Assembly (NCBI RefSeq): GCF_040436345.1
Contig: NC_133234.1
Coordinates: 9,486,446-9,550,445, forward strand
DNA length: 64,000 nucleotides
Origin: Pagrus major
Lineage: Eukaryota > Chordata > Actinopteri > Spariformes > Sparidae
Reading direction: 5' to 3'
Shown: piece after piece, positions 1 through 64,000 of the stretch
Numbering within the stretch: position 1 is the stretch's first letter
Layout: each line of letters opens with the position of its first letter
Notes under the pieces: generated by a model
Databases searched by the model: none
Told to the model about the DNA's origin: nothing
What the model saw: the letters and a program-made list of their open reading frames with translations, nothing else
Program-made: the position numbers and the translations under genes

Positions 1-1618
1 CTGGAGTGATAACTTTCATATCGACATGTACGTAAAGAGTCAGAGAGAGAGAGAGGACTGAATAGCTTATCATGGTATTTTCAGTGTGTAAAGAGTTGTT
101 GCTGTATGAGCCCTGTCACTCCCTGAGTCACTGATCAGCTTTATGCATGCCCATGTGTCTACACACCCCCACATTCACTTTGATTTTGCTCATATTTTTT
201 CACATGTTTCTAATTTTGCATTTTTCTTTGTTTTCATTTCTCTGTGCTTGTTTCTTTGTCTCTCCTTCTTTTTCCATTTTATTTTTATTTTTCATATGCT
301 TTTGTATTTCACCCCTTGTGTACCATTTGCTTCGCTTGTAAGCATGACTTATATTTGAAATAAACAAAAAAACTGAAAAAAGAAAAAATCGACCAAACCC
401 TTTTTGTTGCATTAGGTGTAAGTTTGCCGCACGTGTGCAAGGTTTTGCAATGAGCACGGTTCAAATCACGTCCTACGCTTTTGGATTTAAAAACCGATGA
501 TTAAAAATGTCATCATTAACAGATGATTTCCCCCATCCTTGTGTAGAGAAGACATTTCTCACATGCAAGCGTGCACAAACACATTTAAACACACACTCCC
601 GCTGCAGTTGGGTTCGATACGTGGTCCGTGGGTTCAATCTGTTTGCCTCAGGAGATCATTACAGCAAACGATGCACAGCATGGGCTCAAATCTCCCCGCT
701 TTCATCCCAAACTATCTAACCCTTGCTGGCTGCCTCTCCTTGTTCTTTTCTGTATCTGCAGCTAATTCTTCTTATTTCTCTGAGGTCCTTGTTGCTGATC
801 ACCGCAAACTTCACTGCACATGATGCCGTTTGTTCTGTCTCTTTCTTAGAATTTACAATGTTGTTCTCTTCATCGGCCTTCCTCCACATCTCCTCTGAGC
901 TGGCCCTCCTCCTCCAAAAGCTGAGGCCACTCACATCTTCATTCACTCCTCCAATCTCTTCCTCCTTCATCTCCTCCCTCACATATTCTTTTTATTTGTT
1001 TCTTTTTGCATTTTAATTGAGGAAGCGGACAAGGGGACACTCTCCTCCCCGTGTGTCTCCCATTAACCTGAGCCGCAAAGACTCATTCGGCGGATAACAC
1101 ACAGCCAGGATTAATATTTCCTGCAGGGTAGCACCTCACTGAAATAGAAACACTCTGGCTGCATAAACACCCTCCCCTCTCTCCGTGAGCCCATCTCAAC
1201 AGATTACCGCTCCTCCTTGCGATTAAACAAATTTCACCAAGATTACAGCTTTACCGTTTCTGGACTGCTCTGCCTGCACGCTCATTTAGTTATTAGCCTG
1301 CTGACATAAATCCCTGGTCCAAAAGTGTACGTGCAGCTAAGACCTCATGGACTTGTACATGCTTCATGAGGTGGAATGCATAAATATGGATGTACGCCCA
1401 CCCACTTTAGATTTGGATACTGATGTGGGGATGAGGTTCAAAAGGCACATTCTGCACTCTGCCATGCACCTTTTCCCCTTCTTCCCCTCCCACCATCTTT
1501 TTTGCTTCGTCGCAACATCCTGCAAGCAGACGATGATTAACACTCCGAAATCCCACCAGTTCTCCCGAATCAGCTTTGAAAGTTAAAATCCAAAGTGATC
1601 CTCCTCTCAGATTACCCT

Positions 1619-1640
1619 CACACACACACACACACACACA
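1619..1640. repeat. (CA)n microsatellite
   Basis: Eleven uninterrupted CA units. Low-complexity open frames around it are artefacts of the repeat. Confidence 0.9.
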
Positions 1641-2296
1641 TCTTCTGCTACATGAACCCCGCTCTTCTTCCAGGTTCGGTGTGTTTGCATGCTGCACTAA
1701 TCCTCAGCCAACAAAAGGAAACGGAGAGCGTCGCCTTAGGTCATACATGTCACGTCTAATGAAAGGCCTCAACCGGAGAGAGGCTGGCCTTACACCCAGA
1801 AAGTAAACAAACACAAGATGACCTTCATGATTGTTACACACACACACACATACACACAGTGATTTATAGTTCAATTAACAACAAGAATGATAGTGGTGGC
1901 ATTTAGGCTGCAGGAGTATACGGTTCAGATCACCACAGTGAGGGGTCACGATAGCCAGGAGGTGACTGCAATACAACGTCCACCTTATACAAGTGTGAGA
2001 GGCCAAGCACCAACACGGTGGCAGCGGAGGTCACATGGTTCAAACGGAGTGTGTGTGTGCAAATGTGGGGAAAAGTGAGAGTAAGTGCATTCATGCGAGT
2101 AAGAGAGAGTGTGCGTGTGTGCATATCTGTTTTCTGGCCGTTTGTGTGGCCCCAGCACTCCAGATGTTGCCAACAAGAACAACCTTGTGTCTGCATATAT
2201 CATTAGATGAATATAATAATATATTAGATGAAATTCACTTATGTTAGTCATGAATTCTGCTCAAACAGAGTTTATAACATTTAAAGTTATTCGTCT

Positions 2297-2646
2297 TTAA
2301 AGGTGCACTATGTAGTTTGGGGGAGTAAATTTTAATCAAAGGAAACTGATTTTTACTTTATGCCAAAACAAACTAAATAAACAAACTCTCTTTGTTTTCA
2401 TGACTGAATAAACTCAATAAACAAACACAATTTCATACTGTTCTACATTCTTTATATTTGGCGGACCCTGCCACCTTTCTAGCTTCAAAGTGTTCTGGGG
2501 ACCTTTTTTCCATCTAGAACAGCTTGTTTATTCACTTATGGAAACAATAAATATTTCTGAGTTTGTATTATTACCTCATTAATATTTTAAGTATGAAAAA
2601 TTCTGAGTTTGAATTTCTTCGCCAAAACTACATAGTGCCCCTTTAA
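2297..2646. mobile_element. MITE, about 350 bp
   Basis: The ends are inverted repeats: TTAAAGGTGCACTATGTAGT on the left and ACTACATAGTGCCCCTTTAA on the right, nearly perfect over about 20 bp. The interior is AT-rich with no coding capacity. I recognise termini of this type from fish genomes as a non-autonomous DNA transposon; the superfamily cannot be assigned from the sequence alone. Confidence 0.8.
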
Positions 2647-2738
2647 GCTGAAAACAACGTTTAGTTCTGGTGATACAAGGTTTTCATCCGACAGCATCAC
2701 AACATGCATACAGATCTATATTTTGTGGTTGATCTCCA

Positions 2739-2765
2739 GTGTGTGTGTGTGTGTGTGTGTGTGTG
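2739..2765. repeat. (GT)n microsatellite
   Basis: About 13 GT units with no interruptions. Confidence 0.9.
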
Positions 2766-3724
2766 CACTGCAGTGGGCTTTTTAGCCATTGTGTTATGTA
2801 ATGAAGGACACCGTCACTTAAAGGGCTGTCCCACTCTGGCCTGATTTAAGGCAGACAGATAAGCAATACTCGATACAGCAGGGGGGCGAACATATGGGCT
2901 GCGACCACACGCAATAAATGGGAAACACTTTTCCATTTCAGCCGCTCTCTCTCTTTCTTTGACACACACATGATAATGACATCAGGATATGGCATCATGG
3001 TTCATATTTCAAGTTCATTTTTGCCTGCTCATGGAATTTTTTGGGACAGTTTGAGCCTTTTGGGGTCAAATCATACTTTGGCACCACATATACCATCATT
3101 TAAACATTTATAACACCTTCAGGCTGTGTACTTTGGTTTGACCTTCTAATATAAGGCTGTATAAAAGTTAATAAATGCTTATAAATTCGTAATAGGCATT
3201 AATAAGAGCAACCTTTGGTTGTAGGAAATCCCTTCAGCCAGTATAACTTTGTCTTTTTGAGAGCTCTCTAATCTCTCTTGATGGCTTATTAGAAAGTGAG
3301 AAACTCATGCCCCTAATAATGACTTACATTCATAACTGCAGACTTGAAGACTTGTTAGAAAGCAATTAAGTCATTCATAGTGGGTCATGAGTTTCTTAGT
3401 ACTGAGTTTCACATCAGATCGGAAGTTACAGAAGTGAGCGGACCATAAAAAAGGGTTCTTCCATTAGTGCAATCTGCAGGGGGCTGCGATGATAATGAAT
3501 GGATTTTGTCAGGACTGTCCGAAATCCTGCTAGTTTCATTCTCTAGAGGACTGAAGAGCTAGACAAAAAAAAGTAAGTTAGAAGATGATACACGCTTGCA
3601 AGAAGGATTTTTCACAACTTGGCAACCTAAAAAGTAATACCCAAATAAATTTACTCTCAGCATCACAGCATTGATATCAATGTAGATAAATACTGTACAT
3701 GTTTTTTTTCAAGGTACAAGATTG

Positions 3725-4172
3725 CAGTGTTGTAAAAAGTACCCAAAAGTCATACTTGAGTAAAAGTAAAGACATTTTGTTAAAATGTTATTTTGGTAAA
3801 AAGTGAAAGTCACCAATATGAATTGTACTTGAGTAAAAGTCCTAAAGTATCTGATAATAAATGTACTTAAGTATCAAAAGTACAAGTATATACTGTATAC
3901 TATGGGTCGACGGATAATCAATGACAGCATGTCGATAAAATAGATTGATTTAAAAATGTGCTACTTTGGCTCTGATGCAGCATGTAATCTGCAAAGTAAC
4001 TTGTAACTAAAGTTATCAAATAAATGTAGAGGAGTAAAAAGTACAGTATTTGCCTCCAAAATGTAGTTGAGTGGAAGTATAAAGTAGCAGAAAATGGAAA
4101 TACTCAAGTACCTCAAAATTGTACTTAAATACAGGACTTGAATAAATGTACTTAGTTACTTTTTCATCCCTG
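3725..4172. mobile_element. hAT-type non-autonomous element, 448 bp
   Basis: The left end reads CAGTGTTGTAAAAAGTA and the right end, reverse complemented, CAGGGATGAAAAAGTA, giving imperfect terminal inverted repeats starting with CAG. The flanking 8-mers CAAGATTG (3717-3724) and CTAGATTG (4173-4180) match at 7 of 8 positions, as expected for the 8-bp target duplication of hAT elements. The interior is rich in variants of ACTTGAGTAAAAGTA in both orientations and has no coding potential. Confidence 0.82.
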
Positions 4173-5724
4173 CTAGATTGTATATTTCAGGTACTGCAGA
4201 TCCAGCTCACCACTGAACTGGTGGATTCACAGATATCAAATCAATGTTAAACCTGCTTTTTGAGAAACTACAACGTTATTCTATTCTAGTGGCAGAGAGC
4301 AGAGGTTGAGTTAGTGAGTCTTGAAGCTTAGTTGAGTTTTCATGACGATAATGACATTTGTAAAGAGGAGGTCACACTTGCTCAGAGTGGCTACAAAGTA
4401 ATGATGGTCTCCATAGGCTTCCACTAAGAATGCTATAGTTAAGAGCCGTCACATGAACATGGAAACATACTGAAAACTTCATGCAACGAGTTATTTAAAA
4501 TCTAGAGGAATGTTAAATTTGTGCTCACTAATGTACATAATGTATATATTTTGGAACCCACACACAAATCTGCATCAACAAACTCAAGCATACACATGTA
4601 TTGTGCTATTTCTGTGATTAGCTCCACCTCTCTGTTGTCGCTAGTTTCACGGTGACTTCCTCTGGTTTTAGGAGAGAGGGGAAAAAAAGACACTCGAGGC
4701 AGGAAGCAAATCACACGAGTGTGAGCCCAAAATACCTGCCATGTGTGAAAACACGTTTTCACCAAGATGTGGAAAGAGACAGAAGTTTCCCACAAAGTTG
4801 CCTCCCCCTCTGCTCTACTTTCTCATCTCCCCTCCATCTCCCCTGCCTTCTGATTACCTCCAGGGTTGAGCTGTCACTCTCCATCACCTCCAACTTGTCA
4901 CCACTGTGTGTGCGAGCATGTCACCATGCATGTGCGCATGCGAGTAAATGTGTTAAAATGTGCACACGTATGCGCCTGCGTCACCACTTGCTGTAAATCC
5001 TCCCAAAAGTGAGAGGACATATAAGTTGACAGTTTCCTGGCTGCATCAGATGTGACAATTTTCACCCTCCAGCTGCTTTACCTTCCTCTCGCCTCCTCTT
5101 CTTGCTCCTCCTCAGTCCTGCCAGGCTTCGCTGGGCCCACACACATACTTAAATGTGGGTCAGCGCCCACTGACTCAAGGGTTTGGCTGTGTGCTGTTTT
5201 TGTGTTTGTCAGTCTGTTTATCAGGGTGAAGCTAAAATGTTTGACATATGAAAAGTTGAAAGATTGGATGCTTTTTATCTGTCATTCCTTGAAGGTGGCA
5301 TTCCCATTTTTAAGACTGTAAAATATATGATTCCGAGATAAACATTTTGTCTGTCATAGTCAAACTCATATCAGTCAAAAGAGAAGTTCATACGACCTGC
5401 AGACACACAGTGAGCCGGCCCCTGAAGCTCCATTTCATCCTTCTTTCAAACTTCTAATGGGCCATCTGTTTGTAGCTTCAAGCAGGCATGGAAACCAGCT
5501 ATAAACAGCCCAGATAAATATGTGAGGTTCTTGGAAACTTTTAATTTAGCACAAAACTGCTTTTCTTCCATATTGAAGGCGTTTGAAGAAAGAAAAAAGC
5601 ACACTACAAAAGGCTAGCCTACATGTTAGGTAGAATGAAAACAGAACCACTCAGATGATACCTGCATCAAACTGCTGAATAATAACCCAGAAAAATGTAT
5701 AGACATTATACATAGACATAGACA

Positions 5725-6500
5725 AACATTTCTGGAGCCTCACAACAAAACAGTGTTGCTGCATTCTCCTAGACAACTGAAGTAGATGGGGATTTGTTTT
5801 AAAACAACTGAAGAAAGAAAATAAAATGGCTCCACAAAGTTTGACTGGTGTAATCCGAGTCTATGGAAGCCCCAAGAACCGAAATTGATTTAAAAAAAAA
5901 AAAAAAAAAAAAAAACAACAACAAAACAATGTAATTTACCCCCAATTTTTAAGCCAAAATCCCTTCTGTAGCCACTAGGCTAATTGTAATGGCTTTAAAA
6001 ACATTTTTAAAAAAACAACTGACAAAAAACACATAAAATGGCTCTGTACAGCTCGTCTGGCATAATCCAAATCTCTGGAAGCCCTCAAGCCCAAATTGAC
6101 TTTAAAAGTCATATTTACATGCTGGACGCGTGGTCAAGCTTGTGCACCCACTTCAGACAGGTACGCGCTAACACCGTTCGCTTAGTGGCTACAGGTAAGA
6201 TTTCGGCTAAAAAAAAGTGGGGGTAAATGATGCTTTTCAAATCAACTTGGGTGTCTTGAGGCTTCAGTAGACTTGGGTTACACAAGATAAGCTTTGTGGA
6301 GCCATTTTCTTTTCTTTTTTCAGTTGTTTTTTCACATTTTAAAATGAGTCCCCATCTAATTCAGTTGTTCTGGAGAATGCTGCAATGCTGTTTTGCTGCG
6401 TAGCTCCATAAATGTTTTGAGAACATGGAAACTTTATCTGACTTCATCGGATGAGTAAATAATGACTGATTTTTCATTTTTGTTTGAACTTTTTCTTTAA
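5725..6500. mobile_element. Palindromic fish MITE, diverged copy 1
   Basis: The left half (blocks near 5733 'TTTCTGGAGC' and 5790 'TGATGGGGA'-like) and the right half (near 6345 and 6410) are inverted copies of each other, so the element is a long imperfect palindrome. The right end is TTTTCATTTTTGTTTGAAC...TTTCTTTAA. The same family is present at 38554-39011, where the terminal GTTCACCC...TTCCTTTAA arrangement is better preserved. The left terminus is degenerate, so its coordinate is approximate. Confidence 0.7.
5890..5914. repeat. Poly(A) tract inside MITE
   Basis: A run of more than 20 A residues followed by CAACAACAAAAC low-complexity sequence. It lies within the palindromic MITE and has no separate role that can be read from the sequence. 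Confidence 0.8.
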
Positions 6501-8878
6501 GTTGGCCAACAAAAACAAAAACCACATGACGACCTCGGTGCTAACGGGAAAGCTAAACAAGCTAGCTTGTTATTGTTCATGGCAGAATAATAACCAGATA
6601 CTGATAAAGTATATTACCATGGAACTGAATGTCATCCTTTTAAAAGTAGCTGCTCGAAAAGGAAAGTAAAAAAAATAAAAAAACGTACAGGTAGAGAGAG
6701 AAAGACCTACAAGTTAGTTTGTTAGCATGAAAACAAAACCAAACAGATGTTACAGCCTACAGCCTAGATGTTACCTAACAGCTGAATAATAACCCAGAAA
6801 ACAATATAGACTTTTGAATAACAGATAAATCACCATGGAATTTTATTTTCAAGGTTGTTGAAAAGATCTGTGTGCTCAAGGGTAAAGCTATATTTGCTTT
6901 TATTAGCATAAAACCACTCTGACTCTGCCTGAATCTAACAGCTGAACAATAACCCATTTAGCTGTGTAGGCTAGGCTACTTGCAAACTGAAAAATCACCA
7001 TATGTGTCACCATTAATCCTGTTTGTCATGCACATTTATAATTACAGCTCCCTACATGTCTAAAAAAGACTAAGCTGTCAGGCAGTCAGATGTAAATATA
7101 CAGTAGCTTAGATGTAAATGCGTCATTGCCTCCACGTTTGTTTGTTTTATGACCAAAAAAAGCACATGAAAAGCATGTTTGGCGCACATATAAGTAGAAA
7201 AGTTCCCGTCAAACTAATCATTTAAGTTTTTATATAAGTATCTGTCTTATATACGTATATATTATTCTTTTAATGATATAAAAGTTACATATATTTTACT
7301 GTAGGCTATGTTGCAGCAGCTTGGATTTCTTCATCAATTTACTTGTATTAACTTTGTCTTTGACTTAAACGTGCATCTACCTATAAACCAACATTATTTT
7401 ATTTGATTTTTTTACAAATGATCTCACCTAAAATGCTAAATGATAAAAAAGTGTACATGAGATTTCAGAGACAATATGAGCAGACATGTCAGAGGAATCT
7501 AAAACAGAAGTATCAACACACTGAAAAACACAAAAGTACTTCTGTGTGCAGTCCTTTGTGTGTGCGGTGTGTGTAAGACGTAAGTTGTCATCTTCTCACT
7601 CTTTATCTGTAATTGCCAGTGACAGGGAAGCCGGTCTTAACTGTATCTTTGATGAAAAGTGGGAGCAATGACTGATGAGAGAGCACTGACAACGGAGGGA
7701 AAATAAAGAGATTGTGACACTGATGTCTGACAGCCATTTTACTTTTCAGTGGATTATCTAAAAGATTTGTTTTAATGTTAAATCTCTGGATGGATGGTGT
7801 CTAGATATTGGGAAGTGGTTTCAGACAGATGGTGTATGTACTGTAGTGTAGGGAGAGAGAACATTTTGAAAAGAGGAGGGAGATTCTCGCAGGCTGATGG
7901 GTTGATGAGTCCAGTCGAGGGACATCACTCATCCTTCCCCGTGTGTGTGTTTATGAGTGGGTTTGTGTATTTTTAGTGACTTTTTAATATGTCAGTTTGT
8001 GTTTATTATTCAAGCTCCACAAGCTCCTTCGTCATATAATTTCAAAAACTGTAAACCAAATTTCCAAAATGTTATCAAAAACATAAAAACTCAACACAAA
8101 TGTAATTTAAATCTTAATTTTACTGGAACCTCAAAGACAAATTTTATGGTATAAAGTGCTGTGAAAAGTGAACCCATGTGCAGTCACAGGATCAATAACG
8201 TGTGCATTAATGCATGAACATGACATGAGGATGCTGAACGTCCCGGCTTTAATGTATTCATTTTATAATCATCAATGGAGTCGTGCTGCAGAGGGACAGA
8301 GGAAGTATTTTTCTGTTTGAGGGGTTTCGTTAATATTAGTTATAACAAATCACTGAGCGTGTGTTCTGTTCTGTGTGATCTGTGTGGACTAATTGATTGT
8401 TACAGGACATTAGCTAAGTCTCATCTCAGTGTGGCTTTAATGAGATGGGAGAGCATGGAGATGACCTCGCTGTTACGTAATGTTATAGAGAAATAAGGAG
8501 TCGTGGACGGAATATATAAATTTCACATAGTCTGTAATGTTTGTAATGTTTGTAATGTAATGTTGTTTTTTGTAATGTTTCACAGAAACACAGGAATCCT
8601 TTTCTATGAATGTTTTTGTAATAAATGCAGCCCAAATTAGGGTTTTAAAGGTTTCCTTGCTAAATTTATCATATTTTGCATTCAGTTTGAATTTTTTCTC
8701 ATTTCATTATTCAAATTACATCAGAAGAAAAAGCATGGTTCTCAAAGTGAGCTCTGCATGAGAACCTCAATTTTTAGTCAATTTTTTATTCATGGTTATA
8801 ATAACCAATGATGGACTGTAACTAAATAGGCCTAAAATTGTCTCAAGTACTGTACTTAAGTAGAGTTTTATACTTTTC

Positions 8879-9010
8879 TTAAAGGTGCAATATGCAAGAA
8901 TTTTAGTTTAAAACATTAAGAAGTTAAATAAAATTAACAACAGAATGTGAAGTTTTGACGTTATGTCAAAGACATGACTGGTCCCCGAACGCCTGAAAAA
9001 GTTTGCTCCC
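8879..9010. mobile_element. Partial MITE (AAAGGTGCAATAWG family)
   Basis: It starts with TTAAAGGTGCAATATGCAAG, followed by an interior resembling the complete element at 17913-18284 ('AACAGAATGTGAAG' against 'AACAGAATATGAAG'). The matching right terminus was not found, so the copy is truncated or too diverged to delimit. Confidence 0.6.
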
Positions 9011-11424
9011 AGTCCCGGCAGAATATCACTAGCTCAAAGGCTAAATGAGCTAACTTGATATATATACAGTATCTGTATATATATTTAGGCAATCTGACAA
9101 ACAGTATACAGATATTTTTAATCTGGAAAATGTTGAGTATCACAGCTGATAATCGGTCTGTTCCCAATATTAATCACCCAGTTGTGATTGGATGGGACAG
9201 CTGCAGATCATTTTCTGAATTTTGGCAGGTTGGAAGGATGTGACATTAGTGATAAGCTAATTGTTCTGATGTGAATAAGTTAGTGAAGTGAATTCTTTGT
9301 GGTAGTTGAGAGTGAAACTAAGAAGAATCAGAAGTAAATGTTTCTAAGGCGCAAAACAGGCAGCAACAGGGTGACAAAATGTAGTGACAGTGTATGAGAA
9401 CAGATCCAGGCTGCACTCCATTAACAAACATGCACCTTTTCATTCATAATATCACTGAATTAGACTTCATCTTTGGCAGCCACCACAAGCCTTTTCCTCA
9501 CCCTGCCAGTCTTAATCTTTACACCAGCTGCACGGCCATCTTCACTCTTTCAAAGGCATCCGCCGAGACTCTCGTGAAGCTCAGCCAACGCCCCATAAAC
9601 ACTCCATAGCCTGGAGACAGGTGAAGTTTTTGTTGCAGATTAAAAGTCCAAATCAGCAAGTTGTTTGAGCGGCGAGCCAAGAGAAGAGTGTGTGGAGGCC
9701 CGAGGCAGTGCACGGCAATGAGTCAGAGAGGGGATGAAGAGCAGAGAGAGACTGGAGGAGAGGAAGACAAATGATATGGTTTAAAGAGGGGGAAGACAAG
9801 AACGAGACAGATTTAGGGCTGAGTTTAGCTGAGGAGGGGGCAGAGAGCGGAAGAATAAGAAGACTGAAAGAAAAAAGAATTGAAAAAGAGGAGAAAAAAG
9901 AAGAGAGAAAGTGATTTACATCTTACATCAGGAGGCGTTTTAAGTCTTTTTGTTGTGTGATGCAAATATTTAGACGGCAACAATTTCAGTTTATAATCTA
10001 ATACAGACTTTCACAACCCCGCACACTTTCACTGTGTATATAAAAGGATTCACAATAAGATGATTAAGATATGAATTGATTTGAATGAATGAATTTAATA
10101 TCCTGTTATAAAATACAGCTCCAGAAATAGTATAACTCATAAAAGTGTGATTTTTGGGGTCTTATTTCTTGTTGTCATTTTTCTATTTGGTGGCTTGATA
10201 TGAGCTCTCTCACCTACTTTAGTTAGTGATTTGCTACATTATCAATAATTCCATTAAAGTTGGAATATGTAGGAATTGAAACATTTACAAACATGTATGT
10301 AACGCTGTGATCACTGAAGTCACATAGTGTAGAAACCATTCAATCTATCAGTGTTGTTTTCATGGGTAGGTGACGCCAAGTGTGACAGTGACAGGGTGAA
10401 CCGGCAGGTCCATTACACGCTTTGGCGTGATATCTGGCTATTGTTTGTTTTGCTCACTCATGAACGAGGGCGATTATTCATTGCTGTTTGCTACGTGTTC
10501 TGTCTCCGCAAACTTCCGGGGTGAACGAAACGACCCAAGAGATTATCGGATAAGAAGAGAGGTAAAATGATGAAGTCAGATAGATTTTTGCTGGCAATGA
10601 TGTTTGTTTAACAATGAAGACAACAACTCCCACGATCCAGCGCTTCTTCACAATGTCATCAAACTCTATCTTTTGTCACCACTTTGACTGAGAGACCTCT
10701 CGTGGCAGAAATTACATGCTGTGTATTTAATAAACCCCAAAACAGGCTGAGAAATACACAACCCACAGTGTGTTTTAGGGGGGATTACTCCTTTACTACA
10801 GTAACTAAGTCGCACAAACTGTACACACATGTACCATTTGTTTACATGAGACTTGTGGCTGAAAAAAAAAAATCAGATTATGATATCTGACAGCGAAGCC
10901 ACGTCATGCCACCACCAGAGTCCCTGCAGGAGACATTTTGTGTGACACTGTTACTCCCTGTGATCATCACACCCACAAACAGTTTGTTGATGAGCGGAGA
11001 AGAGGCCAAAGGGACTCGCTTTCCTCTTTGAAAGGTTGAGTGTGAACAAGCTGCCCCTGGCCGTCGCTGTCAGGTCCATCATACACTAGGTTGTGTGTGT
11101 TTTGTGTACCTGTACGTGTGTGTGTGTGTGAATGATAGAAAGGGCTAAACACATGAGCTTCGTTAGCGAAACAGAGGCACCAGTGTTTGAATTATTGATC
11201 AAGGGAGTGAATACCATCAACACTGTAAATTCAGCAAATGCACAGGGAGCGGAAATGTGTTTATTCAAAGTGATGAGTATGCCTGTGTGCATGTGTGTGT
11301 ATCTGTGTTAGTGTGAGATAACGAGGGAGGTGTCATCAGCTGTGGGAAGGAGGTTCGGGTGGTCAGGCAGTGAGTCTTTAGCTGATACTAAATTAATGAA
11401 ATGAAAGAGCTAGGAAGTACAAAA

Positions 11425-11425
<1 letters not shown>

Positions 11426-11479
<54 letters not shown>

Positions 11480-11510
11480 CGTGCGTGTGTGTGTGGTGTG
11501 TGTGTGCCTG
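11426..11510. repeat. Long (TG)n microsatellite with CGTG interruptions
   Basis: About 25 pure TG units are followed by GCGTGCGTGCGTG and further TG units. It generates spurious Cys-Val and His-Thr open frames on both strands, which are not genes. Confidence 0.95.
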
Positions 11511-11839
11511 TTTGTGTCATTCCTATGCATTTCTTTCATCCAAACACAACAAGCCCCCGAGTCAAAACACGACCATATTGCAGGAAATCTTGCCCGTATG
11601 TCGTTCAGCAAAAAAGGCCGCCAGTCAAATACAGTTGAGTGGAATTTATGGTGGAGGACACACAGAACAAAACACACAAACAGCAAGGAGATGAGGCACT
11701 TTTTTCTCAACAGGCGCAAGCTGTAAATTAGGATGCTGACTATAAAATGCAGTAGAAAGGATGAAAATCCAATGATTGGGCTCACTTTTATAATTGTAGT
11801 AAAATAAAATGGATTTGGTAGTTAACGTTTCTACAAACC

Positions 11840-12270
11840 AATGATGCGTTCACATTTGAACGCGTTGTTGGCTATGTGTCAAACCTACATCTCTACAAAC
11901 GTGTCATATCAAATTCACATTACATGTTTATAAAGTGGAGGCGATGGTGGTGGAGTTAAAGGAGAGATGGCTGCCAAGCCAGTGACCACTGTTCAAGACT
12001 GTGTTTCAACATTTGTATACGATAAACCACTGGATTGTTTTAAGGAGACATTGGGACATCTCCAGCTGTGATTGTAGCAACCAAAACAGGTATTTTTAGG
12101 CCACAACACGATCTTTTCCTAACCCTACCCAAGTGGTAATTGTGCCTAAACCTAACCAGACCATAAGCACAGTGGTGTCACATCATAAAATACAAATGGG
12201 ACCTAAAGAAATGTAAAGTTGTAACATTAACGAAATATAAAGTCTCAGCATATCTGTGGTTTACAGACTG
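11840..12270. mobile_element. Interspersed repeat family R1, copy 1
   Basis: It shares a series of blocks with 14070-14470 and 15900-16400: 'GTGGTGGAGTTAAAGG', 'GGCTGCCAAGCC', 'GTTCAAGACTGTGTTTCAAC', a 'TTTTAAGGAGAC' block, 'CCAGCTGT' and 'AAAGTTGCAAC'-like ends. All three copies have the same orientation. No clear terminal inverted repeats or coding frame are visible. It is probably a degraded non-autonomous transposon. Confidence 0.65.
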
Positions 12271-13866
12271 TATATTGCAAACAGTTATTCTGGCGGTTTG
12301 GGTTGAATTTGAAGGTTTGGAGTTATTATTATGTGTAGAAAGACTAAAATTGAGAGATGTTAAGCATCAAAGTGGTAAAACTCAATGCAGGCAAATGTAT
12401 CATTATAGCTTAAACAGCCCTGCATCATTGTAACACGGTTATATTAAACCCACTTGGCCAGTAAGCAGGGTAGCAATGTTTGTGTGTGTCAGTATGTGTG
12501 TATACAAGTTGGAAGGATGTGGGATATTTTAATACGTCTGAGGCCTGTAGTGTGTGTTAAACAGGCAAAGAGAGCCAAACACAGTTTCCTTAAAAAAAAA
12601 GCTTTCCAGCAACAGGATTTGAACCACTTCACTGGTGTAGTGTGTTAATGCCTATAAAAACTCAATGAAAACAAAATAGTGGTACAATATAGGTTTTGTT
12701 TGATAGGATGTTTTATCGTATGATATTTGGTTCAACATCAGCAAAAAAAAAAAAACTGGCACAGCATAGCAGAGCATTAGTTCAGGCAAGGCACTAAGGT
12801 CATGCTTGGCATCAGCTGATTGGCATTAGATGCTTCAGTCATGCGTCACAATCACTGGCTCATTGACAGCTGTGCAGCTATCAGCTGACTAATAACGTCC
12901 AATCAGATTCAAGTAGGTATAAATTGCAACCATTATAACCTGACAATCGTCAGTATTACTCTACTGATGTTATCATATTAAACTCTTCTGTTTGCTTTCA
13001 CAGCTCCCTCAACCACATTAACCTTCTCTATATGAGTTTTTGTTATTGCTGATTTAACTTTTAATGTTCATGTATGTTTAATAAGAGGGGGATTCTTTCT
13101 CCCAGCAGGTTGTTGCCCCCTTAAAGAGCAAAGCCTTTTCTGACAAATCTAACCACTGATAAAAATGGCAAATTCCTCGACTTAAGTTTCTTATCAGCCC
13201 AATATTTTAAGGCAAATGGCAAGAAAGACAGAAAAATAATTTCAAAATGGCTGTGAAGTTTGCCGGGACTGTATTCCCCATGTGATTTCTGTTTCGTCTC
13301 TGTTGACCTCTGTCTAACCAACACCCCAGCACACACCCTACTGATGTAAAATTACTGTACACACCGCTTCTTTTCACATCTGATACATAACCACACAAAC
13401 ACAAGCAGGCAGGAATCATGAAAAAATGCCCAGATTGCACACACATTCACACACAGGTAACTTCCACACACAGTGAACGCACCCTCCCCCGGGAGGAGAG
13501 TTTGTACTGTAAATGAATTGCTTGCATGTATGTGTGCACGTGTGTTCCAGCTGTTCAGGAAAGCTCTCACAGGGGACCAGCGATGCACATCTGGATAACA
13601 GATGATGTTTGTTGTCTCATTCACTGACAGTCTGAAGTCGTTTTAGAATCAAGCTGTGCAGCTAATCAGCAGTGTTTCTTTTGCTTTCTCTTCTTTTTTG
13701 GTTAAACCTCCACAAGATGTCAAACAACAATGCAAATTCATATATTAGAAATAATAAAAAAATAAATAAATTAGTGTGTTACAAAAGTGTCACCGTGATT
13801 CAATCTGGTCAAAATTACAAGTTGAGCACTAATTTATGTTAAATGTGTTTATGTGTTGCTCTGCAG

Positions 13867-14577
13867 GACACTGACGGACCTGCTGAAGCAGCAGGGAGGT
13901 GAGGTGAGCTCAGTGGAAAACGCCACAGCCGGTTCGCCCAACGGAGGGAGAGCCAACGGCGTCTCAGCCAGGATGCTGCGCAGCAGGAGTGGTGAGTGCT
14001 GAGAGAGAGCGCACACACACATACAAACACACAACACAGCATACATCAGCCCGGTCAGTCACTGCTGATATGTTCACATTTGTAAGTGTCATAGGCCAAT
14101 GTACCATATTGACATCTCTGCAAATCATGTCATATCACATTGTTCACATTATGAACTAACTGTCATATCAGGAGGTCAAGGGGACAGTGGTGGAGTTAAA
14201 GGCCAGAAGGCTGCCAAGCCGCTGACCACAGTTCAAGACTGTGTTTCAACCATTGTAAGTGTGAAACCAGTGGATATTTTTAAGGAGACCCCGGGACAAT
14301 TTCCAGCTGTTTGTGGCGACGAAATTAGGTGTTTTTAAAAACATATCATTGTCACATAAGCACAGCATTGTCACAACATAAAATAGAAATTTGACATCAA
14401 GAAGCGTAAAGTTGCAACCTAAAGAAAAGTGAAGTTTCAAAATATCCATGGTTTACAGAAATGTACATTGCCGATATTTATTCTGGTGATTCCGTTAACA
14501 ATATACTTGAGGTACTAATGCTGCACCTGCAGTAGGAAATCTCTATTTGCTGGTGTAAGAGAGAAAAATACAGTGAA

Positions 14578-14613
<36 letters not shown>

Positions 14614-17600
14614 GTCAGGTCCCATGCCAAATGACTAAAACATAAAACAGAACTTCAGAGGAGCTCAACAAACAGCTTCCATGCAGCAGTTTGGATTCAG
14701 CTCGTTTTGTGTGTTTCTCTTTTTCTTTATTTGTATAATGAACAGTATTATATGCAGGCTCACTAATGAATTTCACTCCATTCAATTTTCATGACAGAGG
14801 AGTTTTGCACCTACAGTTAAAGTGGCAATCTCGAAGATTTCCGGAAGCAGCAATTGCAGGTGTATTTTTGGAGAAAAAAACAGTGTTCAAAAACGTCCCT
14901 CAGGAAAAGAAACACTGCTGCCACACATTTAACCGAGTGTCTTAGGTTTGCCTAACTGAGCTGGTTTAATAAGAAAATAATAAATGGGACATTGAGATGT
15001 AATGTTAGTGCACTAAGCAGCAACATACTACTTTTCATTTCCCCTCTCCACATGTCACAAACAACAACAACTCTTGCCCTACGGCAACTCTCAGGGGACA
15101 CGCCACTTGATTGTGCTTTCTGGTGGAGAGCCTTTCAAATCACAATGTTACGATGCTCAGGGATTAGTAATCCATGGCTGTCAGCCATTGGCGATGGGCA
15201 ATGGCCTCGTTCATCGGCCCAACCCTAGTACATACTTATTCATCGTCTAACATTAGACTAACTTATTCCAGTCATTATGATGCGAACCACCTACTCTCTC
15301 GGGCTGACCAACCATCCAACCATCCATTCATCTAAACCAGCTTGTCTAGTGATTTGTTTCAATCACAGCACGTAATGTAAGAAGATATACTGACATTTAA
15401 AATTCAAGCATAAATATTTGTGAAACCAGGGATCCCAAGAGTCAACTTCAACTGTATTATTGTAAGACTGATATGTGTGTGGAACGTCATTTTATCATCC
15501 TGCGTTGAGCCGTATGATTTCTTGTATTACAAAAAGTTAAAAACCCAGAACTGGTTATCCATCAAAAAGGCATGGTTGTGATCTGTTGCTATGGAGACAC
15601 ACTTGGTTGTTTTGTTTCACAAACCTCACAAAACCCAGACTCCATTTTGTGACCTGTATTTTGTGTGATGGAAAGCATTGTGTGCGAATCCGTTGGTGAT
15701 AAATGTACTGAGTCAGTCAGACATATTCTTTATTTGACTGCATGTATCGTTACATCCCTACTCCTCTTATGTGGATTAGGAATTGCTTCGAATTGAGTGA
15801 GTGGCGCTAATGCTGCAGTTAGGTGCCATTATACCATTATAAAAGAAGAGGGTGCAACAGGGTAACATTGCTTAACGGGGTCAGGATAAAATGGCAGTTA
15901 ATGTTTCCACAAGCCACTGATTCATTCACATTTGTATGTGTCATATGTACTGTATTGACATTTGTGCAATACGTGTCATATCACTTTCACATTACATGTT
16001 TATCACCTGAATTTCACATCAGGGGTGCAGGGGGTGGTTCTGGATTTACGAGCGAAAAAGGCTGTCAAGTCATTGTCCACAGTTTGAGACTGCGTTTCCA
16101 CATTTGGAAGTGTGAAACCACTGGACATTTTTGAAGAGACTTCGGGACAATTTTCAGGCTGGTTTGAGAGGACAAAAAACAGATATTTTCAACTGGACAT
16201 CTCAAGCTGTGTTTGTGTCGACCAAAGCAGGTAATTTGAGCCAAAATATGTTCTTTTCCTAACCCAAACCTATAACCAGAACATGAGCACAGGTCACAAC
16301 ATGGAATTGAAACTGAACCTGAAGAATCATAAGTTGCAACATCCGCAACATAAAGAAGTGAAAAGTTTCATCATATTTATGGTTTGCAGAGACGTACATG
16401 GCCAACATTTATTGGCGATTGGGTTGAGCTAAAAGCACACAAGTCGCTGTTTCCATTTCACTTGGTCACACTTTCGTTTTATCAATACATCGACTTATCC
16501 ACCAACTTTTCCAATATTTCAACTTTTTTCAAATTTTTCACCATTCAATTCTTATGTACCTATTGACAGTTTTCAGTGCTGCTGGCTGCTGCTACATCAG
16601 AATGTTTGCTGTCTACACTCATGAATTCACTAACTCCTCATCATGAGGAAAGCATGCTGTTCAATGCTCAGACACTAGACAACTAATCCAGTTAAATTGG
16701 CAGCAGCGATGCAGATTCAATGCAGAACAATGCATGCTACACATTATTAGCACTGGCTGGTGAGACTTTTTTTAGGCAGCGCTGAGGGGGAGGACGGAGT
16801 GAGAGATTGAACAATAGAGCATCCTCATCTGTAACTAGAACACATGCTTGTTGCACGTGCAACACTGGTGCACTACACTAACACACATTAACTGTTTAAT
16901 TAGTATGTTAATGTAGGCAGGCTGCACCCCTACAGGCAGCATGTGCCTATCTCCACACAATCTCTATACATGGACATACAGTTGCCTGCATGGAACAGAT
17001 TCTGACCAGGTGCATGCCACTCTGCAGTATCACATTGTCATGATATTTTTTTATGTTTTGATTGTGTTGAATTTGGCTGTGACTGTGCATGTGTGTCCCC
17101 ATGTGTGCAGATTAGTATGCATGTTTGTGTGCCTGCAAGTGAACATGTGAGTGCGCATGGGCATATGTGTATCAGAGAGAGGGAGTGGAGAGGAGTGTTT
17201 GATATGAGAGGCCCCCTGCGGTGCATATCTCTCATCTCTTGCTATGTAGATTTCACACACTGCTAATGACACGATATGACATACTGTATGAGGTGAACGC
17301 TTCAATCCAGAGCGTTTCATTGGTTATATTCACTTGAAAAGGATGACGGATACACAAGCTGGAAGCAACATTAAAAAAGAGGAAAACAGATGTTTGTTGA
17401 GCGAATGTGCCACACCGGCAGCAGCCTTATTATTTAATCTCCAAGTTGCTTAGTAAATGTTGCTTGTGGCCAGAGAGCCTACAGTACAGCGAGAAGCACC
17501 GATGCACAAGAAATCTATCAAGCTGTGATGGAGTGAAAAGAAGAAGTGATCCTCAGATACTACAGAACTTGACGGCCCTGCAGTTATCAAGTCATACATA

Positions 17601-20600
17601 TTAATGAACACATATCAGTTGATCTCAGTAGCTGACATGATCTCTCCTGGCTGGTGTGTGCTAAGTGTGTTGAAATAAGCTGCCCATGATGCTCGGTTGG
17701 AAAAGAAAATCTGCAGAATCGTGTGTCACCGCAGCTTGACTGACATGTCAAAATAAAATGCACACACACACCACGTACAAATGCTGTCAAGAGACTAAAG
17801 TTTATACAGGTATTACCATTTGGATTTGGATTCCTGGGAAGTACATACTTTAAACTTAATTATATATTCCTGTACTAATTACTCAACAACAAATTGAAAA
17901 ACATTTTCTACATTAAAAGGTGCAATAAGTAAGAATTATAGCTGAAAACATCCAAAAATTGAAGTTATCAACAGAATATGAAGAAATAACAGTTATGAAA
18001 TCACGTCTATGTATTGTGTTGCAAAGATATCTACGGAAGTTAGCATGCTAACCAGCAAGCACAGACCCGTCCCGGTCTAAAGCTTCTGTGCGAGCAGTGT
18101 AAACACCAACATTCACCCGGTTCTCCGATCTCCCAGTCGGGACCGCTAGCCGTGCGGGTAACTGAGCCAACTCGCTAAAGACAGCTACAGTTAGCAGCAG
18201 ATGTTGGCGGTGAGTCTAGCGATATGCTGCCCCCTACTTGTTTCGAATTTCACAGGAAGTCAATTCTTACATGCTGCATCTTTAGGTGTAGGAATACAAA
18301 AAGAAACAAAGCAGGCAGTATACATGTTGGAGGCAGGCTAGGGTGAACGGCAGTTCCCGTTTTTTGGTGTAGACTAAAATTATCCACCTAACGAACTAGT
18401 TCTTAGAATATACACCGGCCTAAAGAACACAAATCTTTAAACTACAAAATCTTTGGAGATAACAGTGTAGTGTTTTTCGTCTCTTTTGCTAGAGGCGAGC
18501 CACTTCTTCACACCTCTGCGTCCTGCGCCAACCTAATGTGTATCAGAGAAGTCCGACTCCCAAATGCAGAGACGAAACTGATATCAACCCTGCATTAAAC
18601 TAGTAACTGAATTTCAAATTTTAATTATCACATTATTTACATTTTTTTAGTAAAAACTACTTCTTTTTAGTAAAGTATTACTTTACTGCCCAGCACTGTA
18701 TTGAGATAATGTCAATGTTTTATGTTTTATTACTCCATGTCACCTCTGCTCTCTCTGATTTTCTCTCAGTTTCTATTCCTGGCTTTCCAGCCACTCTTAC
18801 CACTTTTCTTTCTTCCTAATTTCTCTATTTTTTTCTGAGCTCACTCCCGCTGCTCCTCCTGTTGCTGCCCTCAAAAAGGTTTAAGTCGTATTTCGTTGTC
18901 GACAGCGTAACCGAGGAATTTTAAATCCCCCACTGCTGCGAACCACCGACCGCCTGGGGATTGACGCGATCATCCAACTGCTTCAGGAGGGCCACACGTC
19001 CTTCAACTACTGGATGTTTTTCGAGCACATGGTGCAGTCTTGCGAAAGAAGACAGCATGTGGAAGCAAATTGACTAAATGAAAACACAATGAGTAAAAAT
19101 GCAGGTGTGTGATACGAGCGAGTCCACTTCTTAATGTGAAGTGACAGTGGTGAAAGGCAGCAGACTTGGCAGAGAAATCAGTGTTGATGATGAGACCAAT
19201 TGATGCTAATGTGTTCCGTGTTTGTGCACATTACACCCACTTTTTCCCAGAGGAGGAAAATGTCCACTGGCTGTTTGCAATCAATAAAAACAGATGGAAA
19301 CAAAAAAAAATAATTCCTGCAGGCTGCTTTGTGCAAATACAACAAAACAAAACTCCTCATCATATCACATCGGAACTCACAATGACAGGTGTTGTTTTTG
19401 GGAGGAAGTTCGTAATCAGAACTTTGCCCGAAGACTGTCTCATAACATGTCAGCTCGAAGCTGTCTAAACATGTACTCTTTTTGGTCATAACATGGTTTT
19501 AAGAAAATTCACATCTTGACATTTGAGGGTCAACATGTCAGTGCTTCACATCATGAATCACCTCTCTCTTTCCCAGATCCTCATCCTCTGTTCACCCTGA
19601 TAGACTCATGTCTGACTTCTGTAGAAGCTGCAGGAATGCTTTTGCTTTTTTTGTAAGACAACGTGAATGTAAGCTGGCACGTGTGTGTATGCAAATACAA
19701 AATGTAATGCAAAATGCTCCCTAATTGAGTCACAGGATAAAGTGGAACAGCACATAGATTTCCTGGGCAGAAAATAGATGCACAGTATTGGTTTTTCCAT
19801 AGTAGACAAGATGGCAGACAGAGGCGTTTGGAAAAAGTAATGCTCATTACACACACAGTAATTGAACACTTTTGAACGTGTTGGGTGCAAGTGTTAAAAG
19901 GTCTGCTGACTGTTCTCTCTGTGGCTGACATTCACTTTAAAGCAGGATAATGTAACTTTTGAAAAACGAAAACGCCAAAGTCCTTCCTCCTACAAATGAA
20001 AAGCTGAATTCAAATGCAACTAGAACGGCGCTCAGTAGAGCTCATAACTCCGCCAAGGCCCAACAGTCCCCTTTAATTCAGTCAAACTTACATTTTTATT
20101 AGGATCATGATCAAATTGTATTCACTCATAGATACCAGCCATCTACATACGCCTGATTCGTCAAAATTCGTCAGTCCCTGCGAAATTGCGAGAAAAAGAA
20201 AACACACAAAAAATCCTGGATTGGTAACTTTATCTGCTGCAAAACTTAATGGGATCTATTCTGGGCCAGTGTAAATAACATCAATAAAGTAAGAAGTAAG
20301 TAAAAAAAAAACGAAAGAACCATCATAATAAATCAAATGCAGGAAGCACCCGTACCATTAATATGAGTTACAGAAATACCCATGAGTGTCACACAGGTTG
20401 TATGACCTGCTGTCCGTGTTGTTGGAATAAAACAGAACATCATGAACGACAGTTAGCTGCAGCAGTGCTGATGTAAGCTAGCAATAACTACCAGTATTCA
20501 TGGACAGGCAGTATGTCACACCACACGGATGGGGAAAAGCAATTTAGAACAATTTCAAAGCAATGTGTAAAGGAAAGTACATTGTGTTGTTTAAGTTGAC

Positions 20601-23600
20601 AAAACGTTAGCAGATGTGTTTTCTTGTTGGAAATGTGATCGTGACTGGTTTTGAAGGTGGGTTTTGTCAGGCAGCTGTTGTCCCTTCTTCCAGGTACTGT
20701 GTACCGGCACTCAACTGCTACTTGCACCCCTGCTTACGTACAGTAGGCCGCTTTTAAAAGTGAAATGAAAAATGAGAAACAATCATTATTGAGTGTTTTT
20801 TTATGTCAAATTCCCCCTCTGTTCTGTAAAACGTAAAAATTCATTTCTTTGACTTGGGGATGGTAACTTTAACGGTCAGAGGTTAAAGGTTCACTTATTG
20901 GACATTTTACAACACCAGGGTTGTAGAGCGAAAATTGAGTTCACGTCCCATTATGCCAGACAAGAATAAAAAGACTATTTTATACAGTGGACTTTGGAGG
21001 ATGAACTGAGAAGTCTCCCAGCCTTAAGAAAGAAGCTGCTCTGTAGTGTGGTGGTGCAGCAGCAGATACTTCTGCATCTCTTGCCATATGGCAGTAGACT
21101 GTGACTGGGCTTGGTGTTGTCTTTAAGTACTGTACCTATACTTGGCCTCTGTGCAGTTATCTCACTCTACCAATATCACTGATGGCAGTATGTGATGGCA
21201 TGTATTTGCATTTCCAAAGAATGTGGTCGATGTCTTATTTATTCATTTCACCTTTGTAGTCCTCCTGGTCTGACCACACAGGTGAGGAAGGTGTGCGTGG
21301 AAACAAGTGGGTCCCATTCACTAAGCCACACCCAGCATTATGAGATCCAATGACATCTGAGGGATTTGGGTGAGGCCACCCACATATTATATTCAGAAGT
21401 CACAATACAGAGGACAAAGATGCTCCAACTTCTGTTTCACTGCGTCTTTAATGGTTATAAATGCCAAAAAGTCAGAAATGATCATTTACATGAACCATCA
21501 GCAGCCGACATTAACCGAGGACAGGAGGCAAATATTTGGTTTCAATGTCTCCAACATGACTCATGGCAGAGAAAGCTTGAAGCAAAAAGTGATGACCTAT
21601 TTATTAAAGACAACTGCAGAAGTAGTGTGACCCAGTAACAAATCACTTTTCTACACAAATTTCACCTTTTCTTCTCTCACTTCTTTTTTTTTTCTTTGCC
21701 CCAGCTGTCAGAGGAGTCGCTTTCTTAGCGCTCATCTTCTCCAAAATCTTTTCCTGCACTCTCAACTCTTCCCTGGGGTCATGAGAGGCAAACTACTTAT
21801 TCTTGTAAATTAATGATCTCAGGATGAATCTTTGCTCCCCTGCTCGTGTCATGTTGATTATTCTGACAAAAAGGCATGTGTGCGACCAGCTCAGCAGATC
21901 GCACAGAGCGGGGATTATAAAGTGCGTGTGGGTGGGAGAGGGTTGTGTTTGTCTGCTCCGACTCTGCTGCAGTAAATGATGATGCACACAGACTTATATG
22001 ATCTCACTGATGACAGACGTTGGTGGCCTACGCTCGGCTTTTCGCTTTATTCCCGTGCCATCGCTCTCTCTCACTCAGACGCGCGGGGACGTTCACATTT
22101 CATCTCGGCGATGACAGACAGCATGCGGTGCACTCTCTCCTTCATCACTTTCCCCGCGGCACTTAAGGCTCCTTTTATGTATCGTTCCACACACAAACAC
22201 ACACTCAGACATGCAGGTTTATACACAAAACGCACAGAAACATGTGTCGGCCTCGCTGCTTTTCTTAGTGTTTGTCACGGTCATGAGCACTCACAATAGC
22301 ACGCCAGTGGAAACAGCGGCAGATGGTATAGTTGTGTGTGTTCTTGTGTGTGTGAGAGAGAGAGAGGATTCCCATTACATCAAACACTCCTTCAGCTCCT
22401 CCTAAAAAACTAAAACTCCTCTTAAGTTGCTGACCTGGAAATGAATCCCGATCTAAATGTCATGCTGGTGCATCATTAGTGCTTCTGCTAAAAGTCGGTT
22501 AACTGCTTCCAGACCAGCAAGAGAGTCAAAACATTAGACACACTGGACGCCTGCGACTGTTATTTTATTGATAACCCAGTATTTTGCACGATGAAAGAAA
22601 TTATCTTTTCATCTAAAAAAAAAACTGCTAATCTGAAAATGTTTCATGTCTGCATGGCTTTATTATTAATTATTAAGTGTTTGTAACAAGTATCTTGTGA
22701 AGGAAAAGTCTGTCATTATGACACGATCAGGAGACACTCAACTTTAGTTTTTTTACTTCTTAAAAATAAAAAGGTCACCTTTCCTTTCCGTTAGTGTTTT
22801 ATAGGTTCTTGTGCATGTAAAATATCTTAGAAGCAGAAGTTAAGAAGGTCAAAGTCTGCAGATACAGAAGCTCCTCTCTCCCACAGAAAACACTGCTCCT
22901 GAAACGCCTCATCAGTGGTCCCGCCTTTAATTCTGTGACTTTGTGACATCACACTACGTCACCATGTTACACATTTGCATTGCATTGCATTATGCCGAGT
23001 GGCTAGTTTTGCATGTGAGAATTAATTTAGCACAGCTACTCTGTTGTGGTTAGCGGTGCTGGCTCAGGCGTGTGTGAGCTGACCAATCAGAGCAGACTGG
23101 GTATTCAGGAGGGTGGTCTTAAAGAAACAGGAGGATGAACAGAGCGTTTCAGGAAGCGGGGGAATAGTAGGACAAATTAATGAACATACTTTTCATTTTT
23201 CAGTATTTCTCTCACTCTCGTCATGTGTACACCCCCTTGTAACTCAAAAACGTGACCACCTCCACTCTGGACCGAGACGTTCTCTTCGTCCCTCCCGATC
23301 TGTCAGCTTCTTTCAACACTCCCGAGTCATTCAGACAGATGATACAAAGGAAGCCCGATCTTCACCTTAATCATCCGCCGCCAGTGATTCCCGCCGAGAG
23401 AGAAGACATTACATAACTCATTAAGCAGTGTTCCTGCCCTCTTGTTCTGCGCTTAAAAGATCTCGACGCCAGACGTTCACTTAGTGGTGCTTAATGGAGA
23501 AATTAATATGTGCAACCATGCTGGAGTTATAATATCCACAACCTTGGAACCAGAACCTTTCCTAATTCCCTCAGTTCCTGTTCTATGTGTTGGCTTGCAC

Positions 23601-24648
23601 ACGAACTTACATACTTATTCCATTACGCAATCACTGAAACCTTGTACCTAAAAGAGGGTTTGGCCAAGCAGATAGACTCATTAATAGGTATTGTTCTGTG
23701 TATTTCTGTGTGGGGGAGTGTGTGTGCACATGGGCATGGGGACATCAACATAAGCATTCTGATTTAGGTTTGTGTGTGCACCACTGAAAGTCTGTTCATG
23801 GAGTGTGGGGCTTAAGATAGTAAAATAAAAAAAATAAAAAATAAAAAGTTTTAGGAGATAAGGTTTGCTAAGTCTTAAATTCTTAATTTTTCCGGGTTTA
23901 CCACGCTTAAAAAACCTGCACATACGCACAAATTTTGGTGTAAAAATGGTACTAAATGCTGGTCAACAAAAATATGACATCACATTTAAACTATTGACTA
24001 TATGACTGTTTCAGAGCCTATTTTATTGTTTACCAGCAATCTCACAAGTATATCTCACAAGGAATACACGATGATGATGATGATGATGATGATGATGATA
24101 AAAAGGTAGTGAAAGATGATGATGAAATCGTGATAGGTAGTGATGATTATGATGACAGTGTGAAAAGGAGGTTTTCCTCATAATCCGCTAATCTGGCACA
24201 TGCTGAGAGGTCAGCACCGCTGTATTACACTGGATGATACACTGATCACATACACACACACACACACACACTCCACAGCTAATCAGCTTAAACTACAGCG
24301 CACAGCACATGTATGTGTGTGTGTGTGACAGTGATTAAGGTAGAGGCTCAGAGTTGTAAATGTTGTTACTGTAAAGACTAACTCCTGACATTTCTCCACC
24401 CACCTGGCTTCAGCATCACATTCTAATTTATTCCACCAGCACCCTGTCATACTCCATGTTTCTCTCTTTTTCACCAGCTCTCTGTCTCTGTTCGTCATCT
24501 GAACCACACATGACTCTTCCTTGTGTGTGTGTGCAGTCATTAGTATTCAGACGTTGTGCCATGTACACCTCTTTCTTAGCACTGACAGTCACAGATGTGA
24601 TGAAATCTTTTGTCCCTGATGCTGTGCTTCTCCCACTGAGACACTCTG

Positions 24649-24722
<74 letters not shown>

Positions 24723-24921
24723 CACAACTTGTACACTGCGAATCAGATTGCTGAGCATGTCAATACACTTAATTGTTTCATTCAGTTGAAAGATCCATCA
24801 AGTGAACGCAAGCAGGGGCACTGACACGCACACAAACATTGTGTCGGTACATTTTATCGGTAAAGATGTTAAAACAATAACTGATTCTGTCGCTCGAATC
24901 CAAGTGACTTTCTAAAGCATG

Positions 24922-24992
<71 letters not shown>

Positions 24993-27900
24993 GGACATTC
25001 GTGAGCACTTCATGTGTGTCCATCCATCCCCAGGGCTGACATCAAGTGCGCTGACTGCATCAGTGGACTTCATTAATGCTAATAGCCAGGGCTTCACTCT
25101 CTCAGCTAGTTTGTTCCATTGTTTATTAACCTCACTTCAGTTATCATGGGACTTGCTGGCTCTCATGGTAGGGGCCGCTGTCTCACCCAAAGTCACCAGC
25201 CTCGAAGTTAAAAGGGAGATGGCATCACATCTCTCTCCATATTTACTAATAGTATAAAAAGTTTCAAGTGTCTCACAAGGTGCAAGTGGCACTGTGAAGC
25301 ATTGTACTTGAGTTGTTGTATTTTGCTTGTGGAAAAAAGGTGAAGGCAAAAGAAAAAGAAACCAAATGAGTGAAATTACTTATTTTCAGGCGCAGACGTT
25401 TAGGTAGTTTGGTATGCCAAGCAAATAAACAATATTAAACTTCTCTCCATTTTGCCTGAAACCAGAGCCCCCAGAAGTCCAAATAGAGCCGACAGAAGAC
25501 CAACAGGTGATGCGAAATGCATACTCATAGCTGCAGTAGAGAAAGATGGTGACCAGAAAGTCACCGCCATATTGCTTCTGTACTGTGAAAAACATGTCTG
25601 AAAAACTCTGATGAAACTTTTAAACAAGGCAGTGCTGATCAAATATGAACCACGGTCCGGTTCATTGTCTATTTCTTCATATTCATATTTTCGTGTACTG
25701 TTTAGCTGTAATACGATAATGTTTGTTACTAGCTGGCCGCCTGTTCTAAATCGGAGTCTGAGCCAAAACCAAGCATCGCCTAACTCGCAGTCAACGCCCA
25801 ACCACAGGAGTGTTTATTGGTCCGATACAGCGCAGCGCATCTTGGTTGTTGTTTTCTTTTTTTTTCTCTTTTTTTTTACAGTTTTCTACCTTAAGAGCAA
25901 AAGGGAACAGCACAGCTCTTTTTCCCTATTTTTTCCTGGTCACTTAGCACCAATTTCAAAAATATGTTTGTCTTTCTAATGCATAGACAGCCCAGTTTTA
26001 TACAAAAGCCATATTTCCAGCGGTAAAATCATTAACAAAAGAAGGCACTGGCTAAGATCTGGAGTTCGTCCACAGGTGCGTACACGCTGTCCACTGCTCC
26101 CTCGGGATGGGTTTAAATACAGAGTACCAGTTTCACTATGTTGTACATTGGATGATATGTGATCAAATAAAGATTTTTCTTCTTCTTCCTAAGTTGTGCT
26201 CACATGCTGCACATGAATATATGTTGGATTTGGGGCTGTAGGAAAATTATAATAAAGCTGCCATGTGTAGTCCATAGTGTGTACTGTACACACTGGGTAC
26301 TTGAAGGTGACAGGGTGCTTACAGATTGCACAGGGTGGAAGGAACTGTTGGTCAGTCAGGTCCCACAGATCATTTCTGCTCCAGGGCTACCTAAGGGGTT
26401 AATCCAGCTATGCTTCAAAGCCACGATTTATTTATTTATCATCTAAATATGGCTACTATAGTATGGTTACATCATCTATAGAACACTACAAAGGCCGGAA
26501 AAAGCAAATATGAATTGTATGTATGAGACAGGACGCACACTCTGAACTAGATCACAAAGATAATGTAATCACTACCACTGACTCTGCCTCTCTCTCTGCC
26601 TGTCTCTTACCAGAACAGTACCATCTGAATAACTCAGCTTACGGGCCGTTTGGACAAGGGCTTCCACACCCGCACAGCAACCACAGCACAGTGGGACTCA
26701 ACAAATATACCTCCCTCAAAGCTGTAGGTAAGTTGGTGACAAAGACACGCACAAAGCGATGCTGACTCCAACTGACACAGTGACCTTTAAGTACAGTAGG
26801 ATGGCAGTACAGGAGCTGTCAAGTGATGAGGGAATCTTTGCCTCTTGGCAAACCAGGAGGTGATCTTATAGAGGAGACCATGCTGTTCCTGTTGTGTAAG
26901 TGACTCTGAGTGAGATTGATGTAATCTGGGGTTTCTCTTACAGTTCCTCATGGCCTTACGAACTGTCCAATCAGTTACACTATAGGTTTAGTTATGGTAC
27001 TGAAACGTTTTTATCGTTTTAAATATGAACAACACTGTGATTTTATTAAATCTAAGAACATGCCACAATATTTTAGCAGACAGCTCAGGTCATTGCCAAG
27101 GACAGAGCACTATAATACATGTATTTCATGTAACACAGCCTCTGGGAGCAGCAGTGGAGCTCTTATAGGCACGAAGAAAACTACTGGGGCAAACATGATG
27201 AAAACTGCGTGACAGGGGAACATACCTCCAGTGTCCTCACTTTGATTTTAACTACACCAAAATAAAACTTTAACCTAACTTATACTCAAAACAAATGGAG
27301 GGCAGCATATGACTAGAGTGACAACTAACTGCTACTAACTGCTGCTATCTGTAGCTGCCCTTAGCTAGTTAGCACAGATAGCTGTGCAGTTAGTGGCTCG
27401 GACTGGGAGCTCAGGGACCAAGGGTGTGTTAGTGTTTACACCACTAGCACAGGAGCCTTGGACAGGGATGGGACAGGGCTGGCTGGTTAGTATGCTAACT
27501 TCAGTAGACATCTTTGCAACACAATACATTAAACTGCTATTTCTTCACATTCTGTTGAGAATCTCACTGAATTTTTGAACCCTTTAATTTAATGACTCTC
27601 CTCAAATGGATTTAATTGCCAAATATATGCACTATATACTGTAATTTCCTTTCAGAATTTCCACAGCAGAATAAACTGGAGTGTTTTTAGTTTTTGCTGA
27701 AGTTTTTTTCAATGCTTAGTTTTGCTTTTAATAGATGCGTAATTTATGTTATCCAGCACAGCAACACTTATGGACACAGTCAAGATTGCATTAATCCCAA
27801 TCTACTAGTTTACAGTATCACAAATGGACACAAATCCACCCAATCCAATTGTTTTCTTTATGCACAACTTACCTAAATGTAACAATTTTCACTTTTTCGA

Positions 27901-30900
27901 ACATTGTACTTTGGGTCACTATTAGTATGGTTTTTAACTGTACCTTTATGGTGCGTCAGACGTGGTTTTGTAAGAGATTTGTCACATAAACTACTACAGT
28001 CATGAAAAGAGGCTGCAGGGTTTTTACCAGGTGACTGTACAGACAACAAAGGTCAGTCACATGTTGTTGTCCTTGAGTAGTAGTGGGTGTTACAGTGTAC
28101 AGAACGACATCCAACCCCAGGCGTCCCATTAGAGCAAAACATTCCTCTACCAGTGAGCCAAAGGCAAATCACCACTCATCAAGGTTGATTTTTCAAGCAA
28201 CAGCGATCTTTACACACTGTACGTAAAATATATTTATACTTTTTACACCTCGACAGACAGACGTGCTTTACAGTAGCTTCTGAGGTAAGGTTCCTAGCTC
28301 ATGAGCACTAAAACAGTAATTGAGTATATATAACAGTATATAGTTTATGCTGTTTTATATTTTGTGAGGTAAAAAAATTATCTTTAAATACAAAGGATCC
28401 CAAATTACAAATTATTTTTCATAATCTGAGCACAGTGGGCAGAGTCACATTTTATGCAGGAAGTCAGTCAATCAAGTGAACTTGGGATCCTATTTTTCCA
28501 CCTGTTCTTGAGTCATAAACACAGGAGAAAACTTACTTGCTTTCAGTGCTTATGTATAGTACCATTTTGTATCTTAGCAATACAGTTCAACAGATGCTTG
28601 CTTTTTATGGAAGCCCTAAAGGGCCATGCATTCATACATTTTATTTCCTCCGTTTTCCCGTGATAACGAGTTCATTTCATTTGTTTTCTCGAGATCTCGA
28701 GTTATTATCTCGAAATAACAACTGCCGTTTTCCCGTGATAACGAGTTCATTTCATTTGTTTTCTCGAGATCTCGAGTTATTATCTCGAAATAACAACTGC
28801 CGTTTTTCCCGAGATAACGGGATAATTTTCTCGAGATCTCGAGATAACGAAACTTTGTTTTCCCGAGATAACGATATAATTAATTTGAGATCTTGAGAAA
28901 ACAAAAACGATTGTGTAGTATATTAAATCATTGCAGGAAACATCATTCAGTGTAGTAATGTCAGAGGAGCAGGAGCATATCGATCACTGCGTCACATATC
29001 TTCTCAATCAAGGCCTGACACAGGCTGAAATAGCATCATGCCTTGCTATTACAGATAATATACACATTAGTGTGCGTAATCTAAAAAGACAGTTAGCAAG
29101 GCTTCAGCTATATCAGCGGCACTATGTAAGTAAGCCTGATGTCGTCGTTAACTACATAGCTGACCAGCTACGATGTCCCGGGCGTCTCCATAATCTCAGG
29201 CCTATCATATCACAGTCATTATCTCGAGATCTCAAATTAATTATATCGTTATCTTGGGAAAACAAAGTTTCGTTATCTCGAGATCTCGAGAAAATTATCC
29301 CGTTATCTCGGGAAAACGGCCGTTGTTATTTCGAGATAATAACTCGAGATCTCGAGAAAACAAATGAAATGAACTCGTTATCACGGGAAAACGGCAGTTG
29401 TTATTTCGAGATAATAACTCGAGATCTCGAGAAAACAAATGAAATGAACTCGTTATCACGGGAAAACGGCAGTTGTTATTTCGAGATAATAACTCGAGAT
29501 CTCGAGAAAACAAATGAAATGAACTCGTTATCACGGGAAAACGGAGGAAATAAAATGTATGAATGCATGGCCCTTTAGGGCTTCCGTAGCTTTTGGCCCG
29601 TGGTCCAAGTTTCAGTTTTGGCCATCCAAGCGAAAATATTTGGGGACACGAGATGGACATGCACGCAATTGGATAGAACTACAACCAATCAGATCAGCGA
29701 AAACATGTGACATGGGACTTTGGAAATCTGGACCAGTGATGCTTTGGTCAGTCAATGTATCAAACACACCCCATATTAGATAAATAGCTGTGACTGGGCC
29801 ATCACGAACCAGGTCGCAGAGAAATCTGTCTGAACATGAGCTCACAGATTTGTCCAGTTCCCAGACTTACTTCACCCAGTAATCAAGTGTCAGTGTTATT
29901 TTTACATTACTGGATTACTGGGCTTGGATCAAAACAGCCCTTCTGTTGGGTGGTTCAACCCATGGGTACTGGGTAAAATTAACACCATAACGCTGACACG
30001 GGGTCAAACACCCAGTTGGTGCTGGATAAAGTTAACCCAGTATCGAGTCTGGGCTATATTGACCCTAAGGTGGGTCCATTTTTAACTCAGTGTATTTATA
30101 ATGATATATCAATAATTGTTTCTCAAAGTTTTGATTTGAAGCGGTTTTAGTACCTATTTTTGAATAAAATAAGTTAAAAAATAGTAGCTTTTCAAAAAAA
30201 CCCAAACAGCTACTGTTAGTGGACTCATCGTAAAAACACACACAGAGACAAGGTTACTGCTCATGTAGCCAGGACGCTAGCGGCGATGACCTCAGTTTTT
30301 GGTTTATTTAAATAATTCTCTGTGACATTCATGCTAGCCCATGACACACACGCACGCCCACGTGCACACTCCAGACTCAGGGCAAGGGTATTTATAAACC
30401 GTCACTGCTGTGTCCCCACATCCTGACACACATACCTTTACATCCATCATCTCCATTGCAATCCTCATCGCTCTCCGTGCCTCCTGCCCTCTCATCTGCC
30501 AGCACAAGAGGAATACCGCTAGTATTTACCTTTAGGGCACACACCAATTGGAAATACTTTAATCACCAGCTTTCCCCTTTGATCTTCTTCAAACCCTCTC
30601 ATCCTGACCGTCCTTCGCCTTCTTCAGATTCTCTTTATATGTTATCTTTCCACTCACTTAAAGTTATTTTTTTCCCAATTTCACATTTTATGAGCAAGAA
30701 AGTCACATTTATTTGTAATGTGAGAAACGCATAACTTCTTTGGCCCATACTGACCCTTCCTACTGGGCACAGCTTTTGCACTTTTGTATTAATTTGTCAT
30801 TCAACTTGTTTTCTATACTATCTCCGACTCAAAATGTACTTACTCCATGCTGTGCATCTAGTTTTTCATCCAAAATCATCTCTCTGTTCACATTTGATCA

Positions 30901-33900
30901 TTTTGTGAACTGTTTTACTGTTGTTTCTTACCATCATTAAGCATTAAGCTAACATTAGCCACCATATGTTAATACTGTAGCTAGCCAGCTAGCTATACGT
31001 GAGGATAAAGTAGTAAAACCCCTGAATAAACTAAGCAAGTGTGTGTTTTACGTTAGGGTTATTACGTTATTACATAAAAAAGAAAAAAATCCGGAATCTG
31101 TGCCTTCCTCAGGCCTGTAATAAGCCCACCCAATCGTTTGATTCAGTCGAGTGAAATGATTGGACAGCCTGCTTGCCTGTCTAACTACGTACCTGTCATG
31201 GCACATGACCAGAGTCTTCCAGAAAGCTAGGCGGATATATTGCTAAAGCTATTAGCAAGCCAGTCGCACAATATGGAAAAGAGCAGCCAAAGTGGAAACT
31301 TGTTTGTTGTTTACAATCCCTATAGTACTTTTTTTTCTTTCATGTGAATGTTTTGCACATTGACAGTTCATTTTAGGCTACTTCTGCATGTGACTCAGAG
31401 CTGCAACAGACTGTGACAAATTTAAAATGACTCTAAAGTATAAACAAGTTTTAAGAGGCCAAATATAGCTTGTGTTTACTTTACTGGCCTAATTGTAAAA
31501 GGTTATAAACTGAGCATGATACAGTATACTGGACTATCATTCTTGTTAATTCCAACTTTGATTTCAGTTTTGTATCTTTGGCAATCGACCTCACTAGTAG
31601 TTGCTGAGATTTGGGAACATGTAACCTTGCTAGAATGAACAATGACAGGACAGGAATGGAGCGGTCAGATGGTCAGACAGATTGAAAATATAACAAGTGT
31701 TTGTGAGATCATCTAAATCCTTTTATTTGGAGGTAAAAACAATAATAACAGAAAGCTAGGCGGATATATTGCTAAAGCTATTAGCAAGCCAGTCGCACAA
31801 TATGGAAAAGAGCAGCCAAAGTGGAAACTTGTTTGTTGTTTACAATCCCTATAGTACTTTTTTTTCTTTCATGTGAATGACACATGAGGTAGTTGGATAT
31901 GGTTACCAATGACAATGATGCACTGTGCTCTCAGGAACAGCGTCGATCCTTGGAGCCAATTTGACATATTTGCTGAACCATGTAATTACAACATCATGTT
32001 AGCTTGCATTTTGAAAGAAGGACCCGTGTCACAACCCCAGTGAAATGACTTGTTTTACTATCACAACTTGAGCCGTTCTGTTCAAAAACATTTGGAAAAA
32101 GTTAGAAGAGCCACACCATTAGTTTGTTTTAATCCAATTCAAGTGAGGAGGTCAAACTTTTTTGGCTTCACGCCCCACTGAGCAGCTTTTATCGGAATAA
32201 ACATGGCTCCGCCTCCAACGCTGTATCCAGATTTCCCTTATTAGATCCATGGTACACAGCCACTGAGCCACAGAACAACAAGTCACTGCAGCAGCAACAG
32301 ACTCGTGGCTAACCCAGTAACGTTAGCACATAGCACACACCCACAGCAAAGAGCAATAACTGCTGAGCCGGGTAGCATTTTCACACCGAGGTACGTTCAT
32401 GACAGCTATTTTGCTTGTGTTTATTTGATTGTGGCATTTGACAGAGTTGTTTATTTATGTATTTATTTGACCAAAAAAGCTAAAAGAACTTGTTAAATGT
32501 AGCGAACTAGACATTCACATGTCTGTCAAAGGAGAGGTCAAAAGAGAGGCTTCTGAGGCCTGGAGGGATCGGGTAGGTTTTTTCGGTTGGATTTTTTCGA
32601 GCTTATTTTTGCTGGTTTCTACAAAGTGACCAATCCCAGCTTTAAGAATGCAAGTTTTCATTTGTGAAAAGAAGAATGTGTAATTTCTTCTTTAAACCTT
32701 CCATGGCCTCCCTTTAAAAGTTTTTCTAAAATACTTTGAGGAGCAAATGAGGATGACATTGCTGACAGGTTGGAGCCGGGAGGTTCTCGCATAAATGCAT
32801 CATGGATTAAGTGTGATTCAGTCGTCAGTGCTCCTACAATGACAAACTCTGTGTTTTGCACATTGACAGTTCATTTTAGGCTACTTCTGCATGTGACTCA
32901 GAGCTGCAACAGACTGTGACAAATTTAAAATGACTCTAAAGTATAAACAAGTTTTAAGAGGCCAAATATAGCTTGTGTTTACTTTACTGGCCTAATTGTA
33001 AAAGGTTATAAACTGAGCATGATACAGTATACTGGACTATCATTCTTGTTAATTCCAACTTCGATTTCAGTTTTGTATCTTTGGCAATCGACCTCACTAG
33101 TAGTTGCTGAGATTTGGGAACATGTAACCTTGCTAGAATGAACAATGACAGGACAGGAATGGAGCGGTCAGATGGTCAGACAGATTGAAAATATAACAAG
33201 TGTTTGTGAGATCATCTAAATCCTTTTATTTGGAGGTAAAAACAATAAAGTGAGCATATCTACAGTCTCCATCATTTCACAGGAAAACTGTGTGCGAACA
33301 ACTACTTTAAGTACAGTAGGTAGGTCAAAGTTGAAACAGGAAGTTGGCCTGGAAACTTATATGCATGTATTATTAAGACCTTGATACGGCAACGCGCTCA
33401 GCCTTGCTTACAATTTTGCCCAGTGGTCACTTGTGGTATTCAAGCAAAAAAAAAATTCCTCTATCCACCATCATTATAAAAGACCTGGCGAACAAGGTCA
33501 ATTATGACTCTTTCTATTATTTATATTTGAGCTAAGAAAGGGATGTAAAAATCTGTGATGTCATCACAATGTGAGGGCAGGGCCAGCGGGAGAAACAGGA
33601 GAAACACTACTGTGCATATTCAGTGGGCGACATAAACAGGAAGTAAACCCAGAAGCTAGAAAAGTTTTTGGTGAATGCACCAGGCAGGCAATTCTCATTA
33701 GACTGTATAAATGCCATTTTTGGGGTTTGGTGTCTCGTTCTATTATACATCTATGGCTCATAACTGACTGCAACATGACAAGCCTGGCTAAACTGATAAA
33801 CCTACTCATGCTTCTTGCCCTATATGACTTATTTTTAGCAATGCTGCCATAGGAGATTTCTGAAACTAACTGGGATAGAAATGATGTCTGAAACTAGACC

Positions 33901-34541
33901 CAACCGAAAAGATTGTGCAACTTATAACTGATGAATCCTCTGTACTGTTCCTCACACGCTCTCCACCCTCCCCTTTCTTTGTTACAGCGCACAGTGCGTC
34001 TCGTAGCTACTACAAGAGCTTCCCACTCATGGACTTCACCCAGTACCAACCTGTGGCACCTCCTACCTTCCAGCCTGTGGTGCCATTACCGCCCAAAGAG
34101 AAGTCGTACATCCACCACCACCAGCCCATATCAGCGCACCACGACCTCCATGCCCCCCTCTCAATCTCGATCCCTTCCAGCCACCTGGAGCACTCGCGCA
34201 TCCCCAAGACCACCACGCACCCGCTGCTCACCAGCTCAGCCTTCAAAGCCTGGGAGCCGACTGGCCGCCACGTCCACAGACAGGCCTCCGCCCCGGGGCA
34301 AACCTCCTCCTCCATGCACAGCTCCACCCGGAGACATGCCTACTCTACCCGCAGGCAGCAGAGCATAGAAAACATGCCGGATCTCTTTAACCAGCCCTAT
34401 GGGGGCATGTACGGAGGAGCTGGAGGGGGGGCAGGGCAGGGGCAGCATCTACAGGGGCAGCACCCATCTCAACCCCCCTACTACCACCACACCAGGCAGA
34501 AGAGCTACTCCACCCACAGTACGACTGAGGTGACCGTCTGA
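13867..34541 (+). CDS. shisa8: Shisa-family AMPA-receptor auxiliary protein (shisa8/CKAMP39-like), 3' part
   Basis: Three coding exons join in phase: 13867-13991 (GCAG acceptor, GTGAGT donor), 26614-26727 (CAG acceptor, GTAAGT donor) and 33988-34541 (ACAG acceptor, TGA stop). They encode about 263 residues of cytoplasmic tail. Family marks: 'TLTDLLKQQ', which in Shisa6/7/8/9 follows the post-membrane segment; 'LNKYTSLKAV' at the end of the second exon; and the C-terminal type II PDZ ligand EVTV, known in CKAMP44/Shisa9. The tail is rich in His, Pro, Ser and Gly. The signal peptide, cysteine-rich ectodomain and membrane span are not in the window. Known role of the family: neuronal type I membrane proteins that bind AMPA receptors and anchor to PSD-95-type PDZ scaffolds. 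The choice of shisa8 over shisa9 or shisa6 rests on proximity to desi1 and xrcc6, as on human 22q13. The family call is strong; the paralog call is inference. Confidence 0.85.
14070..14470. mobile_element. Interspersed repeat family R1, copy 2
   Basis: It lies only about 80 bp downstream of a shisa8 exon and shares the R1 blocks 'GTGGTGGAGTTAAAGG', 'GTTCAAGACTGTGTTTCAAC', 'TTTTTAAGGAGACC' and 'CATAAGCACAG' with copies 1 and 3. It has no coding function. Confidence 0.7.
14581..14610. repeat. (GT)15 microsatellite
   Basis: Fifteen perfect GT units. Confidence 0.95.
15900..16400. mobile_element. Interspersed repeat family R1, copy 3
   Basis: It shares 'GTGAAACCACTGGA', 'GACTTCGGGACAATTTTC' and 'TTCTTTTCCTAACCC' blocks with copies 1 and 2. 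It is the longest copy and includes a segment around 16190-16260 that is also recognisable in copy 1 ('CATCTCCAGCTGTG', 'AACAGGTATTTTTAGGCC'). Confidence 0.65.
17913..18284. mobile_element. MITE, about 370 bp (AAAGGTGCAATAWG family)
   Basis: The left end TTAAAAGGTGCAATAAGTAA is inverted against the right end TTACATGCTGCATCTTTA. The interior includes 'GTTAGCATGCTAACCAGC'. A reverse-oriented diverged copy lies at 27290-27600 and a truncated one at 8879-9010. Confidence 0.75.
18902..19072 (+). pseudogene. Unidentified exon-like open frame
   Basis: Behind a CAG-type acceptor preceded by a pyrimidine-rich stretch, an open frame of about 56 codons runs from CGTAACCGAGG to a TGA at 19070-19072. Its composition is GC- and CpG-richer than the surroundings. 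The translation has a natural protein look ('LGIDAIIQLLQEG', 'SFNYWMFFEHMVQS'). I do not recognise the family. It starts in a phase (0 or ambiguous) that does not fit the neighbouring shisa8 exons and ends in a stop. It could be an alternative terminal exon, a degraded processed copy of another gene, or a transposon remnant. Confidence 0.3.
22795..23085. mobile_element. Diverged MITE, reverse copy of the 40167-40489 family
   Basis: Blocks such as 'TTCTTGTGCATGTAAAA', 'CAGAAGCTCCTCTCTCCCAC', 'ACACTGCTCCTGAAAC', 'GTGACATCACACTA' and 'GGTGCTGGCTCAGG' are the reverse complement of the element at 40167-40489. The terminal repeats have decayed. Confidence 0.75.
24070..24099. repeat. (GAT)10 trinucleotide repeat
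   Basis: Ten perfect GAT units, followed by looser GATGATGA clusters up to about 24155. It is intronic. Confidence 0.92.
24651..24720. repeat. (AC)35 microsatellite
   Basis: Thirty-five perfect AC units. It is paired in inverted sense with the (TG)n tract at 24927-24986. Confidence 0.97.
24927..24986. repeat. (TG)30 microsatellite
   Basis: Thirty perfect TG units, complementary in sense to the (AC)35 tract about 206 bp to the left. Confidence 0.97.
27290..27600. mobile_element. Diverged MITE, reverse copy of 17913-18284 family
   Basis: 'GGCTGGTTAGTATGCTAACTTC' and 'GTGTTTACACCACTAGCACAG' are the reverse complement of blocks inside 17913-18284. The sequence ends in 'GAACCCTTTA'. The termini are decayed. 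Confidence 0.6.
28650..28799. repeat. 75-bp tandem repeat, two copies (left arm)
   Basis: The CCGTTTT(C)CCCG start points fall at 28650, 28725 and 28800, a period of exactly 75. The two full units appear identical. A third, diverged partial unit follows with CCCGAGATAACG. Confidence 0.92.
28931..29578 (+). CDS. Transposon ORF: HTH/integrase-associated N-terminal fragment fused to repeat-encoded peptide
   Basis: A 215-codon open frame. About residues 10-95 come from the unique core and look like a winged HTH: 'HCVTYLLNQGLTQAEIASC' then 'ISVRNLKRQLARLQLYQR' and 'VVNYIADQLRCPGRLH'. From memory this resembles the region ahead of the integrase-type core in a family of fish and cnidarian 'integrase core domain' proteins. 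No catalytic DDE core follows; instead the frame runs into the right inverted arm and reads the 75-bp units as 25-residue repeats ending 'LEKTNEMNSLSRENG'. The product is probably not functional. It is useful mainly as a clue to the autonomous parent element. Confidence 0.5.
   Translation: MQETSFSVVMSEEQEHIDHCVTYLLNQGLTQAEIASCLAITDNIHISVRNLKRQLARLQLYQRHYVSKPDVVVNYIADQLRCPGRLHNLRPIISQSLSRDLKLIISLSWENKVSLSRDLEKIIPLSRENGRCYFEIITRDLEKTNEMNSLSRENGSCYFEIITRDLEKTNEMNSLSRENGSCYFEIITRDLEKTNEMNSLSRENGGNKMYECMAL
29318..29543. repeat. 75-bp tandem repeat, three copies (right arm, inverted)
   Basis: Equivalent positions recur at 29318, 29393, 29468 and 29543, a period of exactly 75. The units are the reverse complement of the left-arm units. 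There is one unit more than in the left arm, so the arms differ in length by one repeat. Confidence 0.92.
29870..30100. repeat. ACCCAG/CTGGGT-rich interspersed repeat
   Basis: Many copies of ACCCAGT, CTGGGT and TGGGT(A/G) in both orientations occur within 230 bp, ending in 'TTTTTAACTCAGTGTA'. I have seen similar sequence as a fish non-autonomous element, but I could not define clean terminal repeats here. Confidence 0.45.
31220..31745. repeat. Segmental duplication, short copy (A+B)
   Basis: Block A (31220-31350) recurs at 31749-31879, and block B (31351-31745) recurs at 32854-33248. Only one base difference was noticed in block B (T at about 31560 against C at about 33063), so the event is recent. 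In this copy A and B are joined directly. Confidence 0.95.
31749..33248. repeat. Segmental duplication, long copy (A+X+B)
   Basis: The same A and B blocks are separated by a 974-bp segment X (31880-32853) that is absent from the neighbouring copy. X carries no obvious terminal inverted repeats. The two copies are in direct tandem, separated by three bases. Confidence 0.95.
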
Positions 34542-37500
34542 GCACCGAGGCCTCAGAGGTGTTTTAGCATATTTAAAGTCTTTGGTGTTAGCTAAATGCC
34601 AGAGTTTGGGACAGTTGGCCCAACAGATGAGGGAATTAAACCGAGAGACACATTCAGATGCAAAGGGAAGTTTTGATTGGTGGAAACATTGAGATTCAGG
34701 GGAAAGACAGCATAGCAGAACAACCACTCTGACAGATAATGCTTGAAAAGATTATTATTGGACTCCAACAAGGGTCACACAAAGTATATAGACTGTACCT
34801 GAAAGATAATTTTCCGTGGTTGCTTAAAACCACTCTCAGGCTCACACAGCTGTGACAGACTCTCAACAGTTTTGGGAGAACACTGTGGTTTCATTGGGGT
34901 TGTACAGGCTTTAGATTGATTTTGTCCATGGTAAGGTTTTACATGTTGGTTTCCTGTCGGTGAATTTGTGTTAGCCAAGTAAGTTTAGGTACAGTAGGTC
35001 AGGTAGGGCTGTTAAAACATTCCACAATGAGCCTGGAGCTGACCAAACCAGCAGCCAGAGCCCAGACTTTCTGACATCGTCAATTCAAAGAGACAATCGG
35101 TGCAAACATGCAGCTATTTTCAGTTGCTGCATTTGATGTATATGTGGTTTATTACGATCTTTAAGATCGATTTCTGTGGGAAGAGTTAGACCTCAGGAAC
35201 CATTCACTTAAATTTGAAGGTACACTGAAAATCTTTTACCCCTACTGGCAACCAGTCGGAACTGCAACACAGCACTAAAACGTCCCTTAAAACACATTCA
35301 CTGCTCCCTTTAAATTTAATAATTAAAGAAAGTTAGTTTGACATTTTAGAAAAATACACTTAAAGACTTTCTTGCAAAGAACCCGCCAGCTGCGCGTTAG
35401 CTTAGCTTAGCAAGGTTGGCAAAATGCCAGCACCAACCACAACAAAATAACTCCCTGGATTCTTGCTGTGTCAAGATATACAAGATACAAGTCAAATGCG
35501 TTGATTAATCAGATTTAGATTTAGATTTAGATTTTGTTACCATTGGACAGATTAATATATCTCCATGATAAATAATAGAATATAATAAACTTCAGATTCA
35601 GGGTTTCAGACTAATGTTTTCCCTGGTGCGCCTAACTTTTTCATTTAAATGCATCAGCACACAATTGAGTTGCACCCACTAGTACATTTTAATTTAATTT
35701 TCTAACAAATCATGTAAATGATTGTAAACATGAATAAAGATAAATTTAAGTTTTCATAGCACATGCAACAAGAAATTAAAATAAGTTTATAAGTGCAGAT
35801 GTTCAAAGTGCTTGCTGAATATCAGGAAAAAAGTTAAGTTGCACTTGGCAGATTTTGGGGCACATGTTGCATCCTGGAGCCCTGACATTACAGTACTTTG
35901 ATCAAATTCTTTGCTAAATTATTTGTTTTTGCTCTCAGACATCATATGGTTTGATTTTGAAGCCAAAAATATGAGCGCCAGGCTACATATTATTTAAGCT
36001 GTTCATTGCTATGCTCAATTAGTTGTATGGGGCAGTAAAAAATCCAACCTCTATAAAGCATGAATGGACCACAAGGGTTTTGAGCGATACCCCAGTTGCT
36101 TATTGTCTGGCATAAAAATTCCATTAAAACGCCATTAAATTCTCCATCTGTAACCATAAAAATCTGACTACAGATGATCATCCAGTACTTGACCACAATT
36201 AAATTGTATAACGACATCCCTCACACACACATAAAATTTACATCTCTGTGAAATAGCAACCACCTTATTTAACTGGATCACAGAATAATCAGTCAGAAAA
36301 GGCATTCAGATTAAGGTTTAATCTAGAAAATTTAAATGTTAAATTAAATAAACCATGTAATGTACTCCATGTAATCTGTATAATCGTAAATCATCTCAAG
36401 GTAACACAGTTCAGGTCATTTCCAGGCCCAGTAGATGCCTTTCTGTGCAGTTCTTTCAGAAATTCCCTTGTTCTTGTAAAAACACCTCAACTACTTTGCA
36501 TCTCTCGGTCTACCTCCATGCACAGCTGTTTTTTCTTCATTTGTTTCTCTCCTCTTTCGGCCTCTCCCACCCTCTCACCACAATGAAGCGCTTTGCATTC
36601 TGTGCCATCAGGCCAAGCATACAGGGACAGCATCCCCGGGGTCACATTAACTCGATGGTGAGGACAATGCCACCATCATGTCAGCTCCCATCAACCTCCA
36701 TCCCGACCAGAGAGAGGGAGAGGAGGAACGAGAGGGGCAGAGAAAGAGCCAGAGGCTGCGACTCTTTAGAAAAGCAGAGAATGGGAGGAGAGAGAAGAGG
36801 AAAATAGAAAAACAAACGTACGTGGCTGCGTGTTTTCCTTCCTTGGGGGAAGGAGTCACTGTGGATCTGGGTCTCTCACTACTGAACCGTCTCGGTCATA
36901 ACTCAGAGTGTATGGACATGTGTGGATGCTTCTGTGTAATTCCTAACCCTCAGGCACCATTGCAGGGGGATTCGCTGAGGCATTTCTGGACCTGGAGCGT
37001 TTAACATTTCTCATCTTGTCTCTGAAGCCTGGACAGCAAAGGACACTGCTGCTATGAACGTGCAACAGTTAATGCAACGCCTCCATCGTACTTGTTGGTG
37101 AAAGTTTATGGCCGCAACACCCTCAGGAACTGCACAATGAAGTGAACTGTTGATGATGATTGCACGTGTGTACGGAAATCCTTTCCTAAACTTCTGTAAT
37201 ATTTGCGCGAACAGAGCAGAGATGATTTTACGATGCTAATTTTTTTATTTGGTTAGGTGTTAAGTTCTTTGTAGCAGTTAAGAGTCAAGATTAATGGAGG
37301 TGAGACGGAACCAAGAACAAATGCAATTGATCGACAAATCATACAATAACAGCGCAACACATACTGTAGCACTGACCAAATGTCTCTTTGCAGCTAATCT
37401 ACACGCATATATAAACAGCATAAAACACACTGGGGCTGCAGTCACTGACAACACATAAATTCCCAATATTTTACCAAATCAGATTCTGGTGTCTCAGTCC

Positions 37501-38553
37501 CCCACATCAACATAACATGTATAAGACCTTAAGGGTGATCTATATGCAAAAACTTTCTTCTAACAGCAGAAATATCAAAACCCTTTGATATCATGCTTTA
37601 TATAAAGAAGCACGACATCTGTGAGCAGCCGTGATCCTGCCACAATAATAGATCATCGTCTTCCCTGATGGAGGACATGTTGAGCCGGGCTCACACCACA
37701 GAAGTTTTAAAATCCTATATATAAATAGCTGATTGTGAAATTGGATTGCATCACACACATAAGGAGAATCCTCACATTATCTCTCTCACATGATCACATG
37801 GGGAGGAAAATGTAAACAAATGGAGACTTAGGGCGTGACATCTTGTATCTTGTATCTCTGTAGTAATGATAATACTTTGCTGTATTATAAATAGACAAAA
37901 GCGTAAGAAACAAGGATGAATGAGAAAATGGTGGGGGAGAGACGATCAAGGTGTGTTGTCTGTTCTTCAGCAAGAACTGGACGCGAGATTTTAGCCGTCA
38001 GTTTTATTATCTGTCAACAGTAGTATGCTAGTTAACATTAGCCTGAAGGGCTGGGGTTGTTCACAGTTGCTTGACAACACCATCAGCTGCTCAGGGACAT
38101 CTCTCTCATTGGCTATTGTGAAAATACTGATATACTGACATAATGAAATTCGTAGTCGTCATGATTTGAAATGCTCGAGACATGTTTGATATTTATCTAT
38201 CGTAGCAGTTTGGGAGGTTTAAGACTGGATCTATAAACCCCTCCCATTACCAGACTGCGAATCGAAATACCAAAAATGCAACAAATGGAATTGAAAGGGG
38301 AGGAGTGATTGCACCCAAACACTCACCCTCCACAGGGATATGATCACAGAGATAGTTTGATCACAGAGATACCTATCATAACTGCCACTCCATATTGACC
38401 CCCAGCCACACACACAGTCATCAAAGACGCAAGAGGTGATGTTTTCTGAGCATCTTGCTGCAGGCTGAGCCCTTTCTTCACATCCACTAAAAAACACAAA
38501 TATTGATGTCTTTCTTTCTCAGATTTCAACTGTCTATACAATATGTTGGCGCA

Positions 38554-39011
38554 TTAAAGGATAAGTTCACCCAAAAATTTAAATTCAGTCATTATCTACT
38601 CACCCTCATGCCGATGGAAAGTCGGGTGAAGTTGAGTAGTCCACAAAACATTTCTGGATCTTAACAGCAAAACATAGTTGCACTATTCTCCTAAACAACT
38701 GAAGTTGATGGGGACTTAAAGAATAAAATGGATTCATAGACCTTGTTCGGCGTAATACAAGTCTCCAGAAGCCACAAGATCTCAAATTGATTTAAAAAGA
38801 CATTATTTACACCCTCAATGTTTGGTTGAGCTTGTGCACCCACTTGAGACAAGATGCACATTAATGCTTTTAGCAGCTACAATGAAGATTTCGACTTAAA
38901 AAGGGGTGTAAATAACATCTTTTCAAATCAGTTTGGGAGCTCGGGGCTTCTGGAGACTTGGAGGAGTAGATAATGACTGAATTTTTATTTTGAAGTGACC
39001 TATTCCTTTAA
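38554..39011. mobile_element. Palindromic fish MITE, copy 2
   Basis: The left end TTAAAGGATAAGTTCACCC is followed by 'ATTCAGTCATTATCTACTCACC'-type sequence, which reappears inverted near the right end ('GAGTAGATAATGACTGAATT') before TATTCCTTTAA. It is related to the element at 5725-6500. There is no coding capacity. Confidence 0.85.
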
Positions 39012-39825
39012 TAAGTGACATTTAGAGCACTGTGACTGATGCTGTGTCTATAATCTTGTCTCTTTTTCACTGAACACGTCTCTTCTCATTATTTTATTCG
39101 CTTTGCTGCAGAAGTTTACCATGTCTGTGATTACTGACTGTCTCTGATTACCAGTGCAGCAAAGGATGCTGGGCAGGCTTCAATTCCTCTTGATGCTTGT
39201 TGTCATGAATCTGGTTTAGAGGCACAAAATCAGTTTTTATAAGCAATAGAAGTTTAGTTCTTTGCTGTGAACGAATGCTTCCAGTGTTTCTCTTCTCTAC
39301 CTGTACCCCTCTGCTCTTTGTAGATGAAACTAAAAACCCTTTTTTTTCATCTTTTAATGATAAATGTTTGACATCTTGCGTAAATTATGATTCAATATTT
39401 TTGAACACATGACATTTTCTCGGTTGTATGTAGTGTAACTTCATCTGAAATCATGAGTTCTGCTTTATTTATGAATAATGTGTAAATATGTTTATTTATT
39501 GGCATTTCCTATGTATTTTGTTTAAATAAGGGCTGTATGAACGAAGTCATTTTAATTCTAAGACTATTTATTAGAACTGTTGTTGATGTCAGATTTTAAC
39601 GGAATATATTAATTCATGTTGATTTTCGTAACATGAAACATGATGCGTAGAGAAATCTTTATTAGCTGAGTTGTGCAATTTTCTGATGTGCAATAGAAGA
39701 GGATAAAGCAGGCCTATTGTACTGTACCATATGTCACATTAGCAGTGGGTTTTCACATTAGTGGCAAAACACAGTGACACAAATTAACTGTGGTGTAAGA
39801 CAAAGCGACTATAAAGCAGACAGGT

Positions 39826-39895
39826 TGTCTCAAACCATTGATAATGTTTCTATTGTGTAATCACACAATAGAAACATTATCAATGGTGTGAGACA
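39826..39895. repeat. Near-perfect inverted repeat hairpin, 33-bp stem and 4-nt loop
   Basis: The arm at 39835-39858 is perfectly complementary to 39863-39886 (24 bp) around the loop AATC. The stem extends outward to 39826/39895 with a single mismatch. It could form a DNA cruciform or, if transcribed, a pre-miRNA-sized hairpin. There is no direct evidence of expression. Confidence 0.92.
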
Positions 39896-40166
39896 TTGTA
39901 CTAAAACAAGTAGTGCTGAGTGTAAATTTGATTTGCAGTGAAACATTTGTGAAAATGCAGCAATTTGTTTCATACATACAGAGAGTAGATTGTGATATTC
40001 AGTGCTGTAAAAGAACACTGGACTGACACTGTTGAACTGCAATACAAATAGTTGGTAACACTTCATAATGACCATTAATAAATGGGAAATGTATAGTTAA
40101 TCAAACCTTAGTGAATACTTATTTGACTTTTTTAACAAATAATGAAATTATTTATAAACCATTTTG

Positions 40167-40489
40167 TAAAGGAGACCTATTATGCTCATTTTCAGCTCAC
40201 ACACACCTGAGCCAGCACCACTAACAACAGAGCAGCTGTGCCAAAATAATTATATGAATAAAAATGTGCCAAACTAGCTGTTAGGCATAAATTATGCAAA
40301 TGTGTGACATGGTGACATAGTGTGACATCACAAAGACAAGGAATTAAAGGGTGGACTGTGCTACGAGGTGTTTCAGGAGCAGTGTTTTATGTGGGAGAGA
40401 GGAGCTTCTGTTGGTGTGGACTTCCAAGACCTTTTACATGCACAAGAACATATATAAAACAATGAAAAAGCACAATAGGTCTCCTTTAA
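40167..40489. mobile_element. MITE, 323 bp
   Basis: The termini TAAAGGAGACCTATTATGCT and AGCACAATAGGTCTCCTTTA are inverted repeats of about 20 bp with few mismatches. The interior is non-coding. A decayed reverse copy lies at 22795-23085. Confidence 0.88.
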
Positions 40490-41800
40490 CCAGTTCTAAA
40501 GGTTTATAAATCAATTGCAACTTTATAAAGGGCATCCAGAAAAAGCTTTTGATTAACTACACAGTATTTATTAACCACTTACAATGTATTATAAACATCA
40601 GTTGCAACTTCACAATGAACAATTGGTTAATAAATGTTTTATAAAGAATTTCATTGTTTGTTTAAAGTTAAAAAGTAACATTAACTAAAGTTTAATTAAC
40701 TATAAATTTACCATGTATTAATGATGGTTATAAAGTGGTACCTAATGTAGAAGTGAGTGAATTCATCGCACTTTGACACTATGAACCTCTGCAGGTTGTG
40801 AAGTACCTTATAGTGTCTTTTTAACAAAAGAGCATATAAGAGACCAGAGCTATGATAAATGTATAAATATAAATATGACAGCCAAGTAAATCCAAAGTGT
40901 ATTGGTGTGATATACAGTATGTAGCAAAAATGTGTATATACTGTACGTACTTGTACTTCTTATTACAAAGCAACTAATTTATACCCAACATGTTCTAGAA
41001 ATGTTCTTTGCAGGAGATTGTTTAGTAACTGATGCCACTTTTGAAGATGAAATATTAAAGATTGTAAAATTCAGTTGAGGCTTTGGTTTGACTTGTGTTT
41101 GTATCAGAGAAATGTTGGATCTTTGATTCTTTTGGATAAAACACTGTACCAAGCAGCAGGGACCTTAATGGGGTCAGCTGAATGCTGAACACACTGAACC
41201 AACAAAACCTCCTGAAGCCAAAAACTTTAAGACAAGTTCTGTGTGGGAACACGTGAACGGGTTAAACATCATAATTAGGAGTTCAGGAGTTAATTAGTCA
41301 ATATCGATTTAAGTTTACCAACTCTTTGTTAATAGTAAATAGTGTGTGTCATTGATGAGAATTGACTCCAAAACCACTGCTATGATTACCAGTTATCTAC
41401 TGACAGGAGATTGAGAGCATAGTTGTGGTTTCACCATCAGCAGCTCCTCCTGCACTCACGGACCATCTGACAGCAGTTACAGAACACGTGCAAAATTTCC
41501 CCAGCTGGGATTTGAAACAGCAACAAATCACAAACATGTCCCAGTAACCACTAATTCCCCCGTCAATGTTAGAAATGTAAACACATTCGAGATTTATGCA
41601 TTACCTTGATGGATCAACTACCTGCCACCGCTGAAGTGAGCCTGTAGTGTCACCCTGTGGCTGTTCCTCATACTGCATGAACAAAAATCAAGTGAGGATG
41701 GTTTCCTGAAATCTTACTAATCCGTACTCATTCTAATGACAGCTCATTACAGTATAAAAAAAACTTATCAATGCCGTTCTTCAACACAAATCAGTTCACA

Positions 41801-43755
41801 GCACAACAATTTTAATACTAAAGGATATTTTAATGCCACACACATTTAACAAAGTGCATCTTGCACTACAAATTACATTTAGTAGTAATGAGCCCTTTCA
41901 AGTGATAACTTGTTATAAATAATGTGTAAATTCTCTATTGATTTCTCAGTATAACAGGTCATTAAAAAGGGAGTTTAGTTTATCTAGAACAGGCCTTTTG
42001 TCAAACAAGTTCACTTAAGTGCAAGACATAAAACAAAATCATTATACAGTCCAATTTAAAATAATTATAAGTGACTTTAGAGGCCATATGTTAAATACAA
42101 TCTTAAGATAATTTAATACATTTTAACAACCTGCAGGCACCTGTTAAACTTTATCAAGTATGTGACATTATGACAGTTAAACATTAAATATATTCAATAT
42201 AATAATGATTCCAATATAACTATTCAGGAAGTTAACTGTCCTGATACGAGAATAACTTGAGAGTAAAGACACTGATGGCATCAACAATATATGTTTTTCC
42301 TTAAGGAGGGATTAATGGCTCTGCAGTAATACAGGTAAGTGGCTGTGGCTGTATATAATGTTTACCATGTCAGTAAATACAAACTATACAAAACTTCAAC
42401 TTTATCAAGTCTTGGCAAGTGAAACAACTGAAGATGTTCAAATGATTGGTCCTGTATTATTGCACACACAGTACTATGCAGATGTTCCTGAGTGAAGCAT
42501 CTCAGAGGTCACACACGTGTACAATGAAGATAACCCTTTAGATCTGGTTAAACTGTGTTTAAAACACTGAATACGAAGAAAGGCCAGCAGAACTGTTTTA
42601 CGGTTTTCATCATTTAAACTCTTCCTTACTCTGGCCTTGCCTTTGGAGTGCAGTCCTGTCATGTCAATGATCACAGGGGAAAAATCTAAGCACTAAATGA
42701 CACAACTTTAAAAAGAGGAATGATTAAGAGAACGGTTCAGCGAGTATAGCTATCTGTATTTTGATCCAGATCCAGATGGAATAATGTAGCTTTTAAAGTA
42801 ACACATTTAGAGGAGTGCAAAAAACCTCACAAGACCTGAAAACACACATTAAAAACACAAATGAAGCATAACTTTGCACAGGTATCAGGAGAATTGTGAT
42901 AAATTGTAATAAATAGCTTTACTCGTGATGAAGAGAGGCTCTCAAACCAGAAGCCCATATGTGCACGCTAAACAGAAACCTGTTTGAATGACCACAAGGT
43001 GGTGCTGGGGGGGAAACGTAGCATCTTATAAGAGGCATTATATGGTGAGAAAAAGGGTGAGAGACAAGGCTGCATGATAAGGCTGAGGTATGATGAAGAT
43101 AAGAGCTAGTTATATACCAAGTTCTATATATACTGAGGAAACAACATATTTTAAGATTTTTACGTTTACATATTAAGCAGCTAAAAATGTAACTGTCACC
43201 TTCCCATATCTGATTTTATACATGTCAATTAATTTCTGGACAGGTCCTTTAATTGTAACCCACTTTCAAATAGACTGTCACAATTGAGCCCCCAAGTAAA
43301 GGACAAAGGCATATTTTTCAAAAGCCTCTCAAGAGCACAGCTGTGTAAAAGGATGAACTCATCCTCTAAAATAACTATTTTTAATACAAATCTTGATGAT
43401 ATACTGATTAATGATTTGGCCGAACCAGGTGAAGTACACTCACTTTATAAAACACACAAAAACTCGTAGCTGCACCTGATTTATCACACCCAGAATAGAA
43501 ATCAACTGTTAAGTCCCCTGGCCTCAGTGACTGGCACACTTCAGATATGCAGAGTGCGGAGAAACTGAATAACTGAAAAACTGAAGAGAGAAGACGGTCC
43601 AAATGATGGCTGGTTAGCTGGAAAAGTGACTGAGAGCAAAGACCAACCTATCAACAACAAGTGTTATCAGGGTCTGACTGGTGGCTGCTGGTGAGTTTCC
43701 CACTCTCGCCAAACCCCTTAAACAAGAGTATTCTCTTTAATGAGCATAGCCCCAT
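41801..43755 (-). other. desi1: Presumed desi1 3'UTR and downstream flank
   Basis: Sequence downstream (on the minus strand) of the desi1 stop codon. No coding exon is visible. A minus-strand ATTAAA signal (TTTAAT on plus) is present at 41811-41816 and is one candidate polyadenylation signal. The 3' end is therefore a guess. Confidence 0.4.
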
Positions 43756-45931
43756 CTATCGCTGTCCAGTTATGTTGTTGCCTCCAGGACTTATGACGAC
43801 AGAATCCAGTAACGGACGGAGAGCCTGGCCAAAAGGCCTAAAGAGGAAACACAGCAGACAGTAAAGGACTGATTGAGCAAAACAAGGAAAGACCGGAAAG
43901 AAACATAAGAGGCAGATGTCAGTGTCACAATAACTAAAATATCAATATTACTTGAGTACTTTCTGTGATATTAATATTTCAAAAATGTTGTGATGCACTG
44001 CAATACAATATTGTTTAAGTGTCACCTCCATGGGGAGGTATAATTAGTATGGAGAAGGAGAAATCCACCATCACATCTTCTCACTCACCATCAATCTGGG
44101 ATCTGGGAAAATACTTACACTTGTTTTTGTTGAAAACCAATCTGTTCTTTTTTTAAAAAAAGTTTTTTCCCCCTCTTCTTTGATGGATTTCTCTCAATTA
44201 CTCAAATAAACAACTCACTGAGTTGTTTATTTGAATAACTCAAAAGTGAAAACGGGGCTTCTCATGAACTCAGAAAGAAATCTTATTTTTTTTTAAATGA
44301 AAATACAAAAAATAAATAAATATGTTTTGGAAAATAAATAGGGGGAATGCAAAAAGAAATAAAACTTAAATTTTAAAAACGAATAAATTAATCAATAAAA
44401 TTTCAATTTAAATGGTAAAGTTAATAGAATAAATACAAAGGTAAATAAATACAGAAGCAATTAAAACAGAAATATTAATTTATGCCACATTTCATAAATT
44501 AATTAATGGCATACTAATTTATAAGGTCATTTATTATTTTTTTTTATCTTGGCAGTTTAGGTCCTCCACATGATCAGCTATTCAAAAGAAAAGTATAATT
44601 ACCATATTATGAATTCAAGATTTCTACAGCAGCATCGCCAGAGATAGTAAAACTACAGATTCAGATTAGACAGACAGAAAAAAACGAAGATCCTTAAAAC
44701 GCTTATTAAATTGAGTGGACTCACGTGGACAGAATTTCAGATGGAAGGTCTGTGATGTACGATGGGATCTTTTTGCCTGTGAGGAACTGAGCCACCTCGT
44801 TGCTGAAAGCGTTGCAGTTGTGCTCAAACACGTTGTACTTGTCAAGCCTGTGCACCAGGAGAAAAAACATGAGAGAAAGAAATGAGACATACACGTATTT
44901 CAGAGAAAAGACAGAGGCCCGACAGGGTGGAGAAGGGCGGGCGAGCAGGAAAAGACAAGATAGAGACATCTTGAGAGATAACAGGAAGAACAGAGAAGTG
45001 TGAGACTTTAAATGTGTCTCTTGCAGATAAAGTGCATTGTTTCATTCTAGAAGAATTATGGGCCAAAATTAAAATTCACTTTGGCCTGTAATTCTTGCTG
45101 ACATCTGGGGCAATTTCCAGGCAACATCTCACACCGCTGCAGGTTATCTTTTTAAAAAGTTGATGAAGCAACAACTCATTTTGCCACACAAATGTTTTTA
45201 TATCTTAATTTTTATTTCACTAAATCTATGTGGTTAACCTTACCCGTATGTGGACTCTGACAGTGAATTCAGGTACTCCATGAAGAGCTCTGCAGTCACC
45301 TCAGTGCAGCCAAGGTCCACGATGGAGTCCGGTTCACCCAGCGCTGTGCCACCCTAGGATACAACACCCCTTGTTTAGATGCCTTTGACCAACACTTGTT
45401 GATCCAATACTTTAAAAGTACTTTTATTTTCCTTTACAGTAGTTAATGTGACAAAGGGATAATAATATTGCATGTGCTTTGTATTTTTAGGAAGGCATGA
45501 AAATGATTCTTACAGGTGGACAGTTGTTGATACCCGCTCCTCCATAGAAGTACTCCTTTCCATGGACCACAATAGCAGTGTGCCTATAAGACACCAAAAC
45601 ACCGTATTACAATAAAACCAAACCAAAGCTGTTAACTACAGATAACTGAATAGTCAGATGACTTGTACAAAATAAGTCTGTAATAAGCTGCACTCACCAA
45701 ATCCCATCAAGCTGTTTCCCTGTGATGATTTAAAAAAAAAAAAACAGAATCAATCAGAATGACTTATTAAAGTGCTACAGGTCTGATCACACTGTTTCCG
45801 GCCTCCACGAGTTCAACCAACAGATAGCTATTCAGAAACTTACCTAGCATGACAGGACTCAGCTGGCGGGCCATGCCTTTGGACAAGTCGTAAATGTACA
45901 GTAGCGCTGGATAAGAGTCGGTTTGGTCCAT
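43756..45931 (-). CDS. desi1: Desumoylating isopeptidase 1 (PPPDE2), complete
   Basis: Six exons join in phase on the minus strand: 45844-45931 (ATG), 45698-45719 (22-nt microexon), 45514-45583, 45244-45353, 44725-44847 and 43756-43837 (TAG). All junctions are GT-AG. The product is 164 residues; from memory human DESI1 is 168. It belongs to the PPPDE papain-fold peptidase family. His38 ('GIWHTAIVV') and Cys108 ('[12 protein letters not shown]') occupy the catalytic positions known for DESI1. Other family marks are '[15 protein letters not shown]' near the start and '[17 protein letters not shown]' late. The known role is removal of SUMO from selected substrates in nucleus and cytosol; depalmitoylating activity has also been reported for the family. 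The start at 45931 is preferred over the in-frame ATG at 45955 because it matches the human N-terminus. The gene shares a promoter region with xrcc6. It appears intact. Confidence 0.96.
44198..44238. repeat. 20-bp-arm palindrome in desi1 intron
   Basis: TTACTCAAATAAACAACTCA and its reverse complement (one mismatch in 20) are separated by a single base. It is a cruciform-prone site within the last desi1 intron and is followed by AT-rich low-complexity sequence to about 44550. Confidence 0.88.
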
Positions 45932-46470
45932 TTTTACAAAAAGGGATTTGTTCAAAATGACGACTGCAGCTACACTAGTGTCAAGTCAGCCTACTCACAT
46001 CCAACCAGACTTGACCGGTAGGTTAGCTAGCTTACCGGTAGTTAGCAAACAAAACTTTCAAAATAACTTTCAAAGTGAAAAGCGTATCGTGGAATTGTTA
46101 CAAACACAGGCTACAGACAATTTAAATTAAAAGTAAGAAGTAAAGTAACGTTAGCGAAGATAAATCCACTAGTAACAGGCCGATGATGCCGGCTGCTGTG
46201 TCACTGTCTCACTGTAAACAATAACATGACTGTCAAAAAGTGCGCTGACATCATGATAGAGGAGCGAGCCACCATTCTTCCGGGATCGAGCCTTTCTGTA
46301 AAATAAACCCCGCCTACCTCACTACGATTGGCCAGTATCTCAGATTGGTAGCCAAGCGTCCAATAGACGACGTGCCGCTCCGTACGCTTTTCAGCGTGCT
46401 CGTCCACGTATCTGAACGCGCCAGCCATTGAAACTAGTCCGGACTTGTGGGCAGAAAGTAGCAGACCACC
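45932..46470. promoter_or_regulatory. Bidirectional desi1/xrcc6 promoter and 5'UTRs
   Basis: The two start codons lie 948 bp apart, head to head. Between them is GC/CpG-richer sequence with three CCAAT motifs: inverted (ATTGG) at 46327-46331 and 46344-46348, and direct at 46360-46364, spacing typical of NF-Y-driven housekeeping promoters. No TATA box is evident. A GTAAGT donor at 46471 would end a non-coding first xrcc6 exon, as in mammalian XRCC6, which also has its ATG in exon 2. The exact transcription starts are not visible. Confidence 0.7.
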
Positions 46471-46879
46471 GTAAGTTGACTGCATGCCCCTACAATGAAT
46501 ACATATCCGTTCATGTTGTTTTTTAAATGTGTTTAGTTCATATAGTTTACCTGCATTGTGCATATATTTTCTTAAATAAGCTACTTCAAAATACCTGTGG
46601 AACGAGCAGTGCTAATTACAAGCTAAGCTAGCCTGCTAACCTAGACATTGCCCTGGTTATGTTAAAACCTCAATATTAACATTAATAATAATCATTAAAC
46701 ATTATTCATTGTCATGAATGGCTTTCCTATGTAAAATTATTGTTGTAGTGCGAAAAAAGCACTTTTTATATGTTCAAGTAGCTAAGTATCGGTATTATTC
46801 AAGCTAACTTACTTCTTGTTTCCTGTTGTTGCATCCTATTGAACTGCTGAATCCTTTGACAGAACCAGAAACAGCACAG

Positions 46880-49800
46880 ATGGCAGAGTGGAACGCATAC
46901 TACCGGAATGAGGATGAGGAGGAAGAGCAGGAGGAAGGAGAGCAATCTGGAGGTGAGATGAACCAACTCATAACTTCAAGTGAAGTGCAAATAGGTCAAA
47001 ATTATCAGCTACCATCAATCAACTCTGATTTTTCATGCCACATTATTATTACACTCTGTATTTCACCAATTAGGGAACTATATTTGACTCTGATTTGATC
47101 ACATTTGCATGCCATGCAGTCATGTGTTATGAACTACAGTTATTAACACATAATTTAACATACAGGTTTAAAGTTATCAAATACCATTTAAAACCAAAAA
47201 TGAAGACATAGTCTGAACCCTTAAAGTTACACAATAACTAACCAGGCCGCTGTCTTTTCAGGAGATTATTACAAGATCACAGGGAGAGACAGTTTGGTCT
47301 TCTTGGTTGATGCCTCCAAGGAAATGTTCATCAAAGGAGAAGATGGACAGCCCTCCAACTTTGACATGACCATGCAGGTAAGATGGCCCGTTATCTTTAC
47401 TCTCTTTTGCTTTGTCTCCATTGTGTTCTCCCTCTTTGGTTCATGTAACAGCCATCCTTGTACTGTAACAACTGGAAATGTTCGGAAATTGAATTGGGTA
47501 ATTATTCAGATCCTAACATGGTTGGGAGTTGCAAGAAATGTGCTGGAATTATTTCAAACATTAGGTAAAGGTTGAGTCGATTAGCTTGTCACGATAATTA
47601 GATTATTGACTTATCATACACATGTTATCGACATGTAGATATATGAACATTGTACATTGACCATTTTTGCTGACCTCAATATTGCCCATTGTTTTTACAT
47701 TTATGCAAGTTTGCATAAAAATGTCACCAACATTTTAGCCAACATGATACCAGAATAACTACAAAGGTTACCCCTACCTTTATAACACGTGGGCGCATTA
47801 TCTCCTAATTCCAATGTCCTTATATCAAGAATTTAACATTAATTTGTCTTTAAAGAATGTACTTGCTTTATTATGATATTATATTATTATTAAATCAGTG
47901 TTAAAAAATGACAATGTTTATTGCAATTATTTCTTGGATAATACAACAAAAAGAAGATCTTGACAGGCCAGTCCAATAGTTCGACAAAGCATTTTTAAGT
48001 GTAAATCATCCTCGCAACAGTAATTCAGAGAAAAGGAGACTTTTTTTTGACTGAAATAAAATGAGAAATAATAATGTCTGTGTTGTCTCTTTGTAGGTTG
48101 TGCGCACTGTATACACCAGTAAGATCATCAGTAGTCACAGGGACCTGGTGGCTTTGGTTTTCTACGGCACAGAGCAGAGCAAAAATCCCAGGAACTCATT
48201 CAAGCACGTCTACGTGTACCATGACCTTGATGAACCTGGTGAGATGCTGCAATTTTGGAACTAACACCAACAAGCACTTTTGTTATTGTTATGATATGTT
48301 ATTTCACAAAAACAAGCACAGTCAAAAACACTAATGTAATGATTTTAGTGAATCTGTACATCAATGCATGACTCATATAAAATGTAAGCATTGTGAGAAA
48401 GTTCTGCAATGGAAATTGTGAGCCTTCCCTAATCAGAATGTGTTTTTTCCCCGTTAATAATGTTTTGAATTGCTCTTACACCCCTATTCATTCTTTTTTT
48501 CCTCATCTTTCCTCTTACATTTGTCTGTCTCTCCCTTATTTTCCACAGGTGCAAAGCGAGTGCAGGAAGTGGACGCTCTCCGGGGGGATAAAGGTGCCAA
48601 GCTAGCAGCAGAGACCATGGGCAGCGGGGAGACGTCATTAGGTGACGCCCTGTGGTGCTGTGCCAACCTCTACAGTGACATCAAGCTACGCCTCTCTCAC
48701 AAGCGGCTCATGATCTTCACCTGCAGGGATGAACCACACGGGGGCGACAATACAAAGGACCGACAGGCTCGCACCAAGGCCAGTGACCTCAAAGAGACCG
48801 GTATGTCTGAAGCAAAGGCTGCTTGTCTCTCAGGAAAACCTGTAGTACGGTTTTGAAAATCAAATCTGGCTGCAGAAACTTTGCTGGGAAATTTTAGTAT
48901 TGCAGTCTAATTTTATAATTTAGGCTGAAAATACAGGTGCAGTTTTACATTAAATGTTAACATTGCAGCTTTTATTATGCTAAGCCTGTATGTCATGGAC
49001 TTACTTGACTCATTTGTTCTCTCCAAGGTGTTGTCATAGACTTACTCCATCTGATGAAACCGGGCGGCTTCGATGTCTCACCCTTTTTTCGTGACATTGT
49101 AAGTCCTCCTGAGGATGAGAGCGAGTTGGGGCTGCAGCTGGAGCCTTGTGACAAACTGGAGGACCTCCAGAAGAGGGTGCGGGCCAAAGAGCAGAAGAAA
49201 AGAGCCCAGGCCAGGTAGAGATCAGTGACACATTAGCATTTCCAGACAAATTAAAAGTTATTCACACTGTCTTGAATCCTGCAGATGATTTATCACTCAG
49301 TCTTTTGCTTTCTTCATCCATTGTGGTTTGTCTCTGTGTCTTTTCGATCACTCAACCCCTCCTCTCTCCTATTTTTTACACCATCCCTCCCTTTCTGCCG
49401 TCTATAGGTTAAACCTGTGTCTTGGTGAGGGCATAAACGTAGCTGTGGGAATTTATTCAACAGCTGTACAGGCTCGGAAACCATCAGCCATTAGACTTTA
49501 CAGGGAAACCAATGAGCCGGTCCGTAGCAAAACCCGAACCTTCCACACCCAGACAGGCAGCCTGCTGCTGCCCAGTGAGATAAAGAAAGCCCAGGTAGGA
49601 ACAGTCTCATTATATGCTCATTTTGGTTTGGTATCATGAAAGTGCGTTTTGTGAAAGATTTAAACTTATATTTACATGACATTTTAAGTTGAACTGTGTG
49701 GTAACAACCCAGTAATACATCTTAAATTATGATCCATTACCCACCAGAAGACATGATGACAAACAACTAAGCAGAAAAATGTATCAGCCACAACGAGATT

Positions 49801-52267
49801 TACCAGAGATCAAGTGATGATCAGCATCACTATCATTATCTGATTTAATTCGGTGATTTTGTTGGTGCTTCTCTTTTCTCCTGCACATCTGCTGTAGACG
49901 TACGGTAAGAGGCAGATAGTGATGGAGAGGGATGAGACCGACGCCATCAGGAAGTTTGAAGATCCTGGAATGTTTCTGATCGGGTTCAAACCGATGGAAA
50001 AGCTCAAAATTCACCACCATATCCGACCTGCTGTCTTCCTCTATCCTGAGGAGGGCGAAGTGAAAGGTAGCACTGTTTGTCTGTCTGTGTCTTACTGACT
50101 TCAGAACTAAAAGGAAGAATCAGTTGATATGTTTATGATATTTCGCCTTTAGTGTTATCTGCTTTTAAACATGCATGCTTTTTAGTTTTATTATTTTAAA
50201 TGTTGTACAATGAGTGAACAGCAGCCCAGTGGGACTGAAACTCTGTCTTGTCTGTTTGAGCTCTAATGTATGCTGTGTTCTCCATGCAGGCAGTGCATGT
50301 CTGTTCTCTGCTTTGTTGAGGAAGTGCAGCGAGAGGAACGTGTTCGCTCTGTGTCGCTGTGTTGCTCGCCGAAACTATGCACCTCGATTTGCTGCCCTGG
50401 TGCCTCAGAAAGAAGAGGTGGACGAGGGGAAAGTACAGATTACACCACCAGGTAATACATCGCTGGACTCGGCTACAGTTTCACTGGGTTTAATTAATCC
50501 AAAGTGTAGCATATTATAACAAACTTAAGCTTCTTTTGCAATTTCAATTTCAAAAGCTGATGTCACCTCTCTTGCCTGTATCAGGTTTTAACGTCATCTA
50601 CCTGCCATACGCTGACGACATGCGAACTCTGGATCCTCCCCAGGGCCCATCTGCCTCACAAGTACAGGTGGACAAGATGAAGGAGATCATCTCCAAGCTG
50701 CGCTTTAAATACAGGTAGCTGTACATGTTCACTGCTTTAAAGAGGTCTTAGGCCTAGTCCACACATGCGTGCCAGTATAAACAGGGAGCGGATTGTAAAC
50801 TGTGGTCAGTTGCTTAGTTACAGAAAATACTATGAACAAGGCAGGGAAATGTGATTGCTTGTCACAGAATCTTTTTGATTAATGTTATTTTGTCAGTTAA
50901 ACATTGTAAACAGCTATTTTGTCCCTCTTTTCAGTCATTGTATTGTCAATTGTATCCGTTCCAATTGTGTCTTTCTAAATATAAACAAAATAACGTCCAT
51001 TTTGTCACAGTACAAACTCAAATACTCTTTGAGTCATAACACGTACTTCAAGTTCATATTTGCTAATGATGCTACAAACACTGATAACGTGTGGGTCTGT
51101 GTCATCGTTTTTCCAAATTCTGTTTCTGCCTGTGTTTGTTGGTGACAATAGAGTTTCTGAAGAACATCACCCTGGCAAGAGTTTTCCAAATGTCTGTTTT
51201 CAGTGACCTAGAACGGCATTTAGGTGTGTACGAAAAGGCCAAAATGCATAGAAATAGCTTTGTTTTCAGAAATACCCGTGTAGGTTTAGAATGATTTTGT
51301 AGATTTTCAAATTCTGTATCCCTAAAAACAAAAAGTGTGTCTGTAAGTCTCTTCAGTGTTGTTTTGCCACTTCAAAGGGATATTATTCATACATTTAATT
51401 AAAAAAAGGTAACTAATTTATTTAGTCAGCACGTTCTTGTTGAATATATGAAAACGTTGTGATGACAGACGGAGCAAGTCTGATCTCTGTTCATACCAAG
51501 GTGATGTCAATGTTTTTCTTTCTGTAATGTTTTATTCTTTGCAATGTAACGCAGGAGTGAGGCTTTCGAGAATCCAGTCATCCAGCAGCATTACAGGAAC
51601 CTGGAGGCCTTGGCTCTGGATATGATGGCTCCAGAGGAAACAGAGGACCTCATCAGTAAGATGCAGACAAACAAACAAACAGAGATCCTGGTTCCTCTTG
51701 TGGTTGATTCAATCACTTCTTGTCTCTCTCCCATACTGTCTTGTCTCTCTTTGCTCTGTGTCAGTGCCAAAGGTTGAGCAGATTAACAACCGACTGGGTC
51801 CTTTGGCTCAGGAGTTTAAAGATCTCGTCTACCCTGCTGGCTACAACCCTGAGAGCAAACCAGCTGCCAAACGCAAAACAGGTCAGAGCTGGAGTCATAA
51901 CAAAAATTAAGCTAAATATCTCTGTTCTGCCCCAAAACGCAGTATTTCCAGCGGTTTGAATATAGTTATTGATCAGTATTGATGACTTTGAAATACTTCT
52001 CTGACTGCTTTAGTTATTTTGTGCTGCGGTACAGTAAAAATCTGACTTTCCATATCTTCTCTCGCAGCTGATGCCGGAGGCGGAGCTGAGAAGAAGCCCA
52101 AAGTGGAGGTGCCAGAAGACGAGCTGAGGGCCCACGTGCAGAACGGCACCCTGGGAAAACTGACCGTGCCTGTGCTGAAGGAAGCCTGTAAACAGTTTGG
52201 GGTTCGGACCACTGGGACCAAGAAGCAGGAGCTGATAGATGCTCTGATTGCCCGGTTGGGCCCCTGA
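46880..52267 (+). CDS. xrcc6: Ku70, DNA end-binding subunit (XRCC6), complete
   Basis: Twelve coding exons join in phase with GT-AG borders: 46880-46952, 47262-47377, 48097-48238, 48549-48800, 49028-49214, 49408-49594, 49898-50066, 50290-50451, 50585-50714, 51555-51655, 51765-51881 and 52068-52267 (TGA). The product is 611 residues (human 609). It has an acidic N-terminus; a vWA-like alpha/beta domain from about residue 30 ('[14 protein letters not shown]') to 250; the Ku DNA-encircling beta-barrel, about 258-440 ('[17 protein letters not shown]'); a C-terminal arm; a basic NLS-like stretch near 540-560; and a SAP domain, about 570-608 ('[15 protein letters not shown]'). With Ku80 it binds double-strand break ends and recruits DNA-PKcs and ligase IV/XRCC4 for non-homologous end joining. 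The gene appears intact. An AATAAA at 52742-52747 probably ends the transcript. Confidence 0.98.
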
Positions 52268-52741
52268 GGAGTTAGATATACACCTCACTGTGCCTTCGTA
52301 AGCTTGTTTAGATCAGTGTGTGTTCAGCCACTTTGCACAAACCAAGTGCTGGTACATTTTGTGATTCATTTTAAAAGCAGGTAACAGTTTTAAAAGTCAC
52401 TGTGTGACCTGTGAATTTGGGATAGACAGGGCACTGATGAGTGTTCACAAAAGGGTTTCCTGTTGTGTTTGATAAGATTAAACTTACTTTTTTTTAAGAG
52501 GCAGCATGGTTCAGTGCAGCTCACTGCTAATGTCTGTAGTTTCTTTGTCAGTTCCACAATACATGAATAATGTTTGAATGTAAAAAAGAAGTGATTTTCA
52601 TGTGACCAAGATCTCTGAAACTGGTTAATGTGGGTTACAACATATTGAAAGTCTTGTGTGCATTGGAATACACTGTACTGTAAACACAACAAAATACTCT
52701 TAACTACTTATGACACTTGTTGATATTCTTGCATTTGCTTT

Positions 52742-52747
52742 AATAAA
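52742..52747 (+). terminator. xrcc6: xrcc6 polyadenylation signal
   Basis: AATAAA about 475 bp after the stop, with no intervening canonical signal noticed and T/G-rich sequence just downstream. Confidence 0.65.
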
Positions 52748-53437
52748 AGAAAATCTTTTACAGCTCTGCATCTGCTTTGTTTTATTTTAATAACTGCATG
52801 AGTCAGTACACTGCACTTCTTAAGCTGCACTTCCAGTTCTTCTTGTAGCAGGAAAGAAGGTGTGTCCTTCCAAAATAAGACCACAGCATTATCAGCATAC
52901 CGGGACCTTTTCACTGCATTGTGTTGCCACACAGCAGAATAAAGTAAGGGCAGTGTTCCTGTTGGGGGCAGGCCTACACAGGCAACTTGTTTCTACACAA
53001 CAGCAGGAAGAAGGGAGCATATACAACTTTGACCTCATGTGAGTTGCGTCAGGGTTGATAGAGTGAAGGTAGATGGTATTCCTGTGGGAGGATTTTCTGA
53101 CAACACACCAGGTAATAACGCTGTAAGAACATTTCAACATAGCTGTGGGATAACAGACTTATGTCGATATATGTCGAGTGTTTAATGCAAGGTTTACCCT
53201 GTCCTGAAGCTTTGCTACGTGTTTATATACAACTGATTGATTATGGAGCTTTTCCTTGTTGTGAACTAGTTTTAATTTGAGTTTTTGTATAATCACATCG
53301 ACGTTGCAAAATATTTGTCAACCCAGGTGTTATGTTCAACTTTTTAGGGCCTTTATTTTGCAAGTTCTGAGTAGAAGTGCCGTCACATATTCCTGCTACC
53401 TTTACACCGCCTGAAGGGCTGTCAACTACAGAGAGAC

Positions 53438-56400
53438 ATGGAGTGTCAGTGTCCACAGGAGAACTCTGAGGATGCTGTTACAGGTGAGACTCAGATATAA
53501 AAAACCCATCAAACATAATGTAGTTCCTAAAGACATTAAAGATGTCTGCACTACTGTATAGGGACCATACAACATATTTATATTTTAACTTGTAATAAAT
53601 TGTTCATTACTCGCTTATTGGTTGTTACATTGTATCATGGTTGTAAATACCAAACCAAGCAAATCTGTTTGACTTCCCGATTAGTTTTTCAAAATAAATA
53701 TAAGCAATTAATTTTTCAGTTATAACTTGATAAGTATAGACAAAACAACATTTTCATGCTTATTATTAAATATTACATTTGAAAAAGTTTTCTACACAGC
53801 TGCTGTGAGCTGCCATATTTAAAAACTGTGCTTAAGTTTCCTGTATTGATCCAATCCTGAACTGAATAAGTGATGTCAGCCTTTACATATAAAGATTAGA
53901 ATGAAAGCATTTATTTTGATTATAAACCTGAATTCACTCACACAAAGTCCTGCGTAGAACAATAGAGGTTTCATGGGAGTATTTCATTCTGGAGTTCACA
54001 TGTGGGTGAAAGGTAAACCCCATGATAAGTTGTGTACAACGTTGCAATACTAATGTTATTCTCCCCTTTCCTCCACTCTGTTCAGGCTGGTGGATGAACA
54101 GCAACAGTGTCCAGATGGGAGCTTTTACTGTGGTGGGGTATCTTCTCTACAGATTCTCACAGAGTCAGTCCCTCACCGACACACACGTTCACATTCATTT
54201 AAAACAAAACAAAACCGACAATTCCCCTTACATATAGCCATATTGTTTCTCTAATTGATTGACCTGTCCTCCTCAGAGATAAAGTCTAAACTAGAAATCA
54301 CAGAAAATCTAAAACACATCCAATGAAAAGACCAAGGCCAACAATTAATTAATTCTACTAACAAGCCTTTTCTGTGCCTCCATTGTTGTCAAAAAGTTAT
54401 GAAACATACTTAAAAGAGCCGCACCATCACAATGAACATGGGTGCTTAAATTTAAATGCAGTTAAAGCAACATTATTCGGTAATTTGTATTTTGTGCGTT
54501 TTGGCAGCTCCAACTGTCTCTTTCTCTCTTTTTTGCTTCCTCCATCAGTGTTATTTTCATTCACTTCACCCCTGTCATGATGTCCGTAAAGGCTGCTGAG
54601 CCCGCTACCGTTGCCCACCTCCTCCTCTTCCGGGTGGACCACTGTGATAGCTTTGTAAACACCACACTCCGCGGCAGTAAAACCAGAGGACATTTTATAA
54701 AATATGTTTCAGTTTTACCAAAATCAGTGATGGTGCTGTGTGATGTACTGCAGTACATTGTGCACTGTACTCCTACCCACTCACTGAACTTATACAGCAC
54801 AGAAAAAAGCAATAGGAGTGGCTGAAAATGAGACGCCATTCATCCTATTATAAGTCACTGCAACATTACAATGATTTTGACGCTGATATTTTAAGGTATA
54901 ATAGTTACATATTGTTGCTTTAACCCAACATACTGCAGTCTGCCGCTGACCTGGTGCACTAAATGTGTACCAGTCCGCTGCTAAAAATAGTTCTCAACAA
55001 ATGCACCATTAACTCCTCCAACTAACATATGCTTAAAACAACAGTGCCTAGCTGTTTTAGTAAATGACTGAGCCTGTTTTTTTAAAAACAAAATCAAATA
55101 ACATACAGAGTTTGTGACCTGTTTTAAAGATTCATATCTCTAACAGGAACAAATTGCCTTTGGGTTGAGCGCCACAGACATAATAAGAAAGTTAAAAAGC
55201 ATTATGAATTATTTATACATAGATACACACCAGGAACCACAAAAAGTTTTTAATTCATTGGAGAGTATCCTGTTTGCCCTCGAGATTTTTTCGTGCCAAG
55301 ATGATATTAAAATTAAATTTTATTCTGATTATTTGAATTATAATTTGCTGCTGGTTTATTGAATTAGAGAAATCTGTACAGTGAGGGCAGTTCGCAGGAT
55401 CTGAACTTTAATGTCTCTGATTTGTAGGTTCACCTTCAGTTTGATGTTTCCATCAGCAAATCGGGGTTCTGTTTTGTCACGGATTATGTCTTCGAATTTA
55501 CAGTATTCATCTGATCATACTGATTGTGGTCTGTTTTCCCTGCAGCACTCCCAGCTCTGATCCGGTGGCCGATTCGTCTGTTCTGCTCTCTGACTGGTGA
55601 GTTTAGTTTGGGTAATCAATCAGAGGCCAGAGGTAACAGCCTGGTTTTAGCTGACAGCACACAAAACTAAGGTTGCCATCAATATGATAGATGAAATACC
55701 TCTAACGATCTGTTATTATCCTGTCATGTTTGTGTGTGATATGAAATAAAATCACCAGACCAAGAACATGTGTTGTTTCTACCCCAGGTCTGTCAGCCCT
55801 TTGGGGCTGGGTGAGCCACCTCGTGGGAACCCTTCGTGGTACAAAATATACATCCTTCATATCTCACCCACAGGAATAAAACACAAATACCACCTATAAA
55901 AAAAAAAATCAGATGCTAACTTTTCTATCTATGTCTTGTGTCTCAGTAATCGAGAGCCTGTTTAAATGGCTGCGTCGGATTTGGCGGTTTTTCGAAGGTG
56001 AGTGCTGCCTGCATCTGTTCTGGGATGTTGTTTACTCTTCACTGTGTGCTTTGAATCGACTTTTTAAGTGAAGGTAAACAGGTCAGGAGAAGTTTACAAC
56101 TTGAGTGGGTAGAGGAAGTGACTCAGAAACTCAGCAGACACATGACAGCAATTTAGTATCTCAAGGGACTGGAACTATTTTAGTGACAGATCTAGGTAAT
56201 AATTACAGGCCTATAATAACTGTCTTTCAATCTGCTCCTCCATCAGGATTTTCCTCAAAGTTCAAGTCAAACACAGGTCAGTTCACCATAACCTGTTACC
56301 ATTCCTGGAAATGTATGTAAAATTATCCTAATTATCCTTTTTAAAGTTTATAAGCTGATTTTTTCCCAAGCTTCCGCATATAACTATATAAAGTGTGATG

Positions 56401-57876
56401 TGGACTAGTAATGGAGAATGCTAGTTCACATCCTGGGAATTGCCGAGGTGCCCTTGAGCAAGGCACCGACCCCTTACACTGCTCGTTGGGCGCCGTGCAT
56501 GTGGCAGCCCCTTCACTCATCTCCTCTATACACTGTGTGTGTGTGTGTGTGTGTGCATGTGTGTGTAATGTGAGTGAAAAAGAACATTTCCCCATTGTGG
56601 GATTAGAAGGGATTTTAAAATTTTAAAAAAAATTAAAATAAAAAAAACTTGCATGGTTTTCCTATCTTAGGGCTTTATACTAATAAACTGATAAACTATA
56701 TATTGCTGGATTTGATATCTCATTTGCTACTTGATGCATCAATCGTCCGGGGGCTGGCATGTAAGTGGCTCAGGAATAAGGAGAAAGAAGAGAGAGTGGG
56801 TCACTTGTCTACACAATCACTCATTGGCTGTTGTAGGATCTATGGTGGGCATATAAACTCAGATCTGCTCAAATGAACTGTCAATCAAATGGCTACCATC
56901 TCCGGTGTACAGGGATTACTGCATCTGCTGTGAAATTAGAGTGTTTTAAGAGCATGAAAACGCACCGCAATAATAACAAAAAAAAAATTGGCCATTTTGT
57001 CACCATTTAATCTTGGAATACTGTGTTTTGGAGTGAATATAGTGCAATATTTTGGGGTCGGGGGTTCTGCTTTCTCTTGCTTGTTCTGGGCTGAGAATCA
57101 CAGCTTTTCTCTAAAGTCCTTTATTATTTATCTGATAAACACTTGTGACTTTTGCAGGGTCATCTAATGAATCAGAGACTCGCAACTGTTCCAACAAATC
57201 TAACTTGAGGCTGATCCTTCTGGGACCCGCCGGTGGAGGACGGACCTCCCTGGCACAGACTTTGTTGGGCAACAATGAGACAAGGACACCCATGGGTCCC
57301 CTAATGGAGAGTACCAAGAGATGGACAGTAATGGATGGTGAAGAGGTTACAGTGATCGACACCCCAGATCTTTTGGGGCCATCATTGGGGAGCAGCATGA
57401 GAGCCAGGGAAGCTCTGAGGAGCCTCCAGCTCACCAGTCCTGGACCACATGCCTTCCTGCTGGTGATCCGCGCTCCTGCCTCCAGTATTGGTATCGATCA
57501 GGATGGGGCCCAGGCGATCCAAACCACCCTTGAACTGTTCGGAGACGATGTCGCGGGGTACATCATCCCAGTGCTCACCCATGCAGACCGTCTGGGTCGA
57601 AGGCGTACTGTAGATCAGCTGCTGGATGTGGACACTGGAAGTCTGAAAAAGGCTCTGTCTCTATGCGTCCAGAGGCCAGAGCTGGTGGACAACAGGCCAG
57701 AGTGCCCCCTGGAGGAGCAGAGTGCGATGCGCAGACAGCTGATAGGGCATGCGATGGAGATGAAGACACAGCGGGGACATTTTGTCCACGAGCTGCAGAG
57801 GAGGGAGGACTACATCAGAGAGGAGCTGCTAGCTGACATGTCCTCTGCACTGGCTGGAAAACTGGGACACATGTAA
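53438..57876 (+). CDS. GIMAP/AIG1-like GTPase with hydrophobic segment and repeated amphipathic exons
   Basis: Seven exons, all joined in phase 1: 53438-53483 (ATG), 54086-54163, 55546-55596, 55788-55838, 55947-55997, 56247-56276 and 57158-57876 (TAA). The product is about 341 residues. Residues 25-39 form a short hydrophobic stretch ('MGAFTVVGYLLYRF'). Residues 42-93 come from three 51-nt exons and are rich in W, R, L and F. Residues 119-330 are an AIG1-type G domain: P-loop 'GPAGGGRT' (125-132) with Arg at the usual Lys position, 'VIDTPDLLG' (switch II region), 'FLLVIRAPA', and 'VLTHADRLG' (G4-like). Family knowledge: GIMAPs are membrane-tethered GTPases, mainly of lymphocytes, that form scaffolds on organelles. 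Nucleotide binding here is uncertain because of the Arg. Extra small exons in the large introns, or an alternative start, are possible. Confidence 0.8.
54461..54924. mobile_element. MITE, about 464 bp, in GIMAP-like gene intron
   Basis: The left end GTTAAAGCAACATTATTCGG and the right end ATATTGTTGCTTTAAC are inverted. The interior has 'CACTCCGCGGCAGTAAAACC' but no intact frame of substance. Confidence 0.75.
56401..56625. mobile_element. SINE-like fragment with TG repeat
   Basis: 'GCCCTTGAGCAAGGCACCGA' followed by 'CTGCTCGTTGGGCGCCGTGC' resembles a conserved core I associate with common teleost SINEs. A (TG)n run follows at 56536-56556, and the piece ends in an A/T-rich tail near 56640. No tRNA-like head was delimited. 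Confidence 0.55.
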
Positions 57877-58282
57877 ATAAGAGAGGGAGAGATTGTGTCA
57901 TTGGTCTTCGTGACAGAGTTGTCAGGGTGTTGAAAACATAAGCAGGCAGGATTCACTGTATGTTAAATGTGCAATTTTGGCTTTAAGAGTGCAAGGGTGA
58001 TTCTTTGACTGAGGTCACTCTGCTGGTTTACCACTGTCCCAATGAATTTACTACCTCTGGCCGCCTTTTGGTTTTCAACATGCCACAGATGCTTTTGGTT
58101 ACTTATGATGTTCACATACACATTTAATTTTCCCATCCTGGGGTGTTGTAATTCTTTGATGACCTGTTTATTCTTTTGTATATGCCTGTGTTTTCTTCCT
58201 CTGCTCCAGTGCTTTGCCCTCCCCTGTCTTTCATTCTTTCATAATTTATAAGAGTTATCAAACTTTAAAGATGGTCAGGGAA

Positions 58283-58377
58283 AATAAACTGAAGTCATAT
58301 GGGACTAGAGTTCAAACTCTGTGCTTCCTCCAGGAGCCTCTGAAACAGCATTTAGACCAAGAAATTACCTAAATAAA
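58283..58377 (+). terminator. Candidate polyadenylation signals of the GIMAP-like gene
   Basis: AATAAA occurs at 58283-58288 and again at 58372-58377, 400-500 bp after the stop codon. Confidence 0.5.
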
Positions 58378-58399
58378 GAATGTAATTGCTAGTTTTATG

Positions 58400-61100
58400 G
58401 ACTGTATTTAAGTTGGTGTGAACATTAAAAACATAATTTTGGCAACAGATGACAGTGACAAGTTGATATATGGTACAATAAGATCTGTGATTTAATATAT
58501 CAGTCTAGCTTTAATTGTGACATATTAATAGCATCTTTACTTCACAAGTATACTGTATGTCGTCAATGTAATGCAGTGGAAACCCACTTTAATCGTTGTG
58601 GAGTTGAGGTTGCCCACATTTTTATGACCTGAAACACAAATTAGACTCGTAAAAGCACATGGGCCATGTGGTTAGAGAGAGCATTCAACATATCAGTATA
58701 GCACCCTCAACAGACCAATCAGGTTCCTCATGGGCATGATGATGTAAAAGGAAAAAATAACACCCACTGGTCTGCTGTTCTTGTTCCACGACTGACCTCT
58801 GACCTGAGAAAAGACAAAATTGTTGAAAAGTGGTGTGATCTTAACTGGGATATGTCTGGAAGATATTGGACTTTCAGATAAGTTTAATTGAAAAATACTC
58901 GACCTTCTCTTTCAGCACAAAAGCTGCACACAATACCAGCATTTCTAAGCTTATTAAATTTGAGGCTACTGACCACCGAATCAAGTGACTCCTCTAATTC
59001 AAAATGGTCACTCGTTGTGCCAAACGTAATGAGGATTTACACCAAACTCTGCTTTTTAGCCACTTTTAGCTCACATTCAGACGAGTTGGCAGACCAGTAG
59101 ACCACAGTAGAGCTAAAAATAAATTGAGTAATATGGACACAATCACCATCAAAGGGATGACAATATGTTCTTGTGTCTGCTCTTTGCTAACATTTGGGCC
59201 ATAACAACTTGCTAAGCTCAGAGTCGTGTTTGTTTTGCCCCCTATTGGTCAAAAAATACTAAATGCAGCTTTAAAGTCAGTTCTGGTTGATTTGGAGATT
59301 GCAAATGTATCACTGAAAAAGTGCATCATTTTAAGCTACAGTCAAAAAATCGACAGAAGAGGAACAACTCCTTTATGTTTTCGCAGTGTTGCTAAAGAAA
59401 CCATGGGCTGAAGTGATTCATTGTGTCACATTGTTTTAATAAAGGAGACAAGAGAAGACCATCAACAATGTCATCATTATGTTAAGTATATCCTGGAAGC
59501 AGCTCTTGTGTTCCACGTCAACCCCAGTAGATGAATCCATTGTTTCCTGTGGATCCCCAGTGCATAGTATGCAATTTGAATTCTGCACAAGAAATGCAGA
59601 GTCAGTCACAATGAGGCTACTATATAAAGATGCAATGAAGGAATGCAAATACATTCAGTGGCTATCGCTGAAGAGATATCTGCCACAGATACCATCAAAA
59701 AATTAGATTTGATAGACTAAAAAACTTTAAGATGAATATTAGTACATTTTGATATCTGGTCAGATGACTTGGAGGCAATTCAGCTTGCTGTAAATACATA
59801 AATAAAGAAATATTCCTACTTTATTCCTTACATTGTGACCCTCAGAATTACATCAAATGAAAGTACTTGTTTTTGCCACTGACAGGCTGAAGTTGTTATT
59901 CAAAGTGTCTTACAACATTACAGAGATGATTCCAACAGAGATACACCTTTTTTCTAATAATAAGACCCTTTGTATAACCAGAAACACAAGTCTCATTTTG
60001 AAATCTCACAAGACGAACTGTTACAGTTGTTGCCTCATCAAGATTGTCAAAATCAGTTAATCAGCCATGACTTTAGAAATAAATATTTGCCTTGCATTTC
60101 CTTTAAGTAAGTTCCAAAGTCCTCTCTCAAACTTCTTACTCAAGTTTTCACCGCTGTCCTCCTGCAACAACTAAACTCTTGTGTAAACCTGTGGGCCCTG
60201 ACACACCAGGCCGATGGTCAGCAGTTGGCCAGTTGGGGCCGTTGGTGAGTGTGTGTGGCCCTAGTTTTTGTTTTGTGTCCCGCACCAATGGCACAGATCA
60301 GTACAGTGGATGTGGTGAAGCCAGTCGGTTGGAGAAATCACTCTGATTAGCTGCTCAGCTAAGTGAATCAGTGCACAAGTAGAGAAATGGAAAAACAAAA
60401 CAAAAGGAAAGCCGCTGAGCCTTTTGCTTTAGTATCCATGATCTCACCCATTTAGAGGTGTTCCTCCTTATGTTTTGCCTCTCCCTCTTTGCCAATGCCA
60501 TTTGCAACTTGTTATCAGACATATTCTCAATAGGATGTAGCTATATTAGTGAGAGTGCTGTGAAAGCAACAAAAAGCTAGTTAGTCATCGGATGTAGTCT
60601 TTGCGGTGTGTTCAACTGCAGCTTTTTTGACCTAGACACAGGTGACATTAGGCAACGTAATAGTCGGCCTCTAGTTTCTTGATGTCAGTGTGGGGGTCAG
60701 TTTTAAAGTGACCAAATTTGTCCTCTAAGCTCTGTTTTAGTCCCCACCATCTGAAGAATACAAGTCTCTTTAGCTGCTAAACAAGTAAAAACCAAAACAA
60801 TTCACTAAAAGAGGCTGAAAAGCTCCACGAATCTCAGTGAAACTACAGAGTCGGGGATAATAATCTGTGACTTCTCAGTCATGTGACCCATCGTTGATCT
60901 GTAAAATATTGGTTATAGACACTTTAAGCATTCAGTACTCAGAAAAACAAACTGAAGTTTATCGTGTTAATACATTCACACCAGGATTAAAAGTCATCAA
61001 AAAACTTTTTTTTAACTACTTGTAGATCACTGCTGCAGACAGGATGCAAAGCAGCATTGTTTTATACATTTACTTAAGTATTTTCAACATGTCCATGAAG
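58400..61100. other. Intergenic region before josd1
   Basis: 2.7 kb with no supported gene. The open frames (e.g. near 58888, 59479 and 59857) are under 80 codons and show no splice or family support. A segment around 60195-60620 ('GACACACCAGGCCGATGGTC', 'TTGCGGTGTGTTCAACTGCA') resembles a decayed non-autonomous transposon, but its ends are not clear. Confidence 0.55.
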
Positions 61101-61129
61101 AATAACTTGGATTATAGGGTTTCGCAGTC

Positions 61130-61392
61130 TCAGGGGAGGGACTGCTCCACTGTCTACTGACGCAGGCGGTGACAGCAACATGGAGCCAGGGAGACGCCAC
61201 TGCGCATGTCCGCGTGTGCACGGACGGAGAGAGAGACAGACCATAGACAGAGAGAAAGAGAGAGCTGTAGCAGGGGAAAACTGGCAAAGACAAAGGACTG
61301 AACAGTGTTTAGGAAAACAGCAGAGGGTAGACTGGGTTTTTAGACCGGTTTATGATAGTCCAGCTGTGACAGCACCGTCGGGAAGCGGCCAG
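61130..61392 (+). promoter_or_regulatory. josd1: josd1 promoter / non-coding first exon
   Basis: CpG-rich sequence including 'CACTGCGCATGTCCGCG', which resembles an NRF1-type site, leads to a purine-rich transcribed-looking stretch. It ends in a strong donor GGCCAG|GTAAGT at 61392/61393. The next exon probably opens at a TTTTAG acceptor at about 61939 or a TTCCAG acceptor at about 61989. Several upstream ATGs precede the coding ATG. Confidence 0.55.
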
Positions 61393-62501
61393 GTAAGTGC
61401 TCGGTGAGAGAAAACGAAGTTATAAGACGTGAAGGAAGCGTTGTGCTTGTGTTTGCTGTTAGACAGGAGTCACGTAGAGCAGCCAGAAGATTAACGCCAA
61501 ATATCTGTTACTATCATGGATTAAATGCATCTGTACGTGTGTGGTTTCAGAGTATAACATTGGCTGTGTCTCCTTAATGGACTCTAAGCTCTCTAATGTG
61601 TGTGTGTTGTTGTGTACGGGGCTGTTGTTGTCATATTTTGCTAGCTTACTTATAACAGCCTGCTTCCTCTATCCAATCCAAGCTGCTGGAAATGTTTACC
61701 TTCTGCTCATTTTAGAGTCTGCTGACCAAAAGGAGGTTGGAGCAGCTTATAATATGATCTCAGCTATCTATCATTACCAACAAGAGCATTAGCATTGTTA
61801 TAAAGTGCTGTTTGAGGTGTCTTCCTGCTGTTCAGATAAAAAAAATGCAGTTATTAGAGGTCATTTTGGACTCTGCTAACTTGTGATGGGAATTTGGGAC
61901 CATGTTTGTTAATTTTAAATGAGACTTTCTTTCTTTTAGGTGTTTTCAGTCACTGCTCAGCATCAAATTCCCTCTTTTGTGTGTTCCAGTGGAAGTGACG
62001 CTTCATGGTCAGCAGCCTGGCGATGGAAAGAACTGCAAAGCTATAGGCTTGGTGACTGGATGGAAAGAGCTGCCAACGCGCTCACAGACGATGGAGGAAG
62101 TGGAAATGCAAAGACAGCAGTGGCAGTTTGATTGATGACACCGCTCTGGTGTTGTTGGAGGAGTGATCTTTCATTTGGGAGCATCTGGAGTATCTTTGTT
62201 AAGATTTTGAGTTCCGTTTTTTTCACCCCCGCCCTCCTGCTGACCTTTTGTCACATCTCTCCTTTAGAGCGAGCAGGTGCTGCTTTGTTTAACAGCCACA
62301 GGTCTTATTCACCTTGCAACCCCCTCCTCTCCCCCGACCGCGCATCCAGAGCCACAAGCCTCCTCTCTTCTCTGAGAGGTTGCCATGGCAGTGGTTGTCA
62401 TGATGCTGATGTAGCATCCTGAAGGAAGTAGTTGTGGAGGTAGTGGTGGAGCCGGAGGAGGCGGTGCCGGCGGCGGCAGCGGTGGAGGTGGTGTTGAAGG
62501 G

Positions 62502-63100
62502 ATGGGGAGCGCTCCGTATCCAGCCGGTGAGTGGAAGGGGAAGGGGCGAGGCGGCCTGCAAGAGCTGGGCTGCATGCGCTGGAAGGTCAGCAAGCAGAAA
62601 GGTGGCGGTGGAGGAGGGGAGGTTGTGGCGGTGGGAGTGGAGGAGAGGAGGTCCAGGGATCCCACGGACTCTCAGCAGCAGCAGCAGCAGCAGCAGGATC
62701 TCTCATCCTCCTCTTCCTCCCTTACCCCCCCACTGCCTCCCCAAGCCTCTCTGACACCTCCGGCCATTTATCATGAGAAGCAGCGGAGGGAGCTGTGCGC
62801 CCTGCACGCGCTCAATAACGTCTTCCAGGACGGGACGGCCTTCAGTAGGGACACCCTGCAGGAGATATACCAGAGGTGGGGAAGCTGGTGTATCAATCTA
62901 AGTCAATAATTACCTTGTGTGTATGAAATGTTGTGGATAATCCGTTCATGTCTCTCCACAACTTGTTGCAGGCTTTCTCCCAGCACTCTGGTGACACCTC
63001 ACAAGAAGAGCATGCTGGGAAATGGGAACTATGATGTTAATGTCATTATGGCAGCCTTGCAGACCCGAGGGTTTGAGGCAGTTTGGTGGGATAAAAGAAG
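62502..63100 (+). CDS. josd1: Josephin-domain deubiquitinase JOSD1, 5' part (runs off window)
   Basis: Two coding exons join in phase: 62502-62875 (ATG; donor AG|GTGGGG) and 62972-63100 (GCAG acceptor; donor AAG|GTATGT). The remaining exons lie to the right of the window. The Josephin domain starts at about residue 90 with '[19 protein letters not shown]'; Cys99 is the catalytic cysteine. It continues with '[18 protein letters not shown]' and 'AVWWDKRR'. The catalytic His and Asn/Asp are in later exons. JOSD1 is favoured over JOSD2 by '[11 protein letters not shown]' and by synteny. Known role: membrane-associated, ubiquitin-activated deubiquitinase. The N-terminal extension before the domain is about 89 residues against about 26 in human. 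It contains a hexaglycine run, eight glutamines (58-65) and a six-serine run. A start at Met25 ('MRWKVSKQK') is an alternative. Confidence 0.92.
62673..62696 (+). repeat. josd1: Coding (CAG)8 repeat in josd1
   Basis: Eight consecutive CAG codons encode glutamine 58-65 of the predicted protein. Pure CAG codons make length variation by slippage plausible. Confidence 0.93.
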
Positions 63101-64000
63101 GTATGTAAGGCTGATGCTGCAAACTTAAATTTCTCTTGTTGTTATTCTAAACAGTAATGTTTTGATTTATTTTTAGACGTCTTTTCACCCTAGTTTAGAT
63201 CAATTATTACGTAACAGCTGCTGAATATCTTAATATCCTGTCGTTGCTGTTTCCCTAAATGATCAATACGAGGATCAAACAGATGTTTATTTTCTGTGAA
63301 TACACGTGATGACAGCAAAAAAATCAAACAACCATTGTCAGCTGTTACATCTGCAGTATGGCAGTATCCACTTCAATCATAGAATGTAAACATGAGGGAG
63401 ATGTTGTGAAGAGGCTCCCTGTGTCCTCATCTGTACCTCAGCTGCATAATCAGCAGCGCCTTGAATGATCTCTTTGACTAGTCAGCACTTCCATCGGTTG
63501 ACAAAGTCTACAAGACAGTTTATCAGCATTCCTGTTTTTCTAATTAACAGGCTTGCATGACTGTTGACGACAACAAGCTCCCACAGACTTGCTTTATCAG
63601 TGAAACGTTAATGTTATCAGAAAAGCCATATTCCTGTTTCTCTGTCTTGACCAGAACAGGAACTAAATCAAAGCTGACCCCTGATCTAGTGACAAAAACA
63701 ACAATAGTGCTCTCTGTTGCCGATTGACACAGCAGTGGTTGTTCAACCTACAGCATGTGATTACAGCTCTTACATTTGTGTCATTGTAAATATTTAGGAG
63801 GGTCATGTTTTTAAAATACAATTACAATTACCACTTAAATGCACAGTATGCAATTTCTGTTGCTTGAGGGGACTCTCGATCAAAACAAAAGTAAGAAGTA
63901 GCGTGGGATCATGGGAATTGTTGCCTTTAGTGTTAAACAACCCCCAGGCAGAAATGTTCATAGACGGGGTAAAGTTTTATTCACGTTACATTTAGTCACA
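63101..64000 (+). other. josd1: josd1 intron to window edge
   Basis: Begins with the GTATGT donor at 63101. No further josd1 exon was found before the end. From about 63833 ('TTAAATGCACAGTATGCAAT', then 'GGGGACTCTCGATCAAAACA') it looks like the left part of another interspersed repeat cut by the window edge. Confidence 0.55.

Follow-up and report, generated by a model that had tools for sequence, protein, structure and literature searches.

The palindromic element at 28606-29588 of the window (the whole 64-kb stretch of Pagrus major DNA analyzed here) belongs to a family of cut-down DNA transposons that is large and fairly young. It is very probably a non-autonomous internal-deletion derivative of an IS3EU-type transposon, and clearly exemplifies a kind of element already known, with Galileo-like variation in its arms. 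Its three-level symmetry comes from the inverted ends, the tandem units inside them and a palindromic core common to a coding relative in the same genome.

Structure of the window copy

Direct reading of the sequence gives an element of 983 bp. The TA tips are part of it, which places each end 2 bp outside the limits of the earlier, sequence-only reading (28608-29586). The outer inverted arms (28606-28809 and 29385-29588) are 99% complementary across 204 nt, and the inner arm parts (28804-28901 and 29219-29316) are 97% complementary across 98 nt. The arms are long, as that reading stated, but the outer ends that it called perfect differ at one base near the tip (TATGG on the left, CCGTA on the right) and match otherwise. 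When the outer 20 bp were searched with up to three mismatches, they were found in the 64-kb window at the two element tips only. A 6-bp target duplication, GCTTTT, lies directly outside both arms, and the region between the arms contains a coding stretch that begins at 28958 and reads MSEEQEHIDHCVTYLLNQ...; the earlier reading had noted neither of these features, nor the TAYGG..CCRTA form of the ends. The features and the evidence for each are as follows.

28600..28605, no strand: left target site duplication GCTTTT (direct reading; family flank statistic, 33 of 53)
28606..28649, plus strand: outer left terminus, starting TATGGAAGCCCTAAAGGGCCATGCATTCA (arm alignment, end search, family termini)
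28650..28724, plus strand: 75-bp unit A, left copy 1, core 28688-28701 (tandem repeat and core search)
28725..28799, plus strand: 75-bp unit A, left copy 2, core 28763-28776 (tandem repeat and core search)
28800..28906, plus strand: inner left arm, unit B (core 28830-28843) followed by degenerate unit C (54-bp array row; alignment with the canonical copy and with L089)
28958..29191, plus strand: transposase N-terminal coding fragment, MSEEQEHIDH...QLRCPGRLH (protein matches; alignment with L089)
29216..29319, minus strand: inner right arm, units C and B in inverse order, core 29277-29290 (inverted repeat and core search)
29320..29394, minus strand: 75-bp unit A, right copy 1, with one difference, core 29343-29356 (tandem repeat and core search)
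29395..29469, minus strand: 75-bp unit A, right copy 2, core 29418-29431 (tandem repeat and core search)
29470..29544, minus strand: 75-bp unit A, right copy 3, core 29493-29506 (tandem repeat and core search)
29545..29588, minus strand: outer right terminus, finishing GGGCTTCCGTA (arm alignment, end search)
29589..29594, no strand: right target site duplication GCTTTT (direct reading; family flank statistic)

Unit A, whose borders were placed from the core positions, is present twice in the left arm (28650-28799) and three times in the right arm (29320-29544), the numbers previously proposed; Tandem Repeats Finder reported 2.3 copies at 28650-28819 and 3.3 copies at 29301-29544. The five units are 98.7-100% identical. 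Four have exactly the same sequence and the fifth, on the right, differs at a single position, so that the repeat, earlier described as exact, is exact in four units of five. The 14-bp palindromic core CTCGAGATCTCGAG occurs seven times in the 64-kb window, always within the element, and never in 100 shuffles. All five A units carry it, in agreement with the self-complementary core that had been described for each 75-bp unit. The two other cores (28830 and 29277) mark a second, shorter unit type (B), and a third, degenerate unit (C) lies further inward.

Three frames elsewhere in the window matched known protein domains, in keeping with an animal genome. The frame at 48470-48856 matches the N-terminal domain of Ku70 (XRCC6), with a Pfam Ku_N E-value of 1.5e-14 and a best E-value of 3.9e-25 to XRCC6 chains in the PDB. 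An open frame at 57145-57876 matches the AIG1 family (Pfam E 3.4e-25), and 62502-62909 contains the start of a Josephin domain whose E-value of 1.7e-5 falls just under the Pfam cut-off.

A family of mobile elements in the host genome

In the host genome (786 Mb, 25 contigs), the core CTCGAGATCTCGAG has 1806 exact occurrences, versus three for the reversed control. The search with the coding fragment gave at least 884 first-look candidates; the 150 that were scored have listed E-values of 2.6e-35 or lower. The search with the whole element as DNA gave at least 833, and 40 of them were scored. Single-copy occurrence, which the sequence-only reading had named as an argument against a mobile element, does not hold, given 1806 cores and at least 150 coding-fragment matches genome-wide. 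We found no exact match to the outer end of the element in viral contigs, and a search of one literature library with three exact sequence strings returned no match.

At the first 64 loci, a partner could be assigned to 53 left ends, a number that counts nested and mis-paired cases; when more than one partner was available, we retained the pairing with the best flank match. Identical 6-bp flanks were present in 33 of the 53 pairings, compared with 1.2% when partners were shuffled. Nine more pairings match at five of six positions, and in all an exact 6-bp duplication is absent in 20 of the 53. Identical flanks of 2, 3, 4 and 5 bp were seen in two, one, none and one of the 53 pairings, respectively, and flanks of 7-10 bp in none. 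Comparison of copies, suggested earlier as a check, did reveal target duplications. The left tips read TAC in 46 of 53 and TAT, TAA or TAG in four more, while the right tips read GTA in 48 and ATA in the other five.

From 84 loci we assembled a set of 57 distinct elements selected for a flank match of at least five of six bases (45 exact); there was no accepted end pair at 22 of the 84 loci. Lengths in this set range from 660 to 1730 bp with a cluster at 753-757, making the window copy an enlarged one. The many copies, the 6-bp duplications and the coding relative with the same end (described below) together strongly support the proposal that the element is mobile.

A coding relative and probable assignment to IS3EU

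When the host genome was searched for the Pfam family rva_4, 150 of 294 candidates were scored, yielding 154 matches; the 14 control genomes yielded no match. When the two lists were compared by eye, one of the 150 scored family matches (on C9) adjoined a listed rva_4 match. This locus, L089 (2501 bases), has the left end, the arm units and the leader of the family, and matches the canonical copy, L061, at 491 of 509 bases. Its frame of 246 aa matches rva_4 over part of the profile (positions 2-106 of 194, E 1.7e-20); the Pfam scan also listed rve, at an E-value of 4.3e-4 that is below its cut-off. Residues picked by hand have the spacing D-58-D-39-E. An IS3EU transposase is also expected to lack an HHCC zinc motif before the core and to have its first D 100-300 residues from the N-terminus. 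In L089 the first D is at residue 145, and the Pfam scan of the frame, a general scan and not a motif-specific one, lists no zinc domain. The sequence-only reading had suggested looking for a full-length relative with a transposase. L089 is a coding relative but not an intact one, as its integrase-core frame is broken by a stop and its right end was not found within the 2501 bases of the locus.

A PDB search with the L089 frame gave one weak match (E 0.07), which we took as chance. Three other rva_4 loci of equal score (L085-L087; G000 C7:32968265, C19:2265096 and C19:25385033) have open frames of 281 aa each. They lack family ends and cores in the stretch examined and are other integrase-core elements or host genes.

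The window copy tracks L089 up to about 29191 and then has other sequence followed by the right arm. Because L089 continues beyond this point into the integrase core, the window copy most probably derives from such an element by internal deletion, with a putative breakpoint at about 29191. A Pfam scan of the 106-aa window fragment alone found nothing above the cut-off.

Complete IS3EU families are reported always to have TA..TA termini and usually a 6-bp target duplication (PMC10045372), and the TET-bearing IS3EU elements of rust fungi are reported to have TAYGG..CCRTA termini with 6-bp duplications (PMC12730594). The present family has TA..TA termini of this TAYGG..CCRTA form (TAC at 46 of 53 left tips, GTA at 48 of 53 right tips), exact 6-bp duplications at 33 of 53 pairings, and an IS3/IS481-like integrase-core DDE transposase that is found in the coding relative L089 and not in the window copy. 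Termini, target duplications and integrase core make it very probable that the family belongs to IS3EU, and it may already be present in Repbase or Dfam. It differs in its long arms of diverged, expandable palindromic units, which are not described in the examined parts of IS3EU papers. As an IS3EU-type element, it would be bound at its ends and excised by a transposase made elsewhere, and would then be joined to target strands staggered by 6 bp.

The arms invite comparison with several elements of Drosophila. The Foldback and Tetris elements have long inverted repeats made of tandem units, a likeness to the present family that concerns arm layout alone. For Galileo, of the P superfamily, the target duplication is longer than 6 bp (7 bp). 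Membership of our element in a Foldback/Galileo type with internally repetitive inverted repeats would account for the way its arms behave, since tandem units within the terminal inverted repeats vary independently in each arm, but we consider such membership very improbable. The target duplications in the family are 6 bp, and flanks of 7 or 8 bp are identical in none of the 53 pairings. The integrase core of the coding relative is of the rva_4 type, and the Pfam scan of its frame lists rva_4 and rve only and no P-type transposase. With a different transposase superfamily and a different duplication length, the variation of tandem repeats between copies and between arms is a likeness to Galileo and not a sign of membership. 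In Galileo, the tandem repeats inside the terminal inverted repeats are reported to vary in number between copies and, independently, between the two repeats of a copy (PMC3573991).

Arm architecture and variation in unit number

In the canonical arm (L061), the motif TTTTCCCGWGATAACG starts at 48, 123 and 177 (75 and 54 apart), and there are exact cores at 83 and 149 and a degenerate core at about 203 (66 and 54 apart). This arm consists of three diverged units, and the same units are present in L089. Each arm descends from these three units, and tandem duplications would have arisen where neighboring units share a motif, by slippage or by unequal exchange. If unit 1 paired with unit 2, a 75-bp duplication would result at TTTTCCCGWGATAACG and one of 66 bp at the core, while pairing of unit 2 with unit 3 would give 54 bp. 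The layout of a single ancestral arm thereby predicts the tandem unit lengths (75, 66 and 54 bp) found in the family, and it suggests slippage or unequal exchange as their cause.

Core spacings in the 57 copies, counted with up to two mismatches, were 66 bp in 104 cases and 54 bp in 82, with 75 bp (four) and 74 bp (three) rarer; these include ancestral spacings, so expansions are counted only in part. Allowing three mismatches mixes registers (46, 74 and 44 bp), and 207 of 298 spacings are then within 1 of 54, 66 or 75. The core counts are unequal between arms in 40, 41, 47 and 43 of the 57 copies at zero, one, two and three mismatches, respectively, and which arm has the larger count also depends on the setting; base decay adds to the inequality. 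Since core counts depend on the mismatch setting and on base decay, we judged arm variation by arm lengths.

Arm length was taken from the coding fragment to each tip, and departures were measured against the commonest length. Both arms are within 6 bp of that length in 13 of 57 copies, and at least one departs in 44, with at least one arm longer in 29 and arms only shorter in 15. The window copy departs by +77 and +150. Other copies depart by +66 (twice), +132, +540, +108 and +162, and repeatedly by -54; many departures are not simple multiples of a unit. One full A unit per orientation is found in 41 of the 57 copies, compared with two and three in the window copy, and full A units differ between orientations in 14 listed copies. 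Unequal unit number had been interpreted earlier as ongoing gain or loss. Arm lengths and A counts confirm that unit number varies between copies and between arms, but the gain and loss they record is past and not demonstrably ongoing.

The right arms of two copies have grown into 54-bp arrays (L006:1762-2400, 11.8 units; L013:1762-2313, 10.4 units), each possibly the seed of a satellite. Arrays of such length could also point in the other direction, to units that are a satellite captured by the element and not born in its arms. This we regard as very improbable, as the canonical arms and the coding copy L089 have single copies of units to which the repeated ones are diverged relatives.

Homogenization and age

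The A units of the window copy have a mean identity of 99.5% among the five, versus 93.9% to 135 A blocks of other copies. This suggests recent duplication or homogenization in that copy, although 53 of the 135 blocks have an identity of at least 97% to the window copy's unit. We also considered homogenization of the two arms by gene conversion across the family, using the 41 copies with one A unit per orientation. Left/right identity was 0.953, versus 0.949 for permuted partners; 38 of 10000 permutations reached 0.953, and an arm's own partner was unbeaten by any other arm in only seven of 41 copies. If there is such an effect, it is no more than small. Across 117 A blocks, departures from the majority amount to 9.3% at CpG positions and 1.2% at other positions, as expected if CpG is methylated and decaying. 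The coding fragment is about 2% divergent from the majority among copies.

The retained coding fragment

An N-terminal fragment retained in so many copies might be a selected product, such as a truncated transposase repressor, for which the element is kept. A stop-free 78-aa stretch is present in 138 of the 150 scored copies (ranked by protein similarity), and the window frame continues through the right arm for 215 codons in all, a run made easier by the unit lengths, all divisible by three. For the 81-aa fragment, a single-sequence structure model has four helices, but its mean pLDDT of 52.8 makes it unreliable. Among 33 distinct copies fetched by DNA or pattern search (sequences identical to the protein-fetched set being merged), changes from the majority were 43 synonymous, 120 non-synonymous and four stop, close to the neutral shares of 0.292, 0.678 and 0.030 calculated with transitions weighted 4 to 1 against each transversion. 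A frameshifting indel was present in seven of these copies and an in-frame stop in three. The 54 protein-fetched copies had 82 synonymous, 162 non-synonymous and two stop changes, numbers biased by how those copies were picked. The near-neutral ratio gives no support to selection on the truncated frame, and the open frames are explained by the youth of the family, at about 2% divergence. A selected fragment is on these grounds very unlikely.

Possible function of the repeated cores

The palindromic cores repeated along the arms would probably serve as accessory sites for transposase binding, and they may also form cruciforms, as the sequence-only reading proposed. We suggest, as a tentative and rather unlikely extension, that the arms are evolvable arrays of such sites, in which slippage adds cores, copies with added cores mobilize better, and unit gain is favored among non-autonomous copies. 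The odd unit lengths (75, 66 and 54 bp) can be traced to the layout of one ancestral arm, and the family provides genome-wide copies with countable arm units in IS3EU, a superfamily on which few papers were found in the literature library used. Should mobility depend on unit number, these copies would form a natural series in which to test how accessory binding sites shape transposition; if it has no such effect, the arms would represent ordinary repeat biology.
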